From positions 1 through 64,000 of the forward strand of contig JAKQEQ010000159.1 of the NCBI GenBank assembly GCA_029556545.1: 64,000 bases of DNA, given 5' to 3'. Source of the DNA: Candidatus Hydrogenedentota bacterium (GTDB lineage: Bacteria > Hydrogenedentota > Hydrogenedentia > Hydrogenedentales > JAGMZX01). A program made the position numbers and the translations under genes. How positions within the stretch are numbered: the first letter of the stretch is position 1; every line of letters begins with the position of its first letter. The notes beneath the pieces were generated by a model. The model was not told the origin of the DNA. It ran no database searches and was given only the letters and a program-made list of their open reading frames with translations. This document shows positions 1 through 64,000 of this stretch, piece by piece.

Positions 1-264
1 GTAGTCCGCGTGGCCCGGGCAGTCCACGTGCGCGTAATGCCGCGCCTCGGACTCGTACTCGACGTGCGCAATCGAGATCGTGATCCCGCGCTCCTTCTCC
101 TCCGGCGCCTTGTCGATCTCGCCGAACTCCATCACCTTCGCTCGCCCCAGCTTCGCAAGCGCCTTCGTGATCGCGCTCGTCAGCGTCGTCTTCCCGTGGT
201 CCACGTGACCGATGGTCCCCACGTTTACGTGCGGCTTCGTTCGCTCGAATTTCGCCTTAGCCAT
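1..264 (-). CDS. tuf: Elongation factor Tu, N-terminal part (cut by window edge)
   Basis: GTPase that delivers aminoacyl-tRNA to the ribosome. Only the first 88 codons lie in the window. The translation begins [20 protein letters not shown], followed by the P-loop GHVDHGKTT near residue 19, the switch region GITIS near 60 and the start of the G3 motif DCPGHADY near 81. The ATG is preceded by an AAGGAGAAGG ribosome site. It lies 59 bases after the fusA stop, in the classical str operon order rpsL-rpsG-fusA-tuf. The spacer holds a 6-bp palindromic hairpin, CCGCGG-TACG-CCGCGG at 283-298, which could be an attenuator or processing site (inference). The identity is certain; completeness cannot be judged. 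Confidence 0.97.
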
Positions 265-323
265 GTCCTTCTCCTTAACTTCCCGCGGTACGCCGCGGCC
301 GACACTGCGGACTCCCGCCTGCT

Positions 324-2420
324 TTATGCAAAACGATAGGTAACACCGGCCCGTTGCATGATCTCGTTCGAGATGTTCGGGGGCACCGGCTCGTATCGCG
401 CAAATTCCATGCTGTACGAGGCGCGTCCCTGCGTTCGAGACCGAATGTCTCCCGCGTACCCGAACATCTCCGCCAGCGGCACCAGTGCCTGAATTTCCTT
501 CGTAATCCCGTCGCCTTCCATGCCCTCGAGGCGGCCGCGGCGGCCACTTAGGTCGTTCATGACCTCGCCCGTATACTCCTCGGGGCAGACCACTTCGATC
601 TTCATCATCGGTTCGAGGAGCACCGGGTTGGCCCGGTGCACCGCGTCCTTGACCGCCATCGACGACGCGATATGAAACGCCAATTCCGACGAATCCACTT
701 CGTGATAATCGCCGTCCAGCAACGTCACCTTCACGTCCACCATCGCATACCCGGACACGACGCCGGTCTCGAGCGCCTCGCGCGATCCTTTCTCGACCGC
801 CGGGATGAACTCCTTCGGGATCACCCCGCCGACAATCTTGTTCTCGAACTGGTAGTGACACCCAGGTTCGCCCGGCTCGACCGCCAACAACACTTTCCCG
901 TACTGCCCGCGTCCGCCGGACTGGCGTATGAACTTGCCTTCCGCCTGCGCCGTGCCGCGGATCGTCTCGCGATACGCCACCATCGGGCGGCCCACGTTCG
1001 CGTGCACGTTGAACTCGCGCACGAGCCGGTCAACGATGATCTCGAGGTGGAGTTCACCCATGCCCGAGATGATCGTCTGGCCCGTCTCTTCGTCGCTGCG
1101 GACCTGAAACGTCGGGTCTTCATCCGCCAAGCGGCCCAGCGCGTCCGCCATGCGGTCCTGGTCCGCCTTGGTCCGCGGCTCGATGGCGATATAAACCACC
1201 GGCTCGGGGAAGTCGACGCTCATCAACGCAATCGGGTGTTTCGCGTCGCACAGCGTGTCGCCCGTGCTCGCCGCTCTCGCGCCGATCACCGCGCCGATGT
1301 CGCCCGCGCGCAATTCCTTGAGATCGATGCGCTCGTCGGCATGCATCTCGAGGAGCCTGCCCAATCGCTCGCGCTTGCCGGTCCGCGCGTTCAGCATGGT
1401 CTGGCCCGCTTCCACCTTGCCCGAGTACACGCGGACGAAGGTCAATCGCCCCACGTGCGGGTCGCTCAAAATCTTGAAGGCGAGCGCGGAGAACGGCTCG
1501 TCGTCGCTCGGGCCGCGCCGCAGCTTCTTGTCCGGCTCGTGCGGGACCGTGCCTTCCACCTCGCCCAGGTCAATCGGCGACGGCAGAAAATCGACCACGC
1601 CGTCGAGTAGGAGCCGCACGCCCTTGTTCTTGAGGGCCGTGCCGCAGAAGACCGGCGTCAGCGTGTGCCCAATGGTCGCGCGTCGAACGGCCGCGCGGAG
1701 TTCCTCCTCCGAAATCGGCTCGTCATGAACGTACTTGTCCATGAGCGCCTCGTCGGCTTCGGCCACGGCCTCGACAAGGTCATGCCGCCAGAGTTCCGCC
1801 TCGTCGCGGAATTCCGCCGGAATCTCGCCGACGATCATCCTGTTGTCCACGCCGTCGCCTTCCCAGGTGATGTAACACATGCGGAGAAGGTCCACCACGG
1901 CGCGGAACTGGTCCTCGCTGCCAATCGGGAGTTGCACAGGCACCACGCGCGCGCCGAGCCGCTGCTTCATGCTGCGCACCGCCTTGCTGAAATCCGCGCC
2001 GATGCGGTCCATCTTATTGACGAACGCGATGCGCGGCACGTGATAGCGATCGGCTTGACGCCAGACGGTTTCGGATTGGGGCTGCACGCCCGCCACCGCA
2101 CAGAAGACGGCGACGGCGCCGTCCAGCACTCGGAGGCTCCGCTCGACCTCGGCGGTAAAGTCCACGTGGCCGGGCGTATCGATGATGTTTACTCGATACC
2201 CATGCCATGCGCAGGCGGTTGCGGCGGAGGTAATCGTGATGCCGCGCTCGCGTTCCTGCTGCATGTAGTCCATGGTGGCGGCGCCGTCGTGGACCTCGCC
2301 GACGCGATGCACGCGGCCCGAGTAGTAAAGGATCCGCTCCGACACAGTGGTCTTTCCGGCATCGATGTGGGCCATGATGCCGATGTTGCGGACCTTATCT
2401 AACGGTTGCACACGCGCCAC
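324..2420 (-). CDS. fusA: Elongation factor G
   Basis: Translocation GTPase of the ribosome, 698 residues, the normal length. It carries P-loop AHIDAGKTT near residue 18, switch region RGITITSA near 60, G3 DTPGHVDF near 82 and G4 NKMD near 136. Domain IV/V sequences include the conserved [10 protein letters not shown] stretch near the C-terminus. The start is GTG (2420-2418), supported by AAGGTGG six bases upstream and by the family-typical N-terminus [20 protein letters not shown]. It is the third gene of the str operon, 247 bases after rpsG. In that gap I see no gene and no convincing promoter. Confidence 0.97.
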
Positions 2421-2667
2421 TTTTCACCACCTTCTACGCACTGCTCTCTCACGCGGTCGGCCGCTCTCGCCGAACCTGTGCGCTGTTTCGCTACGTCGCT
2501 TGTCGTTTTCGGGTCTCGCGCCTGATCAGATTCAACTGTACTCTGCTGAAACAGGCCGGAGACGCAGTTCCGACACGGTGAGAGATGTCGTTCTCCCCTT
2601 CGGGTTGTTCCTATGTCTTCCTGTTGTGTTCCTGGTTCCCGCAGTATGTGAACGCGATTTCCGGCCG

Positions 2668-3141
2668 CTAGTACCGGAAATGCGCGAACGCCTTGTTTGC
2701 TTCCGCCATGCGGTGCGTATCGTCTTTTCGCTTCACGGTCCCGCCCGTCTTGTTCAGGCAGTCGATGAGTTCCGCGGCCAGCCGCTCGCGCATGGTCTTC
2801 TCGCCCCGCTTGCGCGCGAACTCGATGACCCAGCGAAAGGCTATCGAGGTGCGCGTTTCCGGGGGTATCTCGACCGGCACCTGGTACGTGGCGCCGCCGA
2901 CGCGGCGCGCCTTCACGTGGACCATCGGCTTGGCGTTGTCGATGGCCCGGGTGAACGTCACGATCGGGTCCTCGTTCGGAATCTTCGCCTTCAGAATGTC
3001 CAATGCGCCGTAAACGATGGACTCCGCGACGCTCTTCTTCCCGCGGCGCATCACGGTATTCACAAACTTCGTCAACAGCACGCTGTTGTGCTGCGGATCG
3101 GGCAACGCCTCCCGTTTCTGCACTTCACGTCGACGCGGCAT
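2668..3141 (-). CDS. rpsG: 30S ribosomal protein S7
   Basis: Primary 16S rRNA binding protein of the small subunit head, 157 residues, the standard length. The N-terminus [20 protein letters not shown] and the core [16 protein letters not shown] are diagnostic, as is the later segment [12 protein letters not shown]. The ATG start has GAGGTGATC upstream. It follows rpsL by 14 bases and is clearly cotranscribed with it. Nothing unusual in composition or length. Confidence 0.97.
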
Positions 3142-3155
3142 GTAAGATCACCTCA

Positions 3156-3581
3156 TTAGCTCTGTTTGGGCCGCTTTACGCCGTACTTCGACCGGCTGTT
3201 CCAACGTCCGCTGCGCACCTTCTTGCCACCGTCATCCTTCTGCGACGCCGTGCCGCCCAAGTCGCCCGTGGCGTCCAGCTTCCCGCGGATCAGGTGATAA
3301 CGCACGCCCGGGAGATCCTTCACGCGGCCGCCGCGAATGAGCACCTGCGAGTGCTCCTGCAGGTTGTGGCCGATTCCCGGGATGTAGACCGTTACTTCCA
3401 TGCCGTTCTTCAGCCGTACGCGCGCCACTTTCCGCAACGCGGAATTCGGCTTTTTCGGCGTCATCGTGTAAACGCGCGTGCACGTGCCCGACGCTTGGGG
3501 ACAGCCCTTCAGGGCCGGGGCCTTCGTCTTCGTGTGTCGCGTCTCGCGGCAGTCACGGACCAATTGGTTAATTGTCGGCAA
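3156..3581 (-). CDS. rpsL: 30S ribosomal protein S12, with C-terminal insertion
   Basis: Decoding-centre protein of the small subunit. I place the start at TTG (3581-3579) because it gives the universal N-terminus [10 protein letters not shown] and sits seven bases after a GAGGGAG ribosome site. Longer in-frame extensions have no homologous look. This gives 141 residues. The core [15 protein letters not shown] and [20 protein letters not shown] match the family. Between the RGKLDATG and [11 protein letters not shown] motifs there is an insertion of about 15 residues relative to E. coli S12 (near residues 108-125), rich in Gly, Lys and Asp. It is the first gene of the str operon, behind two promoter candidates. 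Confidence 0.96.
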
Positions 3582-3650
3582 AATAGATCTCCCTCGCAGG
3601 ATGCGTGCCGCACCCGGAAAAGAAGGGTAATAATCAGACAACGGCCCGCA

Positions 3651-3680
3651 AGGATAACACGCGGCGGAAACTGTTGTCAA
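3651..3680 (-). promoter_or_regulatory. Candidate proximal promoter of the str operon
   Basis: On the minus strand: a perfect -35 TTGACA (3680-3675), an 18-base spacer, then TATCCT (3656-3651) preceded by TGT as an extended -10. It lies about 70 bases upstream of the rpsL start. The layout (TTGACA, 18 bases, TGT plus hexamer) is the same as the hpf promoter candidate. Sequence match only. Confidence 0.45.
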
Positions 3681-3756
3681 ACAATTAGTTCTCGACCTGC
3701 ACGCGGCGGTACGCCAAGCTTCACCAGCCGTCCGGCGCACGCCGCGAGTAACAAAT

Positions 3757-3785
3757 ATTATGCCAAACAAGAAGCCTGGAGTCAA
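3757..3785 (-). promoter_or_regulatory. Candidate distal promoter of the str operon
   Basis: On the minus strand: TTGACT (3785-3780), a 17-base spacer and CATAAT (3762-3757). Both boxes match five of six consensus positions. It falls in the gap between the phosphoesterase stop (3815) and rpsL, so the str operon is probably transcribed on its own and not read through from upstream. Confidence 0.55.
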
Positions 3786-3814
3786 CATTTTCGCGCCACG
3801 ATGACGAGCCGCGC

Positions 3815-4837
3815 CTACTCGATATTGGCGCGCTGCTCGGAGGGGCGCGCGAGAACGCCGGATACGGTCATGTCGACAAAACGCAACCAGCCGTAAACCG
3901 CGGCAGGAGTCATGATTAGCTGCGTCTTGCCCCAAGGGGCGAGCGCTTCCTCCGGCGTATTTTCGCGATGGAAATGGCCGAACAGGAGCGCGTCCAACGG
4001 CTCATCAACGAAGAGGATCAACTGACTGCGCATGCCCATCATCGGCTCGAAGCGATGGGTGAGACCGACGGCCCATCGGCATGGCTTCAAGGCGCGGCGA
4101 AACACCTGCAAGTCCGCGTCCTGCCGGCCCAGTTCGTCCGCCATCACAAAGTCTTTCGTGTCAAACGCGAGGAATCCGTCGTACCCATAGCGGAACATGT
4201 ACGTCGGCGGGCCAAGAAACGCTTCATAGTGCAGTGATTCGCGATCGTGGTTTCCGGGCTGCACGAAGGTGGGCAGTCGGCACGTATCCAAAACGCGCAA
4301 GAACGCGCGCAATTGCTCCGGCGTACCGTCGTCCGTGAGGTCGCCGGTAATCGCCGCCAACGTGGCGTCGGAATCGTTCACCGCGCGGATCAGGTCGGCA
4401 AAGATCGTTTCCGCCGGGCGCGCGTGTCGCGTCGACCCGACGTGCGTGTCGGTCAGGTGCGCCACCACGTAGTAGTCGGGAAATCGCGCGTACACGAAGA
4501 CGGCGCGCACGTTGTGGTCGAGCGCGTCGCGTGTCCGCGCTTCGAGGGCGTAGCGGCCCGGGACGACATGTTCGGGCACAACACAAAGGGCTCTCTTGCG
4601 CCCTCCCGGCAGACCGCTCCAGATCGCCTCAAGCGCGATGGCGTCCGGGTCGCCGACAAGAAAGAGTTCCGCCTCGTGTACGAGCACGGCCTCGAAAGCG
4701 CCGCCCGGCGCGACGATCGCGGGCATCCCGTTGTTCGGCGTGCGGATCAGCCCGAGCGCGCCATCCGCTTCGCGGCCATAACCGTACACCGGCATTAGCA
4801 GGACAACAAGAGCCAAGGCTGCGGCGCGGCGCGTCAT
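3815..4837 (-). CDS. Exported calcineurin-like metallophosphoesterase
   Basis: Predicted dinuclear-metal phosphoesterase acting outside the cytoplasm; substrate unknown. The start chosen is the ATG at 4837, giving [20 protein letters not shown], a signal peptide. It overlaps the upstream stop as ATGA, with GGAGG seven bases before. 340 residues. After an N-terminal beta-rich region of about 120 residues come the metal-ligand motifs in family order: DTHVG, GDLTDDG, GNHD, a lone His in GLTHRF, and GHFHREN. All ligands are present, so it should be active. It is probably translationally coupled to the PD40 protein upstream. Confidence 0.85.
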
Positions 4838-5931
4838 TTCCCGGCCTCCGGGCGCCACGCCGGCGCATAGCCCGCTTCAGCCCCCTCCGTCAGCCGCCGC
4901 GTTTCCGCCCCGTCCCGCCGGGTCGAGTACAACGCCGCGTCGCCGTCCCGATCCGATACGTAGACGACCCAATCCTCATCCGGAGACCAAGCCGGCGACC
5001 AACAGTCGTAGGTCGCGTCCGCCGCAATCGCGAAGACCCGCGCCGTTTCCGGGTAGACGCCGTAGACGCCGCGCCGCCCGCCGCGAAACGACTCGAAGGC
5101 GAGGTAGCTCCCTTTGGGCGACCACACGGGATTCCAGTCCGCTTCGCGATGGTTCGACACGTTGCCGATACCGCGCCGCCCGAGCACGTAAATCTCGCGA
5201 TCGCCGCCGTCATTCGACTCGAAGGCAAAGCGCCGCCCCTCATGGTCCGGGCGCGGCGCCCATTCCGCGTAGGTCGCGCCCGGCGGCAGCAGGAACGCCA
5301 GCAGCGGCGCCGCCTGCGTGCGCGTGACCAGATAGAGGTCCATGGTCAGGCGACCCGGCGCGCCCGCCAGTCCCGCCGCCACGAGTACGCCCTCCGCCGT
5401 CGCTTCCGCGAGAAACGCATCGGTGTCCAGCCCCTCCCAAGTGAGTTTCTCCTCGGGGTCAAGGGCGCGCATCAGGTCAAGGCTCGGCGCCCAGACCGCT
5501 TCGAGCAACCCCTCCCGCTCGCCGCCCCAAGTCGTCTCCGTGTCCGTGGCAAGGTCATAGACCGCAAGACGCTGCGCGAGGTCCATCCCCTGCGACGCCG
5601 AGAACACCAGCCGCCGGCCGTCCGGCGACCACGCGGGTCGGTGATTCCACCGATGCGCCGTACGGAGGAACCGCCCGTCCGCGCCGTCCGCGCGCACCGT
5701 ATAGATGCCCATGCCGTCGCCGTGCTGTGAAGGGAAGGCCAGCCACGCGCCATCCGGCGACCAACGGGGCGCGCCGTCACGGGTCCCCGGCCCGACACGC
5801 AACACCGCGCCCGACGCTAGGTCCAGCACGCATACGCACTGCGTCTCCTGATCGACACCGGAGACGAACGCGATCTGCCCGGCGGATACACCGCAGGCCG
5901 CCATGAGTAATGCGTGCAAGCACGTTGTCAC
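4834..5931 (-). CDS. Exported PD40/TolB-like beta-propeller protein
   Basis: 365 residues with repeated WD40-like PD40 blades, visible as recurrent motifs of the type APRWSPDGAWLAF, RPAWSPDGRRLVF, NPVWSPKGSYLAF and SPAWSPDEDWVVY spaced along the chain. Such propellers usually bind proteins or glycans; no catalytic role can be read. The GTG start at 5931 gives a short hydrophobic N-terminus (MTTCLHALLMAACGVSAG), likely a signal peptide, with AAGGAG about 14 bases upstream. The gene overlaps the downstream phosphoesterase by four bases (ATGA), so the two probably form a unit. Confidence 0.8.
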   Translation of the reverse strand: MTTCLHALLMAACGVSAGQIAFVSGVDQETQCVCVLDLASGAVLRVGPGTRDGAPRWSPDGAWLAFPSQHGDGMGIYTVRADGADGRFLRTAHRWNHRPAWSPDGRRLVFSASQGMDLAQRLAVYDLATDTETTWGGEREGLLEAVWAPSLDLMRALDPEEKLTWEGLDTDAFLAEATAEGVLVAAGLAGAPGRLTMDLYLVTRTQAAPLLAFLLPPGATYAEWAPRPDHEGRRFAFESNDGGDREIYVLGRRGIGNVSNHREADWNPVWSPKGSYLAFESFRGGRRGVYGVYPETARVFAIAADATYDCWSPAWSPDEDWVVYVSDRDGDAALYSTRRDGAETRRLTEGAEAGYAPAWRPEAGK

Positions 5932-6320
5932 GCGCTGGCGTCTCCTTCGTTGGGGGAGCGGCGCTCGAGCCCCGCCCGCCGCGCCAGGGAAAAGGGGGCA
6001 TCATGCCCTAATCTGGAGTACGGCCTTCAGGCCGCCCGGCCCAACCCGGCGCGCCGGGAGGAAGGACGTAAACGACGTAAGAGACCTAAGCGGCGCCGAC
6101 CCGCAAGCCGCCGTGCGCCGTTCCGCGCCCGGCCCGTACCGCGCGCATCGCACTTTCCGCGCCGGGCCTTCGCCCCACGTATTGCCCCTTATATCGCTTT
6201 AGTCCCTTTGGTCCTTCTCGTCCTTTCAGTCCTTTTCCTCCGGTCGCTTCGCCGTTGCCGGATACAGCGTCGCCGCCACATCGCGGACATGGCGGCGACA
6301 GTCAGCCTACCTTGTAAAGA
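5932..6320. other. Intergenic region with inverted families of 9-mer repeats
   Basis: 389 bases between two minus-strand genes. No codon-biased reading frame is convincing here. It holds two short 9-mer arrays in opposite orientation (see the repeat entry). I do not see a clear T-tract terminator after the protease gene. Confidence 0.6.
6064..6235. repeat. Two inversely oriented degenerate 9-mer tandem arrays
   Basis: 6064-6090 has three units (ggacgtaaa, cgacgtaag, agacctaag). 6200-6235 has four units (tagtccctt, tggtccttc, tcgtccttt, cagtccttt). The second resembles the reverse complement of the first, so the two could pair into a long stem across about 110 bases. They belong to the window-wide 9-mer repeat class. 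Confidence 0.6.
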
Positions 6321-9300
6321 TCAGCGATACAGCGCCGCGTTCACCACCGTCTGCATATCCAGCGCATTGACGACTCCGTCCCGGTTCGCATCCGCGTTGA
6401 GCTGCGTCTTCGACTGCGACAGAATCGCGTTGACCACGAGTTGCAGATCGGTCGCATCGACGACGCCGTCGCCGTTCACGTCCGGGTTGGGCACCTTCGA
6501 TGCGTTCGTCATGTAGGTGAACGCTTGCTTCAGCACGCCCGACCCCGACGGCGTCTTGACCAGGATGTCCACCGTCCCGGCCACACGCAGGGGGGAAATC
6601 ACCTCGATCTCGCCGTCCCCGCGCGAGAAGACCTGATCCGTCTTTACGCCGCCGAAAGTCACCAGCAGCGGGGCACTCAGGCGCGCGCCCTTGATCAGGA
6701 CGCGATCGCCGCCCGTGATATCGCCGAAATTCGGCGTCACCGCCACGATCTCCGGCACGGCGAGGGCGTACACGGTGGGCGAGAACGTCTCTCGGCCCGT
6801 CACGTAAGACGCGGATATCGGCAATATGGAGAACGACCAGTATTCGCCGCCGCCCACCAACGGCGCGGGCACGCTCGTGCGGTTGGTCAGCCCCGGAACC
6901 AGGGCGCTGTTGCGATACCAGTAGAGCTGCGTCGGCCCTTCCGGGTCGCCTTGGGGATGCGAGTAGCTGTACGACGCAAACAACGGGGTGCCAGCCGGGA
7001 TATCCCGGTTCCGTGTCGGGTCCTCAAGCGGGATACCTGTCGAAAGGCGGAGATTCGTCGCCACTGGCTCGACGAACACGTCGCCCACGGAAATGAGGAC
7101 GTCCTGAAACGCGGTTTGCGCACCCGCGACGGCGGTAATCCGCACCGTATAACGCCCCGCATCGGTCAAGGTCGTCTGCCAGTCGAATCGCGCCGTACCG
7201 TCGCCGTTGTCCACGAAGGGAACCGGCGTTTCGAGCGCCCACGCAGCCGCGAACTGCGGCGTCGGCGCGCCCGCCGGACCGGTCGCCCGGGCCGTGAAGG
7301 CCACGCGGGCGCCCGCCTCGACCTCTTGCGTGCCAATGGGCTCCAAACGAAGCCGCGCAGCGGTCAGCGGCGCGTTGGACAGGTCGGAAAGGGCGACCGT
7401 GCCGGCCACGTTGTCAAACAGGTCCGCCGGGTCCACCGGTACGCCCTGACCATTCGAGAGACCAACCACCGCGTTTTCGACGAGCACTTGAAGATAGGTG
7501 AACCGAATCTGACCGTTGTCGAACAGCTCTACCTGCACGGTGTTGGGGTCGGGCGCGGGGAACGCACGCAACACGCGCTCCGGCACCTGTTCGAAGGTTA
7601 TGACCAGGCGATCATCGAGGCGGCGGCCCCACACGCTGCCGCCGCTGCGCGTGTTGAGATCGGCGAAAAGGAACGAAATGCGCGGCACCGAGAAGTGCGC
7701 CGCAAGGGATGGGAAGTTGTCAAAGCTGCCCGATGCAATCGGCGCAAATGCGATGTTCCCGTTCTCATACAAGTAGATAATGGGATAATACTCGCCGAAA
7801 AAGAAGATCGGCTGGCTGAAGCCGTAATAGTAAACGTAACCGTCTTCCAGAAACGTCAGGCTGTGCCCGGCGCCTTGGCTGTCTGAGCGGGGCACCGGCA
7901 GGCTGCGCACGTCTCGAACGCGGGTCACCTCGTAGCGCTCGTACCCGGTGCGCGCGCCGGTCGCGATCTCGGAGACGGGACCGCCGACTGGCGTGAACAG
8001 GAGCTGCGTGTTCGACAGGTCAATCGGATGCGACGCGTCGAAGGCTTCCGTCAAGTAGTTCAACGGCGGGGCGCCCGCGACGGCGTTCGCGAACGCCAGC
8101 GTGACGGTGCCGTCCCGGTGGTCCTGGGCCAGCGTGTAGAAATACTCGATGCCCTCGATCACGTCCAAATCGAGATGCTTGTTCTCGATGCCAGGATCAA
8201 TGACCGTGCCTTCGCTGCTCTGCGTGGTGTAGCCGGCTGTGCTGCGAACGAGGAACGTGTTCACTACCTCATCCGGGTTCGGCACTTCCCAATACAGCGA
8301 AATCGCCGCTGCGCCGTCGAAGGTCCGCGTCGCGGTGGCCTGAAACGCGGCGAATTCCCCGGGCGGCACAATCTCGACCGCGAGGCTCGCGGTCAACACG
8401 TTCAGGCGTTCGTCGAAGCTGAGGTTCAGGTTCGTGGCGCCCTGCATCAACGCGAAATAGAGATCTTGGTAATCGGCGGCCATGGGCAGCGTCATCTGGC
8501 ATTCCCAGAAGAGGTCCGCGACCGTATCGATCCCGAAGCCTTCGACTTTCCGGCCGTTAAACTCGTCGCCGTCCGTCAGCAGGTAGCACAACTTGTTGCC
8601 GATGCCGCTGTTGATGTGTACGCCGCCGTTGTCGAAAAAGCTATCGGGCGGTACTACCAAAGGACTTCCCAAACGGTCGGGGTCCCCGAACACCGTCGGG
8701 TCCTTCATGCTGCGAATGCCGGGGACCGGCGCGCCGGGCATGATCAATTCGAGCATGTCCGCCGGGAGGTCCTCGCTTACCAGCCAGCGAACCTCATCCG
8801 AGTCGTTGCCCCGTCCATTGGTAAGGTCCACAAACTCGCCCCAGATGTCCGAAAAGGACTCGTTGATCGCGCCCGAAAACCCACGATAGATTAGCCGCGA
8901 CGTATATGCCGTCACGCCGTGCGTGAACTCGTGCGCCGCGATGTCGTCAACTGCCCAGTCCGTACCGAAAAAGAGGCTTGGAGTAACGGCGCCGGGCAAC
9001 AAGAGGGAACCGGCCGGAACAAAAAATGCGTTCATTTCCGGCAGACGCACATAGGCGAAAATCGGCATGAACGGAAAACCGCTCGGAGGCGGCGCTTGCC
9101 CGTTGTCAAAGTTGTCCCAACCGTGGTGCGTCAGGAAGAAGTCATAAACGTCGCCGAGATAATCATAGGCGTCATCCACGTCGGGGATGCCGGTCGGCCC
9201 CTGCGCCTCGACACGGGCGGGCGTCGGCGGGACCGACAAGGAATTGTTAAGGTCCGTGATAATGCGGCGTTTACCCTCGTGAATCAGAGAAAAATGCAGG

Positions 9301-10037
9301 GCCTCCTGGCCCGACTGCGCGTCGATGAGCACCGCCTCCATGACCGGCGGCATTTTGGAGCCCGCCGCCTCCATCCACCACACGAGGCGTGTCGCTCCGG
9401 CGAGCCCCAGCACCTCCGGTTGATACACCATGAGTTCGGGCCCTTGGGTTATCCGAATATCCTCAGACGAGAGGTGATCCGATCGTCCCGCCACCGCCGA
9501 CTTCGCCTTCGCGGCAGCCGCCGTCGCGTCGACACGCGGCAATAACGAAACCGCGCCTTCGTCCAGCCCGCGCAGGTCCCGCGCAACATCGCTCGCGACG
9601 CTCAGCACGTCGCCCGCCCCCCCGACTTGCACCACCATCTCCGCCCCGAATACGCGCAGACCCCGATACGTCTGGTCCATGCGAACGACGGCACGGTCGC
9701 CCAGCGCCATGGTCCGACTGCTACGCAGGCGCGTGCGATCGCTTACGAGGCCGAAGGCCTTGCGATGGGTGTCAAGGAATGACTGCGCCGACGCTTCCGG
9801 CGTGGCGCTCTTCGTCGCCGTGTCCACCGCGAAGTAACCGCCGGGCGGCGCGCCGACGTAGCGAATAAACCCCTCGCCCGTGCGATGCAATAACGGGCGA
9901 TCGGTGGCGCCGGCGGCGCGCAAGGCGCCCATCACAGCGTCCAGATCCTTCGCGTCCGCCTCGAGAGACCCCGCATGCACCGTGGCGCAGACCACCAAAC
10001 CCACTAGCGCCAGGACGGCCAGGATGTCACTCCGCAT
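6321..10037 (-). CDS. Exported M4 (thermolysin-family) metalloprotease with TIG and dockerin domains
   Basis: Predicted secreted zinc endopeptidase, 1238 residues. The start is the ATG at 10037, eight bases after GGAAGGAG; it gives the signal peptide MRSDILAVLALVGLVVCATV. Next come an FTP/PepSY-like propeptide (roughly 30-250) and the M4 catalytic domain. That domain has HEFTHGVTAYTS near 367 (HExxH), NESFSDIWGE near 392 (third zinc ligand) and DNGGVHINSGIGNK near 474 (catalytic His). A long beta-rich region follows, with a TIG/IPT-like domain near 1095-1175. The end (about 1180-1238) is a type I dockerin pair with calcium loops DVNGDGVVDATD and DANRDGVVNALD. All catalytic residues are present. 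No cohesin is visible in the window. Confidence 0.92.
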   Translation of the reverse strand: MRSDILAVLALVGLVVCATVHAGSLEADAKDLDAVMGALRAAGATDRPLLHRTGEGFIRYVGAPPGGYFAVDTATKSATPEASAQSFLDTHRKAFGLVSDRTRLRSSRTMALGDRAVVRMDQTYRGLRVFGAEMVVQVGGAGDVLSVASDVARDLRGLDEGAVSLLPRVDATAAAAKAKSAVAGRSDHLSSEDIRITQGPELMVYQPEVLGLAGATRLVWWMEAAGSKMPPVMEAVLIDAQSGQEALHFSLIHEGKRRIITDLNNSLSVPPTPARVEAQGPTGIPDVDDAYDYLGDVYDFFLTHHGWDNFDNGQAPPPSGFPFMPIFAYVRLPEMNAFFVPAGSLLLPGAVTPSLFFGTDWAVDDIAAHEFTHGVTAYTSRLIYRGFSGAINESFSDIWGEFVDLTNGRGNDSDEVRWLVSEDLPADMLELIMPGAPVPGIRSMKDPTVFGDPDRLGSPLVVPPDSFFDNGGVHINSGIGNKLCYLLTDGDEFNGRKVEGFGIDTVADLFWECQMTLPMAADYQDLYFALMQGATNLNLSFDERLNVLTASLAVEIVPPGEFAAFQATATRTFDGAAAISLYWEVPNPDEVVNTFLVRSTAGYTTQSSEGTVIDPGIENKHLDLDVIEGIEYFYTLAQDHRDGTVTLAFANAVAGAPPLNYLTEAFDASHPIDLSNTQLLFTPVGGPVSEIATGARTGYERYEVTRVRDVRSLPVPRSDSQGAGHSLTFLEDGYVYYYGFSQPIFFFGEYYPIIYLYENGNIAFAPIASGSFDNFPSLAAHFSVPRISFLFADLNTRSGGSVWGRRLDDRLVITFEQVPERVLRAFPAPDPNTVQVELFDNGQIRFTYLQVLVENAVVGLSNGQGVPVDPADLFDNVAGTVALSDLSNAPLTAARLRLEPIGTQEVEAGARVAFTARATGPAGAPTPQFAAAWALETPVPFVDNGDGTARFDWQTTLTDAGRYTVRITAVAGAQTAFQDVLISVGDVFVEPVATNLRLSTGIPLEDPTRNRDIPAGTPLFASYSYSHPQGDPEGPTQLYWYRNSALVPGLTNRTSVPAPLVGGGEYWSFSILPISASYVTGRETFSPTVYALAVPEIVAVTPNFGDITGGDRVLIKGARLSAPLLVTFGGVKTDQVFSRGDGEIEVISPLRVAGTVDILVKTPSGSGVLKQAFTYMTNASKVPNPDVNGDGVVDATDLQLVVNAILSQSKTQLNADANRDGVVNALDMQTVVNAALYR

Positions 10038-10375
10038 AATACGGTCTCCTTCCGAAGAACCTTGCAGCCAACGGCACACCACCCTTCCTTTGCCAATGCG
10101 CCATGCCCATGGCTTGACACAACACACCCGCCAGCCTGCCGTCATCGACGCCCGGTCGTGACGGCAGGACCGCTATCTCCTGAGCTTCATTGGCGTTATC
10201 GTTGTACACCAAGGCCGGAATACAAGTCAAGGAAAACCTTCGACGGGCATGACGCATTCTGCGAAAATAGCGAATTGTCAAACATCAGGCCCCTAAAGTG
10301 GGCGAAGCTGTATGACGATAAGTATAGATGGACGATCACGGATGCGTGCCACAGGATCGGCCAAGGATGGCCGCC
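10038..10375. other. Divergent intergenic region upstream of the M4 protease
   Basis: 338 bases between the divergently transcribed protease and the small plus-strand gene. It contains the protease promoter candidate at 10201-10230. The part nearer 10260-10320 is AT-richer, as expected of a promoter region. I could not fix a promoter for the plus-strand gene. Confidence 0.5.
10201..10230 (-). promoter_or_regulatory. Candidate promoter of the M4 protease gene
   Basis: On the minus strand: TTGACT (10230-10225), an 18-base spacer, TACAAC (10206-10201). The match is five and four of six bases. It lies about 165 bases upstream of the ATG, leaving a longish leader. Confidence 0.4.
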
Positions 10376-10735
10376 ATGAACATTGTACCGATTGCAGCAC
10401 ATAGCGTTCCGACGGCGCGGGAAACCGCCCGATCAATGACAACCGCCGTATCGGCGGGCAGGTCCGCCGACGTCGTGCTTGATCTGTCGCGGGGCAGCCG
10501 CGACGTACTCGGCGCAGTCCTGCGCCTCGACCGGGAGCAGCTTCAAGAGTTTCTCCGCATCACGGCGGAGTTGCTGCGTCACGGCGTGGTCGGCGTCGAG
10601 ACCCTGGAGGTTCGCGACCAACCTTACAAGAGCTTTTTGCCCGCCCATATCGCGGACCCGGTCCTGCGCGACGCGCCGCTCTATCGCGGACAACCGCGCG
10701 CGGGCGCCGCGGCTTCGCTCGATCTTCGCGCGTAG
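10376..10735 (+). CDS. Small protein of unknown function
   Basis: 119 residues. I do not recognise the family. The frame shows strong third-position GC, unlike the overlapping minus-strand frame, and AAGGA lies upstream of the ATG at 10376. The middle holds a leucine-rich, probably helical stretch (LRLDREQLQEFLRITAELLR) and the C-terminal half has a conserved-looking segment, DQPYKSFLPAHIADP. No signal peptide, membrane segment or cysteine. It is divergent from the protease and convergent with bshA, so context gives no role. Confidence 0.6.
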   Translation: MNIVPIAAHSVPTARETARSMTTAVSAGRSADVVLDLSRGSRDVLGAVLRLDREQLQEFLRITAELLRHGVVGVETLEVRDQPYKSFLPAHIADPVLRDAPLYRGQPRAGAAASLDLRA

Positions 10736-10743
10736 GTCCGAAC

Positions 10744-11871
10744 CTAACGACGCCAGGCATCAAGTACTTCCGCGTAAAGCGCCTCGTATTGCGCCACGAT
10801 ATCCTCCCGGTTGAAAAGATGCAGCGCCCGTTCGCGTCCGCGCACTCCCATCTCTCGCGCCTTCGCCTCGTCCGTGAGGATGTCGATGGCCCGGGCGGCC
10901 ATCGACTCGATGTCGCCCACCTCGCACAGCGCACCGGTAACGCCGTCCTCGACCACCTCGACGATGCCGCCGCTACGCGTGGCAAGGACGGGCACGCGGC
11001 AGGCCATCGCCTCGAGGGGCACCAGGCCGAAGCTCTCGTGCTCGCTTGGCTGAATCACCAAGTCGGCGCACGGCAGGATTTCCTCCATGTTTTCGTAATC
11101 GCCCAAGTAGCGGATGTTGTCGGCCACGCCCAATTGCCGAGCCACGCCGACCGCGGCCATGCGCTCGGGGCCTTCGCCGACCATCACGAGTCGCGCGGGG
11201 ACGCGATCGGCGATGCGCTTGAACACACGCACCACATCCGTGACCCGCTTCACCGGCCGGAAGTTCGAGATGTGCATGACGATCTTCTCGCGGCCCTCCG
11301 CGAAATGACAGCGGCGCACCGGCGCATCCGTGAACTTACGCGGGTCGACGAAGTTGTAGATGGTGCGGACACGGCCCGTGAGCCCGAACTCGCGCTCGGT
11401 CTCCGCCGTCAGCCACCGCGAGACCGCCGTGACCGCCTGGCTCTGTTCCATGGCGAACTTGGTGATGCGGAAGAAGGAGGGGTCCGTTCCCACCAGGGTA
11501 ATGTCCGTGCCATGGAGTGTGGTAACAATCGCGTAGCGGCGCGCCTCGGGCAGCATCATCTGCGCGAAAAGCGCGGATGCGGCGTTGGGGATGGCGTAGT
11601 GGGCGTGCCAGAGATCAATCTCATGTTCCTCGGCCACCTCGCAAATCTTTGCCGCGAGCGTGAGCGCGCTGGGCGGCGTGCGAAACAGGGGATAGGCCGC
11701 GACGTCGACGCTGTGGCTGTAGATATTCGTATGAAAGCCCTTGAGTCGAAAGGGGACCTCGAACGTAACGAAATGAACCGTGTGGCCCCGCTCGGCCAGC
11801 GCGATCCCCAATTCCGTCGCCAGAATGCCGCTACCGCCCGCCGACGGGTGGCATGTAATCCCAATGCGCAT
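10744..11871 (-). CDS. bshA: BshA: N-acetyl-alpha-D-glucosaminyl L-malate synthase
   Basis: First enzyme of bacillithiol synthesis: transfers GlcNAc from UDP-GlcNAc to L-malate. 375 residues, a GT4 glycosyltransferase of normal BshA length. The N-terminus [20 protein letters not shown] is the BshA signature. [11 protein letters not shown]-type acceptor loop residues ([18 protein letters not shown]) follow near 115, and the nucleotide-sugar site [15 protein letters not shown] is near 285. Cytoplasmic. The ATG has AGGGAG eight bases upstream and lies 15 bases after bshB1. Placement directly after bshC and bshB1 makes the assignment secure. Confidence 0.93.
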
Positions 11872-11886
11872 CGCTCGTGCTCCCTG

Positions 11887-12594
11887 TCAGGTCAAGCCCG
11901 GAAAGAGGTCGAGTCCCGGCGGACCGTCGCCGAAAAACGGCTCGCCGTACCGAGCACCGATTCGCGCGCCCCAATACGCCGCGCGCGTCGCCATCGCCTC
12001 CCAGAACGCCTCCGATGCGATCCACGTTGCCTCGCCCGGATATTGTGGGTTGTGAAACTGAGACCGGAACGCCCGCAGGGCTGCCGCCTTCGCTTCAAAG
12101 ACCTCGCTGATATCCAGAACAAACCGCGGTTCGAGGCCCATTTCCGCATAGGCATAGTAGAAGTGGATATGCGGCGCGCGGTGCGGTTCCTGGCCCGTGT
12201 CGATCTTGCGCACGCCCGCGAGGAAATGCGCGTCGCGCACGAGCGCGTGCGCCGCGGCATGGTCCGGGTGGCGGTCTGGCGCCATCGGCGCCAGCACGAC
12301 CTTCGGTCTCAATTCCCGCAGCCATCGCATAACGATCAGCCGCTGATCCTCCGTGTTCGCCACCTGGGCGTCCGGCAATCCCGCGTTCTCGCGCACCGTC
12401 ACGCCCAGCAGCCGCGCCGCCTCGCGCGCCTCCTGCTCCCGTTCCTCCGGGCCGCCGCGTGTCGAGCGTTCCGCGCGCGTGAGGTCGAGGATGCCCGTCG
12501 CGAACCCGCGCCCCGCCAGCTTGCACAGTGCGCCCCCGACGCCCAAGTCCACGTCGTCCGGGTGCGCCCCGACCGCGAGCACGTCAAGCGTCAT
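11887..12594 (-). CDS. bshB1: BshB1: GlcNAc-malate deacetylase (PIG-L family)
   Basis: Second bacillithiol enzyme: zinc-dependent removal of the acetyl group from GlcNAc-malate. 235 residues. The PIG-L metal motifs are present: AHPDDVDLGVGG near residue 9 and the downstream HPDHAAAH near 110. The start at 12594 gives MTLDVLAVGAHPDD and overlaps the bshC stop as ATGA, so translation is coupled. A longer frame upstream has no homologous content. PIG-L enzymes also include mycothiol S-conjugate amidases, but the flanking bshA and bshC favour BshB1. Confidence 0.92.
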   Translation of the reverse strand: MTLDVLAVGAHPDDVDLGVGGALCKLAGRGFATGILDLTRAERSTRGGPEEREQEAREAARLLGVTVRENAGLPDAQVANTEDQRLIVMRWLRELRPKVVLAPMAPDRHPDHAAAHALVRDAHFLAGVRKIDTGQEPHRAPHIHFYYAYAEMGLEPRFVLDISEVFEAKAAALRAFRSQFHNPQYPGEATWIASEAFWEAMATRAAYWGARIGARYGEPFFGDGPPGLDLFPGLT

Positions 12595-14156
12595 AGTTCC
12601 ACCTCGGTAGTTGCGAACGCACCGATATCGATTGCCTCGAGCAGGCGCGGCATGAGGTCCCAGCCGTGCTCGAAAAGAAACGAGAACACAGTATACACGC
12701 GATCCTGCGGTTTGCGCCCCGGCGCGAGCGCGTTGCACAGCCGCGCGACCTGTTTCCCGACGGCGTCCACCTGCGCCTCGTCCGCCCGGCGCAGTAGCCG
12801 TTCGATGCGTTCGAGTTCCGCGCGCGTCTTGTCGCCCAGCGCGTTCACCGCGTCGAGCGGGGGGCCGGACGCGACCATGGCGCGCAAGGCGTATGCCAAG
12901 GCCTCGACCGCGCCAAGCACGGTCTCTCCGTCCCGAGTCAGGATATCGAGACCGGGGTGCCGCACGGCGGCGGCCAGCGCGCGGTTAAGAAGAACGTCCG
13001 GTGACTCGAAAAGGTCGGCGGCGCGCCACTGGAACTTCTCGAGCAGCTTCCGCAGCTTCGTCGTCGTCAGCATGACGCGCGCGCGGGGATACACAATCGG
13101 CATCGGCTGTTCGAAGAAGGCGAATACCTCCTTGAGTTGCGCCCAATAGGCGATCTCGCCGGGACCCGCCACGTAGGCGGTCGCCGAAAACAGCGCCTGC
13201 TGCACGATACAGCGCAGCGCCACATTCGCGCTTAAGCGCTCCGGCGCGTGTTCGAGGAGCGATGCCAATTCAGCCTGGGACCACGACGCCCCTTCCTCGG
13301 GCGATTTGAACACGCCCTCCTCGAATACCACCTTGCGCCGCCGCCCCGCAATTTCGACAAAGAAATTGCATTCCGTCGGGCCCTTCAGTAATTGCGGCGA
13401 GAACCCCAGCGCTTCGATCCGCCGCGCGGCCTCACGCACGAGCACTGTGCTCGCCAGCGGGCGCTCAATTTCGCGCGCGAAGACGCCCGCCGCGATGCGT
13501 CGCGCGGCGGGCAGGCGCGGTTCAAAGACGACCAGCGGCGTGTCCCGGAACAGGCGCGCCAGCAACCGTGCCGTCCACGCGCTGAACGAGTCCGCGCCGT
13601 CCAGCGAGCCATGAAGAAACGCGGCCACGTCGTCGGCCCGTTCCGAGCCGGGCGCTGCCTCGCGCAGCGCATCAACCAGCTCGTGGAGCGAATCCTCGAC
13701 GGGCACGCGGTACAACGGCAGGCCGTCCACGGATTGCCGGGGGGAGTACGTGAGCATGAGCGGCTCGTGACGGCGCGTCAGGACGCCCACGCGCCGTGCC
13801 TCCTCGAAATCGTGGTCGTCGCTCCCCAGCCAGAACACCGGAACGACGGGGACCCCGTGGGTTTGTTCGAGCCGCGCCGCGAGTTTGACGGCCGTCAGCG
13901 CCTTGTACACCGTGTACAGCGGCCCGGTGAAAAGGCCCGGCTGCTGGCCGGTAACGATCACGGCTTCCCGTCCGGTGAAGCGCGGTTCGAGGCCGATCTC
14001 GCGTTGATATGCGCGCAACGCGGCGACCAGTTCCGGGTTCCAGTCCGCCGGCGCTACGCGATTTGTCTCCGGGGCGAAAATACTCCGCGGCGAGCCCGCG
14101 TACAACGGCGTCAACGCCGGCGCTTCGTCGCGATACGCATCCGCCAGACTACGCAT
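12591..14156 (-). CDS. bshC: BshC: bacillithiol synthase (cysteine-adding enzyme)
   Basis: Third bacillithiol enzyme, adding L-cysteine to glucosaminyl-malate. 521 residues, close to the usual 520-540. The Rossmann-like core motifs VTGQQPGLFTGPLYTVYKA near 70 and VFWLGSDDHDFEEAR near 108 are characteristic of BshC. A coiled, charged C-terminal region follows. The ATG at 14156 overlaps the end of the methyltransferase gene by eight bases. With bshB1 and bshA just downstream, the whole pathway is encoded in one block. Confidence 0.93.
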   Translation of the reverse strand: MRSLADAYRDEAPALTPLYAGSPRSIFAPETNRVAPADWNPELVAALRAYQREIGLEPRFTGREAVIVTGQQPGLFTGPLYTVYKALTAVKLAARLEQTHGVPVVPVFWLGSDDHDFEEARRVGVLTRRHEPLMLTYSPRQSVDGLPLYRVPVEDSLHELVDALREAAPGSERADDVAAFLHGSLDGADSFSAWTARLLARLFRDTPLVVFEPRLPAARRIAAGVFAREIERPLASTVLVREAARRIEALGFSPQLLKGPTECNFFVEIAGRRRKVVFEEGVFKSPEEGASWSQAELASLLEHAPERLSANVALRCIVQQALFSATAYVAGPGEIAYWAQLKEVFAFFEQPMPIVYPRARVMLTTTKLRKLLEKFQWRAADLFESPDVLLNRALAAAVRHPGLDILTRDGETVLGAVEALAYALRAMVASGPPLDAVNALGDKTRAELERIERLLRRADEAQVDAVGKQVARLCNALAPGRKPQDRVYTVFSFLFEHGWDLMPRLLEAIDIGAFATTEVEL

Positions 14157-14919
14157 CTTCGCTCACCTTGCCGCCGACCAGGATCAGGCGCGGACTGTCG
14201 TCTCGCAGGCAACCGCCGGAGAAATCCCCAAGACATTCCTCGACGCGCAGCCCCGCGTCCGCCAGGATAGCCGTGAGTTCCGGTCGCGTGTAAAGCCGCA
14301 CGGATTCCTCGCGGATCGCCACGGTCTCATGGTCTTGCAGCACCGCCGTCTTCTTGTTCACCCGTGCGGCGGCCTCGTCCAGCCAGCGGTCCTCTACGAC
14401 CATATAAGGATCCTCGCGCCGCTCCGAGTGCGGCACGAGGGAGGCGCACACCTGCGTCGCATTCAGGTAGTCGAGGAAAAACCGGCCTTTCGGCGCGAGG
14501 ACCCGGGCCATTTCCCGTGCCGCCCGACAGTCCTCCGCTTCATCCAGAAAATACCCGAAACTGGTGAAGAAGCTCAGGACGACGTCGAACGCGCCCGCCG
14601 TGAAAGGCAGCGCACGCATATCGCCGCGCGTCAGCGCGCGGCGAGCGCCGAGATGTTCGCGCGCCATCAACAACAACGGCACGGAGTAGTCGAGACCCAC
14701 CACCCGCGCCGCCGTTGCGCCCAAATGGGCCATGTGGCGCCCCGCGCCACAGCACAAATCCAGGACACGGTCGCCTGCGGTCAGACCCGTGTACGCCGCA
14801 GCGAACGCGGCCTCATCCCGCGCCGCTTCGACGCTCCGGTGCGCGTACACGACGGGATACAGTTCGTCGAACGCGTCCGCGAACCAGTCCGCTGCGACCT
14901 TGCTTTCCCGTCGGACCAC
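14149..14919 (-). CDS. Class I SAM-dependent methyltransferase
   Basis: 256 residues. SAM-binding motif I VLDLCCGAGRHMAHLG lies near residue 53, with an acidic motif II (VVGLDYSV near 75), GDMRALPF near 98 and a motif-IV-like FDVVLSFFTSFGYF near 110. This is a methyltransferase-11/25 type fold; the substrate is unknown. The start is GTG at 14919, with GAGGGCG upstream. It overlaps bshC by eight bases, so it may be part of the bacillithiol operon; acting on thiol conjugates or toxic metabolites is only a guess. Confidence 0.8.
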   Translation of the reverse strand: MVRRESKVAADWFADAFDELYPVVYAHRSVEAARDEAAFAAAYTGLTAGDRVLDLCCGAGRHMAHLGATAARVVGLDYSVPLLLMAREHLGARRALTRGDMRALPFTAGAFDVVLSFFTSFGYFLDEAEDCRAAREMARVLAPKGRFFLDYLNATQVCASLVPHSERREDPYMVVEDRWLDEAAARVNKKTAVLQDHETVAIREESVRLYTRPELTAILADAGLRVEECLGDFSGGCLRDDSPRLILVGGKVSEDA

Positions 14920-14990
14920 GATGCGTCGCCCTCAAACAGTGTTGGTAGTACGAAGTTCGTAGTACAGTTTCTAGGCTGTCTCGAGAACCA

Positions 14991-15035
14991 GTCAGACGTG
15001 TCGGACAAGTCGGACAAGTCCGACCGGTCTGAGCG
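14991..15035. repeat. 9-mer tandem array (five units)
   Basis: Units gtcagacgt, gtcggacaa, gtcggacaa, gtccgaccg, gtctgagcg. The array lies 30 bases beyond the aspartate kinase stop, in the 145-base spacer before the methyltransferase gene. Confidence 0.85.
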
Positions 15036-15064
15036 GACAGCAACCCGTCACCCCGGCCCGTGCG

Positions 15065-16384
15065 TCAATCCGTTCGGCCCCAGTCCTCGAAAGCGCCATA
15101 TATTGCGTGCACGGCCGGCGCCAGGTCGCGTTCCTCGACACCCACGATGATGTTCATCTCCGAGGAGCCTTGGTCTATCACCCGCAAGTTGACCCCGGCC
15201 TCCGCCAATGCTCCGCAGAGACGCGCCGCGACCCCGATCATGTGGTTCATGCCGACACCCACCGTCGCGATGATCGCGATACCCGGCGTGATGCTGATGT
15301 TGTCCGGCTTGCACCGTTCCGTCAACTCCTCGCGGAGCGCATCGCCCTTCTGTCCCAGTTCCTCGTCGCGCACGATGAGCGACAGCGTGTCAATACCCGT
15401 AGGCATGTGTTCCCACGCCACGTCGAGTTCTTCGAGCACGGACAGGACGCGCAGGCCAAATCCGCGCTCCTTGTTCATAAACGTCTTCTCCATGTTGAAC
15501 ATGGTGAAACCGGCGCGGCCCGCGATGCCGCATACGACCTGCCTGCTCTCGCGGCGCGGCACGATGGTGGTTCCGGGGTGATCGGGCTCTTTCGTGTTTC
15601 GGATGTTGATCGGGATGCCCAACTCTCTTACGGGAAAGATGGCTTCGTCATGGAGAACGGTCGCACCCATGTACGAAAGCTCGCGCAATTCCTGGTAGGT
15701 GATCTCCTCGATCCACTTAGCGTCCCGCACGATCCGCGGGTCGGCCATGCGGAAACCGCACACGTCGGTCCAGTTCTCGTAGAGCGAAGACCCCGAGGCG
15801 CGCGCCACGATCGATCCCGTAATGTCGCTGCCGCCCCGAGAGAAGGTCTTGATGTGGCCGTCCGGCGTCGCGCCGTAGAAGCCCGGCACCACGAAAAGGC
15901 CCGGCCCCTCGAGACGCTTTGCCAGCAATTTATACGTTACTGGGTCCAGCCGCCCTATGCCGTCGAAACGGATACACTCCGCCGGGTCGACAAAGGTTGC
16001 TTCGAGTAGTTCCGCAATGAGCCGCCCGTTCAGATACTCGCCGCGGGAGGCCATGAAGTCCGGCTCCTCGAAATCCGTTACGCGCGCGGCGATCTCGTTG
16101 AGATGCGCGTCCACATCGAAGGTCAGGTTCAGTTCGCGCGCCAGTTCCGAGAATCGCTCCGCAATGAGGGAACACGGCTCCGAGACGTCCAGCCCCTGCC
16201 GCGCCATGTTATGCCACGTGTACAGCAGGTCCGTGATCTTCTTGTCGCCCGCATGCCGCTTCCCTGGCGCCGAAGGCACGATGAAACGACGCCCGGGATG
16301 GGCCCGAAGGATTTCGACCATTTGGCGCACGCACGCCGCGTCCGCCAGCGAAGTCCCGCCGAATTTGCAGGTAATCCCACTCAC
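15065..16384 (-). CDS. lysC: Aspartate kinase (monofunctional)
   Basis: Phosphorylates L-aspartate, the first step towards lysine, threonine and methionine. 439 residues. The kinase core has KFGGTSLADA at the N-terminus, the catalytic/substrate segment GFYGATPDGHIKTFSRGGSD near 190 and the region GATVLHDEAIFPVRELGIPI near 255. The C-terminal third has two ACT-like regulatory segments, including NISITPGIAIIATVGVGM, so feedback control by an amino acid is likely. The start is GTG at 16384 with GGGGAG about ten bases upstream. The symbol lysC is by function; which end product controls it cannot be read. Confidence 0.9.
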   Translation of the reverse strand: MSGITCKFGGTSLADAACVRQMVEILRAHPGRRFIVPSAPGKRHAGDKKITDLLYTWHNMARQGLDVSEPCSLIAERFSELARELNLTFDVDAHLNEIAARVTDFEEPDFMASRGEYLNGRLIAELLEATFVDPAECIRFDGIGRLDPVTYKLLAKRLEGPGLFVVPGFYGATPDGHIKTFSRGGSDITGSIVARASGSSLYENWTDVCGFRMADPRIVRDAKWIEEITYQELRELSYMGATVLHDEAIFPVRELGIPINIRNTKEPDHPGTTIVPRRESRQVVCGIAGRAGFTMFNMEKTFMNKERGFGLRVLSVLEELDVAWEHMPTGIDTLSLIVRDEELGQKGDALREELTERCKPDNISITPGIAIIATVGVGMNHMIGVAARLCGALAEAGVNLRVIDQGSSEMNIIVGVEERDLAPAVHAIYGAFEDWGRTD

Positions 16385-16483
16385 TGCTTCTGGTCTCCCC
16401 GATCTGTCCTTGTTGAACGGACCTCACAGCCGCGCGGGCCGGGCGGATTACGATCTGTCCCGGCCGGACGCGCGTTATACTAC

Positions 16484-18190
16484 CTACGGTATCAGACTCT
16501 CGACCCACCGCCGAATGTCGTGATACGTCACGAACACCATCAGAAAGATGATGAAGAAGAGCCCCACCATCTGAAAGCGCTCGATCAACCTCGGACTCAG
16601 CGGCTTGCGCCGCACGCCCTCGATGCCGTGAATCACCAGCAGGCCGCCGTCCAGAATCGGCAGCGGCAGCAGATTGAACACGCAGAGGTTGATACTAATG
16701 AAGGCTGTTATGCGTATCAGCCACGAGAGGCCCTGCTCCGCCGCCTGGGTCGTCGCGCTCGCGATCATGAGCGGGCCCCCGAGGTTCTTCGGGCTGACCG
16801 TCCGCGCCGCCAGCGCCTCGAGCGTGCGCATCACCAGCGCCAGGGCCTCGTAGCTCTGCCGAAACGCCTCGGGAACCACGCGCGCCCACGGAACGTAATG
16901 CCGCATGAGCCGCTGGCCGAGTTCCACGCCGATCGCGCGCACCGAGTCCACCGGGAGCGTCAATTCCGCCTCTTCCGCCTGTTGCAGTACCCCGAGCAGG
17001 ATGGCCGGACGACGCACCGTCATTCGCAACTCCGCGCCGGGATGGGACCGAATCGCCGCATCGAGGTCCGCCGCCGTCGCCGGTTCTCCGTTAATCGCGA
17101 CAATCACGTCGCGGCGTTGCAGACCGCTCTTCTCGCGGTAGGCATCCTCCACGGCGAGGATCTCCGCGGGCGCTTGCTCACGGGCGCCGGCTTCCCCGCC
17201 GAGCACCCCGTACGCCACACCGCGCAGGCGTCCTATCGTTTGTGGCCGCAACGCAAAGGACAGGCTCTCGTCCCCTCGCCGTACGTCCAATTGAATCGCC
17301 TCGCCCTCCGGCGTCTCCTCGACCATTTCGACAAAGGTGGTGCGGTCCACCAGCTTTCCATTCGCCCGCACGATGACGTCCCCCGACTCGAGGCCCGCCG
17401 CGCGGCCCGGCATATCCGGCAGCGTCTCTTCGACCAATGCCGTCTGAAACGGCGCCACGCCGAAACGCGGGTGCTCCTCGTCGCCCAACACCATCGGCGC
17501 AACGAGGGAGACGTAACGCGTCGTCGATTCGTCCGCGTTCGTCCGTTCGAGCAGGACGGCACAGACCCGATCTCCCCCCCCCAGCAGCGCATCCAGGGCA
17601 ATATCCGAGAAACTGTCGACGGCTTTGCCGTCGATGGCGAGGACCATGTCGCCCGGCTGCCACCCAACGGCGTCCGGTTCGCCCCGGTAGGCGTGCTTTG
17701 CGGCGCCCGGGCGCTCGACGTAAAGCGGCGCTGTCGCCGCCGGGCCGGTCGCGTCCACCTTACCGATACGGCCGGTCAATTCCCATTCGTGCGCCATAGG
17801 CCCCATGATCGCGAGAACAGCGTAGAGCAGGATCGCCAGCACGAGATTCATCATCGGCCCGGCCAACACGACGATGAACCGCTGCCATACCGGCTTCTTG
17901 TTGAACCAACGGTCCTCGGGGACGTGGCCGTAAGTCTCCTGTCGCTCCTCGTCCGATAGCGGCGTATCCTCCTGTCCCGCCATTTTCACGTAGCCGCCGA
18001 TGGGCAGCGCCCCCACGCAATAGTCCGTTTCTCCGAGGCGTATTCCGAAGAGGCGGGGCGGGATCCCGAGGCTGAACCGCTCGACATAAATACCGCACGC
18101 CTTCGCGGCCAGGAAATGGCCGAGTTCGTGAAAGAAGACCAACACGCCCAGGACGATGATGAAGATCAGAATGCTGAATAACAGAGCCAT
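16484..18190 (-). CDS. rseP: Site-2 protease RseP/RasP with apparently three PDZ modules
   Basis: Inner-membrane zinc protease that cleaves transmembrane anti-sigma factors or signal peptides. 568 residues, longer than the roughly 450 of E. coli RseP. The active site HELGH is near residue 20 in the first membrane segment; the second motif LLPLPILDGG is near 520. Between them I can see three PDZ-type cores: GDMVLAIDGKAVDSF, GDVIVRANGKLVDR and RDVIVAINGEPATAA. The ATG at 18190 overlaps the ispC stop (TAATG). The neighbour order ispC-rseP is widespread, though the cdsA/uppS genes that often precede are absent here. Confidence 0.93.
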   Translation of the reverse strand: MALLFSILIFIIVLGVLVFFHELGHFLAAKACGIYVERFSLGIPPRLFGIRLGETDYCVGALPIGGYVKMAGQEDTPLSDEERQETYGHVPEDRWFNKKPVWQRFIVVLAGPMMNLVLAILLYAVLAIMGPMAHEWELTGRIGKVDATGPAATAPLYVERPGAAKHAYRGEPDAVGWQPGDMVLAIDGKAVDSFSDIALDALLGGGDRVCAVLLERTNADESTTRYVSLVAPMVLGDEEHPRFGVAPFQTALVEETLPDMPGRAAGLESGDVIVRANGKLVDRTTFVEMVEETPEGEAIQLDVRRGDESLSFALRPQTIGRLRGVAYGVLGGEAGAREQAPAEILAVEDAYREKSGLQRRDVIVAINGEPATAADLDAAIRSHPGAELRMTVRRPAILLGVLQQAEEAELTLPVDSVRAIGVELGQRLMRHYVPWARVVPEAFRQSYEALALVMRTLEALAARTVSPKNLGGPLMIASATTQAAEQGLSWLIRITAFISINLCVFNLLPLPILDGGLLVIHGIEGVRRKPLSPRLIERFQMVGLFFIIFLMVFVTYHDIRRWVESLIP

Positions 18191-19365
18191 TACACCCTCA
18201 TGCTGATGGTTTCGACCGCGATGCGGGCGCATTGGCGCGCTGCCGCATCCGCGGCGAGCACGGACTCGAGATCACGGTCAGGACCCGGCGCACAGGTGTC
18301 AAACACCTCGCCGACAACGTCGCTGATACTCAAAAAGGGGATACGGTGCGCGCAAAACGCCGTCACCGCCTCTTCATTGGCCGCGTTCAGGATGGCCGGG
18401 GCCGTGCCGCCCGCAGCCGCGGCTTGTCGCGCGTAAGCCAAGCACGGAAACGCCTCGAAATCCGGCGCGGCGAAGGACAACTCCGAAAGCGCGGCGAGGT
18501 TCAGGCGGTCCATCGGCGAAGCCACCCGCTCCGGATACGTCAACGCGAACAAGATCGGAGACTTCATGTCGGTAACGCCCAAGTGCGCCAAGATATGCCC
18601 GTCGTTGAACTCGACCAGCCCGTGCACCACGCTCTGTGGATGGATGACCACCTCGATCTTGCGCGCGGGCATGTCAAACAACCACATCGCCTCGATAATC
18701 TCCAGACCCTTGTTCATCAACGTGGCGGAATCTACGCTGATCTTCGCGCCCATGTTCCACGTAGGGTGGCGCGCCGCCTGCTCGGGCGTGACCTCGCGCA
18801 ACGCGGCGCGCGGCCGCCCGTAGAACGGGCCGCCGGACGCCGTCAAGTGGATACAGCGCACGCCTTCCTTCGGGTGGCCCTGGATACACTGGAAGATGGC
18901 GTTGTGCTCGCTGTCCACCGGCAAGACGCGCACGCCCCGCCGGGCCGCCCGCTCCATGATCAGCCGCCCCGCCATGACGACCGGTTCCTTGTTCGCCAGG
19001 GCAAGCGCGTTGCCGGCGTCAATCGCGCGCAGCACCGGCTGCAACCCCGCCGCGCCGACCATCGCGCACAAGACCACGTCCGCCTCGATCGCCGCCAGCG
19101 CCTCGAGCCCCTCGGGGCCGTCCAACACTTCGACGCCGGGAACCGCGGCACGCAACCGGCGCGCCGCGTCACGGTCGGCGAGAGCCGCATAGCCCGCGTG
19201 GAACTCGACCGCCTGGGCGGCCAGCATATCCGCGTTGGCGCGTGCGCCAAGCGCCACGACTTCAAACCGGTCGCGGTACCGACGGACCACCTCGAGCGCG
19301 CTCAAACCGATCGAGCCCGTCGAGCCCAGGATTACCAGGCGTCTCGGCCCGTCCGCGCCGCTCAC
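18190..19365 (-). CDS. ispC: 1-deoxy-D-xylulose 5-phosphate reductoisomerase
   Basis: Second step of the MEP isoprenoid pathway, NADPH-dependent. I place the start at GTG 19365, which overlaps the ptsI stop as GTGA and puts the nucleotide-binding GSTGSIG motif near residue 12 as in the family. This gives 391 residues, the normal length. Catalytic-domain motifs are present: [16 protein letters not shown], and [20 protein letters not shown] near 205-225. Cytoplasmic. It is coupled both upstream (ptsI) and downstream (rseP). Confidence 0.95.
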
Positions 19366-21146
19366 GGGGCGCTCCGCTCCACGGTCCGCGTGTCCAGCCG
19401 CGACATGTAGCCCCCGAGAATACCTTGGCTCTCCAGGTGCCGCCGTAACAGCATCTTGACTTCCGCGGCCGTGCCGAGCGCCATCGCTGCTTCCGCCAAT
19501 GTCCGCGCCGCGGCCATGGTTGTATTCGTGACCACTTCGCGCACCACGGGGATTGAAATGGTCGACATGCTCAGCGAGCTGACCCCCAGGCCAATCAGCA
19601 GTTCCGCGTACAGCGGGTCGCCCGCCATCTCGCCGCAGATGCCGCACGGAATGCCCGCCTCACGCGCCGCCTGCGCCGTCCAGCGGACCATCCGCAGCAC
19701 CGCCGGGTGCGCCGGTTCGTACAGGTATGCGATGCGCGCATTCTCGCGGTCCACCGCCAGCGAATACTGGATCAAGTCGTTCGTGCCGATGCTGAAGAAG
19801 TCGCATTCCTCCGCGAGAAGCCTCGCCATCGCGACCGCCGAGGGCACCTCGATCATCGACCCGACCTTGAGGTCCGCGTCGAAGGGGGCGTTCTCGCGCG
19901 CGAGTTCCTCGCGGACGGCTTCGAGCACCGTCTTGACGCGACGCAGTTCCTCCAGGCCGCTGATCATCGGAAACATGATCTGCACGTTGCCGCGCGCCGA
20001 GGCGCGCAACATGGCGCGCAGCTGCGTCTTGAAAATGTCCGGTCGTTCGAGGCAAAAACGGATGGCGCGCCAGCCCAGTTGCGGATTGTCCTCCCGGTCC
20101 TGTTGCAGGTACGCCACGGATTTGTCGCCGCCGATGTCCATCGTGCGCAGCACGACCGGAAACGGATGCGCCGCCTCCGCCGCCTGTACATAGGCGTTGT
20201 ACTGCTCCTCCTCCGACGGGGGACTCGTCCGGTTCAGAAAGAGGTACTCCGTACGATACAGCCCGATCCCCCCCGCGTTCACCTTCACGCTGTGCTCGAT
20301 CTCAAAGGGCAACTCAACGTTTGCCATGAGCGGTATTTCGATGCCGTCCTTCGTGGCGCACGGCTTCTTCCGGTCCTCGACGGCGAGGGACGCCCACTGC
20401 GCCTCCAGTTGCGCCATCTGTTCGCGATAGCGCTCGAGCGTCTCCGGGCTCGGATCCAGCACCACCACGCCGTGCAAGCCGTCCACCACAATGGTGGCGC
20501 CCGTCTCGCAGTATTGGCTCAGGCCGTCGGCGCCCATGACGGCGGGAATCTCGAACGCCCGCGCCAGGATCGCCGTATGCGACGTGGCGCTCCCCGTATC
20601 GAGCGATAGCGCCAGGATATTCTTGACATCCATCCCCGCCGCGTCGCTCGGCGGCAGTTGATGCGCCACAACGATGGACGGTTCGGCGAGCCGGCGCAGG
20701 TCCGTCCGCTCCGCATCGAGGAGCCGCATGAGGATGCGGTCCAGCACGTCGAGGAGGTCCGCCGTTCGCTCGCGGAAGCGGGGGTCGTCCGCCACGCGCA
20801 TGACCGCCGCGTACCGCTGCACAAACTCGTCCAGCACGTATTCGACGTTAAGGCCTTCCACCTCGACCTGTTTCGCCACCTCCTCCCGCAACACCACGTC
20901 GTCCAGCAGCATGATATGCGCCTTGAAGATGTCCGCGTGCTTCTCGCCGAGTTGCGCGGCGGTCCGGCGATATAACGAGGTCAGTTCCTCGCGAACGTCC
21001 TCGATGGCCGCGTTGAGGCGATCAACCTCGGCCGCGGTGTCGTTCACGGAGTACCGCGGGACATCGAGCCGGCGCACGTCAAACACGAGCGCCTTGCCGA
21101 TGGCGACGCCCGGTGATACGCCTATGCCCTGGAACAACGTTTCCAC
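19362..21146 (-). CDS. ptsI: PTS enzyme I (phosphoenolpyruvate-protein phosphotransferase)
   Basis: Transfers phosphate from PEP to HPr. 594 residues. The start is GTG 21146, because GAGGA lies about eight bases upstream and the mature N-terminus [19 protein letters not shown] is family-typical. The active-site His is in [19 protein letters not shown] near 195; the PEP-binding catalytic Cys is in [14 protein letters not shown] near 505; [13 protein letters not shown] is near 300. It starts one base after the ptsH stop. No EIIA/B/C permease gene is visible in the window. Confidence 0.96.
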
Positions 21147-21147
21147 G

Positions 21148-21420
21148 CTAATCGTCCTCGAAGCCGGATTCAAAGAGTCTTTCGAGGGCCGCCATCGCAT
21201 CCTCCGCGTCCTCGCCCACACACGTCACGGTGAGTTCCGTGCCCTGCGTGGCCGCGAGGGTCAGTACGCCCATGATGCTTTTTGCGTTCACGCGATACCC
21301 GTTCAGGGTGATAAACGTCTCGCAAAAGAAGTTCAACGTCTTCCGAACGAGCTTCTGCGCCGGCCGCGCATGGAGGCCCTTCTGATTGACGACCCTCAGT
21401 TTCTTTGTAACTTCCGGCAT
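21148..21420 (-). CDS. ptsH: HPr phosphocarrier protein
   Basis: 90 residues. It has the phospho-His site GLHARPAQ near residue 15 and the regulatory Ser region [13 protein letters not shown] near 47. So it can be phosphorylated by EI and also by HPr kinase, whose gene is two genes upstream. The C-terminal helix ends in an acidic tail (FESGFEDD). It is followed almost immediately by ptsI. The Ser site and nearby hprK favour a carbon-status signalling role. Confidence 0.95.
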
Positions 21421-21486
21421 ACGCTCCTATCCCAATGCATACTCGTACTCGCGACCGCGTCTTGGCCCGCCTGCCTGACCCGACAG

Positions 21487-23601
21487 CTACACGTGCGCGA
21501 TTTCCACGTCAATCGTCAGGCTTGCCGCGGAGACGCCCCGCGGCAGCGCCCAGCACGGAATAAGGACGCTGCCCTGATAGACCCGTTCCTGGCCGCCTTC
21601 CGATTGGCTGACCGTCTCGACGGCGAACCGGTGCACCCGTGCCGGCGCGGAAAATCGTAACGCGCAACGGAGTCCCTGCCAGTCGTCCCGCAGGGCGATG
21701 TGACGCAATTCCTCGTCACAACCCATGCAGCCCAACATGGCCCGGCCCAGATCGCGGTCTTCCGATTCGTAATAACGGTCCGCGGCGCCGCCGGTAAGCA
21801 GGTTTATGACAAATTCCACGCCGAAAAGGGCTTCCAAGACCCGGCTGCCATCAGACGCTATATCATACTGAATCCTGAATCCCGATGCACCTTTCTGAAG
21901 CTTTATGGACTTGCTCACTTTGGCCGCGGCACCCGCCGCCGTCCCGGCGCGCCACAAGGTCGCACGCCGCCCCTTCACGGAGTACTGGTACCGGCCCGTC
22001 GCGAAATCGCCCAATTCCCGATACGCCATGCCCCACAATTGCCCGGTGGTAACGTCTGGAGCGAAGAAATGGTCGCGCAACGAGCTTCGAGGATAGGAAT
22101 CAAACACAAGGAACTTGTCGAGCCCCAATTCCTTTACCCGAACCAGTTCGTGAATACTGCCCCGGGTCGCCGTATCCGAGGCCAACGTGGGCTGGCCGGT
22201 TAGTAACGCGTCGTGATAGGCCTCCTCGCGCCGCGCGAGCGTATTGAGGAAATTGAAGGGCTTGGGCTTGAAGTCGAGTTCCGTTAGCGTGCCGCCGTCG
22301 TTGGGACTGAGGAACAAGGCGACTCGGTCGTTCTCCAGGATGATGTCGTCCCAGCCGTCCCGGTTCCAGTCCGCCACTTCCGTCGCGGTCCACCCCTCCT
22401 TGGCGTGCCCGCAGGCGTCAAGCAATCCGTCCGCGGCGATCAGCCGCTCGTATACGGCGGTGCGCAAGTGGTTCAGATACAGGCCGCCGAAGACCCCGTG
22501 CCAGTATGCACAATTGCACTGCGCCTGGTGCAGCAGGCACTCCGCCTCGGCAAGTTCCTTCTCGTTTTTTCGCCGCCCCTTTTGCAGCCGCACGAGCCGG
22601 TCGCTCACGCGGAGCATCCGCTTATGCATCGCGTTGGCCTCGGGGTATTTGGCCAGGAAATTGCGCCAGAAACCGCCGCGTAGAAACAGCAGGTGTTCGG
22701 CGTCCTCTTTGTACTGATTCCGCAGGTCGTGCAACTGCCGCTGCATCGGCGTCGGCAACGACCATGCCATCATCTCCTGATACGACGCGGTCGGAATGTA
22801 GGTGCGCCCGAGCGGGGGCACGCGATCGAGGTAGTCCCCATACGTCGTGCAATGAATCCAGTCCTTGTTCTCGGTCAGCGCTTGGAAGAATTCCTCGAGC
22901 CAGCCTTCCCCATACACGCTCTCATACGTCATGGGCCATACCCCGAACTTCTCGCCGTCGTCGTGAATGACCGCGCAGCGGCGTCCGTCCTCGCTCGCGT
23001 GTTCGCGCAGGAACGCGATTGTCTTCTCGACCTGACGGAACGGGATGAGATAGCGCAGTTTCTCGAGGATCGGGAACACCTTCAGCGGCGCGCCCGCCTC
23101 CTCCGTCACGTAGTAACCGAAAAGCTGCTCCGGCCGCAGTCCCGTGCACTTGAAGTGCATATCATCGACCACCGTGTACTCGATGCCGCCCGCCGCGAGG
23201 ATACGCGGCATATGCGGCTCCCACACGCGCTCGGCGAGCCACATCCCGCGCGGCGCGCGCCCGAAATGCTCCTCGCAGAAGGCGGTCATCCGCGCTATCT
23301 GCTTCACCGCGTCGCGTTCCGGCACCGCGCACAGGAGCGGCTCATAGTACGCGCCCCCCATGATCTCGACCTGGCCGTCCTCGACCATCGCGCCGAGCCG
23401 CTGCACAAAACCCGGCTCATTCTCGAGAAACCAGTCCCACAACGGCCCCGTATAGTGCAGCACGACGCGCACGGCGGGATATCGCTCCAAGACGTCGAGA
23501 AACGGCAGGTACGCCTTCCGGTACGCATCGGCGAAAACGTGATCAAAATTGCCCACCGGCTGGTGGGAGTGACAACCAAAGATCAGATGGATACTGTTCA
23601 T
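21487..23601 (-). CDS. GH57 family alpha-glucan hydrolase/transferase
   Basis: 704 residues. The N-terminal (beta/alpha)7 domain has all GH57 conserved regions: HSHQPVGNF near 11, GAYYEPLL near 83, the catalytic nucleophile Glu in WLAERVWEPHMP near 122, and the acid/base Asp in VIHDDGEKFGVWP near 214. The C-terminal half contains the beta-rich DUF1926/1925-type region seen in alpha-amylase/4-alpha-glucanotransferase members. No signal peptide, so it is probably intracellular glycogen/maltodextrin turnover. It sits between hprK and ptsH, which suggests glucan metabolism is under the HPr/HprK system. The ATG is preceded by AGGAGCCCT. Confidence 0.9.
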   Translation of the reverse strand: MNSIHLIFGCHSHQPVGNFDHVFADAYRKAYLPFLDVLERYPAVRVVLHYTGPLWDWFLENEPGFVQRLGAMVEDGQVEIMGGAYYEPLLCAVPERDAVKQIARMTAFCEEHFGRAPRGMWLAERVWEPHMPRILAAGGIEYTVVDDMHFKCTGLRPEQLFGYYVTEEAGAPLKVFPILEKLRYLIPFRQVEKTIAFLREHASEDGRRCAVIHDDGEKFGVWPMTYESVYGEGWLEEFFQALTENKDWIHCTTYGDYLDRVPPLGRTYIPTASYQEMMAWSLPTPMQRQLHDLRNQYKEDAEHLLFLRGGFWRNFLAKYPEANAMHKRMLRVSDRLVRLQKGRRKNEKELAEAECLLHQAQCNCAYWHGVFGGLYLNHLRTAVYERLIAADGLLDACGHAKEGWTATEVADWNRDGWDDIILENDRVALFLSPNDGGTLTELDFKPKPFNFLNTLARREEAYHDALLTGQPTLASDTATRGSIHELVRVKELGLDKFLVFDSYPRSSLRDHFFAPDVTTGQLWGMAYRELGDFATGRYQYSVKGRRATLWRAGTAAGAAAKVSKSIKLQKGASGFRIQYDIASDGSRVLEALFGVEFVINLLTGGAADRYYESEDRDLGRAMLGCMGCDEELRHIALRDDWQGLRCALRFSAPARVHRFAVETVSQSEGGQERVYQGSVLIPCWALPRGVSAASLTIDVEIAHV

Positions 23602-23739
23602 AGGGCTCCTACCACGCGGCGACGATCATGCCGCCATACCGCAATCCGCAACCCAATACTCGTAGTCGTTTTCGTGCTCGTAATCGCACGCGCGATGGCT
23701 CTCGCGCGCGTTGCTCCCGCCCATTGCGGACCCGCGCGG

Positions 23740-24708
23740 TCAAGCCCCGCCTGTGTCCATAATCTGGATGAGGCGCTCGTTGAACGCCGCCGCCGGGTGG
23801 ACGCCCAATTCCTTGAGTCGGTGGTTCAGCGAGGCCACTTCGATGATAATCGCGATATTCCGGCCCGGCCGCACCGGAATGCGCATGTGGTTGACCCGCA
23901 CGCCGATCAATTCCACGTGCTCTTCCATGAGCCCCGTGCGATCGTAGTCGATATCCTGCCGCCACTCCTCGAGTTCGACGATAATCCCAATCCGCTTCGA
24001 GTTGCGCACGCACCCCACTCCGAAAATCGACTTCACGTCAATGATTCCGACGCCGCGAATTTCCATGTGGTGTTCGATGACCGGATTCGTTTCCGCGTAC
24101 AAGTGGTCTTCGCGCCGTCGCCGCAGCGTCACGACGTCGTCCGCCACGAGCCGATGGCCTCGCTCGATCAGTTCGAGCGCCGTTTCGCTCTTGCCGATGC
24201 CCGGCGGCCCGACAATCACGACGCCGACCCCGTAGCAGTCCACCGCGGTCCCGTGGAGCACCGTTTCGGGCGAAAACTCCTCGGCGAGAAAGAGGATAAT
24301 CCGGCTGATCACTTCGTCCGTACGCCGCGAGGACCGCAGCACGGGGATGCCGCGCCGATTGCACATGTCCAGGAAGATGGGGCGCGGCTCGAGCTTCCGC
24401 GAAAGGATAAACGCGGGCACCTCGAAGGAGAACATCGCGGCGAGCCGGGCGCTCAATTCCGACGCCGTGAGCCGCTCCATGTAGTGCGTCTCGGTATTGC
24501 CGAGAATCTGTACCCGGTCATTCGCGAAGTATTCGAGATATCCCGCAAGCGCGAGCCCGGGCCGGTTCACGTCCGAGATAAGCACCGGACGGCCCATCCC
24601 CTGATACCCGGCCAGGACCTCGAGTTCGAGGTCGTCGGCCATGCGGTCCATGAGACGGGCCACGGCGATGTGCCGCTTGCGGTTGACGGGGAGGTTCTGC
24701 GTATCCAT
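23740..24708 (-). CDS. hprK: HPr kinase/phosphorylase
   Basis: Phosphorylates and dephosphorylates the regulatory Ser of HPr. 322 residues. It has the N-terminal HprK domain with GNTETHYME near 70, Walker A GPPGIGKSETALEL near 165, catalytic HRLVADDVV near 185 and the HprK signature EIRGVGIIDVKSIFG near 215. All catalytic residues appear intact. It is placed after hpf and before GH57; HPr itself is encoded two genes downstream. The 138-base gap to GH57 holds only a degenerate 9-mer-like stretch (ctcgtagtc, gttttcgtg, ctcgtaatc at about 23659-23685). Confidence 0.95.
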   Translation of the reverse strand: MDTQNLPVNRKRHIAVARLMDRMADDLELEVLAGYQGMGRPVLISDVNRPGLALAGYLEYFANDRVQILGNTETHYMERLTASELSARLAAMFSFEVPAFILSRKLEPRPIFLDMCNRRGIPVLRSSRRTDEVISRIILFLAEEFSPETVLHGTAVDCYGVGVVIVGPPGIGKSETALELIERGHRLVADDVVTLRRRREDHLYAETNPVIEHHMEIRGVGIIDVKSIFGVGCVRNSKRIGIIVELEEWRQDIDYDRTGLMEEHVELIGVRVNHMRIPVRPGRNIAIIIEVASLNHRLKELGVHPAAAFNERLIQIMDTGGA

Positions 24709-24783
24709 GGTGCGGTCGTTTCTCCGGGTGCGCGCCCCGCACCCCGTCTTCGGACAGCTTCCGCAGCATGCGCGCCCGAGCGA

Positions 24784-25347
24784 TCAGAACTGCGGTTCGA
24801 TCAGGCCGTAGGTCCCGTCTTCGCGGGCATATAACACGTTCACCTTGGACGTATCGGCATTCGAGAACACCAGGAACGGCTCATCGAGCAATTCCAATTG
24901 CATGATGGCCTCCTCGACGTCCAGCGGCTTCATCGGCAATTGTTCCCGATGCACCACCTTGTGGTTCGCGGACGATCCGTTCGTGTCCGAAGCGCCGATC
25001 TCGGCCGCCATCGTAATGATGGCATGCTCGTAATCGCGGTCTTCGCGGGCCGCGCGCGGCTGGTGCCGGTTGATGCGGTCTTTGTACTTGCGAATCTGCT
25101 TTTCGAGTTTGGCCAGCACCGCGTCTACCGACGCGTACATGTCGGGCGACGCTTCCTTTCCGTGAATCCGCACGCCGTTCGCGTGCAGGTTCACCTCGGC
25201 GATGTGCCGGCGCTTCTCGATATCCAGGATCACGTCGGCGTCGATCACCTTGTCGAAATGGGAACCCAACTTGTTGAGACCGCTCTCGATATAGGCCTTG
25301 AGCGCGTCCGTCATCTCCATGTGCCGACCCGTAATGCTGACTCTCAT
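24784..25347 (-). CDS. hpf: Long-form ribosome hibernation promoting factor
   Basis: Binds idle ribosomes and dimerises them. 187 residues: an N-terminal S30AE domain (MRVSITGRHMEMTDALKAYI ...) of about 100 residues, a linker near 110-130, and the C-terminal dimerisation domain with KPLDVEEAIMQLELLDEPF and FSNADTSKVNVLYAREDGTY. The ATG at 25347 gives the family N-terminus; an in-frame ATG six codons upstream is possible but less likely. It heads a long minus-strand series with hprK next, a common pairing of stationary-phase and carbon control genes. Confidence 0.94.
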   Translation of the reverse strand: MRVSITGRHMEMTDALKAYIESGLNKLGSHFDKVIDADVILDIEKRRHIAEVNLHANGVRIHGKEASPDMYASVDAVLAKLEKQIRKYKDRINRHQPRAAREDRDYEHAIITMAAEIGASDTNGSSANHKVVHREQLPMKPLDVEEAIMQLELLDEPFLVFSNADTSKVNVLYAREDGTYGLIEPQF

Positions 25348-25735
25348 AGAGCAACCAGCCTCCATCCAGACTTGTTTGATAAGGTGGCAGATGCTAACAC
25401 CTCGGTTTCGATCTTGTCAAAGGATATTCCCCACTGCCCCCTTTTTGTTCCCCATGCGTCGCTTCCACACTCAAAATCGCCCTGTGCCGCCGCCGCGATA
25501 TATCCGACTCTCCACACCGCTCTCCGCCTTTGCGCCTCCGCCGGCGCGCGGGCGACCGCGGCATCGCAACATGTCGCCTGTTGCCTTACCGCAAGCATTG
25601 CCCTATAATCACCTCAGCGTGGCAACGTGTATTTTACCACGAATTCCGGAAGAAGCGGGAGCCGGCAGCACCGCGAATTCCGAAATCGGGCTAACTACAG
25701 GCCGTGCAATCAGTTGCGGAGACTCGCCGATCGCC
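25348..25735. other. Divergent intergenic region between hpf and an RHH-like gene
   Basis: 388 bases. It contains the hpf promoter candidate (25391-25420). The rest is lower in GC near 25410-25450 and 25600-25640. A plus-strand frame crosses it but lacks the codon bias seen after 25736, so I treat it as non-coding. Confidence 0.5.
25391..25420 (-). promoter_or_regulatory. Candidate promoter of hpf
   Basis: On the minus strand: perfect TTGACA (25420-25415), an 18-base spacer, and TAGCAT (25396-25391) preceded by TGT as an extended -10. It lies about 45 bases before the hpf ATG. The spacing and extended -10 match the proximal rpsL promoter candidate. Confidence 0.5.
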
Positions 25736-26212
25736 ATGCCGAAGCAAGTGGCCGCAAAGCGTGAACGCGTCATCGAGGCGGTGCGCAACAACCTCGAGGG
25801 GGAAGCCGCCGTCGAGTTCATTCACCAATCGGGCTACGCCATGACCGCCGCCGGCATCGCCCGCCACTTGCGCGGCCTGGGCGGGCGCGGGCGCGTCCAG
25901 GACCTCATCGAGCAAGGCAAGACCAATCACGAAATCCTTGCCCTCTGTTTCCCCGAAGAGGCGGAAGCCCTGCCGCCTCCGCCGCCCGACCAGCCGGAAC
26001 TCTTCGTAGACGAACTCGAGCCCGGCCGTGCCGTGCACGCCCCGCCGGACGCACCCGAATTCGAGGTCACCAAACTCACCGTGAAACTGCCCACCGAACT
26101 CTACGAGGCCGTCCGCCTCGCCGCGAAGGCGGAAGGCACGACCCAAAACCAGATCGTCGTCGACATCCTCACCTCCGCGCTCGGTCAATTGCCCCGCCCG
26201 GACCACGCTTAG
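25736..26212 (+). CDS. Putative regulator with C-terminal ribbon-helix-helix-like segment
   Basis: 158 residues. The N-terminal 60 residues are helical and charged (MPKQVAAKRERVIEAVRNNL) and include a possible HTH-like run, MTAAGIARHLRGLGG. A proline-rich linker follows (PPPPPDQPELF). The C-terminal 45 residues (KLTVKLPTELYEAVRLAAKA, then EGTTQNQIVVDILTSAL) fit a CopG/Arc ribbon-helix-helix fold: a short strand followed by two helices. DNA binding is inferred from this pattern only. The ATG at 25736 is chosen because the codon bias starts there; its ribosome site is weak. It is divergent from hpf. Confidence 0.65.
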   Translation: MPKQVAAKRERVIEAVRNNLEGEAAVEFIHQSGYAMTAAGIARHLRGLGGRGRVQDLIEQGKTNHEILALCFPEEAEALPPPPPDQPELFVDELEPGRAVHAPPDAPEFEVTKLTVKLPTELYEAVRLAAKAEGTTQNQIVVDILTSALGQLPRPDHA

Positions 26213-26313
26213 GGAAAAATATCTCGTCGGCGTCTCTCCATTGCATCGCCGTGCGCGGCGCGGGTACACTGGCGCCAACGATTCGAGACTCCCAACGACT
26301 TCCGGATGTAATC

Positions 26314-28560
26314 ATGTCCTACGAGTATTCGGGATACCTCAGCACCCTGATCGAAGCGCCAGACGAAGAGGCCGCCGCGCGGGTCGACCGCATTGTATTC
26401 ACCGCAAAGGACCTGTCGCAGTGGAGTCTGACCGATCGCCCCACCGAGAAGGAATGGCAGCAGACACCGGTCCAATGCGAACGCGGGGACGATTTCATCC
26501 GTCTCGAGGGGCGGTTCGACGCGGTCCGCCGGATCGACAACCTCGGTCCCGAGGACCCGAGTTTCTGGGTCGCGTTGAGCAGCCGCAACTGGCGGGACAA
26601 CCGCTTCCCCGTCGACGTACTGCGTTACCCGATCGCCGAAATCACCTATCGTTGTCTCACCGAGCACGCCCGGCCCGCATGGCTCTGGCAGTACCCCGGG
26701 GGCGAGCACGTGGACGGCCTTCGCAATTCGACCGAATGGCGGACCATCGCCCGGCTGATCCCGCATTACGGTTTTCCTTCCCACGTGGACAGCATGACTA
26801 TCCGGCTTTTCTCCACGTCGCGCAGCACGGAAATCATGGAAATCCAGTCCATCGTCTTCCGCGCCCTCACCCCCGAGGAAGACGAGAACTGCCGCGCCAA
26901 TGACACGCGCCTCGAATCGTATCGGACCATGCGGCGCTATCCCGTTCTCGACACGTTCATGCCCTACGGCGCCTGCCTCAAGGCCGGCACGGCCAAACGG
27001 ATGGCGGAACGGCTGGAGGTCTCGTTGCGCGACTACTGGCGGCTCGCCATGGAGGACATGGTCCGTCACTATCACAACTGTATTGCCATCGAGGAACCCG
27101 ACCAGTTCTCCGCACAGGAATGGCGCGAGTTGCTGGCCCTCGCCGAGTCGTTCCACATCAAGGTCCTGGCGCAGTTCGACTGGCCGCTCGAAGAAATCGC
27201 CGAGAAGGGCCGGGGCTGGATAGACACCCACGTGCGGCCATACGCGAATTCGCCCGCCCTGCTTGCCTGGAGCATTTGTGACGAGCCGCCCGAACATACC
27301 TTTCAAGCCCACCTCGACGCCCGCGCCCTCTTTGAGGAAGCCGACCCGAATCACCCGCTTACCGCGACGATGCGCAATGCCGACTCGTTTCCGCTCTTCG
27401 CGCCCTTCCTCCCGGCCACGGGCATCTCCCATTTCAAGTCGCGCTCCGCATGGGAAATGAGCGACCTCGTCCGCACCCACCTGCCCCTCAGCGGCGGCCA
27501 GCACGTGTGGGTCGTGGCGCCCGCCTTCGTATACGCCACCGATACGCCCGAGTGGTACACCTGCCCCGAAATCCGCCTCATGCTCAATCTCGCCCTCGCG
27601 CATGGGGCGCGCGGATGGTTCGCGTTCTCGTATCACAACGACCCGATATGGATAAACGGGCCGTGTCAGCGATCGCTCACGGGACCGTTCCTCACCTTCA
27701 GCGACATCTGGGACGAATTGGGGCTCCGCGTCGAGCGCATCGGCGCCCTCTCGCCGTTATTGCTCCAGGCGTCGCCGTGCGAGGAGGGCAACGTCGAGTG
27801 CCACGTCACGTGGGAGAGCGGGCTTCGCGCGATGCGGCCCAAAGAGGTCGAGCCCCTGACACGCACGATCCTCCGCGGCCCGGATTATTGCCTCTTCTAC
27901 CTCGTGAGCAATGATATCGTCGACGTGAGCCCCACCAATATCTATTTCGAGGAACGGCACGGCCTCGAACTCTACGACGTGACCGATTTCACGCGCGAGC
28001 GCACCTGGGAACCCATGCCGCGGCGACGCCACGCCGAGATGTTGCCCGGACAGGGACGAGTCATCCTGTGCGCGGCCCCGGAAGTCTGCGAACGCCTCCG
28101 CGTGGAAATGGCGCAACGCATGATCGAGGATGACAGCCGACAGATTGCCGTCGACCTCGGTTTGGCGCGCCGATACGATCTGCCGGTCGCCCCGGTCCAG
28201 CGGCTGATGCAGGACGTCGGCATGGGCGACCCGCTCAAGGACGTACGGAGAACGCGCACGGCGCGCGACCAACTCACGAACATCCTGTACGCCGCGCCGC
28301 ACGTAACCGGCCCGCGGGGACGCCTCATCCAAATCAGCGCCGCCATCTGCGGCTGCGACGGCGCGCTGTGCCGCCTCCTCGCACGCGGCAGGGCCGAGAA
28401 AGCCCACGAGTTCGGGCTCAAAGTGATCTCCGTCGCCCGCGAGTTAACCCACCTCCGGCTGCGACTCCGCGAGGGCGAAGGCCGCGACATCGACCAGTAC
28501 TGCAGCGACCTGAGCCGCCGCACGCTGAAGCTCCTCGCGGAGATTCGCGCCCTCGATTGA
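26314..28560 (+). CDS. TIM-barrel glycoside-hydrolase-like protein, function unknown
   Basis: 748 residues, apparently cytoplasmic (no signal peptide). An N-terminal beta-sandwich-like region (about 1-190) is followed by a barrel-like region with [20 protein letters not shown] near 280, [18 protein letters not shown] near 315-330 and [18 protein letters not shown] near 430. The segment W-S-I-C-D-E-P matches the acid/base strand of clan GH-A enzymes (usually xNEP). A matching nucleophile is not obvious, so activity is uncertain. The C-terminal 150 residues are charged and helical. The start at 26314 gives [13 protein letters not shown]. Confidence 0.6.
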
Positions 28561-28654
28561 CTGCGTCGATCGCCGGACGGTTGCGGCATTCTCCGCGAAA
28601 TGGATACCATACTCCTCTTGTTCCCTGACGATTTTCCCCGGGACGCATTACCGT

Positions 28655-31543
<2,889 letters not shown>

Positions 31544-31567
31544 TCCAAGCGCGCCGCCGACGCCCCG

Positions 31568-31603
31568 GTCCATACCGTCCATATCGTCCGTACCGTCCAT
31601 CAA
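31568..31603. repeat. 9-mer tandem array (four units)
   Basis: gtccatacc, gtccatatc, gtccgtacc, gtccatcaa, located between the convergent uvrA and substrate-binding protein genes, 25 bases after the uvrA stop and ten before the other stop. Confidence 0.85.
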
Positions 31604-31612
31604 GCCCCAAGA

Positions 31613-32557
31613 TCAGAGCGGCTTCAACAGTTTCTGGATTTCCGGCGTCTCCAGGTTATCGAGCGTAACAACCTTCACACCCGTGTCGATGCGCTTTTCG
31701 ACGGGTTGCCCTTTAATCGCGTCCATGGCCGTCTGCACGCTTAGATACCCCATCTTGAACGGGTCCTGCACTATCAGCGCCTGCACCGCGCCGTCGCGCA
31801 GCGCGGCCACTTCCTCGTCCGCCGCGTCAAAGCCCACCAGTTTCACCTGGCCCGCCTTCCCGAGCGTCTTGAGCGCCTGGGCCGCCCCGATGCAAGCACT
31901 CTCGTTTGCCGCGAAGATGCCCTTGATGTTCGGGTGCGCCGTCAGCATGTCCTGCGTCACGCTCATGGCCTTTGCCTCGTTGCTGTCGCAATACTGCACC
32001 GAAACGAGCCGGATGTTCGGAAATTCCTTGATTCCCTCCTTGAAGCCTTCCTCGCGCATCTGCGACGTGGCCGCGCCATAAACAAAGGGGATCAACCCGA
32101 CCTCGCCCTCTTCGCCGATGAGCCGCGCAAGCTCCCGGGCCGCCGCTTTCGCCCCGGCGATGTTGTCCGTCGCCACGAAGGAGAGCGGCAGGTCCGATGT
32201 CACCCCCGAGTCCATCGTGATGACCGGGATGCCGGCATCCAAGGCGCGCTGGATAGGACCGTTCAGTGCGTTCTCATCGCACGCGGCCAGCACGATCGCG
32301 TTCACGCCCCGGACGATCATCGTCTCGATGATGTCCACCTGCTTGTCGACCTGCGTCTCCTTGTCGGGGCCCATCCAGGTCACCGCGACGCCGAGGTCCT
32401 TCCCCGCCGTTTCGGCGCCGGTCTTTACCGTAAGCCAGAATTGATGCGTGAGGGCCTTGGGAATCACGGCGATGCGCACCTGGCCGCTTGACGATTGCCC
32501 GCAGCCGAATGAGGTCAGCATGCCCGCCAGCACGCAGGCGGCGATAACACGTTTCAT
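31613..32557 (-). CDS. Sugar ABC transporter substrate-binding lipoprotein (orphan)
   Basis: Periplasmic-binding protein of the ribose/xylose type (peripla_BP_4), 314 residues. The start at 32557 gives MKRVIAACVLAGMLTSFGCG, with a lipobox ending in Cys near residue 19. Family features: AVIPKALTHQFWLTVKTGAE near 32, DIIETMIVRGVNAIVLAACD near 75, GIPVITMDSGV near 110 and GIFAANESACIGAAQALKTL near 215. No ATPase or permease of a sugar importer lies next to it, so it may serve a distant transporter or act as a sensor. Confidence 0.88.
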   Translation of the reverse strand: MKRVIAACVLAGMLTSFGCGQSSSGQVRIAVIPKALTHQFWLTVKTGAETAGKDLGVAVTWMGPDKETQVDKQVDIIETMIVRGVNAIVLAACDENALNGPIQRALDAGIPVITMDSGVTSDLPLSFVATDNIAGAKAAARELARLIGEEGEVGLIPFVYGAATSQMREEGFKEGIKEFPNIRLVSVQYCDSNEAKAMSVTQDMLTAHPNIKGIFAANESACIGAAQALKTLGKAGQVKLVGFDAADEEVAALRDGAVQALIVQDPFKMGYLSVQTAMDAIKGQPVEKRIDTGVKVVTLDNLETPEIQKLLKPL

Positions 32558-32615
32558 GGTCCCTTGTCCTCCTTCGCCGCAAGCGGCGGCGACTGCTTCC
32601 CTTTCACGACGTCGG

Positions 32616-33836
32616 TCACCAGCGCACGAAGTAGCGCTGCCCCGCGCCGATAATCTCGATGGCGATGCCACTGTTCGCAACGCCGATTAGACGCGCGTTC
32701 GTGCCCGGAATCCGCTCGCCCACGAACACCTTGTGCAGGTTGATAATGGCGACCCCGTGGGGGCGATTCGCGTCCGCCTCGCGAATCACGTTGATCCGCA
32801 TGTTTTCGAGCCCCAAGCGTACCCGATCCGATCCTCTCAATTCCGGAAGGGTTTTCGGGTCCACCGGCTGAACCGGCGGCATCGCCGGAGGCGCCTGATC
32901 CACGTAATCCACCTCCCGGGGCGCCGGCGCGACGGGCGGCACGGGCATCTTGCCGGTGTTCTCAGGCGTCGACGCCGTAACGGACGGTACAGGCGCTTGC
33001 GCCACCTGAAGCGGCGGCGGTTCCGGCGTCGGCGCGGTCACGGGTATCGCCAGAGGGGGCGCTTGGGGCTCAGGCGACCGTGCAACCACCGGCGGCGCGG
33101 CTGGCGCAGGTGGCTCCGGCGCGGGCGCTTGCACAACCGCAGGCGGCGCGGCTGGCGCGGGGGACTCCGGCGCGGGCGCTTGCGCAACCGCAGGCGGCGC
33201 GGCGGGCGCAGGTGGCTCCGGCGCGGGCGCTTGCACAACCACAGGCGGCGCGGCTGGCGCGGGGGACTCCGGCACGGGCTGTTGCGCGACCACAGGCGGC
33301 GCGGCTGGCGCGGGCGCGGGCTGTTGCGCAACCACGGGCGGCGCGACTGGCACGGGGGACTCCGGCGCGGGCTGTTGCGCGACCACAGGCGGCGCGGCTG
33401 GCGCGGGCGCGGGCTCTTGGACGATCGCAGGCGGCGCGGCAGGCCCCGGTGGCGCTGGCGTGGGTTGCGCCAGGACCGTCGCGTTCCTCTTGTCCATGCC
33501 GTCCATATCGTCCATATCGTCCATCGCATCCGTCGCGCCTGCCGCAGCCTCGCGCGCCACGTGGCGCGCCTGCGCGCCCGGGACTTCCGGCGTGCTCGCC
33601 CGATTCAACACCACGAACACGATGACGGGCACAACCACCAGACACGCGGCCAAGGCCGCGCCCGCGGCGATCAGCCGCCCGCGCGTGACCTGAATGACGG
33701 CTTCCCCTGGCGTGGACGATTGGCCGAGCAGTTCCGCCTCGGCCTCTTCGGCCTCAAACGCGTCCTCTGCGGGCGCCTGGGCCGTTTGCATGCGTTCGGC
33801 TTCCACTTTCCGAAGCGCATCCAGTATCGAACTCAT
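32616..33836 (-). CDS. gspB: GspB-like type II secretion accessory protein with repeat linker
   Basis: 406 residues. The N-terminus MSSILDALRKVEAERMQ is the GspB signature, with a single membrane helix near 53-75 (GRLIAAGAALAACLVVVPVI). A Pro/Ala-rich periplasmic linker follows, made of 17- or 14-residue repeats. The T2SSB-type C-terminal domain (about 335-406) contains VAIINLHKVFVGERIPGTNA and ends GAGQRYFVRW. The linker also carries one 9-mer array (MDDMDDMDGMD) and one palindromic element (NTGKMPVPP). It is probably the partner of GspA, encoded just upstream. The start ATG at 33836 fits the family. Confidence 0.85.
   Translation of the reverse strand: MSSILDALRKVEAERMQTAQAPAEDAFEAEEAEAELLGQSSTPGEAVIQVTRGRLIAAGAALAACLVVVPVIVFVVLNRASTPEVPGAQARHVAREAAAGATDAMDDMDDMDGMDKRNATVLAQPTPAPPGPAAPPAIVQEPAPAPAAPPVVAQQPAPESPVPVAPPVVAQQPAPAPAAPPVVAQQPVPESPAPAAPPVVVQAPAPEPPAPAAPPAVAQAPAPESPAPAAPPAVVQAPAPEPPAPAAPPVVARSPEPQAPPLAIPVTAPTPEPPPLQVAQAPVPSVTASTPENTGKMPVPPVAPAPREVDYVDQAPPAMPPVQPVDPKTLPELRGSDRVRLGLENMRINVIREADANRPHGVAIINLHKVFVGERIPGTNARLIGVANSGIAIEIIGAGQRYFVRW
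32940..32958. repeat. Palindromic element copy inside gspB
   Basis: cacgggc-atctt-gccggtg: seven-base arms with one mismatch, in frame within gspB and read as TGKMPVP. It has the same arms-plus-spacer design as the intergenic copy at 53701-53719. Confidence 0.6.
33085..33430. repeat. 51/42-base tandem repeats in gspB
   Basis: About seven units of 51 bases (17 residues, e.g. APAPESPAPAAPPAVAQ) or 42 bases (14 residues, with the ESP/EPP part deleted). All units are multiples of three, so copy number can vary without a frameshift. Confidence 0.85.
33492..33527. repeat. 9-mer tandem array inside gspB
   Basis: gtccatgcc, gtccatatc, gtccatatc, gtccatcgc. Read on the minus strand as part of gspB it encodes an Asp-Asp-Met run. 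Same class as the arrays at 31568, 48562, 54218 and 56645. Confidence 0.85.
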
Positions 33837-33935
33837 TCGCCGCTCTCCGTTTCCGCGCACGCCGGCCAACAGCGACCAGCGCGCCACGCTATTCAAACAT
33901 GCCGCCGCCCCGCCGTCAAGACGGCCGGGACCCGC

Positions 33936-35957
33936 CTATTCCGCCGCCCCTTCATGGGGCGTCAAAGGCGCATTCGCCGGTACCGGCTGCGTCGCCGGCT
34001 TTTCGATGTCCTCCAACGGAAGCGTCGGCGGTTCGGCGGGCTCCGACAAAACCTCCATCACAACCGCGGGCGGGCCTTCTTGCGTGGGCGCGTGCGCCCC
34101 GGGCAACTCTGACTGATCCGACTGATCCGACCGATCCGACAAGTCCGGTGTCTCGGCGCTCGGCGCGGGGTCTGCCGTCGCGGCATCCTCGGCCGGTGTC
34201 GGCGGTGTCTCGGGCTGCCGCACGTTCGGTTCCGGCGCGGGCACATCGAGCGCGCGCAAGGCGGGCGTGGGGGTTTCGGGGAGCCAACTCGTGAGCGCCA
34301 TCCGCACCTGCTTGCCCGCGAGCCCGTCAATCAACAGACCGCTTTCTGCCTGGAGTCGGCTGACCGCCATGGCCGTCTCCGCGTCATACACATTGGACAT
34401 GTTCTCCGCGCGCAGGCGGCCGGTCCGCCGCAATGCCTCTTTCAACCGCGCGACGGTCTCGCCCGAACTATTGGGAAGCAGGACGCGCGCGCCGGGGGTC
34501 GGGTCCCGCCACAACACGACCGCCTCGCCCGCATAATACGCCTGGAACTCCTCCCGCGTGGCCGTGACCGTTTCCTCGCCTGCGGCGGTCAACCGCAAAC
34601 GATCCTCTTCGACACCGGTCAGCGCCAGCCAGCAATCCTTCGTTCCCATGCGCATCTTCACGAATGTCGGCAGATTCACAACCAGTAACTGATCCAGCGC
34701 GGGCCGAAGCACCTCGAACGCCAGGCCGTTGCGAACGGCGAAAGCCGCGAAGGCCGGTATGGTGTCATCTTCCGGCCGCGCCGCAACCGGCTCGACATTC
34801 CATGCATCGAGCAGCGCCGCCGATGCCGCCTCGATCGCCGGTCCCGGCTCGATCGCGAGAAGCGCCGTGATAAAGTCGCTCCGCTCGGGCTCGGGCAGCT
34901 TGGATGCCGCGGGGTTCGGCTCGGAAACCGTGGCGGCATCCGCCGGATCGAGGGCGATCGGACGCGGAACCGGCGACGCCGCGGGAACGGGGCGTGCGCT
35001 CTGTGTCGCCATTTCCTCGAGCAGGTTCTCGAGGGGCCGCACCAGGCCGTAGAACGCCAGCAGCACGATGACGCACGCGGTGACAAGCAACGCCGGGCTG
35101 GGCAGGAGCCGCCCGATCGCCTGCCGGAAGGGAGTACGCCGTGCCCGCACGCGCTCCCCCCGGATTTCCCGCGCCGCCAGGCGCACAATCGGGGCCGTGA
35201 TCGTGCGGACCTCCTTGGTGTAGCCCACCAGCAGCGCGCGATCGCACACCGCGTTAATCACACGAGGCACCCCACCCGAAAAACGGTAGATCGCCCGCAC
35301 CGCCTTGCGATCGAATTGCACCTTGCGCCGCCCCCCCGCCACGTGCAGCCGGTACGCGATGTATTGCAGCGTCTCCGTCTCCGTGAGCGGCTTCAGATGA
35401 TACCGCGCCGTGATCCGCTGGTTGAGCTGCCGCAGTTCCCTCAGCGCGAGCACTTCGGCCAGTTCCGGCTGCCCGATGAGAATGATCTGGAGCAACTTGT
35501 CCTTCTCTGTCTCGAGATTCGACAGCAGGCGAATCTGTTCGAGCACCGGCGGGGCAAGGTTCTGCGCCTCATCGATGACCAGCACGCAATTACGGCCCCG
35601 CGCCGCCGCATCGAGCAGGTACTTGTTCAGGGAATCCACCAGTTCGAGGGCGTTCTCCGGGCACGCATCAATGCCGAATTCCTCGTTGATCTTTTTCAGC
35701 AGCTCGATGCTGCTCAACGCCGGATTGAAAATAAACGCGACATCCGTCTCCGGGTCAAGCTGGTTCAACAGATTCCGGCAAATCGTCGTCTTCCCCGTCC
35801 CGATTTCGCCCGTCAGCATCACGAACCCGCTGTGGTTCTTGATCCCGTACAGGAGGTGCGCGAACGCTTCCTTATGCTTGTCGCTCAGGTAAAGGAACTT
35901 CGGGTCCGGCGTCAGATTGAACGGCTTTTCTCGAAGGCCATAGAACACTTCGTACAT
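33936..35957 (-). CDS. gspA: GspA/ExeA-like AAA+ ATPase with peptidoglycan-binding-like domain
   Basis: ATPase thought to help place the type II secretin through the cell wall, 673 residues. The start at 35957 gives MYEVFYGLREKPFNLTPDPK, the ExeA signature. Walker A GEIGTGKTT lies near 49 and Walker B CVLVIDEAQN near 127; a single membrane helix lies near 290-310 (ALLVTACVIVLLAFYGLV). A periplasmic peptidoglycan-binding-like domain lies near 500-556 (VYDAETAMAVSRLQAESGLL). The C-terminal tail is Pro/Ala-rich and includes a 9-mer array read as DLSDRSDQSDQSE. gspB follows 99 bases downstream. The rest of the secretion machine is not in the window. Confidence 0.9.
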   Translation of the reverse strand: MYEVFYGLREKPFNLTPDPKFLYLSDKHKEAFAHLLYGIKNHSGFVMLTGEIGTGKTTICRNLLNQLDPETDVAFIFNPALSSIELLKKINEEFGIDACPENALELVDSLNKYLLDAAARGRNCVLVIDEAQNLAPPVLEQIRLLSNLETEKDKLLQIILIGQPELAEVLALRELRQLNQRITARYHLKPLTETETLQYIAYRLHVAGGRRKVQFDRKAVRAIYRFSGGVPRVINAVCDRALLVGYTKEVRTITAPIVRLAAREIRGERVRARRTPFRQAIGRLLPSPALLVTACVIVLLAFYGLVRPLENLLEEMATQSARPVPAASPVPRPIALDPADAATVSEPNPAASKLPEPERSDFITALLAIEPGPAIEAASAALLDAWNVEPVAARPEDDTIPAFAAFAVRNGLAFEVLRPALDQLLVVNLPTFVKMRMGTKDCWLALTGVEEDRLRLTAAGEETVTATREEFQAYYAGEAVVLWRDPTPGARVLLPNSSGETVARLKEALRRTGRLRAENMSNVYDAETAMAVSRLQAESGLLIDGLAGKQVRMALTSWLPETPTPALRALDVPAPEPNVRQPETPPTPAEDAATADPAPSAETPDLSDRSDQSDQSELPGAHAPTQEGPPAVVMEVLSEPAEPPTLPLEDIEKPATQPVPANAPLTPHEGAAE
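34111..34146. repeat. 9-mer tandem array inside gspA
   Basis: gactgatcc, gactgatcc, gaccgatcc, gacaagtcc. In frame in gspA, giving a Ser-Asp-rich run. Related to the array at 14991-15035. Confidence 0.85.
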
Positions 35958-36398
35958 GGAAAACCTCGCGACCTTCTCGCTCGCGGAGAGAACCGCCACC
36001 CTGGAAAAATCGGCTTAACGGGACCCATCCGAGACTGTCTTCGAATGCTCCCGTTTCCGTTTTCCCCAGGAACCGTGGCGCTGTGTAACCGCCTTTCCGC
36101 TACGCCGACGTAGCCTAACACGGAAAGACCGTGGAATCAATGACTTCCTTCAACGCGTTTTCCAAGACAATCGGGGAATTGACAGAATTCGGATTTTGAG
36201 GTACGCTATAGTCAGACGTGAACGCGGGGGAAGGTGGAGAGGCATAACGCCTTTTCACTTTGGGGTACGCAGAAGCGGCTGTTGCCGTCGCTTCTTCTCG
36301 CGACGTGCTCATATACGCGAGTTCGGGTGTGTAACGAAGGCAGAAAGATGACCGTGACGGGGGCGATCCACTCGGGGGACCGCTCAGGAGGTAGAACT
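35958..36398. other. Divergent intergenic region between gspA and a Gly-Glu repeat protein
   Basis: 441 bases with no supported gene. A candidate promoter for the plus-strand gene starts at 36179. A plus-strand frame upstream of the chosen ATG (from 36234) lacks codon bias and a signal peptide, so I treat it as leader. Confidence 0.5.
36179..36207 (+). promoter_or_regulatory. Weak candidate promoter of the first Gly-Glu protein
   Basis: Perfect TTGACA (36179-36184), a 17-base spacer, then TACGCT (36202-36207). A better hexamer, TATAGT, begins at 36207 but would need a 22-base spacer. So the -35 is convincing and the -10 is not. Confidence 0.3.
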
Positions 36399-39300
36399 AT
36401 GTCTTATCACAAAGTATTTCAGGCGTACTGTGTCTTCTGGACCGTTTGCTGCGCGGCATTCGTGCTTGCCGGCACGCCGACGTTCGCCAACGGCGTGTCG
36501 CACGGAGTAAACATTACGGTAAAATCTGGTGCCGTAGGACTCCCCGCCCCGCCGGTCCCGCGCGACGTCAACGCGAACGCAGACCCCTGGAACGATATTT
36601 ACAAGGCCGGCGGCACGGCCCCGGCGCCAGGTTCGACCAGCCTGCTGCGGCTGGACAAGGCGCTCCTCGGCCTGCTCCCCCACGACGACATCGACGCCAT
36701 TTCCTACGCCGACGCCAATGTGGCGCTGCCGCCGCCAGTGCTAATTGCCGACGGGCCCGCCTGGGTTGAGGGAATTCCCGGCGGCGGCTGGGAAGACTGG
36801 CAAGGCAACCTCATCTTCTGGCACTTCTCGGTGGATGAGTTTGCGCTCGGCGTGTTCAACCCCTTTACCATTCCTCCCAAGTCCGCGGTGCGCAACGAAG
36901 TCATGGCGGGCACCTCGTGGAACCTGCTGCCCGCGAATCCGAATGAGGCGCACGGCGACTACTTCATCGCCAGCACCGCCTTCCCCGGCGGCAAAGGCAA
37001 CAATTTCCTGGGCGCGGATGAAGAACAGTTGACGCTTGATATCTCGCCGCTCGCCGCGCCCCACGCGCAGGACGACCTGAACGGTCTGGACCTGGAGGCG
37101 GACCTGATCCTGCATCCAGACATCCCGCTACAGCCGGGAGAGTTGTTCTTCTCTCTCGCGCCGGGCTCGCCGTCCCTCGCGGGCATCGACCCCTTCTTCC
37201 TGCGGCCCTTCTCCGAGGCGGACATTCTCACCCCGAACGGCGGGGGGGGATTTCGCATCGCGCAGGTGGTGGACGGCCTGATCGTGAACGGCAACGCGGA
37301 ACGGCTCGGCATCCCCTTGGGCAACAACCTGGACGCCCTCTTCGTGGACGGCAACGGCATTCCCTGCTTCTCCGTGCAAATGCTGATCCCCAGCATGATG
37401 CCGGGTACTCCGAATGCGAATCCCGGCGACATCCTGGTGCCGGACGGCATGTTGTACCCACTCGGCATGCCGGTTCCGGACGGGGTAGCCGACGAGTTGA
37501 TTCCCGCGCGCGACCTCGGCCTGCTCGACCTCGAGAAAATTGGAACGCCGGAAGACCCACCCGACCCGCAAGACGACAACCTGAACGCCCTCGACGCCGA
37601 ATTGGAGCCGTACACGTCGCCTCCTCCTCCCGTGGAAGGCAAGGACGATGCTCTTGTGCCTGGTGGCGAAGGCGAAGGTGAAGGTGAAGGTGAGGGCGAG
37701 GGCGAAGGCGAAGGTGAGGGCGAGGGCGAGGGTGAGGGTGAAGGTGAAGGCGAAGGTGAAGGCGAGGGTGAGGAACCGAATCCCTTCGGCATCAATATCT
37801 CCGTGCGCGTGAACAGCGCCGGATTGCCGCCGCCGCCGTGGCCCCGGGACGTCGCGCTCAATCCGGATCCTTGGAACGACGTCTATAAGGCCGGCGCAGG
37901 CCGCAACCTCCTGCGGCTACCGCAGCATCTGTTAGGACTCCTCCCCGGCGACGATATCAATGCCATCTCCTATCGCGATACCGTCGTGTTTCTGCCGCCG
38001 CCCGCGCCCGCGGACCCGCCTTTCTGGGCGGACTTGCCGGGCCATGGGTGGTGGGACGCCGCGGGATTGCCTATATACTGGCATTTCTCCGTGGACGCGT
38101 GGGCGATTGGCGTCGGATTCAAACCGCTCGCGATGCCGCCGCGCCCGCCGTCTGATGTCAATAACGAAGTCCTGCTTGGCAGACAATGGAATGTGGTGCT
38201 CGCGAATCCTAACGAGGCGCATGGGGACTACTTCCTCACCAGCATTGTGTTTCCTGTTGGAATGCCAGGGGGCATTGGGTCAAACCTCCTCGTCGGCGAC
38301 GAAGAAGCGCTCGGACTCGCCATTCAGAACAACGTCGCGCCCCCGCCAGCCCACGACAACGACGACCTGAATGCACTCGACTTGCACGCGCCGTTGATCG
38401 ATAGCCGACCCCATCCGCTGCCGCCCGGCTGCCTTTACTTCTCATTGGCTAAGGGATCCCCTTCGCTCGGCGGATTCGACCCCACTTTCGGGCGGCCTGT
38501 CACCGCCGCGGACATTTTTACGCCTGACGGCGCGGGCGGATTCCGTATCGCGCTGATGGCCGATGGACTGCTTGTAAACGGAAACGCTGAAACGTTGGGG
38601 GTTCCCCTCGATAATGATCTCGATGCGCTGTTTGTCGACGGACAAGGCATCCCCTGCTTTTCGGTATTAAGCCCCATTGTGAGCGCCCTGCATCAAGCCG
38701 CGAATCCCGGCGATATCCTCGTTCCCGACGGCATGCTCCTGCCGGCGGGAGGACCCGTACCAGACGGTGTCGCCGACGAAATGATCCCCGCTCGAGACCT
38801 CGGGCTCCTCGACCTCGAGAAGCTTCCTAATCCCGAGGACCCCGACCCCGACCCGCAAGACGACAATCTGAACGCCCTGGATGCGGAACTGGCCAGTGTA
38901 CCGCCGGATAACCCTCCGGGTGAGGGCCAGGACCAGGCCGGTAGCGAAGGAGAAGGAGAGGGCGAAGGAGAAGGTGAAGGTGAGGGTGAAGGCGAGGGAG
39001 AGGGCGAAGGTGAAGGAGAAGGGGAGGGAGAGGGCGAAGGAGAAGGTGAAGGGGAGGGTGAAGGCGAAGGAGAAGGTGAAGGCGAAGGGGAGGGAGAGGG
39101 CGAAGGCGAAGGAGAAGGAGAAGGCGAAGGTGAAGGGGAAGGGGAAGGAGAAGGCGAGGGCGAAGGCGAAGGGGAAGGTGAAGGGGAGGGAGAGGGCGAA
39201 GGGGAAGGAGAAGGAGAAGGCGAAGGTGAAGGTGAAGGGGAAGGGGAAGGCGAAGGCGAAGGAGAAGGCGAAGGTGAAGGGGAAGGTGAAGGCGAGGGAG

Positions 39301-39668
39301 AGGGCGAAGGTGAGGGCGAAGGCGAAGGGGAGGGCGAGGGGGACCCTTGCTTCAGCGAATACCACACGGCGGACCAGTCGCAGAATAATCTCATCGAGTT
39401 GACCGAGTTGTTGCGGGTCATTCAGTTCTATAACAGTGGCGGATTCCACTGCGCCGATGACCCCTCGAGCACGGAAGACGGCTACGTCCCCGGGCCGGGT
39501 GCGAACCACGCTTGTTGCCCCCACGACAGCGACTACGTGCCCTCCGGCCCCGATTGGGAGGTCAAACTGACGGAGTTGTTGCGCGTAATCCAGTTCTACA
39601 ACTCGGGCGGCTACTACTACTGCCCGGACGAAGCGACGGAGGACGGTTTTTGCCCAGGGCAGCCTTGA
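36399..39668 (+). CDS. Exported duplicated-domain protein with Gly-Glu arrays and dockerin-like C-terminus
   Basis: 1089 residues; I do not recognise the main domain. The ATG at 36399 follows an ideal AGGAGGT site and gives a signal peptide (MSYHKVFQAYCVFWTVCCAA ... TFA). Two homologous units follow: unit A (about 33-420) and unit B (about 460-845). They share NADPWNDIYKAGG/NPDPWNDVYKAGA, LLGLLPxDDIxAISY, an xFWHFSVD-type stretch, NPNEAHGDYF and VPDGVADExIPARDLGLLDL. Unit A is joined to unit B by 18 Gly-Glu dipeptides. A second array of 66 dipeptides (about 850-981) leads to the C-terminal domain: four or more Cys and two copies of LTELLRVIQFYNSGG. The end behaves like a degenerate dockerin (inference). 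Confidence 0.8.
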   Translation: MSYHKVFQAYCVFWTVCCAAFVLAGTPTFANGVSHGVNITVKSGAVGLPAPPVPRDVNANADPWNDIYKAGGTAPAPGSTSLLRLDKALLGLLPHDDIDAISYADANVALPPPVLIADGPAWVEGIPGGGWEDWQGNLIFWHFSVDEFALGVFNPFTIPPKSAVRNEVMAGTSWNLLPANPNEAHGDYFIASTAFPGGKGNNFLGADEEQLTLDISPLAAPHAQDDLNGLDLEADLILHPDIPLQPGELFFSLAPGSPSLAGIDPFFLRPFSEADILTPNGGGGFRIAQVVDGLIVNGNAERLGIPLGNNLDALFVDGNGIPCFSVQMLIPSMMPGTPNANPGDILVPDGMLYPLGMPVPDGVADELIPARDLGLLDLEKIGTPEDPPDPQDDNLNALDAELEPYTSPPPPVEGKDDALVPGGEGEGEGEGEGEGEGEGEGEGEGEGEGEGEGEGEGEEPNPFGINISVRVNSAGLPPPPWPRDVALNPDPWNDVYKAGAGRNLLRLPQHLLGLLPGDDINAISYRDTVVFLPPPAPADPPFWADLPGHGWWDAAGLPIYWHFSVDAWAIGVGFKPLAMPPRPPSDVNNEVLLGRQWNVVLANPNEAHGDYFLTSIVFPVGMPGGIGSNLLVGDEEALGLAIQNNVAPPPAHDNDDLNALDLHAPLIDSRPHPLPPGCLYFSLAKGSPSLGGFDPTFGRPVTAADIFTPDGAGGFRIALMADGLLVNGNAETLGVPLDNDLDALFVDGQGIPCFSVLSPIVSALHQAANPGDILVPDGMLLPAGGPVPDGVADEMIPARDLGLLDLEKLPNPEDPDPDPQDDNLNALDAELASVPPDNPPGEGQDQAGSEGEGEGEGEGEGEGEGEGEGEGEGEGEGEGEGEGEGEGEGEGEGEGEGEGEGEGEGEGEGEGEGEGEGEGEGEGEGEGEGEGEGEGEGEGEGEGEGEGEGEGEGEGEGEGEGEGEGEGEGEGEGEGEGEGEGDPCFSEYHTADQSQNNLIELTELLRVIQFYNSGGFHCADDPSSTEDGYVPGPGANHACCPHDSDYVPSGPDWEVKLTELLRVIQFYNSGGYYYCPDEATEDGFCPGQP
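37665..37772 (+). repeat. Gly-Glu coding hexamer array, 18 copies
   Basis: GGN-GAR hexamers encoding Gly-Glu, linking the two homologous units of the 36399-39668 protein. Synonymous codons vary from copy to copy. Confidence 0.95.
38946..39341 (+). repeat. Gly-Glu coding hexamer array, about 66 copies
   Basis: 396 bases of GGN-GAR hexamers directly before the dockerin-like C-terminus. All four Gly codons and both Glu codons are used. Higher-order repeats of mixed length are visible, so part of the array has probably expanded in blocks. Confidence 0.95.
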
Positions 39669-39765
39669 ACGCCGTGCGCGGAAATGCCGAACGCATTCGA
39701 GACGTGGAATAGGAGAGTGAGTCCATTTCGCGGCTCATTGATATGGGACTAAACGCCGAAAAAGG

Positions 39766-39785
39766 AGATAAAACCGATTTTATCT
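39766..39785. promoter_or_regulatory. AT-rich perfect palindrome, possible operator or hairpin
   Basis: agataaaa-ccga-ttttatct: a perfect 8-bp inverted repeat of low GC in a GC-rich background, about 100 bases after the first Gly-Glu gene and about 100 bases before the promoter candidate of the second. Its role could be operator or mRNA end; it lacks a T-tract. Confidence 0.35.
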
Positions 39786-39861
39786 TATGGATTTGCGGGA
39801 AGATCGGCAAGTGGAGTGTTTTCGTAAGTCGTTGCGCCGCAAGGATCTTTGCAAGAAAGGG

Positions 39862-39891
39862 CTTGTGTGTTCCGCCTAGACGGTGCTATAA
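39862..39891 (+). promoter_or_regulatory. Candidate promoter of the second Gly-Glu protein
   Basis: Perfect -10 TATAAT (39886-39891) with the extended TGC in front, an 18-base spacer and a poor -35 TTGTGT (39862-39867). It starts about 60 bases before the ATG. Confidence 0.5.
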
Positions 39892-39951
39892 TGGGTTCGG
39901 GTTGGAGTTGAGGTACGAAACCGAAGCGAAAGGAATGAGGGGTTCTTTGTC

Positions 39952-42900
39952 ATGTCACACAACACATTCACCACTAGTCTCCGTGTACTTGTAGCCATCC
40001 TCTGCGCAGTCGCGGTCACGTCCGCATGGGCGCAAGGCGCCGCGGACCCGTCCCGGCTGTTGCCGCCCATGCCGCCCGCCGCGGCGGGAATGGCGCCGCA
40101 GGCCAAGGCGCCTGCGGTCGCGTCGCTGGGACCCAGCGACTGCCAGGTCGCGATCAACTTCGACGAACTGACCGCGCCGTGTGGTTTTGCAAGTACGACG
40201 CGGCTCACGGGCGAGTATTTCTACCTTGGGCTCTTGTTCGAAGGACCGGGCGGCAACGACGGCGGCGCCGTGCTCGATGAGTGCGGGGTCTTTGGCGTAA
40301 CGGGCCACTCGTCGCCCAATTTCCTCGCGTTCAATACCGGTTCGGCTCTGAGCGACGGCGGCGTGCCGCAGGGCCCGGAAACCATCACCTTCAGCAACCC
40401 GATCGTGTCCTTCGAGGCAGCGTTCGGCACCGGAACCGCCGGCAACCTGACGCTCACCGCGTATGATGAAGGGGGTGGAGTGGTCGATCAGACGACGGGC
40501 GCCATCGGACCCGCGTTGGCGCGCTTTGCCGTCTTCGGACGCGGCATCAAGACGGTCGAGTTCAACACCACCGCCGCCGCCTGGGTCTGCGACGACCTCT
40601 GTATCGTCGAGGACGGGGGCAGCGGCGTGCTGGTCCTGCTCGAAACCTGCGGCGGCAGTGCCGACTTCATCACGCCCGCCCTGGCGAACCTCAGCCATAC
40701 CGACGTCACCGTGGTCAACGATCCGGGCGATTATGAGTTCGCCATTCGCACGGGGCAGTGGGACCTCATTATCCTGGAAGAGTATGGTAATTATATTCCC
40801 GAAGCCGCGCTCGACGCGTTGGTTGATTACCACAACGGCGGCGGGCGGATTGTTTTCTCCTACTGGGGGCTGGATGCGATTACCGCCCATCCGATCATGG
40901 ACGTTCTCGGCGTCTCGTATGTGAGTTCCTATAATACTCCAGAATCCGTCTATGCCTGGAACCCGACCCCGCTCTTCGACACGCCGAACAGCGTGCCTGA
41001 TCTAACGACGTTCATCAATCCGTGCACCCAGGACGGCCACCGGGTCGAGCCGACCTCCGCTGCGGCGATGGCGGGATACACCGCGACGGCGCAAGCGAAT
41101 GAGGCAGCCCTGACCGTCAGCGGCAACGGAAGGGCCATTCTGAACGCCTTCATGCCGGGCACGGTCGACCAGGACGCGGACACCGACGGCAAGAACGACA
41201 TGATCGCGTTGTACGAGAACGAGATTTACCACCACATCGGCCTTGGCGACGCCGCCCTCGCGGCCGCGCCGCCCGCCATCGAGTTCCGTCTCCCGGTCGA
41301 CGGCGCGGACGCCGAACCGGTGACGCTCGAAAACCTGAGTCCCGCGCCCATCAACTGGACCAGCGGCGTCGTCCGCGTGCTGATCGCCGCGGCAAGCGAT
41401 CCGCCGACGTTCTTCCTGGACGAGTTCATGGCGGAGACCGGCATGGCCGTGGTCGATTACGTCAACACGAGTGGGGCCACGCCGACTGTTTCGGAAATGC
41501 TCAACTATGACGTGGTCATTGTGGCAAGCAACTTCGCGCCTGCCGATCCGGCAGCTCTCGGCAACAATCTGGCCGACTACATCGACATGGGCGGCAAAGT
41601 GATCAACGCCCTCGCCACCTTCGCGGGAGCACCATGGCAGTTGGAAGGCCGCTTTGTCGCGGACGGCTACGGCGCCTTCCTCAATGACGCCCCGACGGAG
41701 TTCTTCCTGCACACCTTGGGCACTTTTGATCCCGGCCACCCGATTATGGACGGCGTCAGCAGTCTGACTGATAGTCTCGTGGCGACCGCCGTGCCCGCGC
41801 CCGGCGCCGTGGTCGTGGCCGAATGGGACAACGGCACGCCGTTGGTGGCTACTCAAGGCGACACGGTAGTCGGCTTGAACGCTTTCATTCTCGGCACGGG
41901 TTACACGGGCGACCTCGCGCACATGGTCCGCAACGCCGTGCTCTGGCTCGCCAAGCGCGGCGAGTGGCTGAGCGTCAATCCGCCGTCGGGCACCCTGCTG
42001 CCCGGGGAATCCGTCGTGCTCGATGTCGCGGCCGACGCCACGGGCTTGCCTCTGGGCTTCTATGAGCCCCTTACACTGGGCCTGTGGGGGCCGAAGGGCG
42101 GGCGCGCGGAAGTGGACGTGTCCCTCGTGGTCTTTGACCCGTGCCCGCCGGACGCGAGCTTCTCCCAGCCTGTGGCCATGCCGCACGAGGGCGGCGGAAG
42201 CGCATACACCAGCAGCGATACCTCCAGTTACAAAGTCTATGAAAATGTTTCCGGATTGACCGGGAATATCGTCGCGCTGCAATGGTGGGGTCTCGACCTC
42301 GAGTGGCTTCCCGGCTTCGGCGAATGCGACCGGCCCGCGCCGGACCAGTTCCTCGTGGGCTTCTATACGGACAATGCCGGCCTGCCCGACGCGCTGATCG
42401 ACGAGGTCACCGTGACCGCCGTGGTCGAGGATACCGGCCTCGTGCTGTTCGGAGTCTACGAGCAGAAGCGGTACTCCGCGACGCTCCCGAGTCCGGTGGC
42501 CATGCCCGAGGGCTGGATTTCGATCCAGGGCATCGACGCGGACGCGTGCTGGTTCCTCTGGAGCACCTCACCGGTCGGCGACGGTAACGGTGTACAGGAT
42601 AGCGGCAGCCTCGTCAACCTCGGCGTTGACCTCGCGCTGTGCGTGACCACCCAAGTCACGGACTTCTGCCCGCCCGAGTCCATCTACAGCCAGCGTCCCG
42701 TCACCACGACGCAGCCGCTCTTTGGCCCCTTCAGCGACGACGCTTCGGGCTTCCAGGTCTATGACGATTTCAGCGGTGTCCCGGGGCCGATCGGCGGGTT
42801 GGTATGGTGGGGCTTCGAGTATTCAGGCGTGCCTTGCACGCGTCCGGTCACCGATTTCCTCATCGGGTTCTATGAAGACGACGGCGGCGGCCAGCCCGCC

Positions 42901-44025
42901 ACGGGCACGCCGATTCACGAGGAGGTAGTGACGGCGGTCAGGGAGGACACGGGCCTTCTGTATCTCGGGACCCTCCCGCTGCTCCGGTACACCGCCCCGC
43001 TCTCCGCAGGGGTGAACATGGCGTCCGGCTGGGTCAGCATCGCGGGCACGAACGGCGACGCATCCTGCGTCTTCGCCTCGGTCGACTCCGACCAAGGCAA
43101 CCTGCACGCCCTGCATTGGGATGGTGTTACGTTCGGCCCCCTCGGAAAGGACATGGGTCTCTGCTTCTTGCCTTACATCGTCCCGACATGCACACCCATC
43201 GCGGATGCGATCTGCGACTCGGTGGTGTACGGGACAAACATCGGCCAACCTTCGGAGATCGATAGCTACTCCTGCTCCGGATGGTCGGAGACCGGTCCCG
43301 AAGCGGTATACAGCTTCGCCCCGCTGGCGGATACGGATGTGACAATGATCTTGTCCGACATGACAATGGATCTCGATATCTTCATCCTGGAGAATGAATG
43401 CCGACCGGACCAGTGCATCACGTATGGTAACAACGACGTGACGTTCTCGGCGCTGGGAGGAAGCACGTATTATGTTTCCGTGGACGGCTATGCCGGGGCG
43501 ACCAGTGACTTCACACTGACCATCACCTGCACTGGCGGTGAAGGCGAGGGTGAAGGTGAGGGCGAGGGTGAGGGCGAGGGCGAAGGCGAGGGTGAAGGTG
43601 AAGGCGAAGGTGAGGGCGAGGGCGAGGGCGAAGGCGAGGGTGAAGGTGAAGGCGAAGGTGAAGGTGAAGGCGAGGGTGAAGGCGAAGGCGAAGGTGAAGG
43701 TGATCCTTGCTTCAGCGAATGGCATACGGCGGACCAGGACCACAGTAGCCTGATCGAGTTGACGGAACTATTGCGTGTCATCCAGTTCTACAACTCCGGC
43801 GGGTTCCACTGTGCGGATGACCCGGGATCAACGGAAGACGGTTACGTGCCGGGCGTCGGCGCGAACACCACGTGCTGCCCGCACGCGAGCGACTACGCGC
43901 CCTCCGGGCCGGACTGGCAGATTGCGCTGACCGAGCTGCTGCGGGTCATCCAGTTCTACAACTTCCCCGGCTATCACTACTGTCCGCTTGACGGGACGGA
44001 GGACGGCTTCTGCCCCGGACTTTGA
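39952..44025 (+). CDS. Large exported multidomain protein with Gly-Glu array and dockerin-like C-terminus
   Basis: 1357 residues. The signal peptide MSHNTFTTSLRVLVAILCAV ends near AWA (26). Two Rossmann-like segments resembling class I glutamine-amidotransferase/ThuA folds lie near 225-340 (QWDLIILEEYGNY) and 475-600 (LNYDVVIVASNF). A beta-sandwich pair follows at about 733-900 and 906-1070; both have a VYxxxSG start, an LQWWG/LVWWG core and an xFLxGFYxD stretch. A PPC-like domain lies near 1085-1192 (MDLDIFILENECRP, STYYVSVDGYAG). Then come 27 Gly-Glu dipeptides (1196-1250) and the same C-terminal domain as the previous gene (LIELTELLRVIQFYNSGGF). No catalytic site was identified. Likely cell-surface. 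Confidence 0.8.
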   Translation: MSHNTFTTSLRVLVAILCAVAVTSAWAQGAADPSRLLPPMPPAAAGMAPQAKAPAVASLGPSDCQVAINFDELTAPCGFASTTRLTGEYFYLGLLFEGPGGNDGGAVLDECGVFGVTGHSSPNFLAFNTGSALSDGGVPQGPETITFSNPIVSFEAAFGTGTAGNLTLTAYDEGGGVVDQTTGAIGPALARFAVFGRGIKTVEFNTTAAAWVCDDLCIVEDGGSGVLVLLETCGGSADFITPALANLSHTDVTVVNDPGDYEFAIRTGQWDLIILEEYGNYIPEAALDALVDYHNGGGRIVFSYWGLDAITAHPIMDVLGVSYVSSYNTPESVYAWNPTPLFDTPNSVPDLTTFINPCTQDGHRVEPTSAAAMAGYTATAQANEAALTVSGNGRAILNAFMPGTVDQDADTDGKNDMIALYENEIYHHIGLGDAALAAAPPAIEFRLPVDGADAEPVTLENLSPAPINWTSGVVRVLIAAASDPPTFFLDEFMAETGMAVVDYVNTSGATPTVSEMLNYDVVIVASNFAPADPAALGNNLADYIDMGGKVINALATFAGAPWQLEGRFVADGYGAFLNDAPTEFFLHTLGTFDPGHPIMDGVSSLTDSLVATAVPAPGAVVVAEWDNGTPLVATQGDTVVGLNAFILGTGYTGDLAHMVRNAVLWLAKRGEWLSVNPPSGTLLPGESVVLDVAADATGLPLGFYEPLTLGLWGPKGGRAEVDVSLVVFDPCPPDASFSQPVAMPHEGGGSAYTSSDTSSYKVYENVSGLTGNIVALQWWGLDLEWLPGFGECDRPAPDQFLVGFYTDNAGLPDALIDEVTVTAVVEDTGLVLFGVYEQKRYSATLPSPVAMPEGWISIQGIDADACWFLWSTSPVGDGNGVQDSGSLVNLGVDLALCVTTQVTDFCPPESIYSQRPVTTTQPLFGPFSDDASGFQVYDDFSGVPGPIGGLVWWGFEYSGVPCTRPVTDFLIGFYEDDGGGQPATGTPIHEEVVTAVREDTGLLYLGTLPLLRYTAPLSAGVNMASGWVSIAGTNGDASCVFASVDSDQGNLHALHWDGVTFGPLGKDMGLCFLPYIVPTCTPIADAICDSVVYGTNIGQPSEIDSYSCSGWSETGPEAVYSFAPLADTDVTMILSDMTMDLDIFILENECRPDQCITYGNNDVTFSALGGSTYYVSVDGYAGATSDFTLTITCTGGEGEGEGEGEGEGEGEGEGEGEGEGEGEGEGEGEGEGEGEGEGEGEGEGEGEGEGDPCFSEWHTADQDHSSLIELTELLRVIQFYNSGGFHCADDPGSTEDGYVPGVGANTTCCPHASDYAPSGPDWQIALTELLRVIQFYNFPGYHYCPLDGTEDGFCPGL
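43537..43701 (+). repeat. Gly-Glu coding hexamer array, about 27 copies
   Basis: 165 bases of GGN-GAR hexamers between the PPC-like domain and the dockerin-like C-terminus. Here GGC and GGT dominate; GGA and GGG, common in the 38946 array, are nearly absent. The arrays therefore did not arise by recent copying of one another. Confidence 0.95.
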
Positions 44026-44061
44026 GCCGGCGGCGCCGACTTGATTGAAGGAGCATCGTGC

Positions 44062-44096
44062 GCGGGCGGTTGGACCATCGGGTTCCAGCCGCCCGC
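44062..44096 (+). terminator. Strong hairpin downstream of the second Gly-Glu gene
   Basis: 13-bp stem with one G-T wobble (gcgggcggttgga / tccagccgcccgc) and a 9-base loop, 37 bases after the stop, followed by acttctt. Probably a terminator, though the T-tract is poor. Confidence 0.65.
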
Positions 44097-44250
44097 ACTT
44101 CTTCCGCCAGAGTCAAATGTTGCCGTGTCTCATCGGAATTTGGAATACTGGCGGCGTAGAATCGTCTTGTTATCGAGTGTCGGAATGTGCGCCGCTGCCG
44201 CGGGGTTTCCTTGATTGAGTACGGTCGGCGCGAAAAAGAAGGAAGATACC

Positions 44251-44850
44251 ATGAGAAAACACTCGCGGATCCTGCTGATAATTGCGGTGGTCGGTCTGGC
44301 GTTGGTCCATATCGGCTGTGAGACCTACGGCCAATCCGCGGGCCTTGGCGCGCTGGTCGGCGGCGGCGCGGGCGCGATTATCGGGCACCAGTCCGGTCAC
44401 GCGCTCGAGGGCGCGGCCATCGGTGCGGCGCTCGGCGCCGCCACCGGGCTCATCGTCCACGACGTGAAGGCCAGAAGGGCCAGAACCGCCGAGGAAACGG
44501 CCCAGCAATACAATTATCAGCCATCGCAGGGACTGAAACTCCAAATCGAACGCTCGGAGGTGCTGCCCAATTTCGTCGCGCGCGGCAACGAGGTCGAGAG
44601 CCAGGTGCAGTACGCCCTGCTCGGCAGCGGCGGCGGCGTCGAGGTCACTGAGAAGCGCACCCTGCTGCGTGGCGGACAAGTCGTGTCGGAGTTATCGTCC
44701 GAATCGTTCGTGAGATCGGACGGCACCTGGGTCAGCAGCCAGCGTTTCCGGCTTCCCAACGACTTGCAGCCTGGAGAATATGCGGTCATGCAGCGCGTCA
44801 GCACCGCGCAGCACGTCGTTTCAGGCACCGCTCCCTTCACCGTGCAATAA
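44251..44850 (+). CDS. Glycine-zipper lipoprotein
   Basis: 199 residues. The start at 44251 follows aagaaggaag and gives MRKHSRILLIIAVVGLALVHIGC, i.e. a signal peptide with a lipobox Cys near residue 23. A glycine-zipper stretch follows near 30-70 (GALVGGGAGAIIGHQ, GAAIGAALGAATGLI), similar to Rcp/SlyB-type 17-kDa surface-antigen proteins. The C-terminal 100 residues are a beta-rich domain of unknown function. Likely anchored in the outer membrane, role unknown. Convergent with the ABC permease gene. Confidence 0.75.
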   Translation: MRKHSRILLIIAVVGLALVHIGCETYGQSAGLGALVGGGAGAIIGHQSGHALEGAAIGAALGAATGLIVHDVKARRARTAEETAQQYNYQPSQGLKLQIERSEVLPNFVARGNEVESQVQYALLGSGGGVEVTEKRTLLRGGQVVSELSSESFVRSDGTWVSSQRFRLPNDLQPGEYAVMQRVSTAQHVVSGTAPFTVQ

Positions 44851-44923
44851 CCGACGCCCTCGTTATTCGGCCCGCCGCCCGCTCCTTGCGCCGCACGGAG
44901 CGGCGGCTGTCTCATTTCCGCCC

Positions 44924-44954
44924 TCCCTTCTCCCTTCTCCCTTCTCCCTATTCC
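44924..44954. repeat. 7-mer tandem array overlapping a gene end
   Basis: tcccttc three times, then tccctat and tccc. It overlaps the stop codon of the ABC permease gene at 44948, so the array supplies its last bases. Confidence 0.8.
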
Positions 44955-45805
44955 CCCACCGCCCGCGCCGTCGCGTATTCTCGGATGCGAAACGCAATCG
45001 CGGACAGCGCGACGAAGACCGCGGTTATCACCAGCAGCGTAATCAGCGCGTCCTGTTTCTCGATCAGGATCGGGTTCTTCTGAAACCCCAACGAGGTCTG
45101 CTCGAAGAAATCCCGCGGCCGCGCCACGTCCGTCTTCGGGAACAGCATCTCGAGGTATTTCTGGATCGTGAGGAAATCGACGAGTCCGGGAACCTGTATA
45201 GCGAGCCGCTGCCACCCGAAAAGCAGAATCAGGCCGTAGATGATGGGCCGTTTCGAGAACGTGCCCAGGAACAGGCAAAGCGCGCCATAGGATGCGATGG
45301 CGAGCGTCAGCACGCCGCAGTATTGCAGCAGCCGCAACACGTGTTCCGACGTGAATTCGAGGTTCGCCAAGCTGCCGCACCCTGCGAACACCAGCGCGGC
45401 GGAAACGCAGAGCATGAACGAGCAGAGGAACACGTACGCCAGGAACCGCCCGATGATCCACGCCGAACGCGGCAGGGGCCGCGTGAGAATATACGCGATG
45501 GTCTGACCTTCGGCGTCTTCGCCCACGAGCATCCCGGCAAAAAACAACGCGAGCACCGGCGCCAGAATGCTCACGTACAGGTCTTCCATCATGCGGATAA
45601 ACGTGACGTCGCCCAGGACGGAAAACGGGGTCCGCGACAGAAACGCCAGCGCGAGCGGCAGCAGCACGGGCAGCAGCGTGATCGCTGCCGCCAGGATAAG
45701 CCGGCTGCGGCGCAGCATCATCACCACGGCATGCGCGCATGCGACGCGCACGTAGCCGAAGTAACCGACCATGGGAGGCGCGGTACGTTCTTCCGTTACG
45801 GACAC
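44948..45805 (-). CDS. ABC-2 type transporter permease
   Basis: 285 residues with about six membrane segments (e.g. LILAAAITLLPVLLPLALAF, ILAPVLALFFAGMLVGEDAE, LITLLVITAVFVALSAIAF). The motif GEDAEGQTIAYILTRPLPRS is typical of ABC-2 permeases next to the first cytoplasmic loop. GTG start at 45805 with AGGAGACTGCC upstream, nine bases after the partner ATPase gene. Substrate unknown; NosY/CcmB-like exporters and drug or lipid exporters share this layout. Confidence 0.85.
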   Translation of the reverse strand: MSVTEERTAPPMVGYFGYVRVACAHAVVMMLRRSRLILAAAITLLPVLLPLALAFLSRTPFSVLGDVTFIRMMEDLYVSILAPVLALFFAGMLVGEDAEGQTIAYILTRPLPRSAWIIGRFLAYVFLCSFMLCVSAALVFAGCGSLANLEFTSEHVLRLLQYCGVLTLAIASYGALCLFLGTFSKRPIIYGLILLFGWQRLAIQVPGLVDFLTIQKYLEMLFPKTDVARPRDFFEQTSLGFQKNPILIEKQDALITLLVITAVFVALSAIAFRIREYATARAVGE

Positions 45806-45814
45806 GGCAGTCTC

Positions 45815-46732
45815 CTAATGAATCAGGTAATCGAACACGGACTGCAAGTTGTCGTCCGCGCAGGTTATCGACCGAATCCCGAGGGTTTCGTCATCCATGA
45901 GTCCGTTCAACTTCTCATAGCACCCGTTGGGGTCGCGCGTGCGCAGGGTGGCCCGCCCGTTCTCGAACTCGATCCCGATCGTGGCCGCATCCGTTACGAA
46001 GTGCGCGGACATCCGCCGCGGGTCGCGGCACTCGACGGTGATCGTGTGCGGGTGATCGTCGATGAGATCGCGGATTTCGCGCACGTTGCCTTGGGCGATC
46101 AACGTCCCGTGGTACAGCAGCACCACGTTGTCCGTCGCGCGCTCGACCTCGTGCAACACGTGGCTCGACACCACCACCGAGCGGCCCGCGTCCCCGAGGC
46201 GGCGGATCAGTTGAAACATCTCCTCGCGGCCCTCGGGATCGAGGCCGCTCATGGGCTCGTCAAGCAGCAGGAACTCGGGGTCGGTCGCGAGCGCCTGGGC
46301 AATCTTGACGCGCTGGCGCATCCCTTTGCTGTACTCGCTGATCGGGTCGTGCATCCGATCCGTCATCCGCACCTGATCAATCGCCGCCGCCGCCACGCGC
46401 CGCGCATCGCGAACGCCCATCCCCCAGAAGCGATTCATCCAGTAGACGAACTCGAAGCCGCTCATGTTCTCGTAGAACTTGTCGGTCTCCGGGCAATAGC
46501 CGATACGACGCAGCACGCGCCGGTTGTTGCACGGCGCCTCGCCGAAAACCTCGATGACGCCGCGACTGGGCCGGTACAGTCCCAGCGCGAGTTTGATGAA
46601 CGTGCTCTTGCCGGCGCCGTTCGGACCGAGCAGGCCGGTAACCCCGGCTTCGATTTCGACGCTCAGGTTGTTGACGGCGACCACCTCGCCGAACCATTTC
46701 GAAACTTCTTTCGCGCGAATGACGGCGCTCAT
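45815..46732 (-). CDS. ABC transporter ATP-binding protein
   Basis: 305 residues. Walker A GLLGPNGAGKSTFIKLAL near 33, Q-loop region IGYCPETDKFYENM near 78, signature YSKGMRQRVKIAQAL near 135, Walker B FLLLDEPMSGLDPEGREEM near 155. The C-terminal 90 residues form a regulatory-like extension. The ATG at 46732 overlaps the permease stop upstream (ATGA). Pairs with the permease downstream. Confidence 0.9.
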   Translation of the reverse strand: MSAVIRAKEVSKWFGEVVAVNNLSVEIEAGVTGLLGPNGAGKSTFIKLALGLYRPSRGVIEVFGEAPCNNRRVLRRIGYCPETDKFYENMSGFEFVYWMNRFWGMGVRDARRVAAAAIDQVRMTDRMHDPISEYSKGMRQRVKIAQALATDPEFLLLDEPMSGLDPEGREEMFQLIRRLGDAGRSVVVSSHVLHEVERATDNVVLLYHGTLIAQGNVREIRDLIDDHPHTITVECRDPRRMSAHFVTDAATIGIEFENGRATLRTRDPNGCYEKLNGLMDDETLGIRSITCADDNLQSVFDYLIH

Positions 46733-47613
46733 GCGGCAACCTCCGCGCGACGCACCGCCCGGCAAATAATCCAGAAGGCCGTGACGCACACGAGGACGAG
46801 CATCCCGAGCGACAGCCCGAGATCGATCCGTGTCAGATAGCCGCGCTGCCGGAAACACGCAAGCCCGATGCGGTTGACGACCATCGGGACGGACACGATG
46901 AGATATTGCGGGTCACGCAGCATCTGGGCAAGAAGCACGCCCATGGTCGAGCTGGCGATAACGACCATAAACACCGCAATGGCCGCGTAGCGCTGGCTCC
47001 GCGAGAGTGCCGATGCGGCCAGTACGCAGAGGGCCGCGGGAACCACAATGGCGGAGGCGAAGCCGACGCTCGCCGGTCCCCACCACCAATTCGCCGCCAG
47101 TTGATCGAGGTCCGCCAGCAGCGCGTTGTGCAACGCCAAAAACAGGACGGCCGGCAGCGCCGTCAGCGAGAGGCCGAGCAGGACAAGCGCGCAGCACTTC
47201 CCGAGCGTGTAATCTATCCAGGTCAGCGGTTTCGCGAAGTAGACTTCCATCAGGTTGTTCACGAAATCGTTACTGATCGCGCCCGATCCGGCGTAAATGA
47301 GAATGAGGAACGCAAGACCGGATTGAAAGCGGAGAAACATATAGAACAGCCGCTCATCCACCATGAACTCGCGCACCTGGGTCAGAAACCCGAGGCCGCT
47401 CTGACGAAACAACTCCTGGTTGCTCCGGTACACTTCGTTCAGCAGGATAATGAGCACATAAAAGAGGCAATGAAGCAACGCGATGAGCACAAGCCCTTTG
47501 AAAATGCGCGCCCGCGCGAGCAGCCGCAATTCCTGCTCCGCCACGGTCCACCACCGGAAATGGCGGCGCAGCGTTCCGTCATAAGTTCTATACGTTTGAC
47601 TGTAAATCGGCAC
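46729..47613 (-). CDS. ABC-2 type transporter permease
   Basis: 294 residues, about six membrane segments. The cytosolic N-terminus MPIYSQTYRTYDGTLRRHFR is typical of permeases of NosY/DUF type exporters. SGAISNDFVNNLMEVYFAKP occupies the position of the coupling loop. GTG start at 47613 with GGAGGGG upstream, two bases after the ATPase gene, and overlapping the next ATPase by four bases. Confidence 0.85.
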   Translation of the reverse strand: MPIYSQTYRTYDGTLRRHFRWWTVAEQELRLLARARIFKGLVLIALLHCLFYVLIILLNEVYRSNQELFRQSGLGFLTQVREFMVDERLFYMFLRFQSGLAFLILIYAGSGAISNDFVNNLMEVYFAKPLTWIDYTLGKCCALVLLGLSLTALPAVLFLALHNALLADLDQLAANWWWGPASVGFASAIVVPAALCVLAASALSRSQRYAAIAVFMVVIASSTMGVLLAQMLRDPQYLIVSVPMVVNRIGLACFRQRGYLTRIDLGLSLGMLVLVCVTAFWIICRAVRRAEVAA

Positions 47614-47615
47614 GC

Positions 47616-48551
47616 CTAGCCCCTCCCCACCGCGTCCATGAAGGCTTCCTCGAGCGAACGTCGCACCGGACGGAAATGGCGGATGTGCGTACCCGCCGCG
47701 CGTGCGGCCTCTGAGATTTGAGATTTGAGATTTGAGATTTCAGAGGTTCCCGCACCGTTCCCCGGCGACACAATCAGGTTGCCGCCGCGTTCCGCTTTCC
47801 ACACCATCCCCGCGCGATCGAGGGCCGCGCAAAACACCGCCTCGCGGTCGCGTACGCGCACCTCGAACAGGTCGTCCCGCGGCGTGGTGAGTTCGTCGAT
47901 GCGCCCTTCCTGGACGATCCGGCCGTTGTTAATCATGATCACGCGATCGCAGACGTGCTGCACGTCGGGCAACAGATGCGAAGAAAGCAGCACGGCGACG
48001 CCCCGCCGCCCGGCGATGTCGCGGATCAGGTCGAGCATCTGGATGCGCCCCGTCGGATCGAGGCCGTTGGTCGGCTCGTCGAGCAGCACGAGCTTCGGAT
48101 CGTGGATGAGCGCCTGCGCCAGCTTGACGCGCTGGAGCATGCCGGTCGAGTAGGTCTCCATGAGCCGGTAGCGGCTGTCGCCGAGCCGGACGTAGCTGAG
48201 CGCCTCGTGGGCGCGCTCCATCGCGTCCAGGTAGCTCATGCCGATGAGACGGCCGCAGTACGTGAGGAAATTGACGGCGCTGACCTTCGGGCTCGACACC
48301 TCACGCTCCGGCATGTAGCCGATGCCCAGGCGCACTTCGAGCGCGTGCCGCGGCATCGCTTTCCCGAACAGCGAGACCCGGCCGGACGACGCGCGGTTGA
48401 ACCCGAGCAACGTGCGGATGAGCGTGCTCTTCCCCGCTCCATTCGGCCCGAGCAGTCCTACCGCGCCGCCCTCGATGGCGCACGAGACGCCGTCAAGCGC
48501 TACCAAGTCGCCATAGGCGACCCGCACGTCCTCCAATTCAATCAAGGCCAT
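47616..48551 (-). CDS. ABC transporter ATP-binding protein with in-frame 7-mer array
   Basis: 311 residues. Walker A GLLGPNGAGKSTLIRTLL near 31, signature YSTGMLQRVKLAQAL near 135, Walker B LVLLDEPTNGLDPTGRIQM near 155. Start ATG at 48551 (MALIELEDVRVAYGDLV). Near residue 270 a four-copy 7-mer array is read as EISNLKSQIS, lengthening the C-terminal domain. First gene of the ATPase-permease-ATPase-permease block. Confidence 0.9.
   Translation of the reverse strand: MALIELEDVRVAYGDLVALDGVSCAIEGGAVGLLGPNGAGKSTLIRTLLGFNRASSGRVSLFGKAMPRHALEVRLGIGYMPEREVSSPKVSAVNFLTYCGRLIGMSYLDAMERAHEALSYVRLGDSRYRLMETYSTGMLQRVKLAQALIHDPKLVLLDEPTNGLDPTGRIQMLDLIRDIAGRRGVAVLLSSHLLPDVQHVCDRVIMINNGRIVQEGRIDELTTPRDDLFEVRVRDREAVFCAALDRAGMVWKAERGGNLIVSPGNGAGTSEISNLKSQISEAARAAGTHIRHFRPVRRSLEEAFMDAVGRG
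47712..47739. repeat. 7-mer tandem array inside an ABC ATPase gene
   Basis: tgagatt four times, flanked by cctc on one side and cagagg on the other, giving a weak inverted repeat at the ends. Read on the minus strand as ISNLKSQIS. Seven is not a multiple of three; four copies (28 bases) plus flank keep the frame open. Confidence 0.85.
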
Positions 48552-48561
48552 CCGTCGGCCC

Positions 48562-48597
48562 GTCCCTATCATCCATACCGTCCATGCCGTTCATCTC
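48562..48597. repeat. 9-mer tandem array at a gene junction
   Basis: gtccctatc, atccatacc, gtccatgcc, gttcatctc. It fills the gap before the ABC ATPase start and overlaps the stop codon of the carboxypeptidase-regulatory-like gene (48596-48598). Confidence 0.8.
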
Positions 48598-51541
48598 AAA
48601 ACAGGCTGATCGCCAAGTCTACGGGAATGACTTCTTCCCCCGCCACCTCGACCAGCGTCGTGTGCATGAAACGAATCTCCGTGCCGAAGGCGTAGTAGAC
48701 GTCCAACTGATACGTCCCCGGCGGTATCCCCTCGATAAGGAAGAAGCCGGTGGCGTCGATCATCCCGACCGGCAGTTGGAAGAAATCCGAGGACATCCCG
48801 ATGAGGCTCGTCGAGCCGCCCAGCGGCAGCGGCGACGCCCCGGGATACCGCAGCGCCGCGAAACCGCCCGGCAGGATGCCCGCGAGCGATGGCGGCGGCG
48901 GCGTACACATCCCTTCGATGGTCGCGCCCTGTTCGCTGTCGAAGTTGATGGTCGTGACCCCGCCGTCCACGACCTCGGCCTGACGCATGCGCATGTCTAC
49001 CATGGCGGAGATGTCGCCGCTGAACGGCACCGCGGTGACACCGTAACTGCCCGGGGCGAGGCCGTCGATGCGGTACTCGCCGTTGGCGTCGGTCTCGGTC
49101 ATGCGCGGCTCGCCGTCACCCATGACGGTGACAATCGCGCCCTCGACGCGCCGTCCGTTGTACGCCACGTAGCCCTCGATGCCGCCCCCGAAGGTCAACC
49201 GCAGCTCGATGCCCGTCGCCTGGCCCAAATCTTCCAGGTAGATGGGTTCGCTGCGCGCCGTGGTATAGCGTTCGTGCCGTGCGATGGCGATGTAATTTCC
49301 CTCGGGCAGGTTCTCGAAAACGAATACGCCGTCGTCCCCCACCCGCATCGATCGGTCCGCCTCCCCGCCGCCCATGGCCGCCTGCGCCGCGTCCGCGGGG
49401 GAGTCGGCGTCAATCAGCGTCACGAGCGCGCCCTGCGGACTTCGATTGTCAGCCGTGGTCACCCGGCCCTCGATGCGTCCGCCCTCGCTGCGCACGTACA
49501 GGTCGATCCCTTCAAGCACCTGGCCCGCTTCGAGGTTGATCGTCTCGCGTCCGGGGGTGTATTTCGTTGCGCGCGCCTCAAGGCGGTAGACGCCGGGATT
49601 CAGCTCGAGTTCGTAGCGCCCCTCGGGATCGTTGAACGCCACCGCCTCCGGCGTCTCGAACAGCCGAATAACATCGACGCTTGCCCGCGCCTCGTCGGCC
49701 AGCGCCGTCGCGCTTACGGTGTACTGCGGCGGCGGCGCGCCCGTCCCCTTGACCAGCACCCGGCCCCGCACCATCGCCGTGGCATTGAGCGTAATGCGGA
49801 TTTCGCGGTCCAGCAGCACGTTCCGCACCGTCTGCGCGCCGTAGCCTTCCTTCGACGCGATCAGGACATACAACCCCGTCTCGACGTTCGTGAACTCGAA
49901 CCGGCCCTCGGTGTTCGTTGACGTGGTCTCCGAGGCATCGCTCAGGCTCTCCGACCCGAGACCGGTGAGCCGGATCTCGACGCCCGATAGCGGCTTGCCG
50001 CCCGTCTCGAAGACAATGCCGAAGATGGTGTGCAGCCCCGCCTCGATCGGGTAAAGCACCACGTCAACCCCGGAAAGGTTGTTGTACCCGTCGACATACA
50101 CCGGCTCGCCGAAGGCGCTGAACTTGTACCCTTCCTTCCGCCCCATGATCTGGTAGTCACCGGGCGGCAACTCGCGCACGGTGAACTGCCCCCTGCCGTC
50201 CGAGTCCGCCCCCCGGAACGCCTGCGGCGTGCGCATCGGCGAAACCAGACTCGAGAAGCTTGGTATGCACAGCACGTTCGCCTGCGGCACCGGCTTCCCC
50301 GTCGGCTCGATAACCCGCCCCGTGACCGTGCTGCCGCGGTACAGGAACAGGTCCACCTGCACCTCCCGCGTGGCGGCCGTCAGCGTGATTTCCTGCGACA
50401 GTTGCGGCGCGAAGTCGTCCGTGGCGGTATACACGCGCCACGTTTCTTCGAGCGGCACGCCGAGCAACTCGTAATAGCCGTCCTCCTCGGACCGATCGCG
50501 GACCGGCGGCGCGCGCCGTACCATGGCCGTCAACGCCTGCGACACGACGCTCGACGATGTGCAGAGCACCACTTCGCAGCCGGCCACGGGCGCCTTCTCG
50601 ACGTTCTGGACATACCCCCAGATCACGCCCGCCGGATCCACCGTGAAGTTCACGTTGTCCACCTGCTCGCCCGCCGACTTGATCGAAACCTTCTGATAGG
50701 GCAGTTCGCTCGCGGCGCGATAGGGCGTATTCCGAAGTAGCAGCGTCACGCCGAATTCGCCGACTCCGAGGCCCGTTAGCGTATACCGCCCGTCCTCGTC
50801 CGTCGTCGCGGGCGGCAGCGGCGAGTTCTCGATGAGCACGCCGATGCCCGGCGCGCCGCGCGTGGACCCGGCCTCCGTTACGCGGCCCGCGATGCTCGCC
50901 CCGGTCGCGAGCGCCATATCAATGACCGCCTCGCGCGTTTCCGCGTCGAGAACGCCCGCTTCCCGCATCGCCGGCACGTATCCCTCGAGAACGACTTGGA
51001 CGGTGTACACGCCCGGCTCCTTCACCCGGACCTCGTAATCGCCGTCCTCGTTGCTGCTTCCGCGCTCGACGACACGCAGCCGGTCGTGGTCGCGCCGGAC
51101 CGCCATCAACCGGCTCCGGTCGCGTCCGCGCGCCGCTTCAATCTGCCGCGCGCGCCAATCCGCCTGCTCCTCGGGCGACCAGTCGCGGCGCGCCTCGACC
51201 CGCGCCCCGGCCAGCGGCTTGCCGCTCCGCGCGTCCGTGATCCGGCCTCGGATGGCGAATGCGACCGCGCTTTCCGCAGCGGTTGTGTCGGGCGGCGGCG
51301 GGTCCTCGGCCGGCGCGGCGCGCGTCCTGGGCAGGGGCGGGGCGGGCCATGCGGGCTCGACGCCGGCGGCGGGGGAACGTTCGGGGCGTTGCTCGAAGGC
51401 AACCTGAGACGGTGGCGGCGGCGGGTCCTTGCGCGGGGCGAACATGACGGCGAACGCGACGAGCGCCGCGAGCAACAGCACCATCACCCCCACGATTCGC
51501 AGTGTGCCGAAGGAAGACACTTTGCGATTCAGACGCGGCAT
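48596..51541 (-). CDS. Membrane-anchored protein of repeated carboxypeptidase-regulatory-like domains
   Basis: 981 residues. One N-terminal membrane helix (TLRIVGVMVLLLAALVAFAV, near 12-32) and a Pro-rich spacer to about 90 precede a long array of beta-sandwich domains with the CarboxypepD_reg pattern, such as GRITDARSGKPLAGARVEA, AGRVTEAGSTRGAPGIGVLI, VTGRVIEPTGKPVPQANVLC and FGIVFETGGKPLSGVEIRL; I count at least seven. These look like surface or periplasmic scaffold/adhesion modules; no enzyme active site. ATG at 51541 with AAGGAG upstream. It follows the sigma/anti-sigma pair and is a likely target or partner. Confidence 0.85.
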   Translation of the reverse strand: MPRLNRKVSSFGTLRIVGVMVLLLAALVAFAVMFAPRKDPPPPPSQVAFEQRPERSPAAGVEPAWPAPPLPRTRAAPAEDPPPPDTTAAESAVAFAIRGRITDARSGKPLAGARVEARRDWSPEEQADWRARQIEAARGRDRSRLMAVRRDHDRLRVVERGSSNEDGDYEVRVKEPGVYTVQVVLEGYVPAMREAGVLDAETREAVIDMALATGASIAGRVTEAGSTRGAPGIGVLIENSPLPPATTDEDGRYTLTGLGVGEFGVTLLLRNTPYRAASELPYQKVSIKSAGEQVDNVNFTVDPAGVIWGYVQNVEKAPVAGCEVVLCTSSSVVSQALTAMVRRAPPVRDRSEEDGYYELLGVPLEETWRVYTATDDFAPQLSQEITLTAATREVQVDLFLYRGSTVTGRVIEPTGKPVPQANVLCIPSFSSLVSPMRTPQAFRGADSDGRGQFTVRELPPGDYQIMGRKEGYKFSAFGEPVYVDGYNNLSGVDVVLYPIEAGLHTIFGIVFETGGKPLSGVEIRLTGLGSESLSDASETTSTNTEGRFEFTNVETGLYVLIASKEGYGAQTVRNVLLDREIRITLNATAMVRGRVLVKGTGAPPPQYTVSATALADEARASVDVIRLFETPEAVAFNDPEGRYELELNPGVYRLEARATKYTPGRETINLEAGQVLEGIDLYVRSEGGRIEGRVTTADNRSPQGALVTLIDADSPADAAQAAMGGGEADRSMRVGDDGVFVFENLPEGNYIAIARHERYTTARSEPIYLEDLGQATGIELRLTFGGGIEGYVAYNGRRVEGAIVTVMGDGEPRMTETDANGEYRIDGLAPGSYGVTAVPFSGDISAMVDMRMRQAEVVDGGVTTINFDSEQGATIEGMCTPPPPSLAGILPGGFAALRYPGASPLPLGGSTSLIGMSSDFFQLPVGMIDATGFFLIEGIPPGTYQLDVYYAFGTEIRFMHTTLVEVAGEEVIPVDLAISLF

Positions 51542-51700
51542 CGCGTCGGGACTCCTTGTGTCTTGGGCGCGCTCGTCCTGTTGTGGCCGGTCTCCTGCGT
51601 GCCCACCGTAGTCACGCGCCGCGCGTGACGAAGGCGGGACCGCGCCACCGCGCCGACGCGCAGCGCAGGCGCTTGCGCCGCGTGCCGAAGGTCTCCAACG

Positions 51701-52111
51701 CTAGTGGCGCCGCATGCGTTCACGCAACGGGACAATGATCAGCAGCAGCGTCCCCAGCGCGAGCAGGAGCGACAGGCCGAGTGAATAGGCGCCGGTATAG
51801 CCCGTGTAATACCACGACAAATTGTTGATGATATAGTCCAGCCGGCCCTTCGCGCCCGGCGCGCCGTAATCCGCCACGTGGCGCAGGTTCGTGAACGCGA
51901 CAAAGAGAACGCCGCTTAGTATGATGGCCACCGCCGCCACGCACATCATCGCCATACTCGCGCGGAAGCGCGCCCGCTCGCGGTCCATCATCGCCTGCAC
52001 ATCGAGCCGGCGCATCACCCGCTCATGCAACGCGGGCGGCGTCGGCAGCATCGGCTCGGCGCGCAACGCGGACTCGATGAGCGTATCGAGGTCGCGATCG
52101 TTATCCCGCAT
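51701..52111 (-). CDS. Putative membrane anti-sigma factor
   Basis: 136 residues. The cytosolic N-terminal part (about 1-52; DTLIESALRAEPMLPTPPAL) is followed by two membrane helices, MAMMCVAAVAIILSGVLFVA and LGLSLLLALGTLLLIIVP. It lacks the HxxxCxxC zinc motif of ZAS anti-sigma factors. Its start overlaps the ECF sigma gene by 11 bases, the usual coupling of a sigma/anti-sigma pair. Function inferred from position. Confidence 0.65.
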   Translation of the reverse strand: MRDNDRDLDTLIESALRAEPMLPTPPALHERVMRRLDVQAMMDRERARFRASMAMMCVAAVAIILSGVLFVAFTNLRHVADYGAPGAKGRLDYIINNLSWYYTGYTGAYSLGLSLLLALGTLLLIIVPLRERMRRH

Positions 52112-52700
52112 GGCGAAACACCTCTTTGTTCACGATATGCTTGAGTTGCTTGCGCGCCCGATGCATCCACGTCTTGAGCGTGCCCATCGGGATGCTCATC
52201 GCGTCCGCAATCTCCTCGTAGGACGTGCCTTTCAGATAATACAACGTTACGATGGTCGCGTAACGGTCCGGCAGCAGCGTCACGCAGCGACGCACCATTT
52301 CCGGCACGTCGAAGTTGCGGACCGGCTGCACCGCCGCGTCGGCCACATGCTGCGGCTGGAGCGCCACTTCGCCCCGCTTCTTGCGCCGGCTCAATTCGGT
52401 CAGACACACGCTGCAAGTCACCCGGTATACCCAAGTCGAGAAGCTGCACTCGCCGCGGAACCCCTTGAGAAGCCGGAACGCCTTGACGAACGCCTCCTGC
52501 GCCATATCTTCGGCCAAGGCGGGGTCCCGCACGAAGCGATAGGCCACGTTGTAGACCATGTTCTGGTGGCGGCGCACCAACTCGGAAAAGGCGTCGCGGT
52601 CACCCCGCTTACTCTTGCGGACCAGTTCCTGGTCGTCCGTTTCCTGCACGGCAAGGCCGCGCGCCGAAACCGGCAGGGCCGCTGTCGCGGACGGCGTCAT
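52101..52700 (-). CDS. ECF-type RNA polymerase sigma factor
   Basis: 199 residues. Region 2: FSELVRRHQNMVYNVAYRFV, then DPALAEDMAQEAFVKAFRLL and CSFSTWVYRVTCSVCLTELS. Region 4: LPDRYATIVTLYYLKGTSYE and EIADAMSIPMGTLKTWMHRARK, an HTH. The start ATG at 52700 overlaps the DUF4097 stop (ATGA). Followed by an overlapping anti-sigma-like gene. Likely directs its own operon, including envelope proteins. Confidence 0.92.
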   Translation of the reverse strand: MTPSATAALPVSARGLAVQETDDQELVRKSKRGDRDAFSELVRRHQNMVYNVAYRFVRDPALAEDMAQEAFVKAFRLLKGFRGECSFSTWVYRVTCSVCLTELSRRKKRGEVALQPQHVADAAVQPVRNFDVPEMVRRCVTLLPDRYATIVTLYYLKGTSYEEIADAMSIPMGTLKTWMHRARKQLKHIVNKEVFRHAG

Positions 52701-53650
52701 GTCTCGCTCCTTCCAATAAGGATATCACCGGCAAACGTACTCAACGTCAATTGCGTCTCCGACTGGCCGATGAAACCCCGCAATTCCGTGGGTTTCTGTC
52801 CCCCCGAGAGGGGGACGACCTCGAAGTCGCTCTTGACAACGCCCTGGCGCGTAATGGCGTTGACTTCCGCCGAGCACCCGGGGTGCAGGCTAAGTGTAAT
52901 ATTCCCGTTCGTCGTGGTCAAGTCGCACCCCCGCACGCCGGGCTCCGGCAGCCGTACGTCGATGTTCCCGTTGACTGTGTTCGCCGTCAGTACATGGCCC
53001 GAGAATATCGCGCGCACATTGCCGTTCACCGTCCGAAGCGTGGCCTCCCGACCCGCGTCCAGCAAATCGATCCGCCCGCTCGTCGTCTGCGCGTGCACGA
53101 TCCCTCCCGCCTTGCGTATCTCGATGTCGGACAACGCGCTGCGCACGTTCACGTCCCCGCAGCCCTCGCCGACGTAGATGTTGCCCCGCGTGGTCTCGAT
53201 CTCAACGTGCGCGCCCCGCGGCGCCAGAATCTCGTACGCCACGTTCAGTTCGACCTCGCTCGGGCGCGCCCGCGGCTCCGTCACCAGCCACAGCGTATTC
53301 CCGTCCGCGTCCGCCCGAAACAACTCCTTCACGTATCGCTCCGCGACCTCGCGGTCCACGTAGGACCGCACATACGCCGACACCGTGGCATTGACCGCGA
53401 CCCGCGGCGCGTCATGCACCGCGACCCGGACGGCCCCGTTCGCGTTGCTCAGGACGAACCGCGAGACCCCGTCGAACTCGCGGCTCCAGACGGTGCGGAC
53501 GTCCGGGCGGCACACTTCCCGGGGAAGGAAATCGGCGAGCACGCCGATTGTGAAGCTCTGTACGGCCGCTGCGATAAAAACCGCCGCCACCGCGCTGCGA
53601 AGAAAAAGATTCATCTTGCCGTCCGGCTCTTGGTACACTTTCCGTGCCAT
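52697..53650 (-). CDS. Exported DUF4097-type beta-helix/adhesin-like protein
   Basis: 317 residues. The start at 53650 gives MARKVYQEPDGKMNLFLRSA; a second Met 12 codons on (MNLFLRSAVAAVFIAAAVQS) may be the true start of the signal peptide. The rest shows the repeated short beta motifs of DUF4097: VEIETTRGNIYVGEG, VHAQTTSGRIDLLDAG, LRTVNGNVRAIFSG, ANTVNGNIDVRLPE, LTTTNGNITLSLHPG. These proteins often sit next to sigma/anti-sigma genes. First gene of this operon; coupled to the sigma gene. Confidence 0.8.
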   Translation of the reverse strand: MARKVYQEPDGKMNLFLRSAVAAVFIAAAVQSFTIGVLADFLPREVCRPDVRTVWSREFDGVSRFVLSNANGAVRVAVHDAPRVAVNATVSAYVRSYVDREVAERYVKELFRADADGNTLWLVTEPRARPSEVELNVAYEILAPRGAHVEIETTRGNIYVGEGCGDVNVRSALSDIEIRKAGGIVHAQTTSGRIDLLDAGREATLRTVNGNVRAIFSGHVLTANTVNGNIDVRLPEPGVRGCDLTTTNGNITLSLHPGCSAEVNAITRQGVVKSDFEVVPLSGGQKPTELRGFIGQSETQLTLSTFAGDILIGRSET

Positions 53651-53700
53651 AATATAGACCCGATCACGTGGAAAACAGGTTTCAGACCGGTTTGTCGCGG

Positions 53701-53719
53701 CATGGGCATCTCGCCCATG
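53701..53719. repeat. Palindromic dispersed element, intergenic copy
   Basis: catgggc-atctc-gcccatg: a perfect 7-bp inverted repeat in the gap between divergent genes. A related copy lies in gspB (32940-32958). Confidence 0.7.
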
Positions 53720-53789
53720 ATTTTCGGCGTCGGCGGCGCGAAACTCGCGCACGACGCGCCCGGTCCAACCCGATGAAAGTCAAGACCCC

Positions 53790-54212
53790 ATGGTGCGGAT
53801 GATCGTGCTGATGTTGCCATTTCTGCTCGTGATATTCACGATACTCTTCGCGCTGGTCCGAAGCATCGGCCAGGTGTGGCTGCGCCATCGCATCCGCATG
53901 ACCCTGCTGGAACAACTCGAGAAACGCCCCGAACTCCTCGATCAATTCCACGACCTCCAGGAAGCCGCCATCCCCGAACGCCCGCCGGAGCCCTCGTTCT
54001 GGAAGCCCGACTACATCCTTACCGGGGTTATTCTCGCCGTACTCGGCATGGTCTGCGCCGTTGTCTGCGCCGCTGTTGGGGGAAGTCGCATCGCGACCGC
54101 CGCCTATTTCGGCGGCGTCCTCTGCGTTTGCCTCGGCTTTATTCTCGCCATGGTCGGCCTGCTGCTGCGCTACCTTTCCCACACCGCGGCCAAGGGCCTC
54201 CACGACGACTGA
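53790..54212 (+). CDS. Small membrane protein, unknown
   Basis: 140 residues with three hydrophobic helices ([19 protein letters not shown] near 5-24; [20 protein letters not shown] near 76-95; [20 protein letters not shown] near 107-127). The charged middle includes [19 protein letters not shown]. No family recognised. The start could also be GTG at 53793 or ATG at 53799; ribosome sites are weak. The stop is six bases before a 9-mer array. Confidence 0.65.
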
Positions 54213-54217
54213 CCACC

Positions 54218-54262
54218 GTCCATCTTGTCCATCTCGTCCATCTCGTCCATCTCGTCCATCCC
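54218..54262. repeat. 9-mer tandem array (five units)
   Basis: gtccatctt, gtccatctc three times, gtccatccc. Starts six bases after the stop of the small membrane protein gene. Confidence 0.9.
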
Positions 54263-54328
54263 CCCGACCGGAAACCCCCCGCCCTTATCCTCAGTCTAGC
54301 CCATATCCACCGAATAAGGAGAGCCGCC

Positions 54329-55306
54329 ATGTCACGCTCGCGGGGTTTCACCCTCATCGAGTTGCTCGTGGTCATCGCGATCATCGGCATACTCGCCGCT
54401 ATTCTGCTCCCGGCGCTAGCGCGCGCGCGCGAATCGGCCCGCCGCGCGAGTTGCGCCAACAACCTCAAGCAATGGGGCATCATTCTAAAGATGTACGCGA
54501 GTGAATCCGCGGGCGGGCGGTATCCGCCGATGCTCGCGCGGGGCAACGTGCAACTGGTGGATTGCACCACTGCCGCGCTGACGCCGGCGGGAGTCGAGCC
54601 GTTCTTCCTGGCCGCGGGCCCGAATACGAGCGCGGTGTACCCCGAGTATCTTACCGATCCCAATATCGTGTTTTGTCCCTCGGACGCGGCGGACGCGCCG
54701 CGCAACCTGATGACGCCGGGGCTGAATCGCTCGAATTTCAGCGAGCCCTGTGCCGACCGGAAACAAGGGCTCCGCGCCGTCGATGCGAGTTACGCCTACG
54801 TCGGATGGGTTCTGGACAAAGTTGCGAGCACGGACCCGTTCAACAATTTCAGCCTCGGCGGATTCGTCGATCTCCGGCTGTGCCCGCTGCAAATGGGCTA
54901 TCTCGCCTTTGACCTCTTTCTCCCGGCGCTCCTGAACGTGAGCCGCTTCCCAGAACAAGCCGACAAGGACGGCGATCTCAGCCAGTGGTGCGCGGACTGC
55001 GGCAATGGCGGCGGCGCCGCGGTTTATCGGTTGCGCGAAGGCATCGAGCGCTTCCTGATCACCGACGTCAACAACCCCGCCGCGTCGGCGCAGGCGCAGA
55101 GCACCGTTTTCATCATGTTCGATCACGTTTCAGACCGTCCCGAGGGCTTTAACCATGTTCCCGGAGGCTCGAACGTACTCTACCTCGACGGGCACGTTTC
55201 CTACGTACGCTATATTCCCGAGAATCCGTACGGCAGCGGTGGCAGCATCGCGCCCGTCAACGCGGGCGTCGCATCGGTTATCGGCGCGGTCGGATTTGTA
55301 TACTAG
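54329..55306 (+). CDS. Pseudopilin-like protein (prepilin N-terminus, DUF1559 type)
   Basis: 325 residues. It has the prepilin peptidase site [20 protein letters not shown] near residue 5 (cleavage after Gly, Glu at +5), then a helix and a globular C-terminal part ending with [18 protein letters not shown], an H-x(n)-DG motif of the kind common in Planctomycete/Lentisphaera-type prepilin-like proteins. Cysteines occur at several positions (about 37, 112, 135). ATG at 54329 with AAGGAG upstream. Processing and assembly by a type II/IV machinery are expected; gspA/gspB are in the same window. Confidence 0.88.
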
Positions 55307-55467
55307 CCGCTGAATGGCATAGGTACACAAAGACACCGGCGTATGCCGCGCCGGAACGAGGGCGCGCCGCTCTCCGCTTGTACATGTTTCCGCTTGTACG
55401 ATGAATATCCACAGCGGTCCGGTGTATCTTCTTCCGATACGTTTCGTGTATCGAGGGAAAAGCCGAT

Positions 55468-56496
55468 ATGGCGGACCGCGTTGTCGAGTGCGCGTGCGGG
55501 CAGAAGATGCGCCTGCCCGAGCGCGCCGTTTCCGGCCGCGGTCGCTGCATCCGATGCGGCGCGATCATTCGTGTCGGGCAGGATGCCTCGCGCGTAGAAG
55601 GTGCGCCTTTGCCCACGGATGTGCGCCACGCGACCATCGATCGACTTGAAGCGCTCTGGGGAGATGACGAAGCACCCAAACCAACGCCGCACGCCACCAC
55701 GCCGACGGACGCCATGCGCCGCGGCACACTACCGGCGGCAGACCCCATGCCCGAGCCCCGCTGCGCGCGTTGTGGCCGTGCCTTTCGGGGCGACTGGGAC
55801 CAACGCCCCGGCGAGGAAGGCACGCTATGCCTCATCTGCGCGCGCCAATCGCCCGAACCCACGCCGTGGGACGCGCCGCCGGCCGGCCCCCCCGTCCCGC
55901 CGCCAGGCAAGGCCGAACTCCGAGAATTCCGCACGATTCAGGAACGCCTCGAAAAGGAGCAGCAGCCCAAGCAGGACCGGCGCGGCCTGGTGCCGTTTCT
56001 CATCTTCTCCGGCTTCGTGATGCTGCTCATACTGGTGTTTCCCGTCGAGGTCTGGCTGAACCGCGCAACGCTCGCCATCGCGGACCGCCAAGTCGAGGAA
56101 GTCAGCCCGGACTGGCGCTACGCCCTCATGGCCGTCAGGCTCCTCATCGTATACCTCAGCTTCTTCCTCCCGGTCTACCTGACCTTCCGCGAGGCGGGCA
56201 AGCTGGACGACGATTCCTTCCTCGCGAATTTCCTTTACACCAACAAGTACGCCTTCGGATTCTTTCTGGTGGAGGCGCTCTTTCGCGGTTTCGCCGAATT
56301 CGGGGGCGGGCCCGGCGCGAACGTATTCGCGCTCGTCTACGCCTTCTCCGTTCCGGCCCTCATTCTCTGGGTCTTCTCGGACCTGACCGGACGGGAAGTA
56401 TTTCACTTCTATATTTATCTATGTATTATAAAACCCGCGATGATCGCGCTCCAGTGGCTCCTCTTCGGCGCCGTCGCGCTCGTGGCCGTCGGCTGA
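55468..56496 (+). CDS. Membrane protein with N-terminal zinc ribbons
   Basis: 342 residues. Two CxxC-type modules: CACGQKMRLPE with CIRCGAII (near 8-33), and CARCGRAF with CLICARQ (near 98-125). A Pro-rich linker and a charged helix follow, then four or five membrane segments (FLIFSGFVMLLILVFPVEVW near 180; LLIVYLSFFLPVYLTF near 225; FALVYAFSVPALILWVFSDL near 290; ALQWLLFGAVALVAVG at the end). No catalytic motif. Possibly regulatory or a scaffold; unknown function. Confidence 0.7.
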   Translation: MADRVVECACGQKMRLPERAVSGRGRCIRCGAIIRVGQDASRVEGAPLPTDVRHATIDRLEALWGDDEAPKPTPHATTPTDAMRRGTLPAADPMPEPRCARCGRAFRGDWDQRPGEEGTLCLICARQSPEPTPWDAPPAGPPVPPPGKAELREFRTIQERLEKEQQPKQDRRGLVPFLIFSGFVMLLILVFPVEVWLNRATLAIADRQVEEVSPDWRYALMAVRLLIVYLSFFLPVYLTFREAGKLDDDSFLANFLYTNKYAFGFFLVEALFRGFAEFGGGPGANVFALVYAFSVPALILWVFSDLTGREVFHFYIYLCIIKPAMIALQWLLFGAVALVAVG

Positions 56497-56564
56497 GGCC
56501 TGGCCGCGTCGGTTGCCCAAGGCGCGAGCAAAGCGCCCGATGGCGCAGGACAGAATTGGGTATT

Positions 56565-56580
56565 ACCCATTCAAATGGGT
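56565..56580. terminator. Inverted repeat between convergent genes
   Basis: acccatt-ca-aatgggt, with aattgggta repeated on both sides (56554 and 56585). It lies between the convergent zinc-ribbon and ArnT-like genes, where a shared terminator is expected. It lacks a T-tract, so the call is tentative. Confidence 0.35.
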
Positions 56581-56644
56581 CATGAATTGGGTAACATCGG
56601 CCGCGGCGCGCGGGACTCCCCGAACCCCGGCGGCAGGCGGGGCT

Positions 56645-56671
56645 GTCCATCCCGTCCATTCAGTCCATTCC
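56645..56671. repeat. 9-mer tandem array overlapping a gene end
   Basis: gtccatccc, gtccattca, gtccattcc. The middle unit contains the stop codon of the ArnT-like gene (56660-56662). Confidence 0.8.
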
Positions 56672-58528
56672 CGGTCCCAGCAGCCGCCGACCGGAGTCGT
56701 TCGCCAGAAGCAACACTTCGCGGCGGCCCACGCCCTGATGCCGCACCACGTGATATGGCGGAACCGTGGTGAAGAGCGGCAACAACCAGCGCCAATCCTC
56801 TTCCTGCACAAACACGAATACCGGCTCGGGCACGGCGAACAAGGCCGCGAACGCATCCACCTCGGCGATGAGATCATGCTCGAACGCGCGCAGACCCTGG
56901 ACCTCCTCGTCGGCGTCGTCCACCGCGTCCTCGATGGCCCGCCACAACGCCTCGCGCTCCGCCTCCGTTACCGCGGCGATATCCGCAATCGCCACGTCGG
57001 CCACTGCCTCCGCGATGAGTTTGCGCGCGCGCTTCTGGGCGTCCGCCACCGCCATGAGTTCGTCCATATCCGTCGGGACTTCGCCGATGAGGCTGGCGAA
57101 CGCCTCGGTGTGAGGCCGCCGGCTGTAGTAGACATATTCCTCGCGCGAGAATCCGACGGAGTACAGACGAAACGCCGCGCCCTGCTCCGCGAGTATGCGG
57201 ACCGGCTCGCAGAAGGAACGCGCCGACTTCAGGGTGTTCACTAACGGGAAGACCGCCCAGACCGCCGCAAGCGCCAGCGCCGCGAAGGTCGCCGCGAAAA
57301 CCACGTGCAGCCGCGCCATCCGGGTGAAGAGGCTCAGGCCCAGCGCCGCCGCGCCGCACGCCCCCGCAAGCACGGCGAATTCGAGCAGGGGTTCGTTCGC
57401 AAAATGACTGTACTCGGTAAAACGCAGGATCAGCGGCCCCGCCGCCACCACAAGCAATATCAGTCCCCACGCCGCGCCCATCCACCGCCGCCACCGCGCC
57501 GGCCCACGGTCCGCAAGGTCAAGCGCGGCCACGGCCAGCAACACGGCGACCAGGGGAAACAGCGGCAGGATATACACCGCGCGCTTGCCGACCGAGATCG
57601 AGAAGAACACGAGGGCGGGCGCCGTGCCGCACCAGAGAAAGCGCATGGCCTTGTCCGCGCCGCGCCGCCGCCAAATCCAAGGCGCGGCCCACGGCAGCAG
57701 CAGCGTCCACGGCAGCAGGTCGACGGGAATCGTGGTCGCGTAATACCACGGCGGCTGCGCCTTGCTCACCCCGAGAAAAAGACGGCCGACGATGTTCCGG
57801 AACAGGTTTCCGCCCATGCCCGAGGTCACGGCTTGCTCCGCGGTCTCGGCGGCGAGCATACGCGCCGGCACGTACCACGCCGCAACCGCAAGGAGGACGC
57901 ACGCGGCCCCGACGGCCCAGTGCGTGTGCCGCCGCGCGGCGCGGTTGCCCCAATAGAAACCGAATAGCAGCAGGAGCGGAAACACCAGCGCCACCGGCCC
58001 CTTCGCGTAGACGCCCGCCGCCGTGGCCGCGTAACACAACACCAGCCACCCGCCGCGCCGCGTCTCCTCCCATCGCCACAGCGCGTACAGGGCCGCCGTT
58101 ACGCACGCGGTCAGCAGCATGTCGATCTGCCCCGTCCGCGCCTGCCACCAGAACCGCGCGCCCGTCATGAGAATTATCGCGGTCCAGAGCGCGGTTCGCG
58201 CGTCGAAGAGCCGCAGCGCGAGGAGATACGTCAGCAGCACCGTGGCCACGCCGCTGAGGACCGACGGCAACCGCGCGCTCCACTCGGTGACCTCGCCTTG
58301 CGGCCAGGAACACAGCGCAATGGTCCAGAAGAGCAGCGGCGGTTTCTCGTAATACGGCGCGCCGTTTACGTATGGCGTAAGAAAGTCGCCCCGCTCCCCC
58401 ATCTCGCGCGCCACCTGCGCATACCGCGGCTCGTCCGGCGGCCACAGGTCGTACCCGCCAATGCCATAGCCGAACAACGCAAGGGCGGCGAGCGTCAGCA
58501 GGCACAGGTGACGCGTAGTGGCGGTCAT
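56660..58528 (-). CDS. ArnT-like lipid-linked sugar transferase (GT83/PMT family)
   Basis: 622 residues. The N-terminal catalytic loop after the first helix reads DLWPPDEPRYAQVAREM with the DE pair near 28-34. About 11 membrane helices follow (e.g. LPSVLSGVATVLLTYLLALR, VALVFPLLLLFGFYW, AVYILPLFPLVAVLLAVAAL). The periplasmic C-terminus from about 420 contains an acidic Ala-rich helix (EALWRAIEDAVDDADEEVQG) not typical of ArnT. ATG at 58528 with GGAGGGG upstream. Likely transfers a sugar from a polyprenyl donor; acceptor unknown. Encoded with GT2 and LAB_N genes. Confidence 0.85.
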   Translation of the reverse strand: MTATTRHLCLLTLAALALFGYGIGGYDLWPPDEPRYAQVAREMGERGDFLTPYVNGAPYYEKPPLLFWTIALCSWPQGEVTEWSARLPSVLSGVATVLLTYLLALRLFDARTALWTAIILMTGARFWWQARTGQIDMLLTACVTAALYALWRWEETRRGGWLVLCYAATAAGVYAKGPVALVFPLLLLFGFYWGNRAARRHTHWAVGAACVLLAVAAWYVPARMLAAETAEQAVTSGMGGNLFRNIVGRLFLGVSKAQPPWYYATTIPVDLLPWTLLLPWAAPWIWRRRGADKAMRFLWCGTAPALVFFSISVGKRAVYILPLFPLVAVLLAVAALDLADRGPARWRRWMGAAWGLILLVVAAGPLILRFTEYSHFANEPLLEFAVLAGACGAAALGLSLFTRMARLHVVFAATFAALALAAVWAVFPLVNTLKSARSFCEPVRILAEQGAAFRLYSVGFSREEYVYYSRRPHTEAFASLIGEVPTDMDELMAVADAQKRARKLIAEAVADVAIADIAAVTEAEREALWRAIEDAVDDADEEVQGLRAFEHDLIAEVDAFAALFAVPEPVFVFVQEEDWRWLLPLFTTVPPYHVVRHQGVGRREVLLLANDSGRRLLGPGMD

Positions 58529-58568
58529 GAGGCCCCTCCCGTCTTCTCCCGTTGACCCATTCCCCGGT

Positions 58569-59615
58569 TCACGCCGGCGTCGGCGCCGACGCCAGGCGAT
58601 CGAGGAGGGCCTTCACGTCGTCGCGATTGGACAACGGCAGTTCCGCGTATATGCGTTCGAGATAGGCGCGCGCGGTCTCGCGCAACTCGGGCGCGCGTCC
58701 GCTGTTGGCGTCGGCGTATCCGGCAAGCGTCCGGGCAAAGCCCAGCCATTGGGCGTCGTGGTCCCGAAGGAGTCTGCCCACGTCGCCTTTCGGTTGCGGC
58801 GCACCCTCCGCAAACAGGACCTCCGGACGCAAGACTTCACCCCGCGCTTCAGCGAAGGCTGCCACCGCCGAGTCCTTCTTCAGCACGTGGGCGTAGGCCC
58901 TGGTGAGGAAGTGAAAATACGCCTCGATGGCTGCGCACTGGACCCGCGGCTTCTCGGCCGCGTGTTCAACAATGCCCCCCAAGTATTTGCGCAGTTCTTC
59001 CGAGTTGTGCGCCAAGGCGTCCTGAAAATACAGTGCAAAGAGCGACGGACGCATCGTCCCCGGCACGCTGCAACGCAACAGATACAGCCGCAGTTCGTCC
59101 TCCTCGTTCGGTTCCGCCAGCGCGTACAACAACGGTTTCAGGTCCCGGTCGTCCACCGCTATTAGCGGATAATATTCGAGAGCTGTCACGATGTTCCGCC
59201 GAATCTGCAAAGTCACCTCCTCCGGCGACTTGCCCCACGTCGCCGCGCGCGCCTCGGCGATGCCCTCGCGCACCGCTCGCAGCAGGTCGCGGCCGCGCAG
59301 GTGTTGAATGTTCTCAAACGGGTACATCTTACGCGGTACATAGCGCCCGCCCGGGCGCGCGGTCAGGACAGACCGACGCAGCGACTCGTTCTGGAGGATT
59401 TCATTGAGGTGCGTCCAGTAATTGAGAATGATGCGCTCCTCCGACGACGTCGCGGGCGGCGGCGCCACCGGCGGCGCTTGCCGCGCGGGACCCGCGAACG
59501 GACTGGACGGCGGCGGCGCGAAGGCGCTCGGCGGCGGCTTGGCCGGATCCGGGACCTCCGCCGCGACGGACAACGCCAGTGCGCACAAGACGACAGCAAT
59601 TCGCGCAATATGCAT
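58569..59615 (-). CDS. Exported protein of unknown function
   Basis: 348 residues. The start at 59615 gives a signal peptide MHIARIAVVLCALALSVAAE, then a Pro/Ala-rich segment (to about 58), then a helical region of HEAT-like look (SLRRSVLTARPGG, DLLRAVREGIAEARAATWG, LQIRRNIVTALEYYPLIAV, PLLYALAEPNEEDELRLYLL). No enzyme motif. Probably periplasmic. It sits between the LAB_N and ArnT-like genes, so a supporting role in envelope glycan transfer is possible but only inferred. Confidence 0.65.
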   Translation of the reverse strand: MHIARIAVVLCALALSVAAEVPDPAKPPPSAFAPPPSSPFAGPARQAPPVAPPPATSSEERIILNYWTHLNEILQNESLRRSVLTARPGGRYVPRKMYPFENIQHLRGRDLLRAVREGIAEARAATWGKSPEEVTLQIRRNIVTALEYYPLIAVDDRDLKPLLYALAEPNEEDELRLYLLRCSVPGTMRPSLFALYFQDALAHNSEELRKYLGGIVEHAAEKPRVQCAAIEAYFHFLTRAYAHVLKKDSAVAAFAEARGEVLRPEVLFAEGAPQPKGDVGRLLRDHDAQWLGFARTLAGYADANSGRAPELRETARAYLERIYAELPLSNRDDVKALLDRLASAPTPA

Positions 59616-59738
59616 GACTCGAAACCCTTCTTCCTTGTTTCGCTCCCGCGCCGCCGTCAAGGCGCGACCGGACCTTATTCTAACGGATAGGCGGCACGAC
59701 CGGATAACAGCGGCGCGAACGCGATCACGGGCGCCGCG

Positions 59739-60431
59739 TCAAATCGGGTCCGCATCCGCGGCCGTATCGCCGTACCGGCGAATCAGCCAGATGTTCCGAA
59801 GATACACGAGCAGCGTCGAGGCAGCCCCCGCCATGAATATCCATTCTCGCCGCTGCAGGTGCGACGCCGCCACGAGCACCGCCGCCGCCACGCTCAAGTA
59901 CCAGAACGCGAGCGGCACCACGCTTTTTCGCCGCCGTTCCGTCGCCACCCACTGAACCAGAAACCGGCACGCGAACAATCCCTGGCCCGCCGCGCCCACG
60001 CCAATCCAGAACCAGTTCGCCGCCGCCGTCCCCGTCGCCTTCGTCGCGTGGTACTCCCGCAGCCACGTGTGCGCCGCCAGCACGAGCGCGCCGACGACAA
60101 TTACCGCGACCGCGCCGTGCACCACCACGTAGAGCACCCGCGTCAGCGCGCCCCGCTCCCGCCAGATGTGCACCAGGTTCCGCGCGTACACCACAATGTT
60201 GAAACAATGACTCAACGCCCCGATCGGCGATCGAATGTGCGCGGCGTACCCGAGCAACAGGAGCGACCCCACGCTGCTCATGTACCAGAACGCAATCGGC
60301 ACCACGCTCCGCTTGCGGATTTCGGAGACGATCCACTGCAGATAGAAGCGACCGTAGAAGATACACGCCGCAACGATGCCAACCAGTTCCCACAACCGCG
60401 GCCCGAACGGCCCTGCAAGCCAGTCACTCAC
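59739..60431 (-). CDS. Tandem LAB_N domain membrane protein
   Basis: 230 residues with two copies of the short LAB_N (lipid-A-disaccharide-synthase N-terminal like) module: FYGRFYLQWIVSEIRKRSVV near 26 and LFACRFLVQWVATERRRKSV near 152; each is followed by VPxAFWYxS and further membrane helices. About seven helices in all. The GTG start at 60431 overlaps the GT2 stop by eight bases. LAB_N proteins occur next to GT2 and ArnT-like genes and probably help in lipid-sugar handling. Confidence 0.85.
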   Translation of the reverse strand: MSDWLAGPFGPRLWELVGIVAACIFYGRFYLQWIVSEIRKRSVVPIAFWYMSSVGSLLLLGYAAHIRSPIGALSHCFNIVVYARNLVHIWRERGALTRVLYVVVHGAVAVIVVGALVLAAHTWLREYHATKATGTAAANWFWIGVGAAGQGLFACRFLVQWVATERRRKSVVPLAFWYLSVAAAVLVAASHLQRREWIFMAGAASTLLVYLRNIWLIRRYGDTAADADPI

Positions 60432-61173
60432 GCGCCGCCTCCTCTTCCACCGCGGGAACAACGAAACGGCGGCGAAGCCACCGCACGCCGACAAGGTCGT
60501 ATAGGCCGCGCCAGAGACGATTCCCGATGCCGTACTTTGACACGCCGAACTGCCGCGCGTGATGCGTCACCGGCGTCTCCGCCAGACGCAGCGCCGCCGC
60601 GCGGATAAATACCGCTACAAAACGGTGCAAGCCGTTGAACGGCGGCAGATACGCCACGCACGCGCGCCGGAACCCCTTCGCGCCGCAACCCGAGTCCCGC
60701 ACCCCGTCCCGCAGCACCCAATCGCGCACCCTGTTCGCCACCTTGCTTGAAACCTTCCGCACCAGAGAATCATGCCGATCCGCCCGGTAGCCGCAGACGC
60801 AGTCGTACTCGCCAAGCAGCTCCAGGAAGCGGGGAAAGTCCGCAGGGTCATTCTGCAGGTCCCCGTCAATGGTGAGGATGTAATCGCCGCGACTCCGCGT
60901 CATCCCCGCGTACAACGCCGCCGACTGCCCCTGATTCCGCGCGAGGTGCACCGCCCGTACCGCCGGATGCGCCGACGCGAGCCCGTCAATCGCCGCCCGC
61001 GTCCCGTCCGTGCTGCCGTCGTTCACCAGCAGCACCTCATGGGCGTAGCCCGGTAGACACGCGAAAACCGCGGCTATCTGTTCATACAGCCGCGCAACGT
61101 TTTCCTCTTCATTGAATAGAGGCACTACCACCGACACGAGTGGCGTATGGGTGTCAAGGTTCCCGTCCGACAT
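60424..61173 (-). CDS. GT2 family glycosyltransferase (dolichol-phosphate-mannose synthase-like)
   Basis: 249 residues. The N-terminal GT-A fold has [20 protein letters not shown], the nucleotide site [13 protein letters not shown] near 48, and the DxD-type [19 protein letters not shown] near 97. The C-terminus lacks membrane helices but has a basic tail. It probably makes a polyprenyl-phosphate sugar donor for the ArnT-like enzyme. Start ATG at 61173 gives [20 protein letters not shown]. Confidence 0.88.
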
Positions 61174-61450
61174 GGCGGGCGGGATTATACACCTCGCCCC
61201 GGGGCAACTACAGCGACTTATTCGCGGATGGCAAACTGGAGCGACACATCGATCCTCGCCGAGCCGGGTGCGCGCCGCCGCCATCGGCAGCTATGCGATC
61301 CGGCTGTGCCATTTTGGCAATATTGAGACTGCGACAATGTTTCTTCCAGCCCCCCTTGTTTCGCGAGACATAGAACTTCCTCTCACACATGTATTACGGG
61401 CTCGATGCTCGAACTTGATAAATATCTTGAAACCAATGATTTATGAGGGC

Positions 61451-61480
61451 TTGACAAGACTTGGGGGGACATGCTATTAT
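61451..61480 (+). promoter_or_regulatory. groESL promoter
   Basis: Perfect -35 TTGACA (61451-61456), 18-base spacer, and -10 TATTAT (61475-61480), with TGC in front as an extended -10. The expected start point falls inside the CIRCE element. Confidence 0.8.
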
Positions 61481-61503
61481 CACTCCTGCATGATGAGTGC
61501 TAA
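61477..61503 (+). promoter_or_regulatory. CIRCE operator (HrcA site)
   Basis: TTATCACTC, nine bases, GAGTGCTAA: the CIRCE consensus (TTAGCACTC-N9-GAGTGCTAA) with one mismatch in the left arm. It overlaps the -10 box, so HrcA binding should block the groESL promoter and heat shock should release it. hrcA itself is not in the window. Confidence 0.9.
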
Positions 61504-61600
61504 GGCACTCGCTTGGTCGGCGAGTATTGCCAAAGTGGCAAGAGTGCGCGAAGCCGATCGGCGGGGTTTAACGGAAACAGCAAAACGGAGGAGAAGTCGC

Positions 61601-61891
61601 ATGAAGGTACGTCCACTGGCCGACCGCATTCTCGTGAAGCGAGAAGAGCCGAAGGAAACGGTGCGCGGCGGGATCATCATCCCCGACAGCGCAAAGGAAA
61701 AGCCGCAGGAAGGCAAAGTTGTCGCCGCCGGCCCGGGAAAGCTGGATGAGAACGGCAAGCGCGTCCCCCTCGAGGTAAAGAAGGGCGACCGCATTCTCAT
61801 GGGCAAGTACGCGGGCACGGAAGTGAAGATCGATGGCGAAGAGCACATCATCATGCGTGAGGACGATGTGCTCGCGGTGATTGAAAACTAA
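61601..61891 (+). CDS. groES: GroES co-chaperonin
   Basis: 96 residues, typical length. [20 protein letters not shown] starts the barrel; the mobile loop is [17 protein letters not shown] near 20-36; the C-terminal [12 protein letters not shown] is family-typical. ATG at 61601 with GGAGGAG nine bases upstream. It is followed by groEL 36 bases later, both under CIRCE control. Confidence 0.97.
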
Positions 61892-61903
61892 CGAACGGCG
61901 TAA

Positions 61904-63565
<1,662 letters not shown>

Positions 63566-63578
63566 CGCTCCCCTCCCT

Positions 63579-63660
63579 CTGGCGGCGCGCAATACGCCGC
63601 CAAGGGTTACATATCCGGGCCGTCCGGTTCACCCCCGCCGGGCGGCCCCGCCTCGTTTCC
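63579..63660 (+). repeat. Two-hairpin element, copy A (first stem may act as groEL terminator)
   Basis: Hairpin 1: tggcggcg / cgccgcca (63580-63587, 63595-63602), 15 bases after the groEL stop. Hairpin 2: gggccgtcc / gggcggccc (63617-63625, 63640-63648), with one G-U pair. The segment tatccgggccg and the end cctcgtttcc recur in copy B. Confidence 0.65.
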
Positions 63661-63820
63661 AAAGGATTGGGTACACGCACGTCTCGTCCACCTGCGGCGG
63701 GAGTGGCAGTCCGCCCAGGAGAAGCGGTATAATCTCCTTGGCAAGGGCAGCCGCAAGGCCCCGCTCTCAGCGGATTATCTTGGGAGCGGCGAACACTAAA
63801 GCGGCATAGCAAGCCCCCAT

Positions 63821-63902
63821 CCTGTGGCGGCGCTCCCCTCGTCGCCACAGGTTCAGTATCCGGGCCGCCTAGTCTCCCCCGCTGGGCGGCCCCTCGATTT
63901 CC
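63821..63902 (+). repeat. Two-hairpin element, copy B
   Basis: Hairpin 1: ctgtggcggcg / cgtcgccacag (63822-63832, 63840-63850), 11 bp with one G-U pair. Hairpin 2: gggccgcct / gggcggccc (63862-63870, 63884-63892). The order, the spacer motif (tatccgggccg) and the trailing cccctcgatttcc match copy A. Confidence 0.65.
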
Positions 63903-63937
63903 GTGCTTGTTCCCAAGTTCCCCCTGTGCGTCGCATT

Positions 63938-63973
63938 GTCCGTCGTTCCGGTCCTTGCCGTCGTTTTCGTCCT
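63938..63973. repeat. Degenerate 9-mer array near window end
   Basis: gtccgtcgt, tccggtcct, tgccgtcgt, tttcgtcct: alternating units with period 9. Weaker than the other arrays of this class. Confidence 0.45.
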
Positions 63974-64000
63974 TGGCTGTGGTCACTGCTTGCGGGCCGG

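Follow-up and report, generated by a model that had tools for sequence, protein, structure and literature searches.

Within the stretch analysed here (hereafter the window; 64,000 nt of contig JAKQEQ010000159.1, assembly GCA_029556545.1, Candidatus Hydrogenedentota bacterium), two neighbouring open reading frames, 36399–39668 and 39952–44025, both begin with a signal-peptide-like N-terminus and end in nearly the same domain, and the question is what this shared domain, the tag, does for the proteins that carry it. The original prediction proposed a dockerin variant or a sorting tag for cell-surface display, with an acidic Gly-Glu (GE) arm as a spacer. We examined the tag in the window, in the source genome (G000; 6.1 Mb, 195 contigs, 96% complete) and in 68 Hydrogenedentota genomes.

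The two window proteins and the domain they share

The last 106 residues of the two proteins are 81% identical (E = 2e-66), and their N-terminal parts have no BLASTP similarity to each other (best E = 1.6), which agrees with the description of unrelated exported proteins with near-identical ends. The features of the two genes are as follows.

36399–39668, + strand: secreted protein 1, of 1089 aa; behind the signal peptide lie two repeats of about 430 aa of unknown fold with a GE linker between them, then a long GE linker and the C-terminal tag
37665–37772, + strand: Gly-Glu linker inside protein 1, joining its two repeats
38940–39341, + strand: Gly-Glu linker of 134 aa preceding tag 1
39342–39665, + strand: tag 1, dockerin-like duplicated domain
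39372–39407, + strand: tag 1 repeat 1, EF-hand-type loop DQSQNNLIELTE (EF-hand profile match in 45 of 54 family members)
39408–39434, + strand: tag 1 repeat 1, helix LLRVIQFYN
39531–39575, + strand: tag 1 repeat 2, altered loop DYVPSGPDWEVKLTE
39576–39602, + strand: tag 1 repeat 2, helix LLRVIQFYN
39952–44025, + strand: secreted protein 2, of 1357 aa; the signal peptide is followed by a large extracellular part (BACON match below threshold), a GE linker and the tag at the C-terminus
43537–43701, + strand: Gly-Glu linker of 55 aa preceding tag 2
43702–44022, + strand: tag 2 (AlphaFold2 model, mean pLDDT 88.6)
43732–43767, + strand: tag 2 repeat 1, EF-hand-type loop DQDHSSLIELTE
43891–43935, + strand: tag 2 repeat 2, altered loop DYAPSGPDWQIALTE

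Each tag contains two LLRVIQFYN helices and six cysteines at matching positions behind a long linker, as had been noted, and the first loop of both tags is in exact EF-hand register at positions 1, 3, 5 and 12, in line with the calcium-type residues seen there originally. Three features had escaped the original prediction: the duplication extends to the TEDGY-PG tail, protein 1 contains a further GE linker in its interior, and some copies of the tag elsewhere in the genome are not C-terminal. Pfam and NCBIfam gave chiefly low-complexity matches of the window proteins to the GE runs (TrAA12, serine-rich protein). Many tagged proteins match the Pfam model PF22807 (TrAA12) through their Gly-Glu linkers; this model probably includes a linker of this type and so produces false annotations. 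Just upstream of protein 1 lies a gene for an ExeA/GspA-like AAA ATPase with a peptidoglycan-binding domain (33936–35999, − strand), adjoined by a gene for a Pro-rich GspB-like protein without a Pfam hit (32616–33896), a pair that hints at type II secretion.

The consensus of 97 full-length copies is H-x-A-D-Q-[ND]-x-[DN]-x-x-I-x-L-[TS]-ELLRVIQFYNSGG-x-HC-...-TEDGYxPGxG-...-C-x-PH-x-SDY-x-P-(GP)-DW-x-I-x-L-[TS]-ELLRxIQFYNSGGYHxCP-...-TEDGFCPG. In the repeat unit of about 45 residues an EF-hand-type loop is followed by the helix ELLRVIQFYN and by two paired strands with TEDGY-PG at their end. An alignment of one half of the tag with the other spans 44 columns at 61% identity (probability 99.8), and the tandem duplication is therefore complete. 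The first loop follows the strict pattern D-x-[DN]-x-[DN]-x-x-[ILVM]-x-x-x-E in 70 of the 97 copies, and in 92 if S is allowed. The second usually carries insertions (13 to 15 residues), takes the 12-residue form in rare copies and is canonical in one copy out of 97. Compared with EF-hand domains (PF13405, PF00036), repeat 1 has the canonical 12-residue calcium loop followed by a helix, whereas only the exiting helix is present and repeat 2 is lengthened by at least one inserted residue. From these patterns the tag, in its first loop at least, probably binds calcium. The net charge of the domain is about −11, and it contains no hydrophobic segment.

The loop-helix duplication expected of a dockerin is present in the AlphaFold models of two tag members (pLDDT 88.6 and 82.7), each of which contains the loop-helix-hairpin unit twice. 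Foldseek returned nothing significant for either model (E = 1.6 or worse); in a second structural alignment all entries with Z ≥ 2 were dockerins, four of four for model 1 and 14 of 14 for model 2, with weak scores (Z 2.0–2.6 and 2.1–3.4, respectively). In a Pfam scan of 54 members, EF-hand_6 matched 45 (best 3e-6) and Dockerin_1, at E ≤ 1, matched nine (best 9e-5). No dockerin profile matched either window tag at E ≤ 1 or any of three members scanned singly at E ≤ 0.01, and the EF-hand match of a singly scanned member scored below the cut-off. Profile–profile comparison of the tag with the dockerin confined the similarity to one 18-column EF segment. The tag has no model in Pfam or NCBIfam; the NCBIfam scan of the 54 members gave only a spurious FolE match, and a PDB sequence search gave nothing significant. 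The helix sequence was not found in the literature searched (5.39 million papers), and the literature on Hydrogenedent* with cohesin or dockerin held passing mentions only.

Set beside the type I dockerin (PF00404, cellulosomal and non-cellulosomal), the tag has the same duplicated EF-hand-type loop-helix, lies mostly at the C-terminus of secreted proteins, also occurs fused to cohesin and takes the same position on orthologous M14 peptidases. It differs in its length (95–105 residues versus about 60), in the Glu at loop position 12, where the dockerin has Asp, in a second loop altered to DY-x-P-(GP)-DW, in an extra strand pair, usually 4–5 cysteines and the TEDGY-PG motif, and in near-invariant ELLRVIQFYN helices, and it falls below the Pfam cut-off.

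Copies, payloads and distribution

A search of the source genome with tag 1 gave 111 matches, all but one with E < 1e-7, so that a chance resemblance is excluded; they correspond to about 105 distinct domains. The family is thus larger than first described. Its members are not always C-terminal: among 107 distinct ORFs, 93 have a stop codon within 15 residues of the domain, nine carry it directly after the signal peptide and five internally (14 of 107 not C-terminal). In the N-terminal copies a GE linker often comes next, in mirror image of the usual layout. Many contigs of the source genome stop a few hundred bases or less from a copy, apparently because the GE repeat breaks the assembly. In three paralogous beta-helix-like proteins (L086, L101, L117) a long insertion containing NPLEVxRSPLVEAYMxKHxIxLPEIPE separates the two repeats.

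A strict home-made signal-peptide rule was passed by 50 of the 83 tagged ORFs with an intact N-terminus, compared with 13% of control ORFs; the remaining tagged ORFs are mostly signal-peptide-like (judged by eye only) or fragments. The payloads that Pfam recognised in 20 tagged proteins are typical of extracellular proteins: M14, S15 and C1 peptidases, LRR, kelch, InlB B-repeats, beta-helix, CHRD, PKD and GDSL. The acidic spacer on exported proteins of a lineage-expanded family, with Gly-Glu runs in front of the domain, is as predicted.

The tag is present in 41 of the 68 Hydrogenedentota genomes. Scored tags per genome number at least 76 in the source genus, 38 to 77 in family f2, 18 to 24 in f6 and f9 and mostly 1 to 6 in f3 and f8; the tag is almost absent from the large family f11. 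The canonical dockerin follows the opposite trend, with 0 to 7 copies in tag-rich genomes but 41, 39, 21 and 15 in some f11 genomes; tag-rich and dockerin-rich genomes do not overlap, in a set too small for this to be significant alone. The best 80 matching loci are all titled Hydrogenedentota/Hydrogenedentes or uncultured bacterium, the named ones being Candidatus Hydrogenedentota, and no relatives were present on the plasmids or viral contigs searched. A tree built from the tag sequences has poor resolution. Divergent tag-like domains lie mid-protein in secreted proteins of f5 and f11 (L261, L262, L263), which have GIPEPG near the start and end in a hydrophobic segment followed by Arg.

Exchange with dockerins and fusion to cohesins

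We compared orthologous secreted M14 carboxypeptidases from the source genome and 15 others (51–63% identical to the query). Behind conserved catalytic and regulatory domains, the orthologs of 10 genomes end in a canonical two-repeat dockerin. The tag is the terminal domain in the source genome, in G002 and in two G001 copies, and G021 has a divergent tag there; the protein of the source genome and one G001 copy have extra domains in front of the tag. One G043 copy ends in a GE linker and a hydrophobic segment, and one G034 copy in thrombospondin-type repeats and a hydrophobic segment. In the tree, the four proteins with a typical tag group together with support (99/96), and therefore one exchange suffices for them. 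The window itself encodes a peptidase with a canonical dockerin.

6321–10145, − strand: secreted thermolysin-like M4 metallopeptidase (FTP, TIG, canonical C-terminal type I dockerin at 6339–6482)

The 210-residue domain of this protein (7440–8063) is common to trypsin-like proteases of f3 and f8 that end in the tag (E = 9e-22 and 5e-29). Dockerin-matching ORFs of approximately the size of the M4 peptidase recur across the phylum.

The tag is also joined to cohesin. A protein of 240–400 residues with a cohesin followed by the tag occurs in 25 genomes of f1, f2, f3, f6 and f8 and is the most widely conserved tag carrier; in f3, with only 1–6 tags per genome, it is among them in 13 genomes. The cohesin is recognised by Pfam in the member from the source genome (5.5e-7) and by our own cohesin profile in further members, and the reverse order, tag then cohesin, is present in G003 and the source genome. 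A conserved locus encodes a dockerin protein, a protein with a dockerin and thrombospondin repeats, and several cohesins, mostly with a hydrophobic C-terminal segment. One cohesin of this locus bears the tag in f1, f2, f6 and f8, at the position that a hydrophobic C-terminal segment occupies in its sisters. The locus in the source genome, with cohesins at 42157–42549, at 43998–44363 and one between these two, is the following.

Contig C33, 33000–50000 (L294): three cohesins, of which one bears the tag and the other two have a hydrophobic segment at their end, together with two dockerin proteins

Related loci are L295–L299 and L301–L303. Beside the cohesin–tag and protease–tag genes of f3 and f8 no conserved neighbours were found.

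The cohesin–tag protein is built like an adaptor scaffoldin, in which a cohesin is combined with a dockerin (PMC4959524): it is a small secreted protein with one cohesin and then a docking module, if the tag docks as we infer. The docking module here is the tag, and the payloads scanned show no link to cellulose degradation.

The original prediction had suggested a search for co-occurring cohesin-like partners. Cohesins are encoded in 59 of the 68 genomes irrespective of the tag, and their count does not rise with it (5–8 cohesins against at least 76 tags). Since tag-bearing and tag-free genomes alike have cohesins, co-occurrence cannot name the receptor. We also considered the argument that, in cohesin–tag genomes without a dockerin at E ≤ 1e-5, the cohesins must bind the tag; it was dropped, as weaker dockerin matches are present there.

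The tag as a probable attachment module, and the alternatives

Overall, the data support the dockerin reading in part, and most strongly through comparative genomics: the duplicated loop-helix, the dockerin-only structural neighbours at Z ≥ 2, the exchange on orthologs and the cohesin fusion speak for it, while the weak fold scores, the profile similarity limited to one EF segment, the score below the Pfam cut-off and the loop pattern speak against it. Because the tag lies below the profile cut-off and departs from the calcium-loop pattern of dockerins, we do not file it as a dockerin; we propose that it functions in the manner of one. The reading that we favour, and consider reasonably probable, is that of a divergent, lineage-specific attachment module equivalent to the dockerin in role.

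In this mechanism two loop-helix units, the first at least probably holding Ca2+, would make a two-fold symmetric face from the two near-identical ELLRVIQFYN helices. The flexible acidic Gly-Glu arm would hold the tag away from secreted payloads that are unrelated to one another (proteases, LRR, kelch, InlB-like repeats and others), and after export the tag would dock non-covalently onto a common cell-surface receptor. The best candidates for the receptor would be the cohesins on proteins with a hydrophobic C-terminal segment, together with the small cohesin–tag protein, which would serve as an adaptor. Duplicated dockerin motifs are known to give a symmetric face, to which cohesin can be bound in two orientations (PMC12484212), and natural adaptor scaffoldins hold docked proteins and also attach to another scaffoldin (PMC4959524). 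A cohesin may be the receptor of the tag, and the tagged proteins would lie at the surface. The cohesin of the cohesin–tag protein could instead bind canonical dockerins, and the tag may have a dedicated receptor other than cohesin, or bind a polysaccharide. More tentatively, and with the odds somewhat against it, the canonical dockerin may have been replaced in one branch of the Hydrogenedentota by a different EF-hand plug that uses the existing surface cohesins, giving a non-cellulosomal, general-purpose display with more than 100 cargo proteins per genome and a conserved cohesin–tag adaptor.

The main alternative, which we regard as rather doubtful, is that the tag anchors its protein in the envelope through a receptor of its own, which may be a protein or a polysaccharide. 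The cohesin–tag protein would then present its cohesin to proteins with a canonical dockerin, and the tag itself would not bind cohesin. This would account for the position of the tag where sister cohesins of the conserved locus have a hydrophobic C-terminal segment, for M14 orthologs that end in a dockerin, the tag or another tail with a hydrophobic segment, and for cohesin numbers that do not track tag numbers. However, cohesin binding is the simpler account of the duplicated dockerin-like EF-hand fold and of the direct exchange with dockerin on orthologs, and no receptor co-occurring with such an anchor was identified.

The sorting half of the original prediction fared worse. C-terminal sorting domains (T9SS Por_Secre_tail, PEP-CTERM) are likewise common to the ends of many unrelated exported proteins, and both the 93 of 107 copies within 15 residues of the stop codon and the very high conservation of the tag would suit a secretion or sorting signal that is read, and perhaps removed, by an export system of this type. 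The nine copies directly behind the signal peptide and the five internal ones largely refute this by position; moreover, the domain lacks a hydrophobic segment, and in a genome that is 96% complete we detected no Por_Secre_tail and a single exosortase match below the cut-off, so a sorting signal is very improbable. Internal copies had been named in advance as fatal to the whole proposal. They count against sorting only; the dockerin half survives them because dockerins tolerate N-terminal and internal positions. We give equally little credence to a calcium-dependent carbohydrate- or mineral-binding or self-association domain unrelated to dockerin function: the net charge of about −11 and the better fit of EF-hand than of dockerin profiles would agree with it, but it leaves the dockerin exchange on orthologs and the recurrent cohesin fusion unexplained.

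If the tag is indeed an attachment module that works like a dockerin, plug-and-socket display would be a general way to dress the cell surface in an uncultured phylum, beyond cellulose degradation, and a different plug could take its place on the same enzymes. More than 100 proteins per genome would be marked as probably surface-attached, with a testable receptor named, and the tag and its receptor might provide an orthogonal docking pair for protein engineering.
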